This document shows, piece by piece, positions 1-55,688 of a stretch of 55,688 bases of DNA. The stretch spans positions 281,331 to 337,018 of the forward strand of contig JAIMKR010000002.1 of NCBI GenBank assembly GCA_020692325.1, in the 5' to 3' direction. A model generated the notes under the pieces. It worked only from the letters and a program-made list of their open reading frames with translations, was not told where the DNA came from and did no database searches. The stretch is from Desulfocurvus sp. (GTDB lineage Bacteria; Desulfobacterota; Desulfovibrionia; Desulfovibrionales; Desulfovibrionaceae). Both the position numbers and the translations under genes were made by a program. Numbering within the stretch: the first letter of the stretch is position 1; the number at the start of each line of letters is the position of its first letter.

Positions 1-2
1 AC

Positions 3-461
3 CCCGAAGTGGTCACCGCGCGCAAGATCGTCACCGTGCATGGTGCTTCCGGACCGGTGGCGTCGTATGCGTTCACTCGTGAGTCCCCCCCCGCTCCGCC
101 CTTCCCCGAGCCGGAGAAGCCGGCGGCGTCCTTCTTGTCCCTGCCTGCCGTCATCCGCTCGGATCGTGGTGATTTTCTCGGCCTGCCCGGCGGGCAGACC
201 GTGCGGCGGTTGGTCGAGGTGTTGGCCCCCAAGGCGGAATCCGGGCCGGTCGGGGTGACGTGGTTCGCCGAGGGGGGGGACGCCTGGACTTGCTTTATTC
301 CGCTGGGGCATGCGCAGAAGCGCGAAATCCTCTTCGAGCGCACCACCACGCCGCGCGGCAACATGGTCGGCCTCATCCGACGCATGCGCATCAACGAGGC
401 CGAGGCCACTCCCATGCAGCTGCAGGAGATTTTCCGCCAGCTGCGCGATCAACTGACGTAA
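3..461 (+). CDS. Hypothetical protein, 5'-truncated by window edge
   Basis: The reading frame is open to the left edge of the window, so the N-terminus is missing; an internal GTG at 9 is the first possible start here. About 150 residues are visible: a Pro-rich segment, then a compact domain ending in an Arg-rich helix with a low-charge C-terminus. I recognise no family motif, and no signal peptide or membrane segment is visible in the part present. It ends 25 nt before the LOG-family gene on the same strand and may share its transcript. Function unknown. Confidence 0.6.
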   Translation, partial: PEVVTARKIVTVHGASGPVASYAFTRESPPAPPFPEPEKPAASFLSLPAVIRSDRGDFLGLPGGQTVRRLVEVLAPKAESGPVGVTWFAEGGDAWTCFIPLGHAQKREILFERTTTPRGNMVGLIRRMRINEAEATPMQLQEIFRQLRDQLT

Positions 462-485
462 CCCCCACACATGCAAGGAGAGATA

Positions 486-1070
486 ATGAACAGCGTTTGC
501 GTCTTCCTCGGTTCCAACCCTGGCACCGATCCGGCCTATCTCGAGGCGGCCAAGGCCACGGGCGTGGAGCTCGCCCGGCGTGGTCTGACCACGGTCTATG
601 GCGGTTCCAACGTGGGACTCATGGGCGCACTGGCCGACGCGGCCCTCGCCGCCGGCGGCAAGGTCGTGGGCATTATCCCCAAGTCGCTCCAACGCAAGGA
701 AATCGCGCACCGTGGCCTGACCGAGGAGTACGTGGTGGAGTCCATGCACGAGCGCAAATCCCTGATGAGCGAGCGCGCCGACGCATTCATCGCCCTGCCC
801 GGGGGATTGGGAACCCTTGAGGAGCTGTGCGAAATGCTCACCTGGGCGCAGCTGGGTTTTCACAAGAAACCCTGTGGACTGCTTGATGTGGACGGGTATT
901 ACGCTCCCCTCTGGGGCTTTTTGGACAACGCCGTGGACAAGGGCTTTGTGCGCCGGGAACATCGGGCCATGTTGCTTAGCGCCCCCACGGCGGGCGAGCT
1001 GCTCGATCGGTTCGAGACCTACCACGCCCCCGTGGTGGAGAAGTGGATTCAACGGCCTGGCGTCCGGTAA
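486..1070 (+). CDS. LOG family protein (TIGR00730-type nucleoside monophosphate phosphoribohydrolase)
   Basis: A 194-residue Rossmann-type protein. It carries the family signature PGGLGTLEE at about residues 105-113 and the MHERK stretch at 87-91, which together form the phosphoribose-binding active site. Family members cleave the N-glycosidic bond of (cytokinin-type) nucleoside 5'-monophosphates; in bacteria the real substrate is usually unclear. An in-frame ATG lies at 471, but the AAGGAG ribosome site at 475-480 sits 5 nt before the ATG at 486, so 486 is chosen. The length is normal for the family. It is cytosolic and is the second gene of a probable two-gene unit with the partial gene upstream. 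Confidence 0.88.
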
Positions 1071-1082
1071 ATGGTGCCAGGG

Positions 1083-1304
1083 TCACGGCCTGGGCGGCAG
1101 GTCGGGCAGGTGGCGGTTGCGTTGGGCCCGTACCCAGCGTTTGAGGTCCTCCGGCAGGGCTCGCCAGGAGCCTGTGCCGTTGCGTCGCCAGGCCGGCAGT
1201 CCCAGATCCGACACCAGCCGCACGATCTGCTTTGGGTTCTCGCCCACGGCCTCGCAGATGGCCCGCGCCCCCTTGACGCAGATTTCGTAGTTCATATCCA
1301 GCAT
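1083..1304 (-). CDS. Small helix-turn-helix DNA-binding protein (phage/excisionase-like)
   Basis: A 73-residue protein starting MLDMNYEICV, with a good Shine-Dalgarno (GGAGGG) just before the ATG at 1304. A longer frame exists upstream, but it has no better start. The body looks like a short winged/MerR-AlpA type helix-turn-helix: a predicted recognition helix around GENPKQIVRLVSDLGLPAWR, then a Trp-rich wing and a basic tail ending RNRHLPDLPPRP. Such mini-HTH proteins are common in phage early regions. It lies downstream of another small minus-strand gene and divergent from an S24-like regulator. Family membership is inferred from the pattern only. Confidence 0.55.
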   Translation of the reverse strand: MLDMNYEICVKGARAICEAVGENPKQIVRLVSDLGLPAWRRNGTGSWRALPEDLKRWVRAQRNRHLPDLPPRP

Positions 1305-1368
1305 GCCCTCCGATTCGTGTTGGCGGTTCGCGGAGGCTCCTGAAAGAGCAACCGTTTCCGGGGAAATT

Positions 1369-1680
1369 TCATTGCCAGTTGGCAATACTAATACGCACCC
1401 ACCAGGGAGTGAACCGCACGGTCCATAGCCCAATATTTTTGCCAATCAGCAATGCCCGTTGCACTCCCTCCTGTTTCAGCCCCGTTTCTTTTTCGATGAT
1501 TGAAAGCGGGGCGGCAAGTTCTCCGGCGGTCAGCTCCACCGAGAGACCTTCAATTCTGGCATGTTTGCGCTTTCTTGATGCATGAAAGAGGCTCCAGGAC
1601 CATAGTCTCCAGAGATCGGCCTCCCGCCACAGCGGAGAGTCCGGCTCGGGAATGGCGAGTGTGATGGTTTTGTTGCACAT
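1369..1680 (-). CDS. Small DNA-binding protein resembling phage replication-protein N-terminal domain
   Basis: About 103 residues from the ATG at 1680; a TTG at 1695 would add five residues but overlaps the inverted repeat at 1687-1696. The sequence (LWREADLWRLWSWSLFHAS, then LSVELTAGELAAPLSIIEKETGLKQEGVQRAL) has the layout of the winged-helix N-terminal domain of phage replication initiators and DnaD-like proteins: an aromatic helix, a basic loop, and a second DNA-contacting helix. No downstream ATPase or DnaD C-domain follows, so it is either a stand-alone wHTH or a decayed fragment. No clear Shine-Dalgarno. It sits 65 nt before the small HTH gene and probably shares its transcript. Confidence 0.5.
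   Translation of the reverse strand: MCNKTITLAIPEPDSPLWREADLWRLWSWSLFHASRKRKHARIEGLSVELTAGELAAPLSIIEKETGLKQEGVQRALLIGKNIGLWTVRFTPWWVRISIANWQ
1371..1386. repeat. Palindrome ATTGCCA-GT-TGGCAAT
   Basis: A perfect 7-bp inverted repeat with a 2-nt centre. It overlaps the 3' end of the wHTH gene and lies about 70 nt upstream of the start of the small HTH gene. Size and position suit a dimeric-repressor site, but no protein is assigned. Confidence 0.35.
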
Positions 1681-1686
1681 GGCGTA

Positions 1687-1749
1687 TTTTGTCAAATAGC
1701 ATTTATATAGTCAACAGGCAAAAGTACTTTTGAGTGGACTTTGACAAAA
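1687..1749. promoter_or_regulatory. Paired 10-bp inverted repeat in the divergent control region
   Basis: TTTTGTCAAA at 1687-1696 and its exact reverse complement TTTGACAAAA at 1740-1749 are 53 bp apart centre to centre, about five helical turns. One arm covers the start region of the minus-strand wHTH gene. The other covers a TTGACA (1741-1746) that could be the -35 box of the plus-strand regulator, although no convincing -10 follows at 17 bp. On the minus strand TTGACT near 1714-1709 is a candidate -35. The arrangement suggests cooperative operator binding, probably by the S24-like regulator; this is inference. Confidence 0.5.
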
Positions 1750-1815
1750 AAAATGATAGCTTTGTGACATATCGCAACCGCGTGCCGCCCGGCGCGCACA
1801 GCAGAGGGGGGAGCG

Positions 1816-2556
1816 ATGGATTTCACCAGCAATCTGCGGGAAATGCTCTGGGCCAAGGTGGGCGAGAACAAGGACTACCCCAACCGCAAGCGCATGGCCG
1901 ACGCCCTGGGCATCGATCCATCGCAGCTCAACCGTTTCCTCGACGGAGAGCGCGGGCTTTCCGTCGAGTCGCTCGGTCGCATCCTCGACGGCTTGGGCGC
2001 GCGCGTGGTTCTGCCCGGCGATGCGGGCGAACCCGCCCACGAGGTGCGCTTCGTCTCGCCGCGCGTGGATGGCGCGGCCCCGGACGCCACGCCCCCCGAC
2101 GCTGAGGACTACATCGCCGTGCCAATGGTTTCCATGACGGCGGCGGCCAAACCTGGGCGGATCGATCCGGCGGACACGCAAGGGTGGATGCTCGTATGGC
2201 GGCACCACGAATCCGTCCGCTTTCGCACCGATCTCGTGGCGGCGAGCATCGCCCCTGGCGAGGACGGCATGGCCCCGGCCCTGCACGCCGGCGATGTCGT
2301 TCTCGTCGATCGTGGCGAGAAATCACCAGATCCGGCCGGCAAGATCATGCTTGTGCGCGATCCCGACGGCGCTTGCTCCGTGCGCCGGGTGGCCACACAG
2401 AGCGTCGCCGATGACCTGGAGCTCGTCTTCTACGCGGACTCATCTCGCGATACCCCCCCCCGTGTGCATCGTTTGCGCCGCGATTACGCCGGGGACCTGG
2501 GGCGGGCCATCGCCGGGCGTGTCGTCTGGGCCTGGAGCGATATGACCAGGAACTAG
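1816..2556 (+). CDS. XRE/S24 LexA-like repressor with substituted catalytic residues
   Basis: A 246-residue regulator. Residues about 20-62 form an XRE-type helix-turn-helix (RMADALGIDPSQLNRFLDG). Residues about 100-240 form an S24 (LexA/CI C-terminal) fold, recognisable from GMAPALHAGDVVLVD and GKIMLVRDPDG. In active S24 proteins the motif is G-D-S-M-x-P; here the serine position is Gly151 (EDGMAP). The Lys of the dyad appears as Arg190 (SVRRV). Self-cleavage is therefore unlikely, and the domain probably serves in dimerisation or ligand sensing. The gene faces away from two small DNA-binding genes, as in phage immunity regions. The ATG follows GGGGGGAGCG. The domain call is firm; loss of proteolysis is inferred. 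Confidence 0.82.
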   Translation: MDFTSNLREMLWAKVGENKDYPNRKRMADALGIDPSQLNRFLDGERGLSVESLGRILDGLGARVVLPGDAGEPAHEVRFVSPRVDGAAPDATPPDAEDYIAVPMVSMTAAAKPGRIDPADTQGWMLVWRHHESVRFRTDLVAASIAPGEDGMAPALHAGDVVLVDRGEKSPDPAGKIMLVRDPDGACSVRRVATQSVADDLELVFYADSSRDTPPRVHRLRRDYAGDLGRAIAGRVVWAWSDMTRN

Positions 2557-2643
2557 TCTCGCCGATGCGGCAAGGTAAAAGCGCTGGATTTTTTCGATAG
2601 CTCGGGCTACCATAGACAAAAGCGATTTCGTCCGAGGTGGTTG

Positions 2644-3129
2644 ATGAAGTGGTTGACGAAGTGGTTTACGAAGATCTTTTCCGAGTCCGCGGAGGAGGGC
2701 AACACCTCCGGTGAGCTCAACGCTTTTCTCGGCGTGGGGACGAAGTTCACAGGTCGGTTGGCCTTCGAGGGCTCCGTGCGCATCGACGGACATTTCCAGG
2801 GCTCCATCGCCGCCACGGGCACGCTCATCCTTGGGCGTGACGCCCTGGTGAAGGGCGAGGTGGACGTGGCCAGCCTGAACGCCAACGGAACCCTTGTTGG
2901 CACGGTGCGCGTCTCACGTCACGCCAATCTCCACGAGCACGCCGTGTTCGACGGCCGGCTCATCACGCCCAAGCTCAGCATGGACCCAGGGGCCATCATC
3001 AACGGCTCCATTGAGATGCCCAATCCCAACCCGCAGCCGGCCGAAGACCAGGACGAGGCCTCCGCGCCTGCTTGCCCCTGCGCCGAGGAGCGCGAGGCCT
3101 CCGAACCGGATTCCGAGGATTTGGGATAG
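2644..3129 (+). CDS. Bactofilin (polymer-forming cytoskeletal protein)
   Basis: A 161-residue protein. After a short basic amphipathic N-terminus (MKWLTKWFTKIF), a possible membrane-association segment, it has the bactofilin (DUF583) right-handed beta-helix: repeating hydrophobic/Gly strands such as FTGRLAFEGSVRIDGHFQGSI and TLILGRDALVKGEVDVASL through about residue 120. A disordered, acidic, Pro-rich tail with two Cys follows. Bactofilins polymerise without nucleotide and scaffold cell-shape or polar machinery. The ATG at 2644 is preferred to a TTG one codon earlier; GAGGTGG lies just upstream. It is monocistronic, with a strong terminator following. Confidence 0.9.
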   Translation: MKWLTKWFTKIFSESAEEGNTSGELNAFLGVGTKFTGRLAFEGSVRIDGHFQGSIAATGTLILGRDALVKGEVDVASLNANGTLVGTVRVSRHANLHEHAVFDGRLITPKLSMDPGAIINGSIEMPNPNPQPAEDQDEASAPACPCAEEREASEPDSEDLG

Positions 3130-3166
3130 CGCCGTTGGATATGACGCGGTTCGTATTGAACCAATG

Positions 3167-3203
3167 AAAAGCCCCCCGTCTCCTGTCAAGGCGGGGGGCT
3201 TTT
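3167..3203. terminator. Bidirectional rho-independent terminator
   Basis: A perfect 12-bp stem, AAAAGCCCCCCG at 3167-3178 and CGGGGGGCTTTT at 3192-3203, with a 13-nt loop. It has T runs in both orientations and lies between the convergent bactofilin and secreted coiled-coil genes, so it can serve both. Confidence 0.93.
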
Positions 3204-3216
3204 CGCGAGAGCTGGG

Positions 3217-3936
3217 TTAGTCCTGCAGGGTTGATTCCGAATCGGATTTGCCCGCCGGCGTTTCCTGATCCTGGTCCGGGGTCGCGGGCTCCTGGTGGAC
3301 GATGACGGTGGCGTCGTCGTTTTGCGCGGGCTGGACGTTCTCGCCGGAAATTCCGGCCTCGACGCCGCCCGTTGGCTGCGGCGTGGTCGCGACGGGGGCG
3401 GTCTTGACGCCACAGCGGTTCAGCTTGAAGTCGGCCACGTCCTTTTCCTTGTTGGCCACGCGCTGGGTCCAGTCGCGCACGTAGAGTGTGGCGGTGTCGA
3501 TCTTACGCTGGTATCCAGTCTGCTCATCGAGGTTTTTTGAGGCGTCGCTTTTGAGATCGTTGATGATCTTGGAGTTGTCCTCAAGGTTGCCGAGCTTGTT
3601 TTCGATGATGGCCTGCATCTTGGCGATATCCAACGCGAGGCGTGCGCCGCGCGCCTGGGATTTGGCGAGCTTGGCGCCGAGGTTGGCCAGATCGTCCTGT
3701 CGATCGGCCAGATCCTCCTTGAGTTTGGCGAGCTCCAGATCCTTGCCCGCGCAGGCGAGAGTGTCGTCGGCCTTGTTGATGGCCTGGCGCTTGTCCTGCG
3801 GGACCTGAGCGGCCAGTTCCTCGTTCACGGGCGAGCCGCCGAACAGCTCGTCGATGCTGAAGGCGTGGCTCTGGACAGGGAAAAACATGGCCGCCACTGC
3901 GGCGGCCGCGAGGATGCGTGCGGTGGGGCGTATCAT
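3217..3936 (-). CDS. Secreted/periplasmic coiled-coil protein of unknown function
   Basis: 239 residues. The N-terminus is a clear Sec signal peptide (basic MIRPTAR, a hydrophobic Ala/Val/Phe core, predicted cleavage after SHA at about residue 25). The mature protein is dominated by a long charged helix (about residues 60-175) with heptad-like Leu/Ala spacing and DLADRQDDLANLG-type repeats, so an extended coiled coil in the periplasm is likely. There are two Cys (DTLACAGK and LNRCGVK) that could form a disulfide. The C-terminal 60 residues are Pro/Gln/Asp-rich and disordered. It follows glnD by 79 nt on the same strand but is not obviously linked in function. Confidence 0.7.
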   Translation of the reverse strand: MIRPTARILAAAAVAAMFFPVQSHAFSIDELFGGSPVNEELAAQVPQDKRQAINKADDTLACAGKDLELAKLKEDLADRQDDLANLGAKLAKSQARGARLALDIAKMQAIIENKLGNLEDNSKIINDLKSDASKNLDEQTGYQRKIDTATLYVRDWTQRVANKEKDVADFKLNRCGVKTAPVATTPQPTGGVEAGISGENVQPAQNDDATVIVHQEPATPDQDQETPAGKSDSESTLQD

Positions 3937-4015
3937 GACGGGCCTCCTGCTGTACGGGAAATGATGCCGAGGGACGCTAGCTCAAAGCGTGCGCCAAGGC
4001 AACGGCGTGGGGGGG

Positions 4016-6913
4016 CTACCGCGCGGCCGCGAGGAGGGCTTTTTTGAGTTCCTCCATGCGGGTGGGGTCGGTGAGCTTGAGGCCGTCCTCCGTGCGCACG
4101 TAGAAGACGTCGTGGATGCGCCCGGCGCTGGTCGCGATGCGCGCCAAATGGATGCGTATTCCTTCGTGGGCCAGAGTGAGGCCGACATCGTGCAGCAGAC
4201 CCAGACGGTCCGGCGCGGCCACTTCGACCAGGGTGTAGAAGTCGCTGGATTTATTATCCATGCGCACCATGCGCCGGCTTTTGGGCGCGCGTGAGGGCGG
4301 CGTGAGGGGCGAGGCGCGTTTCTGGTCCAGCCGGTACTCAAGGGAAAGCTTGCCCGTGAGCGCGTAGGAGACCGCCCGGCGAACACGTTGCCACAAGTCC
4401 TCCAGGAACAGGCCTTCGCCCGGCTCCTTGACCAGGAACACGTCCACGGCGAGGTTGCCGCTCATGGCACCGGTTCCGCCGTTCCAGGTGAGCACCTCGG
4501 CGGAGAGGATGTTCAGGTCGTGCAAGGCCAGCACTCCGGCCATGACGGCGAAGATGCCCGGCTGTTCCAGGGCGGCGATGCTGACCTGAAAGGCTCCGCC
4601 GCGTGCGGGCACGGCGTCGATCTCCACAACGCCGATACCAGCCTTGCCCGTGGGTTTGCGGATGAGATCCTCGGCCATGGCCGAGGCGAAACGACGGGCC
4701 AGGCGCATGTGCCGCGCCACGGTCGGGACGTCGAGCACGAGCAGGGCGCGCGCGGGCATGCGCGAAAGGCAGGCTTCGGCGAAGGCCGGATCGAGGGGCG
4801 GTTCCTCCTCGCCCGCTGGACCGAGGAACGGCTGGGCGGCGAGTCCCAGCGCCGACTCGCGCACTTGCCGGGTTTTGGCCACGGCGTGCGGCTCGGCCAG
4901 CGGACCGTCCGTGAGCAGTCGCCGGGCCTTGCGCGTGAGTTCGTCGAAAAGCGAGGCCGTCCAGGGGTTCCAGGCGCGAGGCCCGGTGGAGCGGCTGTCG
5001 GCCACGGCCAACAGGTGCAGCATGTCCAGGCGTTCCACTGCGCCGCACAATTCGGCCATTCCGGCGGCCACGGATTCATCGGAGAGATCGCGCCGGGTGG
5101 CGATTTTGGGAATAACGAGGTGCTGCCGCACCAGGAAGGCCACATCCTCGCGGGTATCGGCGCTGGCCCCCAGGCGGGCGAGGATGCGTTGCGCGAGGTC
5201 CGCCCCGGCGGCGGAGTGGTCGCGGTTCGGCTTGGCCAGATCGTGGCAGAAGCCGGCCAGCAGCAGATGATCGAAATTGGGCAGCGTGGCGGCGATGCCG
5301 CGCAGCTCCGGCGCGACGTCGTCCATGTCGGCCTGGCTGTCGGGCAGCATGGCCGCCAGGGCGCGCACCACCTCGATGGTGTGCTTGCCCACGGGATGGA
5401 TGTGGAAGTCGTCGAACTGGACGAGGTGTTCCACGGGGGCGAATTCCGGCACCAGCGCGCCGAGCAGGCCGGTGTCGAGCATGGATTGCAGCGCCGTGGC
5501 CACGGCTGGCGCGGCGGGGTCGGTCCCAGCGGGCGCGTCGGGCGCGGGAGCCGGGGCGAAGAAACGTTTCAGCGCGCCTTTCAGGCCGCCAGCCTTTGCT
5601 CTTGCTGTGTTTTGGGCTGGGTTGGTCAGCGGTGGAGAACTCTCGGTGGGTTGGCCGGAGGCGCGGAAGATTTCCAGCAGCGCGGGCAGAATGCCCGGCA
5701 GGGCGGCGAAGGCCGCACGGCGCTCGGGCGTGGCCAGGGCGGCGCGGGTGGCCCGTTGGGCCGCCCAGCACACGGGCCGGGCCTGCCGGGCTGCGGCCAC
5801 GTAAAGCTCCAGAATCAGGGCGGGATCGTTTTGCGCGGCGTCGCCGTCGCGCAGGGCCATGCCCGTGGGACCGCAGAAGATGGCCTCCGAAGCGCCGCCC
5901 GGGGCGGCCGGGCAGCTCTCGGCCCGTGGGGGGAAGGCCTCCAGCCAGCAGGCCTGACGCATGGAGCGGATGCGCGCCATGGATTTGTGCAAACGCGAAA
6001 GGAAGGCCTCAACGGCCAGTCCCATGCTGAGAGCGCTGTCCTCGTCGTCCGTGGCTTCTTCTGGATCGGCTCCTGCGAAACCAAGCTGCCGGGCCACCTG
6101 CGGCTGAAAATCGAAATTCAGGCGGTCGGTCTTGCGCTTGGCGGTCAGGTGCAGGGCCGTGCGCGCGGCGAGGACGAAGCCGTAGTCAGCATGCAGCAGG
6201 CGCAGGTCGTCCGGGGTGAAGGGCGCGGCGGGCCCATCGCGCAGGGCGGGGTCGATGCGCAGGAGCCAGTGGATCTGGTGAACGTCGCGCAGGCCGCCCA
6301 GACCGTTCTTCAGGTCCGGCTCCAGCAATCCGCTGGAGTCGCCGTACTCGATGCGCCGGGTGGCGTTGAGTTTGAGCACCCATTGGCCGTAGGTGGACGC
6401 GTATCCCGCCAGCACCCTGCCCGAGAATTCCCGCACCAACCGGGCCGGAAGGTTCTCGTCGCCGGCCACGAGGCGCGTGTCCAGAAGCGAGGTGAGCACC
6501 TGCGGATCCTCGCGTGCGAGGCGCAGGCAGTCCTCCACCGCCCGCACGCCGTGCCCGAGGTCCAGACCGACGTCCCAGAGCGGATGGAACAGCCCGCGCG
6601 AGAGTTCGTCCGCGTTTTGGGGAATGTCCTCGCCATAAAGCAGCAGCACATCGACATCGGAGGCCGGGCAGAGTTCGCCCCGGCCATAGCCTCCAACGGC
6701 TATGAGGGAAAAGTGTTCTTGGAACAGGTGTGGCGATTCCGCGCCGAGCTCCTCCAGCCGGTCGCGGAAGTACGTGTCCATGAGGGTGGAGCAGGCGGCC
6801 GGGTATTCGGCCAGCGCGCCGGCGAGGGCGGCCTCGCCGAGGGCGAGACGGCCCTGCCGCAACCGCTGAGCGGAAGGCGGCAGGGCCGGAACGTTTTGCT
6901 TGATGTCGTCCAC
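4016..6913 (-). CDS. glnD: [Protein-PII] uridylyltransferase/uridylyl-removing enzyme GlnD
   Basis: A 965-residue bifunctional nitrogen sensor that uridylylates PII when glutamine is low and removes UMP when it is high. The nucleotidyltransferase signature is GGYGRGELCPASDVDVLLLY (residues about 74-93, metal ligands Asp86 and Asp88). A GlnE-like helical region follows, then an HD hydrolase domain (HTIEVVRAL and CHDLAKP, about 500-620), and two C-terminal ACT glutamine-sensing domains (about 760-960). The length is slightly above the E. coli enzyme because of an Ala/Pro-rich linker (about 415-470). The start is a GTG at 6913 with a weak ribosome site. It lies 20 nt after glnB, consistent with co-transcription. 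Confidence 0.96.
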   Translation of the reverse strand: MDDIKQNVPALPPSAQRLRQGRLALGEAALAGALAEYPAACSTLMDTYFRDRLEELGAESPHLFQEHFSLIAVGGYGRGELCPASDVDVLLLYGEDIPQNADELSRGLFHPLWDVGLDLGHGVRAVEDCLRLAREDPQVLTSLLDTRLVAGDENLPARLVREFSGRVLAGYASTYGQWVLKLNATRRIEYGDSSGLLEPDLKNGLGGLRDVHQIHWLLRIDPALRDGPAAPFTPDDLRLLHADYGFVLAARTALHLTAKRKTDRLNFDFQPQVARQLGFAGADPEEATDDEDSALSMGLAVEAFLSRLHKSMARIRSMRQACWLEAFPPRAESCPAAPGGASEAIFCGPTGMALRDGDAAQNDPALILELYVAAARQARPVCWAAQRATRAALATPERRAAFAALPGILPALLEIFRASGQPTESSPPLTNPAQNTARAKAGGLKGALKRFFAPAPAPDAPAGTDPAAPAVATALQSMLDTGLLGALVPEFAPVEHLVQFDDFHIHPVGKHTIEVVRALAAMLPDSQADMDDVAPELRGIAATLPNFDHLLLAGFCHDLAKPNRDHSAAGADLAQRILARLGASADTREDVAFLVRQHLVIPKIATRRDLSDESVAAGMAELCGAVERLDMLHLLAVADSRSTGPRAWNPWTASLFDELTRKARRLLTDGPLAEPHAVAKTRQVRESALGLAAQPFLGPAGEEEPPLDPAFAEACLSRMPARALLVLDVPTVARHMRLARRFASAMAEDLIRKPTGKAGIGVVEIDAVPARGGAFQVSIAALEQPGIFAVMAGVLALHDLNILSAEVLTWNGGTGAMSGNLAVDVFLVKEPGEGLFLEDLWQRVRRAVSYALTGKLSLEYRLDQKRASPLTPPSRAPKSRRMVRMDNKSSDFYTLVEVAAPDRLGLLHDVGLTLAHEGIRIHLARIATSAGRIHDVFYVRTEDGLKLTDPTRMEELKKALLAAAR

Positions 6914-6933
6914 CTGGGGGACGCCTTGGTGGG

Positions 6934-7296
<363 letters not shown>

Positions 7297-8499
7297 TTAC
7301 GCCTGGTAGCCGGTCTCATTGTGCTGGGAAAGGTCGAGGCCGCGATCCTCTTCCTCGTCGCTGGCGCGCAGGCCGATGGTGGCGTCCACCAGCTTGAAGA
7401 GGACCAGACTCGCGACGAAGCAAAACGCCCAGGTGGCGGCCACGGAAGCCAATTGTATCCAAAGCTGGGACGGATTGCCATAGAAAAGCCCCTGGGCCTT
7501 GTTGATGCTGGCGAACAGGCCCGTGGCGATGGCACCCCATGTGCCGCCCACGCCGTGCACGCCCACAACGTCAAGGGAGTCGTCGTACCCCAGCTTGCCT
7601 TTGAGCAGCACGGCCGAGAAGCACAGCACTCCGCCGACGAGTCCGATGAGGATGGCCGGCATGGCGGTGACGAAGCCGGCTCCCGGAGTTATGGCCACCA
7701 GCCCGGCCACGGCGCCCGAGGCCGCGCCGAGGGTGGTGGGCTTGCCGGAATGCCGCCATTCCATGAAGATCCAGGACAGGGCGGCGGCCGCCGCGGCGAG
7801 ATGCGTGGTGACGAAGGCGTTGGCGGCGAAGCCGTCGGCCGCCAGGGCGCTGCCGGCGTTGAAGCCGAACCAGCCGAACCAGAGGATGGCCGCGCCGAGC
7901 ACCGTCATGGGCAGGTTGTGGGGGATGAAGGCCATCCGCCCGTAGCCCTTGCGCTTGCCCATGACCACGGTGGCGGCGAGCGCGGCCGCGGCGGAACTCA
8001 TGTGGACGACCGCGCCGCCGGCGAAGTCGAGCGCGCCCATCTGCGCCATCCAGCCCTTGCCCCACACCCAGTGGGCCATGGGAGCATAGACGATGAAGAG
8101 CCACAGGGTTGTGAACACCAGGAACCCTCCGAACTTCATGCGTTCGGCGAAGGCGCCGGTGATGAGGGCGGGGGTGATGACGGCGAACATGCACTGGAAG
8201 ATCATGAACGCCAGGTGGGGAATGGTGTCGGAGTATGGTCCGGCCGTCATGCCCACGCCATTGAGGAACAGAAAGTCGAGATTGCCGATGACGCCGCCGA
8301 TGTCCTTGCCGAAGGCCAGGGTGTAGCCGGCCACGGCCCATAGCACGGACACCAGCCCGACGATGATGAAGCTTTGCATGATGGTGGCCAGCACGTTTTT
8401 GCTGCGCACCATGCTGCCGTAGAACAAGCCAAGGCCTGGGGTCATGAACATGACCAGGGCCGCGCAGATGAGCACGAACGCAGTATCCGCCCCGTTCAT
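7297..8499 (-). CDS. amtB: Ammonium transporter
   Basis: A 400-residue Amt/Rh-family channel. The sequence runs as about 11 hydrophobic helices starting with MNGADTAFVLICAALVMFMT, and has family motifs such as DFAGGAVVHMSSA and the conserved pore region HGVGGTWGA. It conducts NH3/NH4+ across the inner membrane and is blocked by unmodified PII. There is no cleavable signal peptide typical of E. coli AmtB; the first helix starts near residue 5. It is the first gene of amtB-glnB-glnD. Its leader is about 225 nt and is preceded by a sigma-54 promoter match, which fits control by nitrogen limitation through an NtrC-type activator. Confidence 0.96.
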   Translation of the reverse strand: MNGADTAFVLICAALVMFMTPGLGLFYGSMVRSKNVLATIMQSFIIVGLVSVLWAVAGYTLAFGKDIGGVIGNLDFLFLNGVGMTAGPYSDTIPHLAFMIFQCMFAVITPALITGAFAERMKFGGFLVFTTLWLFIVYAPMAHWVWGKGWMAQMGALDFAGGAVVHMSSAAAALAATVVMGKRKGYGRMAFIPHNLPMTVLGAAILWFGWFGFNAGSALAADGFAANAFVTTHLAAAAAALSWIFMEWRHSGKPTTLGAASGAVAGLVAITPGAGFVTAMPAILIGLVGGVLCFSAVLLKGKLGYDDSLDVVGVHGVGGTWGAIATGLFASINKAQGLFYGNPSQLWIQLASVAATWAFCFVASLVLFKLVDATIGLRASDEEEDRGLDLSQHNETGYQA

Positions 8500-8875
8500 C
8501 GAGTGAACCTCCCTTGTTGTTGCATTGGGAACCGCCGGATTGGCAAGGCCGGAGGAACAACGCCATTACGAAAACGTTAATATCAGCCGAATACGCCTTG
8601 ACGCGGTCGTGGGCTTTCAAACTCGAAAACGCAGACGGAACGAGGGTTGTCCGATTGTCACGTTTCCCACTCCGTAAACGCCCTGACACTTCTGTCAGCA
8701 TGAATGCGTTTTTGTCGGAGTTGTGAAGGATAAAAGCAAGACTCGGGCCAATCTCGAGTGCTGGCGTTAACACTCCAGGACTAAAGGGAATTTTTTGATG
8801 ACCACCGAGGAGGCGAAGGGAGCGGATATGGCAAGAGTGGTAAAGCTGAAACTTAAAATAACAAAAATGCAAAAA
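8500..8875. other. amtB leader and upstream control region without a gene
   Basis: 376 bp between ispDF and amtB with no credible coding frame. It holds the sigma-54 promoter match at 8734-8751, and upstream of that an inverted repeat GAGTG-N10-CACTC (8756-8760/8771-8775). Next to ispDF is an AT-rich segment with AAAAATT/AATTTTT complementarity around 8870. The leader of about 225 nt shows no riboswitch that I recognise. Confidence 0.6.
8734..8751 (-). promoter_or_regulatory. Sigma-54 (RpoN) promoter for amtB-glnB-glnD
   Basis: The minus strand reads TTGGCCCGAGTCTTGCT from 8751. This matches the -24/-12 consensus (TTGGCAC-N5-TTGCT) at all but one or two positions, with the invariant GG and GC 10 nt apart. 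It lies about 235 nt upstream of amtB. Sigma-54 control of amtB-glnB operons is well established in proteobacteria. Confidence 0.75.
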
Positions 8876-10138
8876 TTAAATTTTTGAGGGGCTGGATATG
8901 GCCGTGACGACTGCGACGGCCTTGATGCCACGCTTTTCGCCCGTGAAACCGAGGCCTTCCTCGGTGGTGGCCTTTACGTTGACTAAATCCGCCGGGAGCT
9001 CCAGAAGATGCGCCACGTTCGCGGCGATGCGCTCCTTAAGCGCCGCCAGCTTGGGGGTTTGCGCCACGATGGTCAGATCGGCGTGAACGGGCCGATAGCC
9101 GCAGGCGCGCACGCGGCGCAGCGCCTCGGCCACGAACACCGCGCTCGGCATGTTCTCGTAGGTCTTGTCCGTGTCTGGGAACAGGCGGCCGATGTCGCCC
9201 GCGCAGGCCACGCCGAGCAACGCGTCGGTCAATGCGTGCAGCAGCACGTCGCCGTCGGAGTGCGCGGCCACGCGGGGGGCCCGGGGCACCGGCACGCCGC
9301 CAAGCACCATGGGGCGCGCCTGCGCGAGCAGCTTCGCGTCCTCCTCGTCGTCGGCGACGTAGCGGTGCACGTCGTAGCCCCAGCCGGTGCGCGGGGCCGC
9401 CGCCTCAGCCGTTGGCGTGAGCAGCCGTAAATCCTCGGGGTTGGTGATCTTCACGTTGGCCTCCTCGCCCTGCGTCACAACGACCGCGACGCCTGCGCGT
9501 TCCATAAGGCCGGCGTCGTCGGTCACTTCCCAGCCTTCGGTCTCGGCGCGTCGATGCGCCGCCAAAAGTTCCGCGAGCGCGAAGCCCTGTGGCGTCTGCA
9601 CCGCGCGCAACGCCGCACGATCCGGCGTTTCCAGCACACGTCCGGCCGCATCCACGCGTTTGATCGTGTCCGTGACCGCGACGCCCGGCGTCACCGCCAG
9701 CGCGCCCTCCGCCAGCGTCGTCAGCACGCGCCGCACCAGTCCCGCCGAGGCGAAAGGCCGCGCCGTGTCGTGCACGAGCACATGGCCCGCATCGGGCGGC
9801 GTTTCGGCCAAGCCCAAACGTACGGAATCCTGCCGGCGCGCGCCGCCCGCGCAAATCCGCCACGGCAAACCCAGCGGGTCGCGCGCGTCGAGCGTGGCCA
9901 CAACCTTGGCCATGCGTTTCACCTCGTCCGGTGGAAACACGAGCACGAGGCCGCGTACGGCCTCCACGCGGGCGAAGGTGTGGGCGCTGCGCCAGAACAG
10001 CGGCGCGCCCTCGTATTCGATGTACTGTTTGCGCGTCGGGCCGCCGGATGCGGCCAGGGCCGGAGCCAGCCGCGTGCCGGAACCAGCCGCGAGTAGCACG
10101 GCCCAGGCTTCGATGGTGGCGTTGGTGGGTGATGTCAT
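8876..10138 (-). CDS. ispDF: Bifunctional 2-C-methyl-D-erythritol 4-phosphate cytidylyltransferase / 2,4-cyclodiphosphate synthase
   Basis: About 420 residues joining two non-consecutive enzymes of the MEP isoprenoid pathway. Residues about 10-240 are IspD (nucleotide loop LLAAGSGTRL, then VHDTARPF and VTDDAGLME). Residues about 255-415 are IspF, with the zinc-binding start GWGYDVHRY and the region HSDGDVLLHALTDALLG, FPDTD, and the C-terminal FTGEKRGI. The ATG at 10138 (MTSPTNATIEAW) is chosen because it directly precedes the IspD fold. A longer in-frame extension back to 10321 is low-complexity and runs into the hairpin region. It lies downstream of rnpB on the same strand. Confidence 0.95.
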   Translation of the reverse strand: MTSPTNATIEAWAVLLAAGSGTRLAPALAASGGPTRKQYIEYEGAPLFWRSAHTFARVEAVRGLVLVFPPDEVKRMAKVVATLDARDPLGLPWRICAGGARRQDSVRLGLAETPPDAGHVLVHDTARPFASAGLVRRVLTTLAEGALAVTPGVAVTDTIKRVDAAGRVLETPDRAALRAVQTPQGFALAELLAAHRRAETEGWEVTDDAGLMERAGVAVVVTQGEEANVKITNPEDLRLLTPTAEAAAPRTGWGYDVHRYVADDEEDAKLLAQARPMVLGGVPVPRAPRVAAHSDGDVLLHALTDALLGVACAGDIGRLFPDTDKTYENMPSAVFVAEALRRVRACGYRPVHADLTIVAQTPKLAALKERIAANVAHLLELPADLVNVKATTEEGLGFTGEKRGIKAVAVVTAISSPSKI

Positions 10139-10265
10139 GTGTTGATGTCCTGTGGCGTCGGCGGTGGCGATGCCAGCGATGCGTCGCGGCGTTCGCAAGA
10201 CGTCGAGGTGGCCAGCCCCCTCGAACTCCCCAGCACGGGGGGACTTCCTCCCTCTTGACCCCGCA

Positions 10266-10309
10266 CCGGAGGAGCCGGAGCCGCGCTTGCGCGGCTCCGG
10301 CTCCTCCGG
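10266..10309. repeat. Perfect 21-bp inverted repeat with 2-nt loop
   Basis: The left arm, 10266-10286, starts CCGGAGGAGCC. The right arm, 10289-10309, is its exact reverse complement, with only TT between them. It is very GC-rich and lies between rnpB and ispDF. There is no T tract right after it, so it is not a classic terminator; a smaller 7-bp hairpin (10318-10337) follows. It may be an interspersed hairpin repeat or may protect or terminate an RNA. Confidence 0.75.
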
Positions 10310-10389
10310 AGAGGGTTCCAAGGGCGAACACCCTTGGCGGTGGGGGGCTCGGGGGGAGGCGGCGCCTCACCCCGATTCGTTTCAAAAAA

Positions 10390-10757
10390 GGAGTCGGACT
10401 ATAAGCCGGGTTCTGTGCCCGACCCTTTCGGGTCGGGCGACCGTCATTCCTCTAGGACGACCGTTGCCGGCCGCCTCAAGCAACCTACCCGGAGACAATT
10501 GGCCGGGCCGGCCTGCCTCCCTATTTGGTCTTGCTCCGGACGGGGTATGCCTAGCCGACCGCGTCGCCGCGGTCGCTGGTGGGCTCTTGCCCCACCGTTT
10601 CACCCTTACCGGATGGCCCGAGGGCCGTCCGGCGGTCTGCTTTCTGTTGCGCTTTCCGGGGGTCGCCCCCCCTGGGAGTTGCCCAGCGTCCTGCCCTGTG
10701 GAGCCCGGACTTTCCTCCCCGCCCCTCGCGGGGCGCGGCGACGGTCCGTCCAACTCC
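10390..10757 (-). ncRNA. rnpB: RNase P RNA (bacterial type A)
   Basis: A 368-nt region with the hallmark RNase P elements on the minus strand. The 5' end GGAGUUGGA pairs with the 3' end UCCGACUCC to form P1. The conserved 3' segment ACAGAACCCGGCUUAU is present, as are the universally conserved AGGGUGAAA-type core and the GAGGAAAGUCCGGGCUCC segment near the 5' end. It is the catalytic RNA that matures tRNA 5' ends. A run of six T follows the 3' end (10389-10384), consistent with termination. It begins 9 nt after the stop of the zinc-ribbon gene, so its promoter would lie inside that gene or it is co-transcribed. Confidence 0.95.
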
Positions 10758-10765
10758 GAATTTTG

Positions 10766-11515
10766 CTATTTGGTCTCTTTCTCTTCCTCGATCTTCGGGG
10801 TGTGCTCGATCCAGTAGATAATGCGCTGGCAGTTGGGGCAGCCGAGGATCTGCTTGCCCTTCTGCAGCTCGTTGTACGCCTGGGGCGGAATCTTGATGTG
10901 GCAGCCGCCGCATATGCCGTCGGTGACGGAGACGATGACCGGGTGCTCGATGCGCGAGCGGATGAACTCGTACCGGCCGAGGATGGGCGCGGGAATGGCC
11001 TTGCCGGCCTTGGCGCGGCGCTTGGCGAGGGCGTCCAGGCGGCTTTGCGCCTTGCCGACGCGCTCGTCCAGGGTGGCCTTCTTGGCGTCGAAACCTTCCA
11101 TGAGACCGTTGACCTCGTTGGTGATCTCCTGCATGGCGGTGTTCTGACGTTCGAACTCCTCCATGACGGCCACGCGTTCTTCCTCACGCAGGCGGTTCAG
11201 CTTCTCCATGGAGTCCATTTCGCGCATCATGGCATGGTATTCCTTGGAGTTGCCGACGGCCATGAGCTTGTTCTTGCTCTTCTTGATCTTGTTGCCGTCA
11301 TCCTCGATCTCACCCTCCAGCCGCTTCTGCTGGGCCTTGAGGATGTCGAGCCGCTCCTGCACCTGGGTCTCGCGCTCGCGCAGCTGGGAGACCTTGGTCT
11401 CCAGGCCGGAGAGTTCAAGGGGGGCCTCGCGCATCTCGGACTCGAGGACCATGATCTCTTCGTCAACGGCTTGCAGGACCACCAACTGCTCGATTTGTTT
11501 CTGATACATCGGCAC
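10766..11515 (-). CDS. C4-type zinc-ribbon, coiled-coil protein (zf-RING_7 family)
   Basis: 249 residues. About residues 5-170 form a continuous antiparallel coiled coil rich in Glu/Lys/Leu. The C-terminus has a zinc ribbon with two knuckles, ICGGCH (about residue 202) and GCPNCQ (about 225). The domain order matches the bacterial zf-RING_7 family usually found beside Nif3-like genes. Proposed roles in the family involve nucleic acid or ribosome-associated processes, without a settled biochemical function. It follows the Nif3-like gene by 77 nt. The start could be Met1 or Met3. Confidence 0.88.
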   Translation of the reverse strand: MPMYQKQIEQLVVLQAVDEEIMVLESEMREAPLELSGLETKVSQLRERETQVQERLDILKAQQKRLEGEIEDDGNKIKKSKNKLMAVGNSKEYHAMMREMDSMEKLNRLREEERVAVMEEFERQNTAMQEITNEVNGLMEGFDAKKATLDERVGKAQSRLDALAKRRAKAGKAIPAPILGRYEFIRSRIEHPVIVSVTDGICGGCHIKIPPQAYNELQKGKQILGCPNCQRIIYWIEHTPKIEEEKETK

Positions 11516-11592
11516 CTCGCTTTATTGGGGTCCGGGGCGTCTTCGTCCGCCGGACCGGGAAAATATCGCCAAATCCCCGCGCACGCCGCCGG

Positions 11593-12636
11593 CTAGGCCA
11601 GCAGGCGGAAGCGGAAGGGGTTTTCGCCTGGGAAAAAACGCACCTCGGCCTCGCGGCCGAAATCTTTTTGCAGCTCCTGCGCGAAGAGCCGCACCATCTC
11701 CTCCTCCAGGAGGAAATGACTCACGTCGAGCACAAGGCCCGGCGAATCCATGGCGGCGTGGTGTTTCACGTCGCCGCAGATGTACACGTCGGCGCCGGCG
11801 GCGAAGGTCTCGGGAATGAGCGACCCGCCGGAGCCGGTGCAGTAGGCCACGCGGCGAATGCTTTCCGGCCGGGGGCCGCATTCGCTCCAGGCCACGGAGG
11901 TCTTGCCGGAGACGGCGGCCATGGCCGGCTGGTTCTTGAACAGCACGGTTTCGAGCCGGCGTGCGAAGTCCTCGTAGGTCATGGGTTCCGGCAGATCGCC
12001 GATCTCGCCGAAACTGACCGTCGTGGCCGGGCTTTCCAGCCGCCGCGTGTAGTATTCGATGGGCTTGTCGGCGAACACGGCGCGGAACTGCTCGCGGATG
12101 TCCGGCAGGGCGCTTTCGTCCGCCACCACGCGCACCTCGCCAGCGGCGGTCTGCGAGAGGGCGTGGATGCCCGTCATCTCGGCCAGGGGCCGGGCCTCGC
12201 GCTCGGTGAAGCGCGAGGGGGCCTGGAAGAACAATTCGCGGACGGGGAAGCTGTGGTTGACCTCGACGCCCGCGCGGTTTTCCAGTTTTAGCTCGCGTCC
12301 AAGCCAGAAGGCCGGACCGTCGGGCCGGCAGTCCAGACTGGTGTGCGCGGCGTAGAGCCATGCCCCGGCGGGGATGAAGCGGCGCAGCATGTCCATGTGC
12401 GGGCCGTTCGCGTTCGGCGCCTTGGGTTTGAAGTAGAGCGGGTGGTGCGTCAGCACGAAGTCCGCGCCCCAGGCCAGGCACTCGTCCATGCGGGCGGGCG
12501 CTGGGTCCAGCGCCAGGGCGATTTTTTTCACCTCGGCGCGCGTTCCGGCGATTTGGATGCCGGAGTTGTCCCAGTCGGCGGCGAAGGCCTCCGAGACAAG
12601 AAAACGGATGCGTGACAGGAGCTTGTCTATGTTCAT
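11593..12636 (-). CDS. Nif3-like dinuclear metal centre protein
   Basis: 347 residues. The N-terminal NIF3 half carries the metal-binding stretch VLTHHPLYFKP and later AAHTSLDCRPDG; the C-terminal half has CTGSGGSLI, GDVKHHAAMD and LDVSHFLLEE, which complete the two-metal site. The middle insert (about 140-230, EVRVVADESALPDIREQF) corresponds to the PII-like insertion seen in longer family members. These proteins form hexameric rings; the substrate is unknown, with GTP cyclohydrolase-like and related activities only suggested. The ATG at 12636 (MNIDKLL) is preferred to one 17 codons upstream that lies in a hairpin. Confidence 0.92.
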   Translation of the reverse strand: MNIDKLLSRIRFLVSEAFAADWDNSGIQIAGTRAEVKKIALALDPAPARMDECLAWGADFVLTHHPLYFKPKAPNANGPHMDMLRRFIPAGAWLYAAHTSLDCRPDGPAFWLGRELKLENRAGVEVNHSFPVRELFFQAPSRFTEREARPLAEMTGIHALSQTAAGEVRVVADESALPDIREQFRAVFADKPIEYYTRRLESPATTVSFGEIGDLPEPMTYEDFARRLETVLFKNQPAMAAVSGKTSVAWSECGPRPESIRRVAYCTGSGGSLIPETFAAGADVYICGDVKHHAAMDSPGLVLDVSHFLLEEEMVRLFAQELQKDFGREAEVRFFPGENPFRFRLLA

Positions 12637-12652
12637 GCTACCCCCGGAAACG

Positions 12653-12691
12653 GCAGATGCTCCCGTAGGGATTCCCCAGGGGAGCATCTGC
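12653..12691. repeat. 12-bp perfect hairpin upstream of the Nif3-like gene
   Basis: GCAGATGCTCCC at 12653-12664 pairs exactly with GGGAGCATCTGC at 12680-12691 across a 15-nt loop. It ends about 16 nt before the Nif3-like start codon and about 100 nt after tRNA-Met on the same strand. No T run follows on the minus strand, so it may be a processing or translation-control element rather than a terminator. Confidence 0.6.
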
Positions 12692-12791
12692 GGTCGCCTG
12701 CACTTTCCAGGCGGTGAGTTCGGCGGCCTTCGCTTTGGCGCGTTGGGTCAATGTGCGTCCTTGGTGTCGGGCCGCTGCGGCCAGATTCGGC

Positions 12792-12867
12792 TGGTGGGCC
12801 AGCCAGGGGTCGAACCTGGGACCATCCGGTTATGAGCCGGGGGCTCTACCAACTGAGCTACTGGCCC
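12792..12867 (-). tRNA. tRNA-Met (CAT anticodon)
   Basis: A 76-nt cloverleaf with encoded CCA. The 7-bp acceptor is GGGCCAG/CTGGCCC, the D arm AGCTCAGTTGGTAGAGC, the anticodon loop CTCATAA, and the T loop TTCGACC. A CAT anticodon outside an initiator context means elongator Met, or less likely Ile2 (lysidine-modified). The acceptor's first pair is G-C, which excludes a typical initiator. Confidence 0.92.
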
Positions 12868-12886
12868 GGAACCGTGCGAGCAGAAA

Positions 12887-12915
12887 CCGATAGCGCGGTA
12901 TCGGCGCGTTGTCAA
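12887..12915 (-). promoter_or_regulatory. Sigma-70-type promoter of tRNA-Met
   Basis: On the minus strand a perfect -35 TTGACA (12915-12910) is followed after 17 bp by TATCGG (12892-12887). The -10 lies about 20 nt upstream of the tRNA 5' end, right for a short precursor leader. Confidence 0.65.
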
Positions 12916-13030
12916 GCGGAGTCGGGAGTCTTGGCGCGTTGTGCGATCAACGGACGCCCATCCGCCGTCCGGTCGGCGTCATTACGGCTTTCGGGCCGTC
13001 ACCGCCGCGCGGCGGCGGTCGCCGATCGCC

Positions 13031-13531
13031 TCAGCCCCCGTGGGTCAGGCGTTCGATGAGTCCGGTGGTGGAGTAGCCGGGCAGCAGCGGCAGGCTGAGC
13101 ACCCGGCCTCCGTCGGCCTCCACGACCTCGCGGCCCACGATGCGCGAGATGTCCCAGTCGCCGCCCTTGACGAGCACCTGGGGGCGCACCGCGCGGATGA
13201 GTTCCAGCGGCGTGTTTTCGTCGAAGACGACGACGAAGTCCACGCTGGAAAGTCCCGCCAGCACGAAGGCGCGTTCAGCCTGGCTGTTGACCGGCCGTTT
13301 GGGGCCGGGAAGATCGTCCTTGATGCGCCGCACCGAGGCGTCGGAGTTCAGCCCGAGCAGGAGCCCGTCGCCCAGGGCGCGCGCGCGGGCCAGCAGGTCC
13401 ACATGGCCGGGGTGCAGGATGTCGTAGCAGCCGTTGGTGAACACGAGACTGTATCCCTTTGGAAACGTGGCCTTTCTGGCCAGGAACTCCGGCAGGGTCA
13501 GAATCTTTGGGCTGGTGAGGGCGTCGCTCAT
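13031..13531 (-). CDS. rfaE2: D-glycero-beta-D-manno-heptose 1-phosphate adenylyltransferase
   Basis: 166 residues. A single-domain nucleotidyltransferase with the family signature FTNGCYDILHPGHVDLL (about 31-47) and the second motif near VNSQAERAFVLAGLSSVD. It transfers AMP to heptose-1-phosphate to make ADP-heptose for LPS inner core. E. coli fuses this to the HldE kinase; here it is the free-standing RfaE2 form, so the kinase must be encoded elsewhere. It is the last gene of the overlapping operon coming from 18231, directly after the YkgJ-type gene (gap 4 nt). Confidence 0.94.
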   Translation of the reverse strand: MSDALTSPKILTLPEFLARKATFPKGYSLVFTNGCYDILHPGHVDLLARARALGDGLLLGLNSDASVRRIKDDLPGPKRPVNSQAERAFVLAGLSSVDFVVVFDENTPLELIRAVRPQVLVKGGDWDISRIVGREVVEADGGRVLSLPLLPGYSTTGLIERLTHGG

Positions 13532-13535
13532 GGCC

Positions 13536-14321
13536 TTAGCCCTTGGGGCTGATTTTGTCCGTCTTGCCCAGCAGCGTCAGCTCCAGCCAGTCGAAGCCGA
13601 AGTCGAGGCAGGCCTCCTCGTCGCGCAGGATGGCCGCGCGGCGCTCGTCGGACATGTCCAGGCGTTCCAGCGCGTGGGCGCTCATGAAGAAGCGCTGGAA
13701 GTCGTCGGGCTGGTACAGCGCCAGACCGGCCATGCCGGTCTGCTGCTGCGAGAGCCGGCCGGCTTCGCGCAATGCGGCGGCGAGGCCCATGTAGCGGTCG
13801 TTGAAGGTGTTGTAGACGGTCAGTCCCTGGTCGTCCATCCAACTGGCGGAGCTCCACTCGCTCGCCTCCTCGAAGCCCTTGCAGTGCGGCTCGCGGATGA
13901 CGAAGATCTGCTCCTCGATCTCTCCCGCCGCGCCACCGGCCTTGGGGCGCGTGGCCCGGCCGAGTGGGTACGTGCGGCAGGCCGACGGTCTGTCGGCGTA
14001 GACCGCGCACGCCCCGTGGGTGGAGAAGGGGCAGCGTTTCGCGTCGGTCTCCTGCATGTGCAGGCTCAGAATCGGCAGGCCAACGCCGGGCATGGCGCTC
14101 ATGTCCGCGTATTCGTGGACGAAGGTGCGCGAATTTTGTTTGGTCGCGCGGCGCAGGCGCAGCACGTCGTACGGGGTGAGCATGAGGTTGAGCGCCGAGC
14201 AGCACGCGCCGAAGCAGCGCACCCCCGGGTGGCAGGCGAAGCGGAACTGCTGGCCCGGCCGCAGCTCCTCGTGTTCATCGAGGAAGCGCTGGCTCGAATC
14301 CGTTTTTCCCTGGTCCGTCAT
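13536..14321 (-). CDS. YkgJ family cysteine-cluster protein
   Basis: 262 residues. The family's Cys set is plain: FACHPGVRCFGACCS near residue 30, and CPFSTHGACAVYADRPSACRTYP near 95-115, the pattern of a zinc or Fe-S binding CxxxCxxCC-type cluster (UPF0153). A C-terminal helical extension (about 150-262) lies beyond the core. Family function is unresolved. The ATG at 14321 follows GGAGGGAAGG and overlaps the stop of the preceding glycosyltransferase (ATGA), so translation is coupled. The open frame continues upstream to about 14876, but only as antisense-like sequence. Confidence 0.87.
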   Translation of the reverse strand: MTDQGKTDSSQRFLDEHEELRPGQQFRFACHPGVRCFGACCSALNLMLTPYDVLRLRRATKQNSRTFVHEYADMSAMPGVGLPILSLHMQETDAKRCPFSTHGACAVYADRPSACRTYPLGRATRPKAGGAAGEIEEQIFVIREPHCKGFEEASEWSSASWMDDQGLTVYNTFNDRYMGLAAALREAGRLSQQQTGMAGLALYQPDDFQRFFMSAHALERLDMSDERRAAILRDEEACLDFGFDWLELTLLGKTDKISPKG

Positions 14322-16057
14322 GACCTTCCCTCCGCATGGTCCAGAACGCCGAGGGCGCGGGCCATGGCCTGACCAAGCGTTTCCGCCTGGGCTGCGATGA
14401 AGCCCGCCACTTCCTGGCGGGAGTGCATTGTCTGCATTTTGTACCTGTTGCCATTGGCGCTGGTCTGCGCGGTCCCATTCTGCGCGGCCAGCCCGGAGCG
14501 TTTGCGGTGCCGCACGCGCAGAAAACCCTGGTAGACGGCGTAGCGTCCGCCGGCGAGCATCCGCAGGTCGCGCTCGAAGTCGTCGTATTGCGATGGCGAG
14601 AGCGCCAGCGAGAAGCCGCCGCCCTCGGCGTGGGGCGCGTCCAGCGCCGCGCGCCGAAACATGTGGCAGCAGCCCGTCACGGAGTCCGCCGGGCCGATGA
14701 AGTCGAACAGCCCCCAGTCCGGGCCCTGCATGTGCGCGTCGAGCAGGCGGAAGGGGTTGGGCGCGAGGCTCTGGAAGTCCAGGTCGAGTCGGCCATCCGG
14801 GGCGTCGGCGGGAACGGCCAGCCTGCCGGCGGCGCTTTGCAGTAGGCGCGGGGCCTGGTGATCGGCCACTTTGCAACCGGCCACGCCGGCCTCGGGCATG
14901 GCGGTCAGCGCCGCGCCAAGCCGGCCCAGCCAGTCGGCGGGCAGGTCAACGTCGTCGTCCAGATAGACGAGGGTGCTGGCGGCGCGGGCTTCGGGTGTGG
15001 CGGCCAGCCAGTTGCGCGCGGCCGGTGCGCCGATGTTCACCGGCAGGTCCAGCCGCAGGAGCCCGCCGCGCGCGGCCCACTTGTCGAGCACGCGCGAGGT
15101 GTCGTCCGTGGCCCCGTTGTTCAGAACCATGACCCGCGCGCGACCGCCGTCGCCGAGGGACAGGTCGGAGGCGAACAGGCTCGCCAGCGTGGCGTCCAGG
15201 TCGGCCGCCTTGTTCCAGGTGTACAGCATGACCAGCGCCGGCCCCGGCGGAGGAGCCACGGCCCGGCGCGCGCCGGTGACGGCGTCGGCGGCGGCCAGCG
15301 TCAGCCCAGCCTGCCATGGGGCGTGGCGCAGGGCGGCGAGGATGTCCGGCAGGGCGCGTTCGTCCTCTTCCGCGTCGAGCCAGGCCAGCCCACGGCGCGC
15401 GGGCGCGAAGGCCGGGCCGAAGACCGGACCGCACCCGGCGTCGAGTCGCGTCAGGGCGTCCGCGCAGCGGTCGGCCTCGCCGCGCAGGAAGGCCGACTGG
15501 GCGGTCAGATTGAGGGCGACGGCCAGCGCGCCGGGCAGTTGATCCAGGCCGGACAGGGCCGCCGACTCGAGTTCGTCGGCGATGGCGCCCGGGCCGCAAT
15601 AGATGGACAGGCCGAGGGCCTTGTCACGCCAGTAGAGCCCGGCGGGATCGCGGCGGATTTGCTCGGCCAGGAAGCGCGCCAGCCGTTCGGTGTCGCGTTT
15701 GGCGGCCAGCCGCTCGAAATAAGCCTGACCGCTTTCGCGTTTTCCGGGCGTGCGCCAGTGCGACGCCACGGCGGCCAGCGACGCGTGCGCCGGAGCGGAA
15801 AGGGGCAGGTCCGGCGCGGCCAGAATCTCCGCAGCCAGCGGCCCGGAAAGCGGATTTTCGCCATGAGCCCAGAGCAGGATGTCCGCGGCGAGCGACCGCA
15901 GTTCCGCCGCCTCGTCGCCGTCGGCGTTCGCGGCCAGACGCAGCGCGTCGCCACCCAGGCGCGCCAGCCTCCGCCAACCAGTGGAGGCCCGTTGCATTTC
16001 CAGCCGGGTGGATTCCGGCAGGGCGTTCCAGGCGTCGAGGAATCCTAACGCGGGCAT
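14318..16057 (-). CDS. Family 2 glycosyltransferase with helical N-terminal domain
   Basis: 579 residues. The first 265 residues are all-alpha and Ala/Leu-rich, TPR-like in spacing. The catalytic part begins with GPALVMLYTWNKAADLDATLASLF and has the GT2 features VLNNGATDD and the acidic DDD of LVYLDDDVDLPADW (about residue 365, metal/nucleotide-sugar binding). The Trp/Phe-rich acceptor region and CHMFRRAAL follow. It is predicted cytosolic or peripheral, and builds a surface glycan with its neighbours. It overlaps the downstream YkgJ gene by 4 nt and the upstream deacetylase-GT4 gene by 13 nt. Confidence 0.88.
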   Translation of the reverse strand: MPALGFLDAWNALPESTRLEMQRASTGWRRLARLGGDALRLAANADGDEAAELRSLAADILLWAHGENPLSGPLAAEILAAPDLPLSAPAHASLAAVASHWRTPGKRESGQAYFERLAAKRDTERLARFLAEQIRRDPAGLYWRDKALGLSIYCGPGAIADELESAALSGLDQLPGALAVALNLTAQSAFLRGEADRCADALTRLDAGCGPVFGPAFAPARRGLAWLDAEEDERALPDILAALRHAPWQAGLTLAAADAVTGARRAVAPPPGPALVMLYTWNKAADLDATLASLFASDLSLGDGGRARVMVLNNGATDDTSRVLDKWAARGGLLRLDLPVNIGAPAARNWLAATPEARAASTLVYLDDDVDLPADWLGRLGAALTAMPEAGVAGCKVADHQAPRLLQSAAGRLAVPADAPDGRLDLDFQSLAPNPFRLLDAHMQGPDWGLFDFIGPADSVTGCCHMFRRAALDAPHAEGGGFSLALSPSQYDDFERDLRMLAGGRYAVYQGFLRVRHRKRSGLAAQNGTAQTSANGNRYKMQTMHSRQEVAGFIAAQAETLGQAMARALGVLDHAEGRS

Positions 16058-18231
16058 GGCCCTTCCTTCATTTCTTCAGCGTTCGCCGCCTCCTCGGCCG
16101 CGATGCGTTCAATAGGAAGGGACTCCTGCGCGCACGCGCCGAAGTACACCCGCAAAAGCGTCAGCGTTTTTGCCGCGTTGCCCAGGCATTGGGCCACGAT
16201 GCGGCGGTTGATGCGTCCCATGCGCAAACGCAGGGCCGGATCCCCGGCGAGCGTGGCCACGGCGTCGGCCAGCCCGGCCACGTCTTCCGACGGTCGCAGG
16301 AAGCCGTTGAGACCGTCGCGGACGAGTTCCGGCATTCCCCCAACGCTTGTGCCGACAACGGGCAGCGAGCAGGCGAAGGCCTCCAGCACCACGTTGGGCA
16401 GGCTTTCCAGGCGTGAGGGCGCGACCAGGATGTCCGCCGCGAGCATTTCTTCCTGAACACGTTCGTGGGGCAGCTGTCCCAGCATGACCAACCTGGGGCG
16501 GACCTCCGGTGGCGTCACGGCCGGCCAGGGTTTATCCAGGCGTACGCCGCAGACCACGAAATCCAGGTCGCGCACGCCCCGGCGCACCAGCTCCCCGGCC
16601 ATGGCGGCGAACACGTCGTAACCCTTCGCCGGCGCGAAGTTGCCCACGTAGAGCACGCGGACGCCGCGTTTCTCCCTGGGGGGGCGTCGCGGCGGCAGGC
16701 CATCGCCGCCGAAGCGTCCCTCCGGCAGCATGGAATTGTACACCAGCCGCAGGCGGGAGGCCGGCACCTTGTAGCGGCGCAGCATCTCGGCCGCGCCTTT
16801 GGAGTTGCAGGTCACCCCCTCGGCCAGCAGGGCATAGAGGGCGAAAATGGTGTTGGGAGGAAAGATGACGCCGCGGTTGATGAACAGCTTGAAGCGCGCT
16901 CCCATCAGTTTGGCGATGACCGCGCTCTTGTAAGCCCGGGTATGGAAGGTGTGCACCACGTCCGCCCGCACCCGGGTGGCCAGTTCGCGCACGAATCCGG
17001 CCGCGCGCACGTACTGCCGAAAGCCGCCGAAGGGGACCATTTCGACGGGGTTTTCCCCGACGCCCAGCGGTTCGATGGCCCGCGCGAGTTCGCAGTCCGG
17101 CGGGACGACCACGGTGACGCGCATGCCGCTTTCGCGCATGCCGAGGATGCTGTTGAGCATCTGCCTGCTGCCGCCGGAGAGCTTGACCGAATCGGTCATG
17201 AACAGGACGCTTGCGATCTCGGGACGTTTGCGCAGGAATTTGAAGAAGAATTTTGCGCGCCATTCGCCTGAGTACATACGCAGCCGGCTTTGCACCCATT
17301 CGCCGGTTTTGGGTCTGCCCACGCCGATGCGGTGGATGCGCATGACGTTTCCGCCGAGGGAGTTGGCGCTGCGCTCCAGGGTGAAGGCGGCGCGGAATCC
17401 CGCCTCCCGCGCGCAGGACTCGGCGAGTTCGTCGTATTGGCCCCAGGGCCAGCAGAAGTACTGCTCGTCGCCCAGGCCATTGATCTCGCGGATGCGCGCC
17501 ATGCAGCGGCGCATGTCGGTCAGACAGAACTCACGGCGTTCGGCGTCCGTGCGGCGGCGGTAGAAGATCCCCCCGCCCGCCTCCCCGCGGCCGTGCATGG
17601 GCCAGTAGCCATTGTAGGCGTAAGCGCTCGTGGCCTCGAAGAGCGGCAGTTCGGTCGCGTCGGCCGCCGCGCGCATGTCCGGCGGGTAGATGCCCCAGGA
17701 ACTCCAATGCGCTTTGGCGTCGCCGAGCCGGGCCACCCGCGTCAGCGAGCGGAAGCAGCCCTGATGCCGCGCCGTGTGGCCATGCACCTCGAAGCCGAAG
17801 TCGTCGATCATGGCGCGCAGTTCGTCGGGCGTCATGAACTGGCTCGTGTCGCCGTTTTCCAGAAAGGCGCGGAAGGACGCCGGCGCGGAGAGCAGCTCCG
17901 GCCCGCCGGTCTCCGGCGGGAGCTGCGGGCGTTTGCCAGGGTGGTCGTGGATGAAGTCCGTGACGCAGAAGAACACGCCGGTCATGGAGTATTTGGCCAG
18001 CAGCGGCGCGGCCATGGTCCAGCAGCTCAGGTGGCAGTCGTCGAAGGTGAGCACGCAAGCCTTGGCCGGGAGGGAGGCCCGGCCGGAAATGCCTGCCACC
18101 AGCTCGCGCGCGGTGATGGTGCGGTAGCCAGCGTCGCGGATGGCGGCGAGGTGCTCCTCGAACAGACGGGGCGGATGGCCACCGGATTCGCTGACGTTGT
18201 GGTAGCAAAAGACCGGGATGCTTGTCGGCAC
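16045..18231 (-). CDS. Polysaccharide deacetylase - GT4 glycosyltransferase fusion
   Basis: 728 residues in two enzymes. About 1-330: NodB-type carbohydrate esterase 4 (FCYHNVS start, LTFDD at 62-66 giving the catalytic base and metal Asp, and the metal-His motif HGHTARHQG). About 340-720: GT-B family 4 transferase (VLFMTDSVKLSGGSRQML donor/acceptor lobe; RVLYVGNFAPAKGYDVF and EALACSLP-like region ending LPNVVLEAFACSLPVVGTSVGGMPE). It would deacetylate an amino-sugar and transfer a sugar in the same assembly line. A GTG start at 18231 is chosen because AGGAG lies 6 nt upstream; an ATG at 18273 has no ribosome site. It leads the operon ending in rfaE2. Confidence 0.88.
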   Translation of the reverse strand: MPTSIPVFCYHNVSESGGHPPRLFEEHLAAIRDAGYRTITARELVAGISGRASLPAKACVLTFDDCHLSCWTMAAPLLAKYSMTGVFFCVTDFIHDHPGKRPQLPPETGGPELLSAPASFRAFLENGDTSQFMTPDELRAMIDDFGFEVHGHTARHQGCFRSLTRVARLGDAKAHWSSWGIYPPDMRAAADATELPLFEATSAYAYNGYWPMHGRGEAGGGIFYRRRTDAERREFCLTDMRRCMARIREINGLGDEQYFCWPWGQYDELAESCAREAGFRAAFTLERSANSLGGNVMRIHRIGVGRPKTGEWVQSRLRMYSGEWRAKFFFKFLRKRPEIASVLFMTDSVKLSGGSRQMLNSILGMRESGMRVTVVVPPDCELARAIEPLGVGENPVEMVPFGGFRQYVRAAGFVRELATRVRADVVHTFHTRAYKSAVIAKLMGARFKLFINRGVIFPPNTIFALYALLAEGVTCNSKGAAEMLRRYKVPASRLRLVYNSMLPEGRFGGDGLPPRRPPREKRGVRVLYVGNFAPAKGYDVFAAMAGELVRRGVRDLDFVVCGVRLDKPWPAVTPPEVRPRLVMLGQLPHERVQEEMLAADILVAPSRLESLPNVVLEAFACSLPVVGTSVGGMPELVRDGLNGFLRPSEDVAGLADAVATLAGDPALRLRMGRINRRIVAQCLGNAAKTLTLLRVYFGACAQESLPIERIAAEEAANAEEMKEGPCPR

Positions 18232-18352
18232 GGGATTCTCCTGCCAGCCTGCTACCAGATGCCGCGCCGACAAGCAAACCTCGCGTCCCGGCCGCGCGGT
18301 TCGGCGAACCGGATGTCCGGGTCCGGCTTCGCTCTATTGATAATAATCGAGG

Positions 18353-19963
<1,611 letters not shown>

Positions 19964-20056
19964 CCCCGCCCCCGTCTTCGCCCTGTCGGCGTGTGACGCC
20001 GGTTCGTCCGCGCGATGCGTGGCGGCGGTTTCGCGCACCCCGCGCCCGTCGGCGCA

Positions 20057-20257
20057 TCAGCTGCCGGCCGGCGTGGATGCGGCGAGGATGGACAGCGGCA
20101 AAGCCGAGGGCCAGCCGGCCCCCTGTCCGGGACGGAATTTCTTGCCGTGCCCCATGCTCAGGAGGCATTCGCGGCAGAGCGTGCCATCCGAGGGCTCGAA
20201 AAATCTGTCCGTACGGTTGATGGGCCGCCCGCAGGCGGCGCAGCAGTGGCGGATCAT
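20057..20257 (-). CDS. Small four-cysteine zinc-finger-like protein
   Basis: 66 residues beginning MIRHCCAACGRPINR. Two CxxC knuckles (CAACG and CRECL, about 25 residues apart) suggest a treble-clef or ribbon zinc site. The C-terminus (SALPLSILAASTPAGS) is hydrophobic and Ser/Ala-rich. The start is well supported: AAGGAGG lies 5 nt before the ATG. A longer upstream frame has no comparable signal. It diverges from selD. Function unknown; possibly a redox or nucleic-acid binding accessory. Confidence 0.6.
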   Translation of the reverse strand: MIRHCCAACGRPINRTDRFFEPSDGTLCRECLLSMGHGKKFRPGQGAGWPSALPLSILAASTPAGS

Positions 20258-20416
20258 GCGGCCTCCTTGTCTTGGCTGGTGACGGGTGTGACAATGCATT
20301 TCCCGTACCTCATGCCTTATCGGCGGATTTCGGCCGCGCGTTACGGCGGCGTTCATCTATGGCGCATATCGGATATTTCTCTTGGCGCGTCCCTTGCGCT
20401 TTGGTACTCCGGGGGC

Positions 20417-21496
20417 ATGAAGCAGTGCGACGCATCCTCCGCCGCCCCCACGAACGTCCGGCTCACGCAGGGCGTCCGCGCCGCGGGCTGAGCGGCCAAA
20501 GTGGCTCCAGGGGACCTGGAGCGGATTCTCGCCGGCCTTTCCCTGGGCCAGGACGACCGTATTCTCTCGGGACCGCGCGGCGGTGGCGAGGACGCGGTGG
20601 TGCTGTCGTTCCCGCCGGGCAGGGCGCTGGTGCAGACCGTGGATTTTTTGACGCCCGTGGTGGATGATCCCTTCCGTTTTGGACAGATCGCCGCGGCCAA
20701 CGCGCTTTCCGACGTTTACGCCGTGGGGGGCGAACCCTACGCTGCCATGAACGTATGCTGTTTCCCCGCCAGGACCATGGCGGCGGAGGTGCTGGCCGAG
20801 ATATTGCGCGGCGGGTTGTCCAAGGTGACGGAAGCCGGCGCGACGCTGTGCGGCGGCCACAGCGTGGAGGATGCGGAACTCAAGTACGGGTTGTCCGTGT
20901 CCGGCGTGGTGGATCCGAAACGCATGGCTGGCAACAGGGGGCTGCGCGCTGGCGACATTCTGCTGCTGACCAAGCCGGTGGGCACGGGCGTGCTGGCCAC
21001 TGCGGTCAAGGCCGGCCTGGACGGCGCGGCGGACCTGGAGCTGTTGCTGCATCGTTGGTGCGCAAAGTTGAACAACGCCGGGGCCCGCGTCATCCACGAC
21101 CTTGGGCTTTCGGCCGCCACGGACGTCACCGGCTTCGGGCTGGGCGGGCACCTGCTGGAAATGGCCGCGGCCAGCGGCGTCACCGCCGAACTCGATCTCG
21201 CCTCCGTGCCGTTCCTGCGGGAGGCGCTGGACATGGCGGCCCTCGGTCTCATTCCGGCCGGCAGCATCCAGAACCGCATGCACTATCTGCCGCGCGCGTC
21301 CGTGCGGCCAGAATTGGACGAGCTGCTCGTGACCATGGCCTTCGACGCCCAGACCTCGGGCGGGCTCATCCTCGGCGTGCCCGAGGACGATGTGGAGGCG
21401 GCCCGAAGCATTCTGACCGACGCCGGGGATTTGGCCGCCATCATCGGCCGCGCCGTGGAGCGCGTTCCCGACGGGCCGGCGCTCATCATCGCGTGA
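20417..21496 (+). CDS. selD: Selenide, water dikinase (selenophosphate synthetase) with selenocysteine at the UGA codon
   Basis: 359 residues when the in-frame TGA at 20489-20491 is read as Sec25. It makes selenophosphate from selenide and ATP for Sec and selenouridine. The active site reads RAAGUAAKVAP: Sec25 and Lys28 align with the Cys/Lys pair of other SelD proteins. Downstream are the family motifs TVDFLTPVVDDPFRFGQIAAANALSDVYAVGG, TLCGGHSVED and DVTGFGLGGH. Starting after the TGA (GTG at 20501) would remove the catalytic residue. A hairpin right after the UGA can act as SECIS. Start ATG 20417 follows GGGGG. Convergent with the rrf2 gene. Confidence 0.93.
20504..20522 (+). promoter_or_regulatory. 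Putative bacterial SECIS hairpin in selD
   Basis: An 8-bp perfect stem, GCTCCAGG (20504-20511) and CCTGGAGC (20515-20522), with a GGA apical loop, starts 12 nt after the UGA codon. Bacterial SECIS elements lie immediately 3' of the UGA, and SelB reads G residues in the apical loop, so position and loop fit. Confidence 0.7.
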
Positions 21497-21521
21497 GGCC
21501 GGCCGTGGGCGGGCGGAGGGA

Positions 21522-22028
21522 TCAGGCCGCCGGCGGGTGCTTGGCCAAGGCCAAGGGCCGGATGTCCGGCAGGTCCAGGGGCCGGCCCGCATGGGTCGCC
21601 GCCAGCCGGCGCTCCCGCGCCACCAGCTCGGCGAGGCTGATGGAGTCGTAGACGCGCTCCAACGCCAGCCTCGCCTCGTCCCATAGGCTTTCGAACACGC
21701 AGCCGCCCTTGAGCGGGCAGGGGCGCTCGCCGCCATGCCGGCAGTCCACGGGGGCCATGGTCCCATTGTAGAAACGCACGATCTCGCCCACGTGGATGAC
21801 CCCGCTTGACCGGGCCAGGCAGAAGCCCCCGGCCTTGCCCCGGCGCGACTCCACGAAGCCGGCCTGCCGCAGCTCCAGCAGGATGCCGTCGAGAAAACGC
21901 TTGGGAATGGCCTGAATTCGGGCGATCACCGCCGAGGGCAGCACCGGGTCCTCGGGGTTCGTTTCGGCCTTGCGGGCCAGTTCGAACAGGGCGCGCAGGG
22001 CGTATTGGCAGCGCTGCGTCAGATTCAT
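21522..22028 (-). CDS. Rrf2 family transcriptional regulator
   Basis: 168 residues. A winged-helix N-terminus (MNLTQRCQYALRALFELA and FLDGILLELRQAGFVESRRGKAGGF) is followed by the dimerisation helix and three Cys in CRHGGERPCPLKGGC, the spacing used by Rrf2 proteins to hold an Fe-S cluster. Members sense Fe-S status, redox or cysteine precursors (IscR, NsrR, CymR). Its start overlaps the metXW stop (ATGA), so it is the last gene of metY-metXW-rrf2 and probably controls this operon. The ATG follows GGAGG by 6 nt. Confidence 0.9.
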   Translation of the reverse strand: MNLTQRCQYALRALFELARKAETNPEDPVLPSAVIARIQAIPKRFLDGILLELRQAGFVESRRGKAGGFCLARSSGVIHVGEIVRFYNGTMAPVDCRHGGERPCPLKGGCVFESLWDEARLALERVYDSISLAELVARERRLAATHAGRPLDLPDIRPLALAKHPPAA

Positions 22029-23878
22029 GGATGTCCTCCCTCCGATGTGAAGTCCGTCGCGCGCTTGAGGACGCACACGGCCATGTCCGCGCGGGTGTTG
22101 TAGTCCTCGCCCGCGAGTTCTCCCGTGGCCGAGTCGATGGCGACGCGTTGCACCACGTCGATCGAAAGCTCGTGGCAAAGGTTTTCGAAATCCTTGATGC
22201 TGAAAAAACGGATGGACGGCGAGGACCACCAGGGGAAGGGCAGCCCCTCGGTGACGGGCGAGGTGCCCCGCTCCAGCAGTTGGCGCACGGCCGCGTGATG
22301 GGCGAAGTTGGGGAAGCTCACCAGCCCGGTGCGGCCCACGCGCAGCATCTCGCGCAGGGCAGCGTCCGGCCGGCGCATGGCCTGGAGCGTCTGGCTCAAC
22401 ACCACCACGTCGAACTGGCCGTCGGCGAAGACGCCCAGACCCCGGTCCAGGTCGCGCTGGACCACGCGCAACCCTTGCCCCACGCAGTCCACGATGGCCT
22501 TGGCGCTGAGTTCGAGACCCAGCAGGTTCCCGCTGCCGCGCCGGCGCAGAAGCGAAAGCAGCTGCCCCGAGCCGCAGCCGAGGTCCAGCACGCTGGATCC
22601 GGGCTCGATGAGTTCGGCCAGGCGTTGCAGGTCCAGACGGTTGTGGAAGAAGATGCTGCGCACGTTGTTCTCGGCCGGGAGGACGCCGTCGGCGTCCGGC
22701 GACGCGGCCCCGGTAGCCTCGGGCTCGGGCGCGGCCTGTTCCAGAAAGCCTTTAACGAGCGGGCCGTACACGGGCAGGTCGTTTTCCAGCAGAAAGGCGT
22801 CGTGCCCGCAGTCGCTTTCCACCACCAGGGAGCTGACATCCTTGCCAGCGGCCATGAGGGTGTCGACGATGCGCCGGCTGTGCGTTGGCGGGAACAGCCA
22901 GTCCGTGCTGAAGCTCGCCACCAGGGTCCGCGCCGTGATGCGCGACAGCGCTGCTGTCAGGCTTCCGTAGTCGCGCGCGAGGTTGAACTGATCCATGGCC
23001 AGCGAGAGCGCCACGTAGCTGTTGGCGTCGAAGCGCTCCACGAAGCGTCCGCCCTGGTAGGCCAGATACGAGCCCACGCTGAATTCCTTCTCGTAGGCGT
23101 AGGCCACGTCGCGCGGGTGTTCGCGGTCGGGGTCGAACTTGCGCGACATGGTGCGGTCGGAGAGGTACGTCACGTGGCCGATCATGCGGGCGATGGCCAG
23201 GCCGTCGTCGGGTTTTTTCTCGCGGTCGTAGTATTGACCGTTGTTGTAGTTGGGGTCCTTGAAAATGGCGTTGCGGCCCACGATGTCGAAGGACAGGGCC
23301 TGGCTGGACAGGCAGTGCGTGGTGGCCAGCAGCACGGCCGAGTCCACTCGCTCCGGGTGGCGCACCGCCCAGGTCAGGGCCATCATGCCGCCCATGGAGC
23401 CGCCGATGACCGCCCGTAGTTTTTCGATGCCGAGCTGGTCGAGCAGGCGCTTTTGCACCTCCACCATGTCGGCTATGGTGATGCGCGGGAAGTCGCCGCC
23501 ATAGGACCGGCCCGTGCGTGGGTCGATGCTCGCCGGGCCGGTGGTGCCTCGGCAGCCGCCCAGCACGTTGGCGCAAATGACGAAGTGGCTGTTCGTGTCC
23601 ACGCTCTCGCCCGGTCCCACGAGGATGTCCCACCACCCCGGCGCGTCGTCCGCGTCGTGCCGGGCCACGTGCGAGTCGCCCGTGAGGGCGTGGCAGACGT
23701 AGATCGCGTTGTCGCGCGCGGCGTTCAGCTCGCCGTAGGTCTCGTAGCGCACGCTGACCTCGGGCAGTTCGCCGCCCAGGGTCAGCGGCAATGGTCCGGG
23801 CAGCGATAGCGTCCTGGCGTACGGCAGGTCGCCGTCGGCGCGCGCGGCGTCGCTGGAGTCGAAGGCGTCGTCGGTCAC
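22025..23878 (-). CDS. metX: Homoserine O-acetyltransferase MetX fused to MetW methyltransferase-like domain
   Basis: 617 residues. About 1-385 is MetX, an alpha/beta hydrolase that acetylates homoserine: nucleophile Ser161 in GGSMGGM, the acid in FSTDWLFPP, and the His in DCGHDAFL. About 415-610 is MetW, a small SAM-type Rossmann domain (VLDLGCGSGQLLSLL, LSQTLQAM, VSFPNF). In many proteobacteria metX and metW are adjacent and MetW is needed for MetX activity; here they are one chain joined by an Ala/Pro/Glu linker. It lies 4 nt after metY, and its stop overlaps the rrf2 start. Confidence 0.94.
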   Translation of the reverse strand: MTDDAFDSSDAARADGDLPYARTLSLPGPLPLTLGGELPEVSVRYETYGELNAARDNAIYVCHALTGDSHVARHDADDAPGWWDILVGPGESVDTNSHFVICANVLGGCRGTTGPASIDPRTGRSYGGDFPRITIADMVEVQKRLLDQLGIEKLRAVIGGSMGGMMALTWAVRHPERVDSAVLLATTHCLSSQALSFDIVGRNAIFKDPNYNNGQYYDREKKPDDGLAIARMIGHVTYLSDRTMSRKFDPDREHPRDVAYAYEKEFSVGSYLAYQGGRFVERFDANSYVALSLAMDQFNLARDYGSLTAALSRITARTLVASFSTDWLFPPTHSRRIVDTLMAAGKDVSSLVVESDCGHDAFLLENDLPVYGPLVKGFLEQAAPEPEATGAASPDADGVLPAENNVRSIFFHNRLDLQRLAELIEPGSSVLDLGCGSGQLLSLLRRRGSGNLLGLELSAKAIVDCVGQGLRVVQRDLDRGLGVFADGQFDVVVLSQTLQAMRRPDAALREMLRVGRTGLVSFPNFAHHAAVRQLLERGTSPVTEGLPFPWWSSPSIRFFSIKDFENLCHELSIDVVQRVAIDSATGELAGEDYNTRADMAVCVLKRATDFTSEGGHP

Positions 23879-23882
23879 GCCA

Positions 23883-25190
23883 TCACCCCTTGGCGGAAGC
23901 CTTGCCCAGGGCCTGATCCAGGTCGGCCAGGATGTCCTCCACGTCCTCCAGCCCCACGCTCATGCGGATGAATTCCGGCGTGACGCCGGCGGCCAGCTGC
24001 TCCTCGTCGGAAAGCTGCTGGTGCGTGGTGGTGGCGGGCTGGATGACGAGGGTCTTGGCGTCGCCGATGTTGGCCAGGTGCTTGGCCAGGCGCACGTTGT
24101 CGATGAACACGCGGCCCGCCTCGCGTCCGCCCTTGAGGCCGAAGCCCATGATGGCCCCCGCGCCTCCGGGCAGGTACTTGACGGCGTTGGCGTGGTCGGG
24201 GTGGTCCGGCAGACCGGGGTAGTTCACCCAGGCCACGGCCGGATGCGCGGCCAGCCAGCGGGCCACGGTCAGCGCGCTTTCGCAGTGCCGGGGCATCCGC
24301 AGATGCAGCGTCTCCAGCCCGATCAGAAAGAGGAACGCGGCGAAGGGGCTCATGCAGGCCCCGGCGTCGCGCAGCTGGTGGGTGCGCATGTGCACGATGT
24401 AGGCGAGGTTGCCCTGCTCCTTCAGCGCCTCGGTGAGCACGAGGCCGTGGTACGCCGGGTCGGGTTTGGCGAAGTCCGGCCAGCGGTCGGGGTCGGCGTC
24501 CCACTTGAAGGTGCCCAGGTCCACCACAGCGCCGCCCACGTGGGTTCCGTGTCCGCCGATGAACTTGGTGGTGGAGTAGACCACGATGTCCGCGCCGTGC
24601 TCGATGGGCCGCAGGAGCATGGGTGTGGTCACGGTGTTGTCGATGACCAGCGGCACGCCGATCTTGTGGGCGATCTTGGCGATGGCCTCGAAGTCCGGCA
24701 CATCGTTTTTGGGGTTGCCCACGCTCTCGATGTAGATGCAGCGGGTGTTCGCATCGGCCAGCGCGGCGATGGTCTCCGGCTTGCGGGGATCGAAGACGCG
24801 CGCCTCGATGCCGTATTTTTTGAACGTCTGCGTGAACAGGGTGAGGGTGCCGCCGTACAGGCTGCCGGAGGTGAGGAAATTCTGGCCGCACTTGGTCAGC
24901 GTGAGCACCGCGGCGCTGATGGCCGCCATGCCACTGGCGAAGCACAGCGCTCCCACGCCGCCATCCAGCGCGGCGAGCCGCTTCTCCAGCACGTCCACCG
25001 TGGGGTTGGTGAGGCGCGAGTAAATGTTTCCGGCCTGCTTCAGCGAAAAGAGATCGGCCGCGTGCTCGGTGCTGGTGAAATTGTAGGACGCCGTGGCGTA
25101 GATCGGCACCGCGCAGGCGTGGGTGGTGGGGTCGTCGCCTTGCCCGGCATGCAGGGCAAGCGTTCCCAGGCCAGTTTTTCTTTCCTTCAT
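23883..25190 (-). CDS. metY: O-acetylhomoserine sulfhydrylase (PLP enzyme)
   Basis: 435 residues of the Cys/Met-metabolism PLP family. The PLP lysine is Lys209 in VVYSTTKFIGGHG; other marks are YSRLTNPTVDVLEKRLAALDGG near the start and the C-terminal TTTHQQLSDEEQLAAGV. It makes homocysteine directly from O-acetylhomoserine and sulfide, which suits a sulfide-producing cell. It is the first gene of metY-metXW-rrf2, supplied with substrate by the next gene. AAGGAG precedes the ATG. Family alternatives (cystathionine gamma-lyase or synthase) are less likely given the metX context and length. Confidence 0.94.
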   Translation of the reverse strand: MKERKTGLGTLALHAGQGDDPTTHACAVPIYATASYNFTSTEHAADLFSLKQAGNIYSRLTNPTVDVLEKRLAALDGGVGALCFASGMAAISAAVLTLTKCGQNFLTSGSLYGGTLTLFTQTFKKYGIEARVFDPRKPETIAALADANTRCIYIESVGNPKNDVPDFEAIAKIAHKIGVPLVIDNTVTTPMLLRPIEHGADIVVYSTTKFIGGHGTHVGGAVVDLGTFKWDADPDRWPDFAKPDPAYHGLVLTEALKEQGNLAYIVHMRTHQLRDAGACMSPFAAFLFLIGLETLHLRMPRHCESALTVARWLAAHPAVAWVNYPGLPDHPDHANAVKYLPGGAGAIMGFGLKGGREAGRVFIDNVRLAKHLANIGDAKTLVIQPATTTHQQLSDEEQLAAGVTPEFIRMSVGLEDVEDILADLDQALGKASAKG

Positions 25191-25231
25191 GTTTGTCTCC
25201 TTGGGCGGTTCGAAACACTACCTTGGTGATC

Positions 25232-25323
25232 GGCTTATGCCCGGCTTTGTCGCCTGTCAACGCGTTGGACCTGTATTCATGCGAATATGCCTTCTGCTAT
25301 CGGACAAACGCGAATATTTGTCC
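25232..25323 (-). promoter_or_regulatory. metY promoter region with candidate operator
   Basis: On the minus strand TTGACA at 25260-25255 is a likely -35 box; a -10 is less clear (CATAAG or TAAGCC, 15-17 bp on). Upstream, GGACAAA (25302-25308) and TTTGTCC (25317-25323) form a perfect inverted repeat with an 8-bp spacer. GCGAATAT occurs twice (25281 and 25310). Control by the operon's own Rrf2 regulator is inference. Confidence 0.45.
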
Positions 25324-25457
25324 ATCCCACCGTTTTCCCTTGCCTTCCCAATTTTGAAACAGGATCGTCCGGTCATGCCCGTTTTGTCCCGTCCAAAGGA
25401 CCGGAATGGGCCGGTTTTCGGGATGCGCGTCGATCCGGCCAACTGGATCACCCTTTT

Positions 25458-27212
25458 TTATTCCGGCGCGATGCGCACACGCGAAGCGTTTTCGCGCACA
25501 TCCGTGGGCGCGTCCACTTCGCGCAGGCGATGCAGATGCTCGGCCAGCGCGTCGTGCTCCAGCAGGCCGGTGTCCACCCGGCCCCGCGCCACGGCCTTGA
25601 GTCCGGCCATGCCATCGCCGCCGCCGGCCAGGAAGTTGTCGACCACGAGGCGGTATGTCCCGGCGGGGTCGACGGGCGTCGTCGCGCCGTCGGCCGCGCG
25701 CAGCAGCAGCCCGTCGATGCGTTCGCCGAAGGCCCGGCGCGGGTGGATGGCGTAGACGAATCCAGACGGGTGGATGACGGGCAGTCTGCGCAGGTCTCCG
25801 TTGGCGGGCGGGCGGACGGTCAAGCGGAATTCGACGGCCTGCTCCAAAGCGGTTTTGAGCTGCGCCCCGGTGATATCCATGACCACGAGGGTGTTGCCGA
25901 AGGGCGAGACGGCCATGACCTCACCCATGGTGATGGGACCGGCCGGGATGTCGTGGCGGACGCCGCCCGCGCCCACCATGGCGATGCGCGCACCGGGCAC
26001 GGCCTCGCGGCAGGCGTCGGCGAGAACGGGACCTGGATCGGTGGGCGTGCCGCGAACGAGATCGACGAGGGCGCGCGCGCCGATGGGCGCGTTTTGCAGC
26101 GCCGCGACCTGCGCGTGGTATGGCGCGAGCTTGCGCAGCATGGCCGGGTCCTCGGCCGCGAACGTCACCACGCCGGAGGCGGTCAACCCGTCGCGCAGGG
26201 CGGCGTGCTCCGGCGAGGCTGGATTGACGGGGCGGCCGTCCTCCGCGAACGTTTCGCCCGCGATGAGCCTCGGCGCGGCGGTGAAGCCGACGACGCGCCC
26301 TGCGGCGTCGAAACGCATGTCGAGCAGGCCCAGCTCCTCGCCCCACCTCCAGGCCTGAACCACCAGCACCGGTCCGTCCGGCCCCCGCACTTCGGTGGGG
26401 TACGGTCCATCAGGCGTCAGCCCCAGCCGGCCGAGGATGGCCGCGTCGCCGAGGAGCGAATGGCTGTGCCCGCCCACGATGACGTCGATGCCGGGCACTT
26501 CGCGCGCCAGCGCCAGATCCTCGGCGTAGCCCAGGTGCGAGAGCACAACAATCTTGTTGATGTCGTGCGCGCGCAGTTCAATCATGATTTTCTTTAGCGA
26601 TTCCACAGGGTCGAGAAAACGTACCCGGCCCACGTCCCTGGTGATGCGCGGGGTGATGGGCGTGGTCAGCCCCACGATGGCGATTTTTTCTCCGGCGATT
26701 TTGCGGATGACGTAGGGCCGCAAACGTGCCGCGAGCTCCGGCTCGGCCGAGGCGTCCAGGTTGGCCGCGAGGATGGGGAAGCGCGCGTGGGCGAGCATGG
26801 CCGCCAGATGCGCCGGGCCACGATCGAACTCGTGGTTGCCGAGCGTCATGGCGTCGAAACCCAGGGCGTTGAGGAAGTCGAATTCGGCCGCGCCGCCGAA
26901 GACGTTGAAATAGAGCGTGCCCTGCACGGCGTCGCCAGCGTGCAAAGTCAGGAGTTGGGGGGCGTCCGTACGCGCGGCGTCCAGCGCGGTTTTGAGGCGC
27001 GCCATGCCACCCAGCGGAACGCGGCAGATGCGCTCCCCGCCCTCGGGAAGGCGCACGGCCAGACGTTTGGGCGTGGCCTCCAGGGCCGAATGCGTGTCGT
27101 TGATGTGGGCGATGGCGACCTCGACGGGCCGGTGGCCGGCGCAGGCGACCAGGAAGATGCACAGCGCCAGGCACAGGGCCGGGGCGGGACGGAGAAAGCG
27201 GAGTCGACGCAT
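25458..27212 (-). CDS. 5'-nucleotidase/2',3'-cyclic phosphodiesterase-type lipoprotein (UshA family)
   Basis: 584 residues. A lipoprotein signal (MRRLRFLRP, hydrophobic core, lipobox LVAC) anchors it to a membrane facing the periplasm. The metallophosphatase domain (about 35-330) shows the two-metal motifs IAHINDTHSAL, HAGDAVQGTLY, LGNHEFDRGP, VLSHLGY and GGHSHS. The C-terminal 5'-nucleotidase domain (about 350-580) carries the substrate region GGVRHDIPAGPITMGEVMAVSPFGN and the late DNFLAGGGDGM. It dephosphorylates extracellular nucleotides for nucleoside and phosphate uptake. Start 27212 is chosen because the signal peptide begins there; the frame is open further upstream. Monocistronic. Confidence 0.92.
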   Translation of the reverse strand: MRRLRFLRPAPALCLALCIFLVACAGHRPVEVAIAHINDTHSALEATPKRLAVRLPEGGERICRVPLGGMARLKTALDAARTDAPQLLTLHAGDAVQGTLYFNVFGGAAEFDFLNALGFDAMTLGNHEFDRGPAHLAAMLAHARFPILAANLDASAEPELAARLRPYVIRKIAGEKIAIVGLTTPITPRITRDVGRVRFLDPVESLKKIMIELRAHDINKIVVLSHLGYAEDLALAREVPGIDVIVGGHSHSLLGDAAILGRLGLTPDGPYPTEVRGPDGPVLVVQAWRWGEELGLLDMRFDAAGRVVGFTAAPRLIAGETFAEDGRPVNPASPEHAALRDGLTASGVVTFAAEDPAMLRKLAPYHAQVAALQNAPIGARALVDLVRGTPTDPGPVLADACREAVPGARIAMVGAGGVRHDIPAGPITMGEVMAVSPFGNTLVVMDITGAQLKTALEQAVEFRLTVRPPANGDLRRLPVIHPSGFVYAIHPRRAFGERIDGLLLRAADGATTPVDPAGTYRLVVDNFLAGGGDGMAGLKAVARGRVDTGLLEHDALAEHLHRLREVDAPTDVRENASRVRIAPE

Positions 27213-27928
27213 GTGGGGCCTCGGGAAGGCGTATTCCGGGCGCATCCCGGTGGCTTTGACCGTACGGCGATTCACGAACCGAGGCAACGCGTCCGTCGCG
27301 GCGATCGAATGGCGTCGGTGGAGATGCGCCGGGCGGTCACAGTTCATGCGATCGTCGGAAGATCATCAGCCTGTGGCGAAGGTGCGGAGTTGGACCCTCC
27401 GCATTCGGCGGCAATGGGGCGCGCTTCGTCCCGTCGTTTCGGGGCGATCGCCGCCGCCCGGGCTTTCCCCGACCAGCTCCGTGGGAAATCGCCGCGCCGC
27501 GCCTCCCGGGGGTTGACCTGCCGGGGCAAACGAGCTTTGAGTGTTCTTAGGTCGCGTCCAGGGAGGCAATACCGTGAACCGTTTTTCCCTTGCGTTGTCC
27601 CCTGTCGCTTTTGTCGTTCGCCGGGCGGATCGATGGATCCCAGCTCCGCCCGTCCGACATCGGCGGGACCCCGCCGGCCGAAATGCGTCGAGGAACCGGA
27701 GCCGCGTGGTTGTTCCGCCATCCGACGGGCCGCCGTCCGGTCCACGTGGCGCGTGTGGGGGAGGCCTAGGGCGGGCCGTCCCCCCGTCAGGGCTGTGGAC
27801 GAGACGCCCCGGGAGCGTCGTTGCCGGGCGCGATGGACCACGTCGATGAGGCTTGGCTTTCAGCGTCGATCCATTCTGATTCGATAGGCTTCCGGTTCGG
27901 ACTCGCGCCGGAGCCACGGGAGGTTGCG
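27213..27928. other. Long non-coding stretch before the FCD-domain gene
   Basis: 716 bp with no frame that looks like protein. No trace of the winged-helix half of a GntR regulator could be read in the 300 bp before the FCD gene; its frame is closed by a TAG near 27770. A TTGACC at about 27520 with TTTGAG 17 bp on is a weak promoter candidate. Nothing else is recognised. Confidence 0.5.
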
Positions 27929-28393
27929 ATGTTGCGTGGCGCGTTGCTTTCCAAGCTGTCGGAGCGGATGGCCGCGAACAACGGCCGGCGCATCAGGGAA
28001 ATCCTCGTCTTGCGTGAGATATTGGAACCGGAGATCGCGGCCATGGCCGCCATCAACGCCGTGCCGAGGGATCTCGCCCGGTTGGACGCCGTGCTGGCCG
28101 AGCAGGCGGCGGCCACGCCCGGTGAGTCGGACCTGGGGGACATCGATCTGCGTTTTCACCTGGATCTTGCGCACATCGCGAGAAACGAGGTGATTCTGGA
28201 AACGGTGTCCGTGCTGTACGACATGCTGCGGGAGTGCCGGGTCGCCCCCTTGCAGGGGCCGGAGCGTCAGCGGCTGTCTCTGGATGGGCACAGGGCCGTG
28301 CGCGACGCCCTTGCCGCCGGGGACGCGGACGCGGCGCGCCAGGCCATGCGCCGGCACCTCGAAACCATCGGCGCCGTGGCCGTCAAAGAGTGA
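27929..28393 (+). CDS. FCD-domain protein lacking the GntR helix-turn-helix
   Basis: 154 residues. The sequence is the all-helical ligand-binding FCD domain of FadR/GntR regulators: NNGRRIREILVLREILEPEIAAMAA, then DIDLRFHLDLAHIARNEVI with the metal-binding Asp/His, and SLDGHRAVRDALAAGDADAARQAMRRHLE. A full regulator would be about 240 residues with a DNA-binding N-terminus; here it is absent. Yet the ATG at 27929 has a good GGGAGG ribosome site. It is either a relic of a truncated regulator or a stand-alone ligand-binding protein. Only the domain assignment is firm. Confidence 0.72.
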   Translation: MLRGALLSKLSERMAANNGRRIREILVLREILEPEIAAMAAINAVPRDLARLDAVLAEQAAATPGESDLGDIDLRFHLDLAHIARNEVILETVSVLYDMLRECRVAPLQGPERQRLSLDGHRAVRDALAAGDADAARQAMRRHLETIGAVAVKE

Positions 28394-28467
28394 GCGAAGC
28401 TGCGACGGGGAGAGGGCGGGGCGTACGCCTGCGGGCTGGCGTGGATGTGGAGCTTTGACAATGAAAA

Positions 28468-28497
28468 AGCCCCTTACGACGATCATCGTAAGGGGCT
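28468..28497 (-). terminator. Rho-independent terminator of tRNA-Phe
   Basis: A perfect 12-bp stem AGCCCCTTACGA/TCGTAAGGGGCT with a 6-nt loop, followed on the minus strand by TTTTTCAT. It lies 8 nt after the tRNA-Phe 3' end. It may also stop plus-strand transcripts from the FCD gene, less efficiently (no good T run there). Confidence 0.88.
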
Positions 28498-28505
28498 GAT
28501 TCTTC

Positions 28506-28581
28506 TGGTGCCGAGGGAGAGAATTGAACTCCCCACACGGGGATTTTCAGTCCCCTGCTCTACCAACTGAGCTACCTCGGC
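28506..28581 (-). tRNA. tRNA-Phe (GAA anticodon)
   Basis: A 76-nt cloverleaf with encoded CCA. The acceptor is GCCGAGG/CCTCGGC, the D arm AGCTCAGTTGGTAGAGC, and the anticodon stem-loop GGGGACTGAAAATCCCC with GAA. The T loop is TTCAATT. Confidence 0.97.
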
Positions 28582-28596
28582 AGGCGTGAGAAGGGT

Positions 28597-28625
28597 CAAG
28601 TATCGAAGCTCGACGGTCTTGGCAA
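28597..28625 (-). promoter_or_regulatory. Likely promoter of tRNA-Phe
   Basis: The minus strand has TTGCCA (28625-28620), a 17-bp spacer, and TACTTG (28602-28597), ending about 16 nt before the tRNA 5' end. Spacing is ideal and the -10 is imperfect. Confidence 0.45.
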
Positions 28626-28661
28626 GGAAAAAATGCTAAATCCCATGGATTTTTCCCCCGG

Positions 28662-28859
28662 CTACAGCTCGCGGACGATCATCGTGGCCAGCGATCGCGC
28701 CAGATCCTTCACGTCTGGCCGGTAGATCCCCTTACGAATCTGAGCCTTCAGGCTGTCGAGATACTCGCTCCGGTCCATTGCCCCGTCCGTCTGGCCGACC
28801 GCCTGCGTTGGCGGTCGGCCGGAGGCGGAATCTCCCGCTCCCTGCGCATGGTCGGTCAT
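28662..28859 (-). CDS. FlgM-like anti-sigma-28 factor (putative)
   Basis: 65 residues, shorter than typical FlgM (90-100). The C-terminal 38 residues (MDRSEYLDSLKAQIRKGIYRPDVKDLARSLATMIV) follow the FlgM pattern: R-S/E helix, LK-x-x-I-x-x-G-x-Y-x-x-D, then an Ala/Leu helix that binds FliA. The N-terminus is Gly/Ser/Gln-rich and disordered, as in FlgM. The ATG at 28859 follows GGAGG; an upstream ATG at 28901 lacks a ribosome site. A FliA-type promoter lies about 200 nt upstream, which supports a flagellar role. It is isolated from other flagellar genes here. Confidence 0.58.
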   Translation of the reverse strand: MTDHAQGAGDSASGRPPTQAVGQTDGAMDRSEYLDSLKAQIRKGIYRPDVKDLARSLATMIVREL

Positions 28860-28901
28860 CTGACCCCCCCTCCCTGTCGGTCCCTTTCCGCGCGTGGTCA
28901 T

Positions 28902-29308
28902 GGTCGGTCGGACCTGCGCGCGGAGGGCGGGTGGGAACTGTCGACGGAGGGGGCTCGCGCCCCCGCCCGATTCGCGGCGAACTCCCTTTCACCCGCCAGG
29001 CGGCCCTGATCCTGAGCCACCCGCAGCGACGACGGTCGGTCGTCCTCGCTGCTGTGAACCCCTTATCGGCGTGGGACCGGTCCCTGATTAGGGGCCGTGC
29101 CGGTGAATCCATTGTCTGTAATTTAATATGCAATATCTTAGGGGTATGCGAAGTCTGCCGCTCCTCACGCGTCCCCTGGGTCTCTGGTTGTTCTTTGATG
29201 TACGGATTCTGAGCCGTGCCGTGGGCGCGATTTGCGTAATTATGAAGTTGACATTCAATTTCATTTTATGCAGAAGGAAAGGGCGCGGCGAATGCGGCGA
29301 AAGGGGGG
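28902..29308. other. Intergenic region between FlgM-like and HD-GYP genes
   Basis: About 400 bp without a convincing gene. It holds the FliA-type promoter facing left (29063-29090) and an AT-richer half (about 29110-29280). In that half TTGACA at about 29252 could serve the HD-GYP gene, without a clear -10 at 17 bp. Confidence 0.5.
29063..29090 (-). promoter_or_regulatory. FliA (sigma-28) type promoter
   Basis: The minus strand carries the full -10 consensus GCCGATAA (29070-29063), with TAAT (29090-29087) 16 bp upstream as a near match to the -35 TAAA. The spacer contains a perfect palindrome GGGACCGGTCCC (29073-29084). It is oriented towards the FlgM-like gene. Confidence 0.55.
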
Positions 29309-30052
29309 ATGGATATGCTCATGGAGGCTGGAGGCGGGACGCCTCATCGCGCGAAGGCGGCAATCGAGCCGCCGGCTTTCGTTGGCGGCTGCACGGGGAT
29401 CACCGCTTGTACGGTCGGCACGGCCCACGAACTGGCCGAAAGCCTGGGTCGCGCCGTGGACGCCCGGGACAGCCGGCTGTTCCGTCACTCCGAGGTGGTG
29501 GCCGATCTCGCGAGTCTGCTTGCCAGGGCTTATGGCCTCACGGCATTGCAGGCGCGCATGGTCCACATGGCCGGCCATCTGCATGACATCGGCAAGATCG
29601 GTATTCCCGACAGCATATTGCGCAAACCCGGTCCGCTCACGTCGCCCGAATGGGAGATCATGCGCCGGCACCCGGCCATTGGCGCGGAGATTTTACGGCC
29701 GGTTCGGATTTTTTGTGGTCGTCTCGGTGTGTGCGACATCGTTCTGGCGCACCACGAGCGCCACGATGGCAGTGGATACCCGAACGGTCTGCGTGGCGCG
29801 GACATTCCACTGGGCGCACGCATAGTGGCCGTGGCCGATGTCTTTTCGGCCATGACGGAGGACAGACCGTACCGTCGGGGGATGGGCCTCGCCGACGCGG
29901 TTGAGGAGATCCGGCGCGGGGCCGGGAGCCTGTTCGATCCTGATGTTGTGCGCGACCTGCTTGGCCTGAGGCCGGTCCTGCCGGAGCTGATCGCCAAGGG
30001 CGCCCGCCCCGCCCGTCCGGCCGAGGATTTTTCCGCTTACGATTCCGCCTGA
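29309..30052 (+). CDS. HD-GYP domain cyclic-di-GMP phosphodiesterase
   Basis: 247 residues. It is almost entirely one HD-GYP domain: HSEVVADLASLLA (about 60), the HD dyad in GHLHDIGKIGIPD (His92, Asp93), HPAIGAEIL, then HHERHDGSGYPNGL (148-161) carrying the GYP motif, and ARIVAVADVFSAMTEDRPYR. All metal ligands are present, so it should be an active enzyme hydrolysing c-di-GMP to GMP or pGpG. No receiver or membrane domain is attached; the first 45 residues have no recognisable fold. Start at 29309, or at the ATG two codons on, better spaced from AAGGGGGG. Monocistronic. Confidence 0.93.
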   Translation: MDMLMEAGGGTPHRAKAAIEPPAFVGGCTGITACTVGTAHELAESLGRAVDARDSRLFRHSEVVADLASLLARAYGLTALQARMVHMAGHLHDIGKIGIPDSILRKPGPLTSPEWEIMRRHPAIGAEILRPVRIFCGRLGVCDIVLAHHERHDGSGYPNGLRGADIPLGARIVAVADVFSAMTEDRPYRRGMGLADAVEEIRRGAGSLFDPDVVRDLLGLRPVLPELIAKGARPARPAEDFSAYDSA

Positions 30053-30082
30053 GAACTCCCTCGACGTCCTCCCTCCTGACGC

Positions 30083-30122
30083 GAGAGGCGGCCCGGCAAG
30101 AGACGATGCTGGACCGCCTCTC
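30083..30122 (+). terminator. Terminator of the HD-GYP gene
   Basis: A 9-bp stem GAGAGGCGG (30083-30091) and CCGCCTCTC (30114-30122), followed by CCCTTTTC. It lies 30 nt after the HD-GYP stop codon. Confidence 0.6.
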
Positions 30123-30158
30123 CCCTTTTCGTCTGGCTCCTTGCCGCGATGCGGGCGC

Positions 30159-30197
30159 GAAAAAGGCCGGAGGCGCAATACGCATCCGGCCTTTTTC
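30159..30197. terminator. Bidirectional rho-independent terminator
   Basis: A perfect 13-bp stem GAAAAAGGCCGGA/TCCGGCCTTTTTC with a 13-nt loop and T runs in both orientations. It separates the convergent HD-GYP and SPOR-protein genes. Confidence 0.9.
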
Positions 30198-30286
30198 GTT
30201 TGTCGTGCCGTGACTTGAGAATGCGGCGAGAGCGGGCTGGCCTGCCGAAGCCTGGCCACGGGCAGGGGGGGAGTCGCTTAGTTTTC

Positions 30287-31114
30287 TTAGATCGGGTCCT
30301 TGGAGCGCATGACGAGCTTTTGCGCGCCGAGCGTGGCGAGCTTGGCCTTGAGGCCGCGCGTGTCCGTGGGGGTGCCGCGGAAGAACACCACAACGCGGTA
30401 CCAGGGCTTGCCGTCCGAGACGCCGCTTTCGATGTCGCCCTTGATGCCGAGGCCCTTGACGCGCTTGAGGTAGGCCTTGGCCTCGTCGGTGCTGGGGAAG
30501 CTGGCCACCTGGTAAGCGTAGTCGTAGCGCTGGGTGTCGGGATCGGGCGGCCGTTCGTCCCTGGCCTTTTTCGCAGCCTTGTCGGCCTCGGCCTTGGCGG
30601 CCTTTTGATCCTTCGTCTTTTCAGACGCCTTTTTGTCGGCCAACTCCGCGGCCTTGCGGTCGGCCTGGGCGCGCTCGTCCCTTTTGGCCTCGGCCTTGTT
30701 TTCGGCTTTGGCCTTGGCCTCAGCTTTGGCCTTGACCTTGGCATCGGTTTTGTCCGCGGGCTTGGAGGCCGGGGCGGCTTCGGCCTTGGTCGTGGCGTTG
30801 GAGTCGTCGTCGGCGGCGCGGACCGGTGCTGGGGTGCGGTGGTTCAACTGATCGGGGTAGCCGAGGTCCTCGGGCGCGAGCACTTTCTCCGTCGGGGCGG
30901 GACGGGACATGGGGTCCTTGGGCATCATGCCGGCGACCACGGGCACCACCGTTTCGGGTCGATGGCCCTGGCCCACCATCACCCCGAGGATGAAGAACAG
31001 CGTCAGCGCCAGGGCTGTCGCCGTGAGCAGCACGGCCATTTCCCCAAAGCTGAGGTTGAACGAGTACATCTTGCCCGAGGCGTGAGGGTCCCTGAGGCGG
31101 ATCGGCGCGGTCAT
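30287..31114 (-). CDS. SPOR-domain inner-membrane protein
   Basis: 275 residues. A short cytosolic N-terminus is followed by one transmembrane helix (about 25-47, EMAVLLTATALALTLFFILGVMVG). Then comes a long Lys/Ala/Glu-rich periplasmic linker (about 100-190, likely extended helix). A C-terminal SPOR domain (about 198-275, YAYQVASFPSTDEAKAYLKRV and YRVVVFFRGTPT) follows. SPOR domains bind denuded peptidoglycan at division sites, as in FtsN/DamX-type proteins. It lies 33 nt after argS and is the last gene of the long minus-strand run; this argS-SPOR pairing is common in related genomes. Confidence 0.9.
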   Translation of the reverse strand: MTAPIRLRDPHASGKMYSFNLSFGEMAVLLTATALALTLFFILGVMVGQGHRPETVVPVVAGMMPKDPMSRPAPTEKVLAPEDLGYPDQLNHRTPAPVRAADDDSNATTKAEAAPASKPADKTDAKVKAKAEAKAKAENKAEAKRDERAQADRKAAELADKKASEKTKDQKAAKAEADKAAKKARDERPPDPDTQRYDYAYQVASFPSTDEAKAYLKRVKGLGIKGDIESGVSDGKPWYRVVVFFRGTPTDTRGLKAKLATLGAQKLVMRSKDPI

Positions 31115-31147
31115 GTCGCGGAGGCTCCTTGGTTGTGCTGGCCGGAA

Positions 31148-32830
31148 TCAGGCTGCGGGGGATTCCTCGGCCACCTGATCCATGCGTTCCGGGGCTTCCA
31201 CGCCGAGCAGATCCAGCCCGGCGGCCAGCGTTGCGGCTACGCACGAAAGCAGCAGCAGCCGCGCCGAGGCGACTTCGGGCCCGGCGGAGAGCACGTGGTG
31301 CTGCGTATAGTATTTGTGCAGCCCGGCCGCAAGCTCCGTGAGGTAGTGGCTGATGACGTGCGGGGCAAGACCCTGCGCCGCGCTGGCCACCACGTCGGGG
31401 AAGCGCTCCATCTGCCGACACAGCTCCAGGTCGTCGGGCGTGTCCAGCGCAGTCAGGCAGGCCGCGCCGGGTGCGGCGGGCGCGATGCCGGCGGCCGCGC
31501 CCTTGGCCAGCATGGAGTGTACGCGGGCGTAGGCGTACTGCACGTAGTACACGGGGTTGTCCATGCTCTTGCGGCGCACCACCTCGAGGTCGAACTCCAG
31601 CGGGGAATCGCTCTTGCGCGAGAGAAACAGGAAGCGCGCGGCGTCCGCGCCAACGTAAGCCACAACATCGGCCAGCGTCTCGAATTTGCCGGCGCGGGTG
31701 CTCATGGCGATTTGCTCGCCGTCCTTGAGCAGGCTGACGAGCTGCACGAGGATGACGGTGAGCGCGCCCTGCCTGCCCAGCGCCGTGACGGCCGCCTGCA
31801 TCCGTGGCACATAACCGTGGTGGTCTGCTCCCCAGATGTCGATGACGCGGTCGAAGCCGCGCCGGAATTTGTCATGATGATAGGCGATGTCCGAGGCGAA
31901 GTACGTGAGCTCGCCCGTGGACTTGCGCAGCACGCGGTCCTTGTCGTCGCCGAGTTCGGTGGTGCGGAACCACAGGGCCCCGTCCTTCTCGAAGGTCAGC
32001 CCGCGTGATTTGAGATCGGCGAAGGCCTCGTCGATGCGGCCGGCGTCCACCAGGCTCTTCTCGGAGAACCACACGTCGTGACGCACGCGGAAGTCGGTTA
32101 GATCCTGCTTGATGCCGGCCATGATCCCGCCCACGGCCTCGCGGAAGCAGATGTCGATGGCCTGCTTTTCCGGCATGTCGAGGATGGTCGGATTCTCGCG
32201 CTTCACCCGGGCGGCGATGTCCTTGATGTAGTCGCCCCGGTAGAAGTCGTCGAGGTCGGGGATGGACGGGTCGGTCATCTGGCGCAGGCGCAGCCACACG
32301 GAATCGCCCAGGATGCGCATTTGTCTGCCGGCGTCGTTGATGTAGTACTCGCAGGACACGTCATGGCCGGTCTTGCGCAGGAGCCGGGCGATGCTGTCGC
32401 CCAGGGCCGCGCCGCGGCCGTGGCCGATGTGCAGCGGCCCCGTGGGGTTGGCGGAGACGTATTCCACCTGCACGCGTTCGCCGTGGCCCAGGTCTGATTC
32501 GCCATAGGCCGTGCCGGCGGCGGAGACGTCCGCGAGGATGCCGCGCCAGAACTCCGGCGCGAAGGTGATGTTCAAAAATCCCGGGCCGGCCACATCCACG
32601 CGCTCGATGCGTCCGCCTTCGTCGTGGGCGCGCAGGTCCGTCGCGATGGCCTCGGCGATGTCGCGCGGCTTCTTTTCGGCCGCGCCGGCCAGCAGCATGG
32701 CCACGTTGGCCGAGTAATCGCCGAACTTGCGTTCGCGCGGGGGCTCGATGATGGTCTTGTCCGGCCAGGGCAGATCCAGGCGGCCAAGGGCCGCGCGCAG
32801 GGCTTCCTCGAAATAGTGCTTGGCTTTCAT
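31148..32830 (-). CDS. argS: Arginyl-tRNA synthetase
   Basis: 560 residues, class Ia synthetase charging tRNA-Arg. An N-terminal ArgS-specific domain is followed by the HIGH motif in [16 protein letters not shown] (about 128-143). The KMSKS position reads MSTRAGKF, the degenerate form typical of ArgRS. The C-terminal DALR anticodon-binding domain has [11 protein letters not shown] and [12 protein letters not shown] near its end. The ATG at 32830 ([11 protein letters not shown]) follows AGGGGA; frames upstream are not part of the protein. It sits 29 nt downstream of the radical SAM gene. Confidence 0.97.
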
Positions 32831-32859
32831 GCGTTCCCCTTTGAAAAAGCTGCCCCTGC

Positions 32860-34311
32860 CTAGCAGATTTCCCGCGTGGAGCAAAGCCCGTGCCCGCGTG
32901 GCTCGGCGGGCCCGCCGTCCGGCCCGGTTTGCCCGCCGGAGGCGCACAGAACGATGTCCGGTACGTCCCGGAAAAGCACGGTCAAGCCGAGGGCCGTGTA
33001 TCCGGCCGTGAGAGCGCCTTTCTGCCCCAGCGCCTCCCCTTGCAGGCGGCGCGGCAGCACAAGGGTGTCCGCTAGTTCCGACAGTCCCGCTCTTTCCCGC
33101 GCGACGATCCGCAGCAGCGCTCCGGCCCGCGCCATCTGGCCCAGCGCCGGGCGTCTGGGCCCGGCCAGCACAGCCAGCCCCGCCTGCTCGTGCAGGCCGA
33201 TGCGCGCCACGCGCACGCCCGCCCGCCAGAGGATGGGCAGCGCGTCCGCGAGGGCGTCGATTGTGGCTTCGAGTGGCCACGGCGTGAATTCCCGGGCGCG
33301 CCACATGTCCGCCAGTTCCGTGCCCTCCAGCACCAGACAGGGGTACAGCCGCGTCAGCTCCGGCGCGAGGTCGGCTGTGGTGGCGATGTCGCGCCGGAAG
33401 GCCTCCGCGTTTTGCCCTGGCATTCCGGGCATGAGCTGTATGCCAAGGGACAGACCTGCCGCGCGCACGCTGTCGCAGGCCGCGCGCGCCGTCGCGCCCG
33501 TGTAGCCCCGGCGCGAGGCGGCCAACGCAGCGTCGTCGAAGCTCTGCACGCCAAGCTCCACCAACGAAAGCCCCAGGTCGCGGAGTTCGGCCAGACTGTG
33601 CGTGTCCACCGCGTCCGGTCGCGTGGAGCAGCGTACGCGCGAAAGCCGGCCCGACTCGACGAGCGGCCGCGCGAGTTTCAGGAAGCGCCGGGGCCAGGGA
33701 TCGGGCAGGGCCGTGAAGGTGCCGCCGTAGAAGGCCAGCTCCGGCGCGGGGCTTTCCGGTTCCGAAGGGGCGGACGCCGTCGGAAGGTCGGCCAGCCGGC
33801 GGGCCAGCCGTTCATGGATGACGGGCAGTGGCTCCGGCGGCTGGCCGGTTTGGGCGCGCTGGTCGCAGAACACGCAGCGGCCCGGGCAGCCCGCGAAGGG
33901 CAGAAAAACCGGCAGAACGATGCGACGTGGACCGCGAGGCGGCTCCGGGTGGGGAAAGCGTGCCAGGATGACGCATTGCCGGGGCGGGCCGGCGGGGCCG
34001 CTTGAACCGCTCGAATCGTTCGCATTGCGTGGGCCGGCTGGGCCGGCTGGGCCGGATGAGTCGGATGAACCGGATGGACGGAATAGGTCTGACGGGCGGC
34101 GACAGGCATGGCCGTCACGCGCGTGACCGTGACTGTGGCTGTTTCCCCTTGCGGTGCCGGGCATGGCGTCCGAAGTGGAGGACCCGCCGGGATCGGGCGT
34201 ATCGGCGGTTTCATGCGCCGTTCCCGCGTCGAGGCGGAGGGGCGTTTCGCTTGCCGCCGTCGCCGCGTCGCGGTCCGGCACCGCCGCGCCTTTCGTTCGT
34301 GATGCGCTCAC
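32860..34311 (-). CDS. Radical SAM protein with collagen-like low-complexity N-terminus
   Basis: 483 residues. The catalytic part starts near residue 112 and has the radical SAM cluster C142-x3-C146-x2-C149 (GCPGRCVFC), then [26 protein letters not shown] and QLMPGMPGQ, resembling the Elp3/COG1243-type branch. The first 110 residues are disordered and rich in His, Ser, Gly and Pro with GPAGPAGP and [11 protein letters not shown] units. The GTG start at 34311 overlaps the ABC ATPase stop (GTGA), supporting coupled translation and hence the long N-terminus; a later start is possible. Substrate unknown; the gene lies between an ABC ATPase and argS. Confidence 0.82.
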
Positions 34312-35333
34312 GGCTTCGTCTTGTCCCGACCGGGCGCAGGCGTTGGACCGGCGGCTGCGTCATCGACGATGCGCCCGTCGACGATGCGGATGATGCGCTG
34401 CGCCCGCGCGGCCACCTGCTCGTCGTGGGTCACCAGTACGATGGTCGTGCCGCCGGCGTTGACCGAGGCGAACAGGCGCATGATCTCCGCGCTGGTGGCG
34501 CTGTCCAGCTGGCCCGTGGGCTCGTCGGCCAGGATGACGCGCGGGGCGTTGAGCAGGGCGCGGGCCATGGCCACGCGCTGTTGCTGCCCGCCGGAGAGGT
34601 TGGCCGGCTTGAAGTCCATGCGATCCGCCAGTCCCACCTGCGCCAGCAGGGCGCGCGCGCGCTGGCGCAGCTCGGCCTCGGGCCGGTCGGTGTACAGGCC
34701 GGGCAGCATGACGTTCTCCAACGCCGTGGCGTAGGGAACCAGGTAGAAACTCTGGAACACGAAGCCGAGAGCGCTGCCGCGCAGGGCGCTGGCCTCCTCG
34801 TCGGACAGACCGGACACGTCGCGGCCGAGCAGCCGGTACGTGCCCGATGTCGGCGTGTCCAGCAGGCCGAGCAGATGCAGCAGCGTGCTCTTGCCCGAGC
34901 CGGACGTGCCCTGCAAAGCCACGAACTCGCCCGCGCGGATGGTCAGGTCGATGCCGGTCAACACCTCCACTCCCCCTCCCCCGGGGGCCTCAAGGGGGGG
35001 AGGCGTGTTCGGATCGGGCGACTGGGGGAGAGAGGGCGCGTTCGCCCGCGGCTTGCGCCCGAACAGCCGGGCGAAGCCTCCGGGCCGGGCCGCCGGGGCC
35101 AGAATCTGCCGGTAGACCTTGCGCACGTCGGCGAGTTCGATCACAGCCTCGGTCGCCGTCGGGGGGTTGGACGTCGCGGCCGTGGCGGGGCGATGGAACG
35201 AAGCGTCGGAGGGGGCGCTGACCGGCGCGTTCGCAGGGACGCCGGCCTGCCCGCCGGCCAAAGCGGGGCCGGGCTTGGCGGAGGCGCTGGTCGCTTCGCC
35301 CGCCGGGCGTTCGCTTGCATTCGGGCCGGACAT
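34308..35333 (-). CDS. ABC transporter ATP-binding protein (MacB/LolD type) with linker insertion
   Basis: 341 residues. ATPase motifs are complete: Walker A GTSGSGKST (142-150), Q-loop FVFQSFYLVPYATALENV, signature LSGGQQQR, Walker B VILADEPT, and the switch His in VTHD. The first 60 residues are Ala/Pro-rich and disordered. A Pro-rich insert of about 45 residues (78-122) separates the first beta strand from VEVLTGIDL, which is unusual. Its start overlaps the stop of the adaptor gene, as in macAB operons, but no permease gene follows; a radical SAM gene does. The partner permease must be elsewhere or has been lost. Confidence 0.9.
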   Translation of the reverse strand: MSGPNASERPAGEATSASAKPGPALAGGQAGVPANAPVSAPSDASFHRPATAATSNPPTATEAVIELADVRKVYRQILAPAARPGGFARLFGRKPRANAPSLPQSPDPNTPPPLEAPGGGGVEVLTGIDLTIRAGEFVALQGTSGSGKSTLLHLLGLLDTPTSGTYRLLGRDVSGLSDEEASALRGSALGFVFQSFYLVPYATALENVMLPGLYTDRPEAELRQRARALLAQVGLADRMDFKPANLSGGQQQRVAMARALLNAPRVILADEPTGQLDSATSAEIMRLFASVNAGGTTIVLVTHDEQVAARAQRIIRIVDGRIVDDAAAGPTPAPGRDKTKP

Positions 35334-36523
35334 CAGCCGGCCTTTTTCGCCGGGGTGGCGGTGTTGACGGGTTTGGGACCTGACTTGGCGTCGTCGGTTT
35401 TCCGCTGGTCGTCCCCGGACTGGGCGTTGTCGCCCTTGGGCGCGTCCTCGCCACCCAGCACCACCTGCGTGGCCACCTCGTCGCCCTCGGCGAGGCCCCC
35501 GATCACCTCGCTTTTTTCCAGACCTGCGAGGCCGAGTCTCGGATGGACGCGGCGCAACCCCTCAGGCGCGGCCTTGTCCACCACGAACACGGTTTGCTGG
35601 CCGGCCACCCACTTGAGCGCCTGATTGGGCACCGTGAGCACGCCCTGGTGCGTGTCCACGACGATGTCGCACTGTGTGGTCATCTCCGGCCGCAAATATG
35701 CGGCCTCGGCGTGGTCCACGGTGACGAGGGCCTTGTAGTAGACGATGTTGTCGCGAATCTCCGGGTCCGGGTACACGCGGTTCACCGCGCCCTTGAAGGT
35801 GCGGCCGGGCTGGGAGTCCACGCGGAACTCCACGGGCAGGCCGGGGCGCACGCGGCCCACGTCGGTTTCGTCCACGTAGATCCACATTTCCAGGCGCGAG
35901 GGATCGAGCACGGTGACGAGATTGGCCACCTGCAAACCGGCCACGACGGTTTCGCCCTCCTGGGCGGTCACCTGCGAGACCACGCCGTCGATGGGACTGA
36001 CAATCTTGGTGTACGACAGGCGCACGTTGAGCGTGGCCAGCGCGGCTTTCGCCGCCTCGGCGTCGGCGCGGGCCACCCGGTAATCTTGCACGGCCTCGTC
36101 CAGGGTGCTTTGCGCCTCCAGCTGTTGGCGCACCAGAATCTGGTGTCGGGGCAGATTCACGGATTCATAGCCGGCCTTGGCCTCGGCGAGCTTGAGTCTG
36201 GCCGCGGCCTCGGCGCGCTGGGCGCGCAGCTCGCGGTCGTCGATCTCCGCCACCACCTGGCCTTTTTTCACGGGGTCGCCCACGCGCACGAACACGCGGG
36301 AGATGGCCCCGGTGGCCTGCGCGCCGATTTTGACACTGGCGCCCACCTGGGCCTTGATGACGCCTGTGGCCTCCAGCACGCGGCGCACGCTTCCGCGTTC
36401 CACGCGCGTGGTGGCCAGAATGCGCGTGCGCGCGGCCGCGCGGCTTTTTTGCGCATACCAGTAGGCCGCGCCCGCGCACAGGGCGAGGATGAGCAGAATG
36501 AGCAAGGATTTCTTGCGCGTCAT
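35333..36523 (-). CDS. MacA-type periplasmic adaptor (membrane fusion protein)
   Basis: 396 residues. An N-terminal membrane anchor (MTRKKSLLILLILALCAGAAYWYA) is followed by lipoyl half-motifs (GVIKAQVGASVKIGAQATGAISRVFVRVGDPVKKGQ and VSPIDGVVSQVTAQEGETV), a helical hairpin (about 105-165), and a beta-barrel and membrane-proximal domain. The C-terminal 50 residues are a Lys/Asp/Gly-rich tail. MacA adaptors link an inner-membrane MacB ABC pump to a TolC-like channel. The next gene is the MacB-like ATPase, overlapping by a few bases. The NtrC-type regulator gene ends 122 nt upstream and may control this unit. Confidence 0.92.
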   Translation of the reverse strand: MTRKKSLLILLILALCAGAAYWYAQKSRAAARTRILATTRVERGSVRRVLEATGVIKAQVGASVKIGAQATGAISRVFVRVGDPVKKGQVVAEIDDRELRAQRAEAAARLKLAEAKAGYESVNLPRHQILVRQQLEAQSTLDEAVQDYRVARADAEAAKAALATLNVRLSYTKIVSPIDGVVSQVTAQEGETVVAGLQVANLVTVLDPSRLEMWIYVDETDVGRVRPGLPVEFRVDSQPGRTFKGAVNRVYPDPEIRDNIVYYKALVTVDHAEAAYLRPEMTTQCDIVVDTHQGVLTVPNQALKWVAGQQTVFVVDKAAPEGLRRVHPRLGLAGLEKSEVIGGLAEGDEVATQVVLGGEDAPKGDNAQSGDDQRKTDDAKSGPKPVNTATPAKKAG

Positions 36524-36645
36524 GAATGTCTGCGGGGAAGTGGTCGGCGTCCCCGCGCCGGTTTAAGGTTCTGGACCCGGAATGCCGGAAACGTCGTATC
36601 GGCATGGGCCGTCGGAATCGGCGGCCTGTTGGGAGCCGTTGCCGT

Positions 36646-38100
36646 CTATTGCACTTGCGTGATGACCTTGAGCCCGTATTTTTCGATCTTGGCGATGAGC
36701 GTGGGACGCGAGAGACCGAGCAGCTTGGCGGCGCGGGTGCGGTTGCCGGCGGTAATCTCCAGGGCCTCGGCGATGGTGCTTTTGGCCACGGCGTCGAGCA
36801 CGTGGTCGTAGGCGGCGTCGCCGGCATTGTCCACCAGCGCGCGGCGGATGAACGCGCGCAGCGTGTCATCGACACCGGCCTCGCGTCCGTGCCCCCCGGA
36901 TGGCGCCGCCGCCCCGGCTCCCGCTGTCGCGCCGCCGGAGCCGATGGCCTGGCGCAATTCCTCCGACCCGATGGGGCACCCGCGTGAGAAAATGAGCGCT
37001 TTTTTGAGCACGTTCTCCAGCTCGCGCACGTTGCCTGGCCACGCGTGGCCGTTCAAAAAGGCCTGCGCCTCGGGCGTGAGGCCGGGGTTCTGCATGTCCA
37101 GCTCGCGCGCCAAACGCGAAAGGAAGTGCGTGGCCAGCCGGGGCACGTCGCCCTCGCGTTCGCGCAGGGGGGGCAGGCTGATGGTGACGACCTTGAGGCG
37201 GTAATAAAGGTCCTCGCGCAGGCGGCCTTCGGTCACGGCGGCCTCCATGTCGCGATTGGTGGCGGCGATGATGCGCACGTCCACGGGTATGGGCTCGCGG
37301 CCGCCCAGGCGTTCGATCTGCCGCTCCTGCAGCAGACGCAGGATTTTCGCCTGCACGCTCATGGGCATGTCGCCGATCTCATCGAGGAAGACCGTGCCGC
37401 GCTGGGCCTGCTCGATTTTGCCCACGCGGCGGTTGCCCGCGCCGGTGAACGCGCCCTTCTCGTAGCCGAAGAGCTCGCTTTCCAGAAGCGTTTCGGGAAT
37501 GGCCACGCAGTTGATGATCACGAAGGGCTTGTTCGCTCTTTCGCTGTGCTGCCACAGGGCGCGCGCCACCAGTTCCTTGCCCGTGCCGGATTCGCCCCGG
37601 ATGAGCACCAATGCGTCCGTGGGGGCGGCGCGGCCCACGGCCTTGAAAACCTCCTGCATGGCGCGGCTTTGGCCCACGAGGGCGTCGGCCCCTTCGGGGT
37701 CGTCCTCGGGCGCGATGGCCACGCGGGCCCGGCTGAGCCGGCCGGCGGTGATGGCCTGCTGGATGAGCCGCAGGATGTCGGGAATCTCGAAGGGCTTGAG
37801 AATGTAGTCGAAGGCTCCGAGCTTGGTGGCCTCGATGGCTGTGTCCGTACCGCCGTAGGCGGTCATGATGACCACGGGCAGCCCCGGGCAGGCCGCGCGC
37901 ATCTGCTGCATGGCCTGAATGCCGGTGATGCCGGGCATGCGCACGTCCATGACGACGAGATCGGGCGCGGCGGTCTTGACGGCATCGACGCCGGCCTCGC
38001 CGGAATTCGCGGCGCGCACCTCGTAGCCCTCGCCCTCCAGAATCTTGCCGAAGCTCTGGCGCAGCTGTGCGTCATCGTCCACGATCAGGATCTGAGCCAT
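36646..38100 (-). CDS. NtrC-family response regulator (sigma-54 activator)
   Basis: 484 residues. The receiver is intact with phosphoacceptor Asp52 (VVMDVRMPG) and Lys102 (ILKPFE). The AAA+ domain has Walker A GESGTGKE (169-176), GAFTGA, DEIGDMPMSVQ and R-finger region. A Gly/Ala-rich linker (about 390-410) leads to a Fis-type HTH (GNRTRAAKLLGLSRPTLIAKI). It is the cognate partner of the histidine kinase upstream, whose stop overlaps its start by 16 nt. It should activate sigma-54 promoters on phosphorylation; the adjacent macA-like gene is a plausible target, though I found no -24/-12 site in the 122-nt gap. Confidence 0.95.
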   Translation of the reverse strand: MAQILIVDDDAQLRQSFGKILEGEGYEVRAANSGEAGVDAVKTAAPDLVVMDVRMPGITGIQAMQQMRAACPGLPVVIMTAYGGTDTAIEATKLGAFDYILKPFEIPDILRLIQQAITAGRLSRARVAIAPEDDPEGADALVGQSRAMQEVFKAVGRAAPTDALVLIRGESGTGKELVARALWQHSERANKPFVIINCVAIPETLLESELFGYEKGAFTGAGNRRVGKIEQAQRGTVFLDEIGDMPMSVQAKILRLLQERQIERLGGREPIPVDVRIIAATNRDMEAAVTEGRLREDLYYRLKVVTISLPPLREREGDVPRLATHFLSRLARELDMQNPGLTPEAQAFLNGHAWPGNVRELENVLKKALIFSRGCPIGSEELRQAIGSGGATAGAGAAAPSGGHGREAGVDDTLRAFIRRALVDNAGDAAYDHVLDAVAKSTIAEALEITAGNRTRAAKLLGLSRPTLIAKIEKYGLKVITQVQ

Positions 38101-39671
38101 ACGTTCTCCTGCACGGGCAAGACGATGACGAAGCTGGCCCCCTGGCCGCGTTCGTACGGGCGCAGGTGGATGTAACCGCCGTGCTCCTCGAGGATGCGTT
38201 TGGCGATGGCCAACCCGAGGCCGGTGCCCTCCTCCTTGGTGCTGAAGAAGGGCTGAAAGACTTTTTCGGCCACGTCTGGCGGAATGCCGGGGCCGGAGTC
38301 GGTGAGGCGCAGGATGACCACGCGGCCCAGCGGCTCCATGAAGCCGCTTTCCTCGGCGATCTCGATGTCGCCGTTTTCGCCCATGGCGTCGCAGGCGTTG
38401 AGAATGAGGTTGACGAGGACCTCCTTCAACTGCTCGGCGTCGGCATCGATGGCGGGCAGGGGCTGATCGCGGATCACGCGCACGTCCACACCGTAGGTCT
38501 CCAGCCGGTGTTTGAGCAGCACGAGGGTCATGTCCACGATGTCCGAGGGGCTGATATGCTGCAACTTGGGCTTGGGTGGGCGCGAGAACTCCAGGAAATT
38601 GCGCACGATGGTGTCCAGGTGGCGGATCTCCTCGCTGATGACCTCGAAATCCTCGCGCTGGGCGGGGGAGAGGTCCAGCCCGCGTTCCAGGGAGAACAGG
38701 CGCATTTTGACGCTGGTGAGGGGGTTGCGCACGCTGTGGGCCACGCCGGCGGCCAGCTGTCCCACCAGCGCCAGCTTCTCGGCCTGCACCAGGTGCTCGC
38801 GCGATTCCTTGAGCAGGGCCTGGGTCTCGTCCACGTCGCGCAGCAGGCCTGCCACCAGCTCGCCCACCGCGCGCACCTCGTCGGATTGGCGGACGGCCGG
38901 GGCGTTGGCGCTGGCGGGTTCGGCCGGCTGGCCTTCCGTCTCGGCGGTCGGGCGCACGGCGGCGTTGGGGGCGTTCCCGGCCTCGTGTGTTTGTCCGTTC
39001 ATGGCCGCGCCGAGGGCCAACCGGCGGATGGGACCGAGCACCTGCCGCAGCAGTACCCAGCCCAGCAGCAGGCCCAGCAGCGCGCCGGCGGGAATGACGA
39101 AGAGCGAGGCCGTTGTGGCCGTGCGCGCCAACGAGCGCATGGCCGAGACGCCCAGGTCGGCGTCGCGCGAGTGCAGGTTGAAGAGTTCGCGCGCGGCCTC
39201 CTGCGCGGCCTGCCGGTGTCGGGCCGCCTCGGCCACCCGTAGCGCGCCCTCGCCTGGGCGGCTCTCCACGAGGCCGAGCAGATCCTCGCCCTGTTCGCGG
39301 GCCTCGGTGTCCATGCGGGTGATCGTGTCGCGGCCGGCCTCCAGCGGTTCGGAGGCGCGCAGCTGCGCCAGAGCCGTGGCCACGGCGGTTTGCCGGTTCA
39401 GGAAATCCTTACGGCGTTTGGGATCCTGGCGCGCGGCCAGGGCGTCGGCCTCCAGGCCGGAAAGCTGCTCGGAGAGGGACAGGGCGCTGACCTGTTGGCG
39501 TAGGTTGACCTGACGCAGGATGTCCGTGGCGTAGAGATAGTGCTGGGCCAGCCAGTAGGTGGCCGTGGCCCCGGCGCAGGCGCAGATGGTCAGCCCCGCC
39601 AAAAGTGCGAACACCCGTCCGCGCAGTGAGGGTTGCACGCTCATGGCCAGCCGCTTCAACACGTTGCTCAT
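38085..39671 (-). CDS. Membrane sensor histidine kinase (NtrB-like)
   Basis: 528 residues. TM1 is at about 18-42 and TM2 at about 187-212, with a helical periplasmic sensing domain of roughly 140 residues between them. A HAMP-like/linker region with a Pro/Ala insert follows. The kinase core has the H-box LAAGVAHSVRNPLTSVK, N-box LILNACDAMGENGD, G1 DSGPGIP and G2 GTGLGLAIAKRI. It phosphorylates the overlapping downstream regulator. The ATG at 39671 (MSNVLKRLAM) follows GGAGG by 9 nt. The signal is unknown; the unit leads into an efflux-type gene pair. Confidence 0.93.
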   Translation of the reverse strand: MSNVLKRLAMSVQPSLRGRVFALLAGLTICACAGATATYWLAQHYLYATDILRQVNLRQQVSALSLSEQLSGLEADALAARQDPKRRKDFLNRQTAVATALAQLRASEPLEAGRDTITRMDTEAREQGEDLLGLVESRPGEGALRVAEAARHRQAAQEAARELFNLHSRDADLGVSAMRSLARTATTASLFVIPAGALLGLLLGWVLLRQVLGPIRRLALGAAMNGQTHEAGNAPNAAVRPTAETEGQPAEPASANAPAVRQSDEVRAVGELVAGLLRDVDETQALLKESREHLVQAEKLALVGQLAAGVAHSVRNPLTSVKMRLFSLERGLDLSPAQREDFEVISEEIRHLDTIVRNFLEFSRPPKPKLQHISPSDIVDMTLVLLKHRLETYGVDVRVIRDQPLPAIDADAEQLKEVLVNLILNACDAMGENGDIEIAEESGFMEPLGRVVILRLTDSGPGIPPDVAEKVFQPFFSTKEEGTGLGLAIAKRILEEHGGYIHLRPYERGQGASFVIVLPVQENVWLRS

Positions 39672-39834
39672 GCCCAGTCGCCTCCTGCGGGGCAACATAG
39701 CTCATGCGGCGGCGCTTGTCAGCCGCGCGGCGTTTTGCGCGGGCGTTCTGTCAAGACTCCTTCCAGGGGCCTCCGCCGGCCGGAACCGGGGGATTTCCGT
39801 CCGTGCGGGAAAGGCGGTGCTATGCTCCCGGTCC

Positions 39835-41286
39835 ATGAAGACACCCTCGCACGATCCGTATCGCGTGGCCTACAAGGCCCCGCCCACCATCGCCCGGTTC
39901 ATGGCCTCGCGGGCGCTGTATAGGGGAATCATGGGGCCCGTTGGTTCGGGCAAGTCCTCGGCCTGCTGCATGGAACTCATGGCCAAGGCCTTCGCCCAGG
40001 CGCCGGACGCGTCCGGCCTGCGGCGCACGCGCTTCGTCGTGGTGCGCAACACCTACCGCGAGCTCAAGGACACCACCCTGCGCACCTGGCTCTCCTGGTT
40101 CCCCGAGGACGTGTTCGGCCATTTCGCCCACGCGGAGATGGCTCATTTCCTGTCGATTCCCCGGCCCGACGGCACCAGCGTGGTCTGCGAGGTGCTTTTT
40201 CGCGCCCTGGACCGCCCGCGCGACGCGCGCAAGCTGCTGTCTCTGGACCTCACCGGCGCGTGGATCAACGAGGCGCGCGAGCTGCCGCTCTCCGTGGTCG
40301 AGGCCGTGGGCGATCGCGTGGAGCGGTATCCCTCCCGGCGCGATGGAGGGGGCGGCTGCACCTGGGCCGGCGTTATTCTGGACACGAACCCCCCGGACAC
40401 CGACCACTGGTGGCATCGTCTCGCCGAGGAGACGCGGCCGGACGGCTGGGCGTTTTTCGCCCAGCCCGGAGGGCTCGTGGAGCGCGACGGGAAATTCGTG
40501 CCCAACCCCGGGGCCGAAAATCTGGAGCATCTGCCCCAGGGGTTTTACGAGCGGCGTATGGCTGGCAAGAGCCCGCGGCATGTGCGCGTGTACTATTGCG
40601 GTCGTTACGGCTTCGTTCAGGACGGCCTGCCCGTGTACCCGGAATTCGACGAGAATCGTCACGTGGCGGGGAAGCCTCTTGAACCCGCGCCCGACCTGAC
40701 GCTCTACGTCGGGCTGGATTTCGGCCTGACACCGGCGGCGGCCCTGGCCCAGCGCCTGCCGAACGGCCGCTGGCTGTTGCTCGATGAGCTGGTTTCGCGG
40801 GATATGGGGATGTTGCGCTTCGCCGGGCTGCTGCGCGAGCTGTTGGCCGGGCGCTATGCCGGACTGCCTCTGGAGATCTGGGGCGATCCGGCCGGGGCGC
40901 AGCGGGCGCAGACCGACGAGCGTACGCCCTACGACATCCTCCGTGCGGGGGGGCTGTCTGCACGGCCCGTGTCCACCAACGACCCGCTGCTGCGGCGCGA
41001 GGCCGTGGCGGCGGCCCTGTCCCGCGAGGTGGACGGCGAGCCCGGGCTCGTGCTCTCCCCGCGCTGCCGCACCCTTGTCGCCGGCATGGCCGGGGCCTGG
41101 CGCTACCGCCGGTTGGCGGTGGCGGGTGAGGATCGCTTCGCCGACGCGCCGGAAAAGAGCCGTTTCTCCCACGTGTGCGAGGCCGCCCAGTACCTGTTCG
41201 TCGGCGCGGGCGAGGGGCGGCGGATCACCACCCCCCGCGGACCCGCGTCGCCCCGGCAGGGCCAAAGCGAGAACTCTTTCCGCTGA
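39835..41286 (+). CDS. Phage terminase large-subunit-like protein (orphan)
   Basis: 483 residues. The ATPase half has a Walker A GPVGSGKSS (34-42), FVVVRNTYRELKDTT, a Walker B-like region LLSLDLTGAWINEARELP, and NPPDTDHWWH. The nuclease half begins LTLYVGLDFGLTPAAAL (RNase H-like first Asp) with LEIWGDPAGAQR and later acidic residues. This is the DNA-packaging motor fold of tailed phages. No small terminase, portal, capsid or integrase gene lies within reach, and there is no clear Shine-Dalgarno. The coding frame is intact with host-like composition, so it may be a domesticated or gene-transfer-agent component rather than a fresh remnant. Confidence 0.85.
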   Translation: MKTPSHDPYRVAYKAPPTIARFMASRALYRGIMGPVGSGKSSACCMELMAKAFAQAPDASGLRRTRFVVVRNTYRELKDTTLRTWLSWFPEDVFGHFAHAEMAHFLSIPRPDGTSVVCEVLFRALDRPRDARKLLSLDLTGAWINEARELPLSVVEAVGDRVERYPSRRDGGGGCTWAGVILDTNPPDTDHWWHRLAEETRPDGWAFFAQPGGLVERDGKFVPNPGAENLEHLPQGFYERRMAGKSPRHVRVYYCGRYGFVQDGLPVYPEFDENRHVAGKPLEPAPDLTLYVGLDFGLTPAAALAQRLPNGRWLLLDELVSRDMGMLRFAGLLRELLAGRYAGLPLEIWGDPAGAQRAQTDERTPYDILRAGGLSARPVSTNDPLLRREAVAAALSREVDGEPGLVLSPRCRTLVAGMAGAWRYRRLAVAGEDRFADAPEKSRFSHVCEAAQYLFVGAGEGRRITTPRGPASPRQGQSENSFR

Positions 41287-41299
41287 TCGTGCCGGACGG

Positions 41300-42130
41300 T
41301 CACGGCGTGTGGGCCAGGGCCAGAGCCAGGGCCTGCGCCTCGGGCAGGGGCTCGGCGAACAGGTAGCCCTGGCAGTGTGCGCAGCCAAGCTCGCGCAGGA
41401 TGTTCAGCTGCGTGCGCCGCTCCACGCCGCCGGCGACAAGGCGCAGCCCGCGTCGTGTCGCCATGTCGACGATCCGGCCCACGGCGTCGCGGCGACGTGG
41501 GCTGGCTTCCAGCCCTTCCACGAGGGACGCGTCGATTTTGAGCCCGTCGATGGACAGACCCATCGGCGGGAGGACCGGATCGTGCGCGCCGAACCCGTCC
41601 GCGCACACCAGAACCCCGCGGGCCCGTAAGTGCGCGAGGGCCTCCAGAACCGCGGGGCCGGCGCGTTCGAGCGTTCGTTCGGCGATTTCCAGAACGAGGC
41701 TCCCCCCCGGCAGACCGTGGCGGCACAGGGCGTTGATGATGTCCTCCTCGATGTCGCCCGCCGCGAGCTGCGTGGACGAGATGTTGACGCCGATCCTGGG
41801 GGCCTTGCCCAGGGGCAGCGCGGCCCGCAGGCGCGCGGCGAAAGCGCAGGTCATGTCCAACGCCAGCCGGCCCAGCTCCGCCATGTGACCGGCGGTCTCC
41901 GCCAGCGACAGGAAGGCCGCTGGCGCGAGCAGCCCGTGATCGAGTCGGCGCCAGCGCAGAAGCGCCTCGAAGCCGCTGGGCGCGCCGCCGCCAATGGCCG
42001 TGATGGGTTGGAAGAGCATGAGAAAACGCCGCTCTCGGACGGCCCCCGGCAGGGCCGCGGCGAGATCGGCCGTGGTCAGCTCGCCCCCGTGCGGACGCTG
42101 GGGGGCGTCGCCCGGGGGCTCAAAGAGCAT
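41300..42130 (-). CDS. Degenerate EAL-domain protein (probable c-di-GMP effector)
   Basis: 276 residues, one EAL domain and nothing else. EALLRW (55-60), NISSTQL (117-122) and LKID with Lys198 are kept. But the DDFG motif reads ADGFG (Gly179 for the second Asp), and the catalytic Glu of the AEGVE motif is Gly234 (VAGGVE). These residues are needed for hydrolysis in studied EAL enzymes, so it is probably inactive and may bind c-di-GMP as a receptor. Its start overlaps the end of cheW by 11 nt, so translation is coupled to a chemotaxis adaptor. It is convergent with the orphan terminase. Confidence 0.85.
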   Translation of the reverse strand: MLFEPPGDAPQRPHGGELTTADLAAALPGAVRERRFLMLFQPITAIGGGAPSGFEALLRWRRLDHGLLAPAAFLSLAETAGHMAELGRLALDMTCAFAARLRAALPLGKAPRIGVNISSTQLAAGDIEEDIINALCRHGLPGGSLVLEIAERTLERAGPAVLEALAHLRARGVLVCADGFGAHDPVLPPMGLSIDGLKIDASLVEGLEASPRRRDAVGRIVDMATRRGLRLVAGGVERRTQLNILRELGCAHCQGYLFAEPLPEAQALALALAHTP

Positions 42131-42599
42131 CGACGGCCTGGCGCTCGTCCGCCGAGAGCAGCTTGTCCAGATCCAGCAGGATGAGCAGGCGATCCTCCAG
42201 CTTGCCCACGCCGCTGATGTACTCCGCGTCCACGCCGGCCACGATGCTCGGCGGGGTCTCCACCGTGCTCGCCGGAATGCGCAGCACCTCGGACACGGAA
42301 TCCACCACGAATCCGACGATGAGCCGGTCCAGCTCGATGACGATGATGCGCGTCTGCTGGTCGTGCTCGCGTCGCTCCATGCCGAAGCGCTGGCGCAGAT
42401 CGATGATGGGAATGACCTTGCCGCGGAGGTTGATGACCCCGTCCACGAAGGCCGGCGCGCGCGGCACGCGCGTTATCTCCATGATGCGGATGATTTCCTG
42501 CACCTTGAGGATGTCCAGCCCGAATTCCTCGTCCGCAACCTTGAACGTGACGAGCTGCAACAACTTGTCGTCCGTCTTCTCGTGAATTTTCTCCTCCAT
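42120..42599 (-). CDS. cheW: Chemotaxis coupling protein CheW
   Basis: 159 residues with the SH3-like CheW fold throughout: QLVTFKVADEEFGLDILKVQEIIRIMEITRVPRAPAFVDGVINLRGKVIPIIDLR, then VDSVSEVLRIP and VGKLEDRLLILLDLDKLL. It bridges chemoreceptors to CheA kinase. It lies 19 nt after the chemoreceptor gene and overlaps the degenerate EAL gene, but no cheA, cheY or cheR is in the window. It may serve a polar array encoded elsewhere or act with the EAL protein. Confidence 0.95.
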   Translation of the reverse strand: MEEKIHEKTDDKLLQLVTFKVADEEFGLDILKVQEIIRIMEITRVPRAPAFVDGVINLRGKVIPIIDLRQRFGMERREHDQQTRIIVIELDRLIVGFVVDSVSEVLRIPASTVETPPSIVAGVDAEYISGVGKLEDRLLILLDLDKLLSADERQAVDAL

Positions 42600-42618
42600 G
42601 ACTCCACCTCCCCTGGCG

Positions 42619-44415
42619 TTACGCTGCCTTGGCCCCGCGGCCTTCCCGCTGCATTTCCTCGATGAGACCCTTGAGCGCCTGTGACTGGTTGGCCAGTTCG
42701 GCCACGGCCTTGGCGGCCTCGGTCATGGCTTGGGAGGTCTCGGAGGAAATGGTGTTGATTTCGCCGATGGAGTGGTTGATTTCCTCACTGGCGGCGGACT
42801 GTTCCTCGCTGGCCGTGGCGATGGAGCGCACCTGATCGGAGGAGTTCTCCACGAGACCCACGATCTCGCGCAGTGCCTCGCCGGATTTCTTGGAGAGTTC
42901 GGTGGCCTGGTCCACGGCCTTGGCCGCCTGGTCGAAGTTGGCGATGTTCTTGGCCGTGCCGGTCTGGATGCCGCTGATGGAGTCGCCCACCTCGCGCGTG
43001 GCGGCCATGGTCTTTTCCGCCAGCTTGCGCACCTCGTCGGCCACCACGGCGAATCCACGTCCGGCCTCTCCGGCGCGGGCGGCCTCGATGGCGGCGTTGA
43101 GCGCCAGCAGGTTGGTCTGGTCGGCGATGTCGGAGATGACGTTCATGATCTGTCCGATGTCGTCGGCCTGCTTGCCGAGCGTGCCCATGTCCTCCTTGAG
43201 CACCAGGGTCTGCCGTTCGACCTCGCCGATGCTTTTGACCGCCTCGTCGACCACGGTGGCGCCGGCATTGGCCTTTTGACGCGCGGAGTCCGAGGTTTCG
43301 GCCGCCTGGCTGGCGTTCTTGGCCACCTCAAGCACTGTGGAACTCATCTCCTCCATGGCGGTGGCGGTGTCGGTGACGCGCTGGGACTGCTGCTCCGCGC
43401 CGCGGCTGGACTGCTCCACCTGGGCGGAAAGCTGCTCCGAGGCGGAAGTGAGGCGCTCCACCACGACCTGCAGCTTGTCGGCGGCGGCGAGCATGCCCTC
43501 GGCCCGGGCGCGTTCGGCGGCGGCCTTGGCCGCGTGGGCCTCCCTCATGGCCTCCTCGGCGAGCTTGGTCTGTCTGGCTGCCTCGGCGCTTTCTTGCTGG
43601 GCCTCCTGGATTTTGCCCTTGAGCGTGGCGAGCATTCCCTTCATGGCGCCGAACACGCCGACGGCCGGACGTTTCTCGTCGAAAGCCACGTCGAGGTCGC
43701 CCTCGGCGATGCGCTGGGCCGTGGCGGCCAGGGCGGAGGGCTCGTCGCCCAACTGGCGCAGAAGGGTGCGGGTGATGAGGATGCCGAGCGTCATGCCGAT
43801 GATGACGCAGACGATGCAGGTGGCGATGGAGGTGGAGGTGATGTTGGAGGCGGTGCTGCTGATGGTGAGGTTTTGCTGTTTGGCCCGCTGCGAGCGCATG
43901 TTGTTGATGTCATCGATCTCCTTTTCCAGATCGGTGGCCGCCTGCCGGCCCTCGGAGGTGGAGATCCGCAGAGCCTCGGCGGTCTGCGCGGGATCGGTGG
44001 AGTTGCCGAGCTTGGCCACCTTGTCGTGTATGGCCAGCCACTTTCCGAACAGATCTTTCAGCTTGACGTATTCCTGTTTCCCCTCGGCAGACACAAAGAA
44101 AGGCGTCGTGGCGTCGAGCGCTTTCAGCGTTTTTCCTCGCCGTTCCTGGTAAAGACTATACATTTCATCGAGTTGGTTTTTGTCGTTGCAGGCGATGATG
44201 TTTTTCTCGGCGCGGGAGCTTTTGAGCACGGCCTCGTTGAAATTCGACATGGCGACCATCGATAGCAATTCATGTTCATAAAGGTCATCGGATAAATGCG
44301 TCACGGTGTTCATGCCATTGTGACTATATAGCGTGACACCGACGGTGCAGGAGGCGAGCAGTAATGTGAAGAGAATCAATTTGACGCCGGTTTTCATCTG
44401 CGAAAAAAACTGCAT
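42619..44415 (-). CDS. Methyl-accepting chemotaxis protein
   Basis: 598 residues. TM1 at about 12-30; a four-helix-bundle type sensor domain (about 31-190); TM2 at about 190-215; HAMP; then a long helical signalling hairpin with the conserved tip [40 protein letters not shown]. There is no C-terminal pentapeptide for CheR docking. The 4HB_MCP sensor class detects small molecules or redox ligands; the ligand is unknown here. It is the first gene of the receptor-cheW-EAL operon. The ATG at 44415 begins the basic/hydrophobic anchor. Confidence 0.95.
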
Positions 44416-44515
44416 GGTGACTCCCGAATGCTTGCGGATGCAAGACAGGTTCTCTCAACAATCATGGGGGGGGCTCCCCCGCAAGCCTTCCTTAGTCAAT
44501 ATGATCGCGTGGAGG

Positions 44516-45523
44516 CTAAGGTCCGTGTCGTAACGTGTCCATGGCCCGTTCTCCATATTGTTTGCGGTAACATTTGCAGAAATTGCTTTGCGAGGCGAAG
44601 CCGCAGGCGAAGGCAACGGAGAGGATCGTGGTGTCCGGCCCGGCGTTCAGCAACATGCGCCGGGCCTTGTTCAGACGGCAGCGGCGCAGGTATTCTGTGG
44701 GGGGGTAGCCTCGGTAGCGTTTGAACGCGGCCTGTATGGAACGCACGCTCATGCCCGTCACCCGGGCGAGGTCGCCCAGCCGCAGGGGCTTCTCGGCGTT
44801 GGCCTTGATGTGCTCCTCGGCCAGGCGCACCACCCGGGGCACGCTTTGCGGGGCGGGCAGGGTCTCCAACAGCCGACTGCAACTATGGGGCAGGCAGGTG
44901 AACATGGCCGTGAGCAGCATTTCCTCGTACTGGGCGGCCAGCACGGGAGAGCCGGCGACGCGGGGATTCCTACTGAAAATGTCGATGGTGTGGTCGAGAA
45001 CGCTGCAAAAAAAGGCGGGACCGGGGTCGTCGCGGTTCATCGGGTTGCGGAAGGCGAGGGGGGGCAGGTTGTCGCAGCCGGAGCGTTGATTCAAGGCCCT
45101 GATGACCTTGCTCCTGTCGCCCATGAGCAACAGGGTGTTGGAACCGGCGTCGAGAATCACCGTCGCCGACTCCGGTCCGAAAAGCATGGCGCAATGTTGC
45201 TCGGCATCGCAGATATATTCGTCGATCCCATCGTTGATGCGGATACGACCCAGCAAGGGCATGCAGAATAGAAACATGTCACTTTCTTTGTTATACTGTA
45301 GTCGTAGTTCTGTTGCATTGAGGATTGAGTCCAGCGACATCTCGCGAATATTTATACGTTGACACTCAAACTTAAGCGTCGTGTCATACAGTACAATTGG
45401 TGTAATGCAATTATATTTATTATTTAATACATTATTATTTATGTTGTGTTTGTGATCGACTTCCATTGGGTATGGTGCTGGCCGTCCTTGCGGGATTTGT
45501 TGCTTTTGAATATTAAAAAGCAT
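44516..45523 (-). CDS. AraC family transcriptional regulator
   Basis: 335 residues. The C-terminal 100 residues are a double helix-turn-helix of AraC type (LRLGDLARVTGMSVRSIQAAFKRYRGYPPTEYLRRCRLNKARRMLL and VAFACGFASQSNFCKCYRKQYG). The N-terminal half is a beta-rich sensor resembling the AraC_binding/EutR-type cupin-like domain, with no identifiable ligand. The first 60 codons are much more AT-rich (Asn/Ile/Lys) than neighbouring genes, a sign of transferred DNA. No ribosome site precedes the ATG at 45523; the ATG at 45466 (MEVDHKHN) is an alternative start. Confidence 0.88.
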   Translation of the reverse strand: MLFNIQKQQIPQGRPAPYPMEVDHKHNINNNVLNNKYNCITPIVLYDTTLKFECQRINIREMSLDSILNATELRLQYNKESDMFLFCMPLLGRIRINDGIDEYICDAEQHCAMLFGPESATVILDAGSNTLLLMGDRSKVIRALNQRSGCDNLPPLAFRNPMNRDDPGPAFFCSVLDHTIDIFSRNPRVAGSPVLAAQYEEMLLTAMFTCLPHSCSRLLETLPAPQSVPRVVRLAEEHIKANAEKPLRLGDLARVTGMSVRSIQAAFKRYRGYPPTEYLRRCRLNKARRMLLNAGPDTTILSVAFACGFASQSNFCKCYRKQYGERAMDTLRHGP

Positions 45524-45849
45524 TTATTCAATCGCATGGTTACACGACCCAAACTACTTACACGCGAAAATTTACTTAAGCAAATTTTTGTTCAGTTTGT
45601 ATTCCAGGTTGATACCACAAATTAAAAAATGCTAACTATTGTTTATCCTGCAAGGGAAATGTACGTAATATTCATCACTGAATGGTAGAACAGGATAAGG
45701 AATTTCAATTTCAAAATTCCAGTAAGAAAGCGCTTCAAGTTGTCCGAAAACGCAAAAAAGATACTTGCGAAAGCGGTATTTTGTTTCTTGATATATGGAT
45801 TTCAAAAACGAATCGTCGTTGGGAACTCGATTTTGTGAACGATGGCGGG
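45524..45849. other. AT-rich intergenic patch
   Basis: About 325 bp of clearly lower GC than the rest, continuous with the AT-rich 5' end of the araC-type gene. Short open frames cross it, but they run antisense into dtd and lack family features. No tRNA, inverted repeat or transposase remnant was recognised. Confidence 0.5.
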
Positions 45850-46317
45850 CTAAACGTAGTCGGAGGAGTCGAGCAGAAGGGTGACCGGGCCCCAGTTGAC
45901 GAAGTCGAGCAGCATCTCGGCGCCGAAGATCCCCTGGGCGAAGGGGCCCGGGCACGCGCGCGAAAGCTCGGAGGTCAGCCGGTCGTAGAGGGGATGCGCC
46001 ACTTCGGGCGGCGCGGCGTTGGAAAACGATGGCCGGCGGCCCCGGCGCGTCTCGGCGTAGAGCGTGAATTGCGAAACGACCAGCAGGCCGCCCCTCGTGT
46101 CACGCAGACTCAGATTGCACTTGTCCGCGTCGTCGGGAAAGACGCGCAGGTCGAGCACCTTGGCGAGCATGGCGCTCCAGATGCGCGACTCCGGCAGCTC
46201 CGGGCCGTCGGTCTGGCCGAAGCCCACCAGCGCCAGCAGCCCCTGGCCGATTTCCCCCACGCGGTGGCCTTCGACCTCCACCGCCGCCCGCGTCACGCGT
46301 TGCAGCAGCAGGCGCAC
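45850..46317 (-). CDS. dtd: D-aminoacyl-tRNA deacylase
   Basis: 155 residues. It removes D-amino acids (and mischarged glycine) from tRNA. Family motifs are present: the start MRLLLQRVTRAAVEVEG, the catalytic-pocket SQFTLYA (in LLVVSQFTLYAETRRGRRPSFSNAAPPE), and the C-terminal NWGPVTLLLD, equivalent to the Gly-cisPro-like GP motif region that gates the pocket. A GTG start at 46317 is supported by GAGG 7 nt upstream; it lies 2 nt after the queD stop, so the two are co-translated. Cytosolic homodimer. Confidence 0.93.
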   Translation of the reverse strand: MRLLLQRVTRAAVEVEGHRVGEIGQGLLALVGFGQTDGPELPESRIWSAMLAKVLDLRVFPDDADKCNLSLRDTRGGLLVVSQFTLYAETRRGRRPSFSNAAPPEVAHPLYDRLTSELSRACPGPFAQGIFGAEMLLDFVNWGPVTLLLDSSDYV

Positions 46318-46319
46318 GG

Positions 46320-46709
46320 CTAATCCTCGAAATACGTCGCGCGCGAGGTGCCTTTCTCGGACACGCTGACGCTGCGCAGCCGTGCCTGCGGGGCCAGCGG
46401 GGTCAGCCGCGCCTTGATTTCCCGGTACAGGTGCCGGGAAATGTTCTCGCTGGAGGGATTGCGCTCGGCGAAGGCCGGCAGGTCGTTCAGATGCGTGTGG
46501 TCGAGCCCCGCCACCGCTTCGCGGGTGACCCGTTTGAGCACGCCGAAGTCCACCAGCAGTTCCACGTCGGGATCCAGAGTCTCGCCCTCCACCTCCACAC
46601 TCACGCCGAAGTTGTGACCGTGCAGGTGTTCGCATTTTCCGTTGTAGTTGCGCAGCTGGTGCGAGGCGCTGAAGCCTTCGTCGATGGTGAGCCGCCATTT
46701 TCCGGCCAT
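46320..46709 (-). CDS. queD: 6-carboxytetrahydropterin synthase (6-pyruvoyl tetrahydropterin synthase family)
   Basis: 129 residues. The zinc-binding His are in SASHQL and HLHGHNF, the catalytic Cys in GKCEHLHGH, and the later DHTHLND and SSENISRHLY complete the active site. QueD makes 6-carboxytetrahydropterin for queuosine/7-deazaguanine. The CxxxHGH arrangement fits QueD rather than mammalian PTPS. The ATG at 46709 follows GGGAGG. A TTGACA (46779-46774) with AATATC 17 bp on (46756-46751) is a fitting promoter. First gene of queD-dtd, divergent from msrAB. Confidence 0.92.
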   Translation of the reverse strand: MAGKWRLTIDEGFSASHQLRNYNGKCEHLHGHNFGVSVEVEGETLDPDVELLVDFGVLKRVTREAVAGLDHTHLNDLPAFAERNPSSENISRHLYREIKARLTPLAPQARLRSVSVSEKGTSRATYFED

Positions 46710-46750
46710 GTTTCCTCCCCATTGCTTGGACGTCCGAACGGGCGCGGTCG

Positions 46751-46779
46751 GGATATTGACGCTCGGCCCGGATTTGTCA
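46751..46779 (-). promoter_or_regulatory. Candidate promoter of queD-dtd
   Basis: The minus strand has a perfect -35 TTGACA (46779-46774), a 17-bp spacer and AATATC (46756-46751), about 40 nt before queD. On the other strand TTGACT (46795-46800) with TACCTC 16 bp on may serve msrAB. Confidence 0.45.
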
Positions 46780-46844
46780 ACAGCCGCGCCGGACGTTGAC
46801 TTCGCCACTGCCGGCCCTACCTCTTTAAAATATAAGGAGGACGC

Positions 46845-47870
46845 ATGAACCTCGACGCCTTTCCCCGAGCCGTTTTCGCCGGTGGTTGTTTCTGGTGCCT
46901 GGAGGCCGACGCCCGGCGCCTGCCCGGCGTGCTTGTCGCCATTTCCGGCTACAGCGGCGGCCATGTGTCCCAACCCTCCTACGATCAGGTCTGCGAAGGG
47001 GATACCGGCCACCTGGAGGCCGTGGAGCTGCGTTTCGATCCCGAACTCGTGGACTATCGCGCCCTGGTGAACTGGTTTTTACGCCGCATCGATCCCTACA
47101 ACCCCGAGGGGCAGTTCTGTGACTACGGCACGCAATACCGCACCGCCGTCTTCCCCATCGACGCAGCTCAGGAACGGGACGCCCATGCGGCTCTCGACGC
47201 GCTTTCCGCCGCTCCCTCGTCTCTCGCCGACGGCCGGCCGGTAGTCACGCGCATTCTGCCCGCCGGGCCGTTCTACCCGGCCGAGGCGCGTCACCAGGGG
47301 TTCAGCCGCAGCAATCCGCGTCGCTACCATCTTTACCGTCTGGGCTGCGGCCGCGACGCCACCCTGGAGCGTCTGTGGGGCAAGGGCGCGGCCGATCCTC
47401 TCTTCGCCTTCACCCCCAGACTCGCCCCCGCCTCCCTCGACGACGTTTTCGCCCGGGCCCGGCTCAGTCCCGATGCCTTTCGCGTCGTCCGCCGGGACGG
47501 CACCGAGCCGCCCTTCCGCAACGCCTATTTCGATGAGCACCGGCCCGGCCTCTACGTCGATCCCGTGAGCGGCGCGCCACTCTTCGCCAGCATCCATAAG
47601 TTTGACTCCGGCACCGGCTGGCCCAGCTTCTCCCGTCCGCTTCTGCCCGGTAACATCGTCACCCGGCTGGACCACACCCTGCTCACGCCCCGCACGGAGG
47701 TCCTGGCCTGGCATTCCGGCAACCACCTTGGGCATGTCTTCGACGACGGGCCGCGCGAGGCCGGCGGTCTGCGCTACTGCATGAACTCCGCCGCCCTGCG
47801 CTTCATTCCCCGCGAACAGCTCGCAGCCGAGGGCTATGGCCGGTACGACGGCGTGTTCGAGGGGGCGTAG
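46845..47870 (+). CDS. msrAB: Peptide-methionine sulfoxide reductase, MsrA-MsrB fusion
   Basis: 341 residues. MsrA (about 5-165) has the catalytic GCFWC (Cys15, Cys18) and GDTGHLEAVE; it reduces S-sulfoxides. MsrB (about 195-330) has SGTGWPSF and the catalytic RYCMNS (Cys312), reducing R-sulfoxides. The MsrB half lacks both zinc CxxC pairs (SGAPLF and HSGNHLGHVF replace them) and the resolving Cys at SGTGW, so it is the zinc-free type. No signal peptide, hence cytosolic. AAGGAGG lies just before the ATG. Such repair enzymes help anaerobes survive oxygen exposure. Confidence 0.95.
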   Translation: MNLDAFPRAVFAGGCFWCLEADARRLPGVLVAISGYSGGHVSQPSYDQVCEGDTGHLEAVELRFDPELVDYRALVNWFLRRIDPYNPEGQFCDYGTQYRTAVFPIDAAQERDAHAALDALSAAPSSLADGRPVVTRILPAGPFYPAEARHQGFSRSNPRRYHLYRLGCGRDATLERLWGKGAADPLFAFTPRLAPASLDDVFARARLSPDAFRVVRRDGTEPPFRNAYFDEHRPGLYVDPVSGAPLFASIHKFDSGTGWPSFSRPLLPGNIVTRLDHTLLTPRTEVLAWHSGNHLGHVFDDGPREAGGLRYCMNSAALRFIPREQLAAEGYGRYDGVFEGA

Positions 47871-47881
47871 GAATATGCAGT

Positions 47882-48186
47882 GATGCCGTGGCGTTGGGAA
47901 TGCCTCCGGCAGTCGGTGAGCTGCGCGCTCCCCGGCCCCCTGCGTATAGGGGGAATTCGGTTTTCATGACCGGGGTTCCAAGGGACTGGATAGCCCCTTG
48001 GCCTGCGGAGCATGTTTTCAGGGCACGATGTCGTGGCGTCGGGAATGCCTCCGGCGACCGGTGAGCTGCGCGCTCCCCGGCCCCCTGCGTATAGGGGAAA
48101 TTTGGTTTTCATGACCGGGGTCCCAAGGGGCTGGATAGCCCCTTGGCCTGCGGAGCATGTTTTGGGGGCACGGTGTCGTGGCGGGC
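47882..48186. repeat. 145-bp tandem repeat with internal hairpins, two copies plus a start of a third
   Basis: Copy 1 runs 47882-48026, copy 2 48027-48171, and the first 12-15 bp of a third copy follow. The copies differ at only about ten positions. Each carries CCAAGGGRCT-GGAT-AGCCCCTTGG, a 10-bp stem with a 4-nt loop (perfect in copy 2, one mismatch in copy 1), and a second GC-rich fold around CCCCGGCCCCCTGCG/AGGGG. The unit lies between msrAB and the cobD-cobQ fusion and is noncoding. Origin unknown; possibly an interspersed element amplified in tandem. Confidence 0.85.
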
Positions 48187-48275
48187 CCCAATTTGCGTCG
48201 CGCATCTTGCCCGGCGGGAGCATCCGGGCTACACGATGGCGGAAGCGATATCCGTCATTTCGCCAAGGAGCGCCC

Positions 48276-51014
48276 ATGCCTCAGAATACAGCATCAGCGG
48301 GACTCATGGCCGGCCTGACTGTCGGCGTGGCCGACCCCGATCGTTACGTCCATGGCGGCGACGTGCGCCGGTTGGCCGGGCACGCCGGCGTGCGGCCGGA
48401 GGAACTTGTGGACTTTTCGGCGAGTCTCAACCCGTTGGGACCGCCCGCATGGCTGGCGGAGGCCGTGGCCGGGGCGCTTGGGCAGGTGGCGCATTATCCC
48501 GACCAGGAGGCGAGCGAGCTGACGCTGGCCGCGTGCGAACGCTACAAGGTCTGGCCCACGCAGGCCGTTGCTGGCAGCGGGGCGAGCGAGCTTTTGCCGG
48601 CGGTCTGCGCCCTGGCGGCGCGGCAGGGGCTCAAAAGGGCGGTGATCCCCGTGCCTGCGTATGTGGATTTGGATCGCTGCTGCCGTCAGGCCGGACTTTC
48701 GGTGGAGCGGCTGACATGCTCCGCGCGCGATGGCTTCGCGCCGGATCTGGAGGCGTTGGCGCGGATGCTGGAGACGCCGGCGCTGGTGCTGCTCACGAGC
48801 CCGAACAATCCCACGGGCGTGTGTGTTCCGGCGCGGCACGTGCGTGATCTGGCGCGGGCGTTTCCAAAGTGCCTGTTCCTGGTGGACGAGAGCTTCGCCG
48901 ACTTTGTGCCAGGCATCGAGGACGAGGCCAATGGCGGGGCCGGCCGGTTGGTGCGCCAGCGGCCGGACAACGTCGTGACGATTGTCTCCATGACCAAATT
49001 TTACGCGGTGCCGGGGCTGCGGCTGGGGTTGGCCTTCGCCTCGCCGGACAACGCCCGGCGGCTGCGGGTGGGGCTGCCGCCGTGGAACGTGGGCGCGTTG
49101 TCCCAGGTGGTTGGGGCGCGCTGCCTGCGCGACGGCGAGTACCGCGAGCGGACCGTGCGCGAGGTGGCGGACCTTCGCGAAAAGTTGACGGCGGACCTGC
49201 GGGAGATCCCCGGCCTGCGCGTGTTCCCTGGCGCGGCCAACTTTCTGCTTTGCCGGTTGGACCGCGTAGGCATGAGCGCGGGGCCGCTTTTCGAGCGCCT
49301 GTTGTCCGAGGGACTGGCCGTGCGCCTGTGCGCCAATTTCGATGGCCTGGATGACAGCTATTTCCGCGTGGCCGTGCGCACGCGGGCCGAGAACGCCCGT
49401 CTGGTGGACGCCCTGGCGCGTTTTTCCGGCGTGGTGAAGGCCCCGGCGGTGGTTGAGCGCAAAAAAACGCCGGCGCTCATGATCCAGGGCACGTGCTCCA
49501 ACGCGGGCAAAAGCGTGCTGGCGGCGGGCATCTGCCGGATATTGCTGGAGGACGGCTTCGACGTGGCGCCCTTCAAGGCGCAGAACATGTCCAACAATTC
49601 CTTCGTCGCGCCGTCGGCCGATGGCGGTCGGGAGATCGGCCGCGCGCAGGCCACGCAGGCTCAGGCCTGCCGGTTGACGCCGGACGCGCGTATGAATCCT
49701 GTGCTGCTCAAGCCCACGGGCGACACCGGCTCCCAGGTGCTGGTGCTGGGCCGGCCGGTGGGGACCATGAGCGTGCGCGAGTATTACGCCTACAAACCCG
49801 AGGCCTGGGAGGCGGTCACGCGGGCCTACGATTCCCTCGCCGCCGAGCATGAGGTCATGGTGCTGGAGGGCGCGGGCTCGCCAGCGGAGGTGAATCTGCG
49901 TGAGCACGACATCGTGAACATGCGCATGGCCGCCCACGCCGGTGCCAAGGTCGTCCTCGTGGGCGATATCGACCGCGGCGGCGTGTTCGCCGCCCTGACC
50001 GGCACCTTCGACATCCTCGACGCCTCCGAACGGGCGCTGGTGGTGGGCCATGTGCTGAACAAGTTCCGGGGCGACGCCTCCATCCTCGCGTCCGCGCTGG
50101 ACTTTCTTTACCGCCGCACGGGGCGGTCGGTGCTGGGCGTGGTGCCCTGGCTGGCCGATCTGGCCTTGCCGGAGGAGGATTCCCTCGGTCTCTCCAACAT
50201 GGTTGCGGATCGAAACGGCAAGATGCCGGAAACGCTGGATGTCGCCGTTGTGGTCCCGCAGCGCGTCTCCAACTTCAACGATCTGGATCCGCTGGCCGCC
50301 GAACCGGACGTGCGTCTGCGCCTGGTGACCAACGCCCTTGAACTCGGCGAGCCGGACGCCGTCATTCTGCCTGGCAGCAAGAACACCATCGAGGACATGC
50401 GCACCCTGCGCGGGGCCGGCTTCGCCGCCGCCCTGCGCGCCTTGCCGGAGCATACGCGTATCGTGGGCGTCTGCGCCGGGTTGCAGATGCTTGGCCACCA
50501 CGTGGAGGACCCGCTGGGGCTGGAATCGTTGTTGGGGCCGGATCAGCGTTCGGTGGAGGGTTTCGGTCTGCTGCCGCTCGTCACGGAACTCAAGCCCGAG
50601 AAGATGCTCACGCGTGTCTCCTTGCGCGACCCGCGCACCGGATGGGACATCGCCGGTTACGAAATCCACCACGGCGAGACGGTTCTCGAATCCGGTGGCT
50701 GCGCGACGGTTCTGCTCGCCACCGCCGAGGGCCGGGCCCTGACTTGGGGGCTGGACGATGCCGCTTACGCCTCCGGCGGATTTCCGCGCGTTTGGGGAAC
50801 CTATCTGCACGGCGTGTTCGACGCCGATGTCTTTCGTCGCGCTTTTGTCGATGATCTGCGCCGGGCGCGCGGGCTGGCCCCTCTCGGAGCGCCGCAGACC
50901 CGTTTCGGCCTGGAGCCCGCTTTGAACCGGCTCGCCACGGTCCTGCGTCAGCACCTGGACATGAAGCGCTTGTACGCCGCCCTTGGCCTGGGCAAACGCG
51001 GTCTGCTGGGCTGA
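48276..51014 (+). CDS. Fusion of L-threonine-O-3-phosphate decarboxylase-like (CobD/CobC) and cobyric acid synthase (CobQ)
   Basis: 912 residues joining two cobalamin enzymes. About 1-395 is a fold-type I PLP enzyme (HGGDVRRLA, LLTSPNNPTGVC, VDESFADF, PLP Lys241 in VSMTKFYAVPGLRLG) that makes aminopropanol phosphate. About 403-912 is CobQ: P-loop GTCSNAGKSVL, KAQNMSNNS, DIDRGGVFAAL, and a glutamine amidotransferase with nucleophile VGVCAGLQM and EIHHGET. CobQ amidates the corrin side chains that the aminopropanol arm then joins. AAGGAG lies 5 nt before the ATG at 48276; the frame is open further left, but only across the tandem repeat. Confidence 0.93.
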   Translation: MPQNTASAGLMAGLTVGVADPDRYVHGGDVRRLAGHAGVRPEELVDFSASLNPLGPPAWLAEAVAGALGQVAHYPDQEASELTLAACERYKVWPTQAVAGSGASELLPAVCALAARQGLKRAVIPVPAYVDLDRCCRQAGLSVERLTCSARDGFAPDLEALARMLETPALVLLTSPNNPTGVCVPARHVRDLARAFPKCLFLVDESFADFVPGIEDEANGGAGRLVRQRPDNVVTIVSMTKFYAVPGLRLGLAFASPDNARRLRVGLPPWNVGALSQVVGARCLRDGEYRERTVREVADLREKLTADLREIPGLRVFPGAANFLLCRLDRVGMSAGPLFERLLSEGLAVRLCANFDGLDDSYFRVAVRTRAENARLVDALARFSGVVKAPAVVERKKTPALMIQGTCSNAGKSVLAAGICRILLEDGFDVAPFKAQNMSNNSFVAPSADGGREIGRAQATQAQACRLTPDARMNPVLLKPTGDTGSQVLVLGRPVGTMSVREYYAYKPEAWEAVTRAYDSLAAEHEVMVLEGAGSPAEVNLREHDIVNMRMAAHAGAKVVLVGDIDRGGVFAALTGTFDILDASERALVVGHVLNKFRGDASILASALDFLYRRTGRSVLGVVPWLADLALPEEDSLGLSNMVADRNGKMPETLDVAVVVPQRVSNFNDLDPLAAEPDVRLRLVTNALELGEPDAVILPGSKNTIEDMRTLRGAGFAAALRALPEHTRIVGVCAGLQMLGHHVEDPLGLESLLGPDQRSVEGFGLLPLVTELKPEKMLTRVSLRDPRTGWDIAGYEIHHGETVLESGGCATVLLATAEGRALTWGLDDAAYASGGFPRVWGTYLHGVFDADVFRRAFVDDLRRARGLAPLGAPQTRFGLEPALNRLATVLRQHLDMKRLYAALGLGKRGLLG

Positions 51015-51389
51015 ACCGGCGTGAGGAAGCGGGGGAATCCCTTCGGCGGAGAGTCCCACCGTCCTGCGCCTGCCACCCGTGCCTCCCGTGGCGGGCGTCT
51101 GCGCTGTCCTGTTTGGCTCGCTTCGGCGTTTTGGGATGCGCCGCTCGTGGCGTTGACGGCGGCGCTCCCCTGGTTGTCGCGGAACGGCGGCGACCCATAA
51201 CCTCGTGCGGCCCGCTCAAACCTGGGCAATGCGAAGCCGGCGGCATGCACCGCCGTATCGCTCAACCCACGTCAACCGGGAGACCCTCCTGGTATTGATG
51301 GGACCGGGGAGAACCGGCGGGGCGTCCCCGGCTTCGATCGGATGAACGTGTGTACTTTCCGATGGAGTTGGGATAGCTTTTGCCAGGAT
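51015..51389. other. Intergenic stretch before the glycosyltransferase cluster
   Basis: About 375 bp. No coding frame with family features, no clear terminator for the cob fusion, and no recognisable promoter. Long open frames on the minus strand here are antisense to neighbouring genes. Confidence 0.45.
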
Positions 51390-52439
51390 ATGCCATCTCC
51401 TTTGTTCTCCATAATTATCCCCGTGTACAATGGGGCCCTTTTCCTGAAAGAGACCCTCGCTTCCGTCTTGGAACAATCGTACGGGGACAGCGAAATCCTC
51501 GTCGTGGACGACAATTCCACGGATCGATCCTTGGACATCGTCCGGCGGCATATGACGGATCACGGGAACATCCGGTTGTTTTCCCACACGGAAAATCACG
51601 GAGGACCGTTCGCCGCGCGGAATACGGCCCTCGAGCATGCCTCGGGCGACTATCTCGTTTTTCTCGATCAGGACGATCTCCTTTGTCCGGAGGGTCTGGG
51701 GAAAATGGCGACGCTCATCGCCTCCTGCCAAAGCGACTTGGTTCGTGGCCTGCGCATGTCCCTCAAGGGGGGACGGGAAAAGGTCATGAATGAGTTTTGT
51801 CCCGACCCCCCGCTGCGTGACGTCACCTTTGCGCGGACGCGGGAGATCTGGTCCGCACAGCATTTCGCGTCCTGGGTGTTCCGGCGGGAGTTCGTCGCGG
51901 ACAAGGGACTGCTTTTCGAGCCGTTCATCGGCCACGACGACAAGAAGTTTCTGCTGTGCGCCCTGGCGCGGTCCGAAAAGATCACGCTCGGCACCGTCCC
52001 GCTCGTGAAGTACCGGCGGCATCGGGGATCCCTGCAGGGCAGGCGCAATCCCCGGGAGATGTTTCATGACATGCAGGCGCACGCGGGCATGATGCGATGC
52101 CTGCATGAAACCGGAAACCGGGAGATCCTGGCGTACAGGTTCCCCCGTTGGGACTTTCCGGCGATCGTTGGCGCGTACGCCTGGGCCGCGACCTGGGGAA
52201 GCCTTTCGGACCGGCGGCGATTTTTCGTGGCGGCCAAAGACATTTTGAGCCGCCCGGAATGCCGAGGGCTCGAACTCGAAGACGACGATTTGCGGACCAT
52301 GCGGTCCCTGCTCCTGGAGGGCGAGGAGCCCGACACCGTCCGATTTCTGCGAAGGTACAACCACCAGTTGAAACGATACCCCGCGTGGCGCGTGCTGTGG
52401 AACCGTTGTGTGGCCGCTTGGCGCAGCGTCCCGCGCTGA
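51390..52439 (+). CDS. Family 2 glycosyltransferase
   Basis: About 349 residues. A classical GT2 N-terminus FSIIIPVYNGALFLKETLASVLEQSYGDSEILVVDDNSTDRS, with the DxD-like LVFLDQDDLLCPEG at about 95-108 for sugar-nucleotide/metal binding. The C-terminal half is helical and basic, probably acceptor-recognising. It transfers a sugar to a surface glycan. The ATG at 51390 (MPSPLFSIII) is preferred because the fold begins there; an in-frame ATG at 51342 is an alternative, and neither has a strong ribosome site. First of three glycosyltransferase genes in a row. Confidence 0.88.
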   Translation: MPSPLFSIIIPVYNGALFLKETLASVLEQSYGDSEILVVDDNSTDRSLDIVRRHMTDHGNIRLFSHTENHGGPFAARNTALEHASGDYLVFLDQDDLLCPEGLGKMATLIASCQSDLVRGLRMSLKGGREKVMNEFCPDPPLRDVTFARTREIWSAQHFASWVFRREFVADKGLLFEPFIGHDDKKFLLCALARSEKITLGTVPLVKYRRHRGSLQGRRNPREMFHDMQAHAGMMRCLHETGNREILAYRFPRWDFPAIVGAYAWAATWGSLSDRRRFFVAAKDILSRPECRGLELEDDDLRTMRSLLLEGEEPDTVRFLRRYNHQLKRYPAWRVLWNRCVAAWRSVPR

Positions 52440-52491
52440 CCCACAAAATATGAGGCTTTTCCGGGCCACGTGGTCCGATCCAGAAGATTCA

Positions 52492-53556
52492 ATGAAGAAT
52501 ATCCTCTCGCCCATCCATCCGAAGCGCATCCTGGTCTGCCAATTGCGGCAGATCGGCGACGTGTTGCTGTCCACTCCCGCCATCCGTTTGCTCGCGGAAC
52601 GTTTCCCCGAGGCCGCTGTGCACGTGCTCACGGAAAAGAAGTGCGTGCCGGTGCTGGAGAACAATCCGCATATCGAGCGCATCCGGGCCATCGACAAAGC
52701 CGCGTTGAGCAATCCATTCAAGGCGTTGCGATTCTACGCACAGGTCGGGCGCGACGACTACGACCTGATCGTCGATTTCCAACAGTTGCCGCGTTGCAAG
52801 TGGGTCGTGCTGTTCTCCCACGCGCCCATCAAGCTGACCTATTCGCCTCCGTGGTACAACCGCCCCTTGTACACGCACTGGATGCCGATGCTTAACGGGT
52901 ACGCGGCCCAAAGCAAGGCGAGCGTCTTGCGCCCATTGGGCATCACCTGGAACGGGGAAAGGCCGGAACTGTTCCTGACGGATGGGGAAAAAGCCTTTGC
53001 CGAGGCGTTTGTCCGGCGGTACGGCCTGACCGCGCCGTTCATCACCGTCGATCCGAGCCATCAACGCGAGACGCGCCGGTGGCCGGAAGATCACTTCGCG
53101 GCGTTGATACGACTGCTCCGGGACAGGTACCCCACGCTACGGGCTGTGATTGTCTATGGCCCCGGAGAGCTGCCCCAGGCCCAACGTGTGGCGGAGTTGG
53201 CTGGCGACGCAGCCGTCGTGCCCGACTCCATGCTGTCGATCCGGGAAATGGCGGCCGTTCAGCGGCTGGCGACCCTGCACGTCGGCAATTGCTCCGCACC
53301 GAGACACTTGGCCGTCGCAGTGGGGACCCCTTCCTTGACCATTCAGGGCGCGACTTCGCTGGGGTGGCTCTATCCCTCCCCGGAGCACGCCAGCGTTTAC
53401 AATTGGCCCAAGGGCTGTCCTTGCAACGAGAATACCTGTCGGCTGAGGACGCTGGAGTGCCTGGTGAAGCTGGAGCCGGAGAAAGCGCTGGACGTTGCCG
53501 TCAAGCTCATGGAAAACCGGCTCCGGCGCCCCGACTTGGCCTCGGCGACCGCGTAA
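52492..53556 (+). CDS. Family 9 glycosyltransferase (heptosyltransferase-like)
   Basis: 354 residues with the GT-B fold of ADP-heptose:LPS heptosyltransferases: the start RILVCQLRQIGDVLLSTPAIRLLAERFPEAAVHVLT, then ITVDPSHQRETRRWPEDHFAALI in place of the usual PG(A/S)-KRWP motif, and the C-terminal APRHLAVAVGTPSLTIQGATS where G-P-x-H-L/A is usual. Two Cys pairs near the end (CPCNENTCRLRTLEC) are typical of the family. The acceptor is probably LPS core or another surface polymer. Matches the presence of rfaE2, which makes ADP-heptose. Confidence 0.88.
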   Translation: MKNILSPIHPKRILVCQLRQIGDVLLSTPAIRLLAERFPEAAVHVLTEKKCVPVLENNPHIERIRAIDKAALSNPFKALRFYAQVGRDDYDLIVDFQQLPRCKWVVLFSHAPIKLTYSPPWYNRPLYTHWMPMLNGYAAQSKASVLRPLGITWNGERPELFLTDGEKAFAEAFVRRYGLTAPFITVDPSHQRETRRWPEDHFAALIRLLRDRYPTLRAVIVYGPGELPQAQRVAELAGDAAVVPDSMLSIREMAAVQRLATLHVGNCSAPRHLAVAVGTPSLTIQGATSLGWLYPSPEHASVYNWPKGCPCNENTCRLRTLECLVKLEPEKALDVAVKLMENRLRRPDLASATA

Positions 53557-53617
53557 GGCCGCTGACGGCGCGCTCCTCACCGCCCTTCGGTCTCAACCCC
53601 GTAACACTTCGTAGGCC

Positions 53618-54580
53618 ATGAATACCGGACGTCCGTTCGTCAGCATCATGATTCCGACGTACAACCAGCCGGACTTCCTGCCCGTGGCCGTCGACTCCGC
53701 GCTGGCGCAGACCTACCCGAACCTGGAAGTCGTCATCGCCGACGACCATTCCACCGCCGGGGCGTGCCTGGACGTTCTGGCCGCCTATGCGGACGATCCC
53801 CGCGTCCGGGTCTGCCGCAACGAGACCAATCTCGGACGCGTGGCGAACTATCAGAAGACCCTCTACGAGCGGGCCCGGGGGGACTGGGTCCTGAATCTGG
53901 ACGGAGACGACTACTTCGTCGATTCGACCTTCATCGAGCAGGCCGTGCGGCTCGTCGAGGCGCATCCCGAGCTGGTCATGGTTTCCGGGGTGTTCGTCGA
54001 TTTGTCGCCTGAGGGCCGCCTCAAGCCCAGCAGGGCCAACAGCGGCGAGGAACGGATCTACCCCCCAGCCGAGGCCTACGAGGCCATGCTGGAGGGACGG
54101 TATTTCCCTTTCCACGGCTCAACGCTCTACCGGCGGGATATGGCCGTGCGGATCGGCTTCTACCAGCACGACATCATCTCCGCGGACCTCGAATCCCTTC
54201 TGCGCCTGATGCTGACCGGACACGCGGGCTCGATCCCCTGCGAGGCGATGGTTCGCCGCCGCCACGGTGGCAACGTGAGCAGTGCGATCAGCGTCGAGGA
54301 CTTCATCGACGACACGATCACGTTCTCCGCGCCGTTGCGGGCCGGGGCCGTGGTGGATTCCAAAGTGGAGAAGTCCTTTTTGCGATCGTGGGTTATCCGC
54401 TACACCTATCGCAAGGGCAAGGACAACGCTTACAAGATTCTGAAGCACAACCGGTCGAATGCCGGCTATTTTTCGTATGTCCGCGAGATCGTCCGCTGCA
54501 CCCCGGGAAGCGGTCTCCGCATCGCCTTGCAACCCAAGAACATCCTCAAGGTTCTGCGCAATCTGCTGCCCGCCCGGTAA
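53618..54580 (+). CDS. Family 2 glycosyltransferase
   Basis: 320 residues. The N-terminus VSIMIPTYNQPDFLPVAVDSALAQTYPNLEVVIADDHST and the DGDD of WVLNLDGDDYFVD (about residue 91-103) are the GT2 nucleotide-sugar site. The region GSTLYRRDMAVRIGFY and the later basic tail (RYTYRKGKDNAYKILKH) suggest a peripheral membrane acceptor site. Last of the GT2-GT9-GT2 group, 61 nt after the GT9 gene. It ends 83 nt before the CRISPR array. Confidence 0.9.
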   Translation: MNTGRPFVSIMIPTYNQPDFLPVAVDSALAQTYPNLEVVIADDHSTAGACLDVLAAYADDPRVRVCRNETNLGRVANYQKTLYERARGDWVLNLDGDDYFVDSTFIEQAVRLVEAHPELVMVSGVFVDLSPEGRLKPSRANSGEERIYPPAEAYEAMLEGRYFPFHGSTLYRRDMAVRIGFYQHDIISADLESLLRLMLTGHAGSIPCEAMVRRRHGGNVSSAISVEDFIDDTITFSAPLRAGAVVDSKVEKSFLRSWVIRYTYRKGKDNAYKILKHNRSNAGYFSYVREIVRCTPGSGLRIALQPKNILKVLRNLLPAR

Positions 54581-54663
54581 CACGCGCCATCCTGCGCGCG
54601 CGATGCCTGTCCGTTTCATGGGGGCGATTTCTACCCAGCCATTATCGAGTTGACTGGTCGCTT

Positions 54664-55688
54664 GTTTCAATCCACGCCCCCGCGTGGGGGGCGACCTGAT
54701 TCTGGGCAGCCTTGGCAGCTATCTCGGAGAGTTTCAATCCACGCCCCCGCGTGGGGGGCGACCCGCCTCCTGCGGATCGGGCGGGAGCTGATCGTAGTTT
54801 CAATCCACGCCCCCGCGTGGGGGGCGACGCGCTGGGGTCTGCGCGCATTGCGGCCGTACGTTAGTTTCAATCCACGCCCCCGCGTGGGGGGCGACATCAA
54901 GTGCTTCAACAACTCTCGTTCGGGCCAGTGGTTTCAATCCACGCCCCCGCGTGGGGGGCGACAAGGCATCCAGCGCAAGGGCAATCAGGCGGTTCCGTTT
55001 CAATCCACGCCCCCGCGTGGGGGGCGACATGAGCGCCGCCGGTGCCGCCGGTGGCCTGATCGCCGTTTCAATCCACGCCCCCGCGTGGGGGGCGACTGGC
55101 GTGGAGGCGTACTTGCGTAGCGTGTGTAACGTGGTTTCAATCCACGCCCCCGCGTGGGGGGCGACCCACTCTCTCCGCCGAAGATCTGACCGACCTCCAG
55201 TTTCAATCCACGCCCCCGCGTGGGGGGCGACGACTTCAAGACTGCGTTCGTGGCAAGCTGAAGGCTCGTTTCAATCCACGCCCCCGCGTGGGGGGCGACT
55301 GCATCTTGGAGATAGTCCCCGGCGACATCATGGTTTCAATCCACGCCCCCGCGTGGGGGGCGACAAGACGATTTGCATAAAAATTTGTCGAATCATCGTT
55401 TCAATCCACGCCCCCGCGTGGGGGGCGACACAATCTATTGATGAAGTTTTTTCCGATCTTCACGTTTCAATCCACGCCCCCGCGTGGGGGGCGACGGTGG
55501 CGTAATGGGCGCATTTTATAGCCCTGGCGGGTTTCAATCCACGCCCCCGCGTGGGGGGCGACCCCGCAATCGACGCGAGGCGATGAGCGGCAAAAGTTTC
55601 AATCCACGCCCCCGCGTGGGGGGCGACCCCGCCTACCGGAGCGACACTATAGGCGATGAGGAGTTTCAATCCACGCCCCCGCGTGGGG
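54664..55688 (-). CRISPR. CRISPR array, subtype I-C (Dvulg) repeat, right end outside window
   Basis: Fifteen full 32-nt repeats and a 26-nt part of a sixteenth at the window end, separated by 15 unique spacers of 33-37 nt. All full repeats read identically. The plus strand starts GTTTCAATCCACGCCCCC and ends GGGGGGCGAC, with a palindromic centre. In studied I-C systems Cas5 cuts so that the crRNA handle comes from the repeat end that reads ATTGAAAC. Transcription should therefore run on the minus strand, leader and cas genes beyond the right edge, and spacers near 54.7 kb oldest. No cas gene is in the window. Spacers at 55365-55397 and 55430-55463 are AT-rich, unlike the host. Confidence 0.98.

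Follow-up and report, generated by a model that had tools for sequence, protein, structure and literature searches.

A Desulfocurvus selD gene with an in-frame UGA at its active-site codon and a covarying hairpin behind it, predicted to encode a selenoprotein form of selenophosphate synthetase

The selD gene in the window (the whole stretch of Desulfocurvus sp. DNA analyzed here, 55,688 nucleotides) very probably encodes selenophosphate synthetase as a selenoprotein, with selenocysteine (Sec) at codon 25. The gene and its family, a UGA at the Cys position, a covarying hairpin, the selA, selB and selC genes and a second selenoprotein gene were all identified from sequence. The features within the gene are as follows.

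20417..21496, + strand: selD, selenide, water dikinase; 359 aa with the UGA at codon 25 read as Sec
20489..20491, + strand: in-frame UGA (TGA), predicted Sec25 and active-site selenol; pairs with the Cys of solved SelDs
20498..20500, + strand: codon of Lys28, three residues after Sec, from the sequence; columns A10 and A11 are invariant in 52 aligned rows
20501..21496, + strand: truncated table 11 ORF with a GTG start and without the active site
20504..20522, + strand: predicted bacterial SECIS hairpin; stem 20504-20511/20515-20522, loop GGA 20512-20514

Translation from the ATG at 20417 to the stop codon at 21494-21496, with the TGA read through, yields 359 residues (20417-21493 translated), and the ATG column is kept in 14 of 14 genus rows. 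The protein scores 321.4 bits against the SelD model TIGR00476 (cut-off 125) and carries the Pfam domains AIRS and AIRS_C, placing it in the SelD family with the predicted function of making selenophosphate. Its SelD relatives in the PDB, 2yye (7.4e-60) and 3u0o (3.5e-59), align straight across the UGA, and codon 25 pairs with Cys in both, in agreement with the proposal of the first-pass annotation that Sec stands here where other species have Cys. The alignment to SelD families suggested there also spans the UGA with Aquifex aeolicus SelD (RSSGCAAKVGPGDL); the flanks that had been read around it, LTQGVRAAG-U-AAKVAPGD, and the position of the UGA itself were correct, and the expected Lys lies three residues after U, at codon 28. 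U25, aligned with the Cys of 2yye, and K28 make up the arrangement of the SelD active site (Sec or Cys, then Lys three residues on), and we take the role of Lys28 to be catalytic. Sec is the residue predicted for position 25, since the UGA is both aligned with the Cys of homologues and conserved in relatives. Under translation table 11 the ORF runs from the GTG at 20501 and has 331 aa; as had been anticipated, naive gene calling starts there, and an annotation made without UGA recoding would give selD this start and lose the active site.

Conservation of the codon was assessed in several sets of relatives. The family sample comprised 59 genomes; a SelD over the TIGR00476 cut-off was found in 51, and TGA occupied the codon in 50 of these 51 SelDs (49 with one TGA inside the profile match, plus G017, whose match began after the site, so that its TGA was not counted within the match and was found separately). 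In the genus, SelD was present in 14 of 15 genomes, with TGA in all 14; the genome without SelD is 86% complete. A further set of relatives (genome_contigs) comprised 31 loci, 30 of which cover the codon, 26 with TGA and four with TGC. Among the 81 rows that reach across this codon, TGA occurs 76 times and TGC five times. The nearest named relative (78% identity) is a Humidesulfovibrio MAG (L063), which NCBI ranks place in Desulfovibrionaceae; the genus of the window includes this MAG, because a locus from one of the genus genomes (L115, G067) lies whole within L063.

The 8-bp hairpin with a GGA loop that the first-pass annotation had described as starting 12 nt after the UGA is present in both the sequence and the fold (GCUCCAGG-GGA-CCUGGAGC), and the distance from the UGA to the loop is 20 nt. 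Relative to dinucleotide shuffles, the fold has a z of -2.19 for 47 nt and -0.99 for 81 nt; the single-sequence fold is thus not strong evidence, because over 81 nt it is hardly better than average. In the recommended check against a SECIS model, the hairpin folds, but no Rfam SECIS family matches at the site. At gathering scores, Rfam recovered RNase P and two tRNAs in the whole window and no SECIS, and at a permissive threshold the segment 20440-20600 yielded a pair of hits near 13 bits, both to families other than SECIS. In its loop of 3 nt with G first, its 8-bp stem, its 20-nt spacing and its energy of -22.1 kcal/mol, the hairpin resembles bacterial SECIS elements as PMC13188914 presents them, from which it differs in lacking an Rfam SECIS match. 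It also lies within the limits for loop, stem, spacing and energy given there, a test that is unspecific as coded in our analysis. These limits were passed by 51/52 family Sec rows, 23/24 other Sec rows and 5/5 Cys rows, and also by 997 of 3383 control codons. Since control codons and Cys rows pass too, the coded limits do not discriminate, and we dropped them as evidence.

The family alignment is more informative than the single fold. It comprises 52 Sec rows, 51 of them distinct (the window, 49 family loci, L063 and L064), in which 94.1% of the cells of the 8-pair stem are paired, as against 87.0% after shuffling (reached by 0/500 shuffles). Double changes are found in 27 cells versus 10.5 in shuffles and affect four of the eight stem pairs versus 2.1 in shuffles (4/500), and sliding the stem along the family rows gives a pairing of at most 54.9%. 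Because the stem sits in coding sequence, we also used a control in which 11 codons were replaced by synonyms according to the codon usage of the gene concerned. By this measure the mean z is -2.41 in the 52 family Sec rows, with 39 at p<=0.05; the window hairpin itself has a z of -1.98 (p 0.028) and a near relative, L048, a p of 0.068. For the 24 non-family Sec rows the mean z is -1.68 (13/24 at p<=0.05), for the five Cys rows -0.25 (1/5, L034), and the corresponding means for other windows of the same genes are -0.33 and -0.15, with -0.23 for the family. Outside the family 72.4% of stem cells are paired (1/500 shuffles reach this), two of five covariation measures lie within the shuffles (90 and 78 of 500), and RNAalifold returned no consensus structure for the 24 rows. 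Pairing maintained by selection is therefore evident in the family rows and weaker outside the family. Codon choice follows the same lines: all 39 family rows with Gly at U+7 encode it by GGG, which makes up 24% of Gly codons elsewhere, and among the other rows with Gly at this position GGG is used in 11/16 Sec rows and 0/4 Cys rows. The loop opens with G in 52/52 family Sec rows, 19/24 other Sec rows and 0/5 Cys rows. The term "SECIS-like" used in the first-pass annotation is consequently justified mainly by covariation and synonymous-codon choice across relatives, and less by the single fold.

These comparisons bear on the possibility that the hairpin is a by-product of GC-rich codons for the peptide APGDLE and that Sec insertion relies on some other signal. 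The peptide is indeed conserved, control codons and all Cys rows pass the coded SECIS limits, and the stem persists in L034, a Cys row; set against this are the weaker folds obtained by synonymous recoding, the compensatory pairs in the stem and the uniform use of GGG for the family Gly, and we consider a by-product very unlikely.

The first-pass annotation had also predicted that selA, selB and tRNA-Sec would exist in this genome, and all three are present in the source assembly (G000, 3.05 Mb, estimated 100% complete), which thus has the three components of the Sec-decoding trait. A profile search identified selA at 592 bits and selB at 376 bits, the latter with the winged-helix domains that bind SECIS in known SelBs; the two genes lie near each other, on either side of an ORF for an M18 aminopeptidase. 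The tRNA-Sec scores 83.1 bits versus a model cut-off of 47, and ARAGORN assigns it the anticodon tca; the model also matches in 14/14 control genomes, and ordinary tRNAs match it weakly, as does a second match in G000 at 47.3 bits that ARAGORN calls tRNA-Trp. No second SelD over the cut-off was found in G000, where the two other matches score 53 and 37 bits. Thus neither of the findings named at the outset as counting against a selenoprotein SelD, an absence of Sec machinery or a separate full-length Cys-SelD, applies to this genome. In addition, G000 has a second selenoprotein gene (L095, C8:31665-36299), which encodes a molybdopterin enzyme with an in-frame TGA in the motif QARV-U-HSPTVPALA; the motif, read with the Pfam match, is presumably that of the formate dehydrogenase FdhA, and the MFE fold places a GGC loop 23 nt after this UGA. 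A search for ybbB/selU (TIGR03167), the marker of the SeU trait, gave no match in G000 and none over the cut-off in ten other family genomes (0/10, with two very short weak matches). Since no ybbB was found, the use of selenophosphate that can be seen in G000 is Sec.

The machinery and the distribution of the codon also weigh on whether the UGA might be read as another residue (near-cognate Trp, or Cys), with the hairpin only aiding readthrough. Readthrough and Sec insertion look alike in sequence alone, but selA, selB and tRNA-Sec in the same genome, the predominance of TGA with only TGC as its replacement at the site (76 and five of 81 rows) and the different first loop base and Gly codon choice of TGA and TGC rows (the latter numbering only five) all argue for Sec, and we give this alternative little credence. 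That the TGA is a real stop, arising from a pseudogene or a sequencing error and leaving selD dead or truncated, is scarcely credible: the table 11 ORF does begin just past it, at 20501, but the same TGA recurs in the family (50/51) and genus (14/14) SelDs, no other SelD over the cut-off accompanies selA and selB, and the frame continues to 21493 with a family score over the cut-off.

Sec insertion, SelB binding and the catalytic role of Sec25 are proposed here by analogy with the known pathway. SelB carrying Sec-tRNA-Sec would bind the hairpin just after the UGA, and the ribosome would insert selenocysteine at position 25. Sec25 and Lys28, in the N-terminal loop, would then act in the conversion of selenide and ATP to selenophosphate, which SelA would use to charge tRNA-Sec. 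Because SelA needs selenophosphate for this charging, SelD would depend on its own product. The gene would be one more example of a selenium pathway that depends on itself, because SelD, which provides the selenium that goes into Sec, requires Sec of its own.

The closest structural counterpart is A. aeolicus SelD (2yye/2zod), whose loop reads GCAAKVGPGDL where the window has GUAAKVAPGDL (alignment residues 14-328). Cys stands in the deposited sequence where the window has UGA; this is presumably an engineered version of an enzyme that natively carries Sec. In Zhang et al. 2006 (PMC1794560), SelD appears in the selenoprotein listings for Desulfovibrio vulgaris and other Deltaproteobacteria. 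The Sec-SelD (SPS2) of these bacteria shares with the window gene its family, Sec in SelD, its bacterial group and an accompanying Sec-FdhA; as far as tested, the two differ only in species. Mariotti et al. 2015 (PMC4561486) found that 19% of the SelDs they detected across 223 reference genomes contain Sec, whose position never varies, and the self-dependent Sec pathway is already described there across bacteria and eukaryotes. Sec-SelD is therefore already known both for this enzyme and for this bacterial group, and the window gene is a well supported, ordinary example.

Among the 51 family SelDs over the cut-off, the sole TGC belongs to G008 (L034), a 95% complete genome in which selA was not found. 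L034 nevertheless keeps the stem, with a synonymous-recoding p of 0.014, and has the loop CGT in place of GGN. In a quick protein tree of the 81 rows, L034 (Cys) sits beside L014 (Sec) with an SH-aLRT of 81, a grouping that is not starred; a change from Sec to Cys at L034 is thus likely but not firm, and its stem is possibly a relic SECIS left after such a replacement. Elsewhere in the family, selA was found in 45 of the 50 genomes with TGA-SelD, and the remaining five are 54-84% complete. Two genomes of one genus (G012 and G053, loci L059 and L060) have TGA-SelD, and no selA was found in their assemblies, which are 83% and 79% complete. The eight family genomes without a SelD over the cut-off divide into four with selA (G010, G014, G030 and G047) and four without; G014 retains an 84-bit C-terminal SelD piece. 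G047 is a 99% complete genome with selA at 616 bits and no SelD over the cut-off (L135, contig C1, 1457619 bases), and tRNA-Sec was not found in the 12 kb examined around its selA.

A conserved element precedes the selD start codon.

20382..20410, + strand: promoter-like TTGGCG-N17-TACTCC with TG before the second hexamer, ending 6 nt before the ATG; conserved columns

The 14 genus rows, window included, share TTGGC at 20382-20386 and T-n-TG-n-TA at 20400-20406. Columns 20382, 20385, 20386, 20400, 20402, 20403, 20405 and 20406 are invariant in 14/14 rows and columns 20383 and 20384 are conserved in 13/14; the TTGGC part of the L108 row is two bases shorter. Ten mostly variable bases lie between T-n-TG-n-TA and the ATG. 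In the usual promoter geometry, a -35 hexamer and an extended -10 with a 17-nt spacer would place +1 on or beside the A of the ATG. A simple match detected no Shine-Dalgarno word before the ATG of the window or of L048, whereas many other family members have one. The element may be a promoter giving a leaderless selD mRNA that starts at the A of the ATG throughout the genus, a reading for and against which we hold the case evenly balanced. The hexamer TACTCC is poor as a promoter -10, a strict sigma-70 scan of 20000-21700 found no promoter, and a conserved operator would look like this element. A looser pattern, written after selD had been seen, matches twice in the genome (selD and one other) and not at all in the reversed control. 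A stricter promoter pattern had 0 matches genome-wide, as it demanded a T that is absent from the second hexamer of selD. We also considered, by eye, whether TTGGC..TTGC just upstream could be a sigma-54 promoter, and rejected this since relatives do not share the TTGC half. If the mRNA is leaderless, the SECIS hairpin would lie within the first 110 nt of the transcript, and selenoprotein expression throughout the genus would proceed without room for a leader riboswitch or Shine-Dalgarno control. Among the matches listed in literature searches on leaderless mRNA with selenoprotein or selenocysteine and on Desulfovibrio transcription start sites, titles and abstract openings contained no such report, and a plasmid blastn search with 20382-20560 gave no match.

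Several observations concern the remainder of the window and genome. The ORF at 14318-16057 (- strand, 579 aa) had no NCBIfam match at E 0.001, searched against the NCBIfam library only. Two loci of G000, L098 and L100, each lie at a contig end (C16 and C15). One covers profile positions 1-404 of the NiFe hydrogenase large subunit and the other 419-508; an assembly gap may have split this gene. Finally, the ORF at 22025-23878 (- strand, 617 aa) matches both MetX (residues 22-384) and MetW (414-604) over their cut-offs and is a MetX-MetW fusion, and it is adjoined by an O-acetylhomoserine sulfhydrylase gene at 23883-25190 (- strand).
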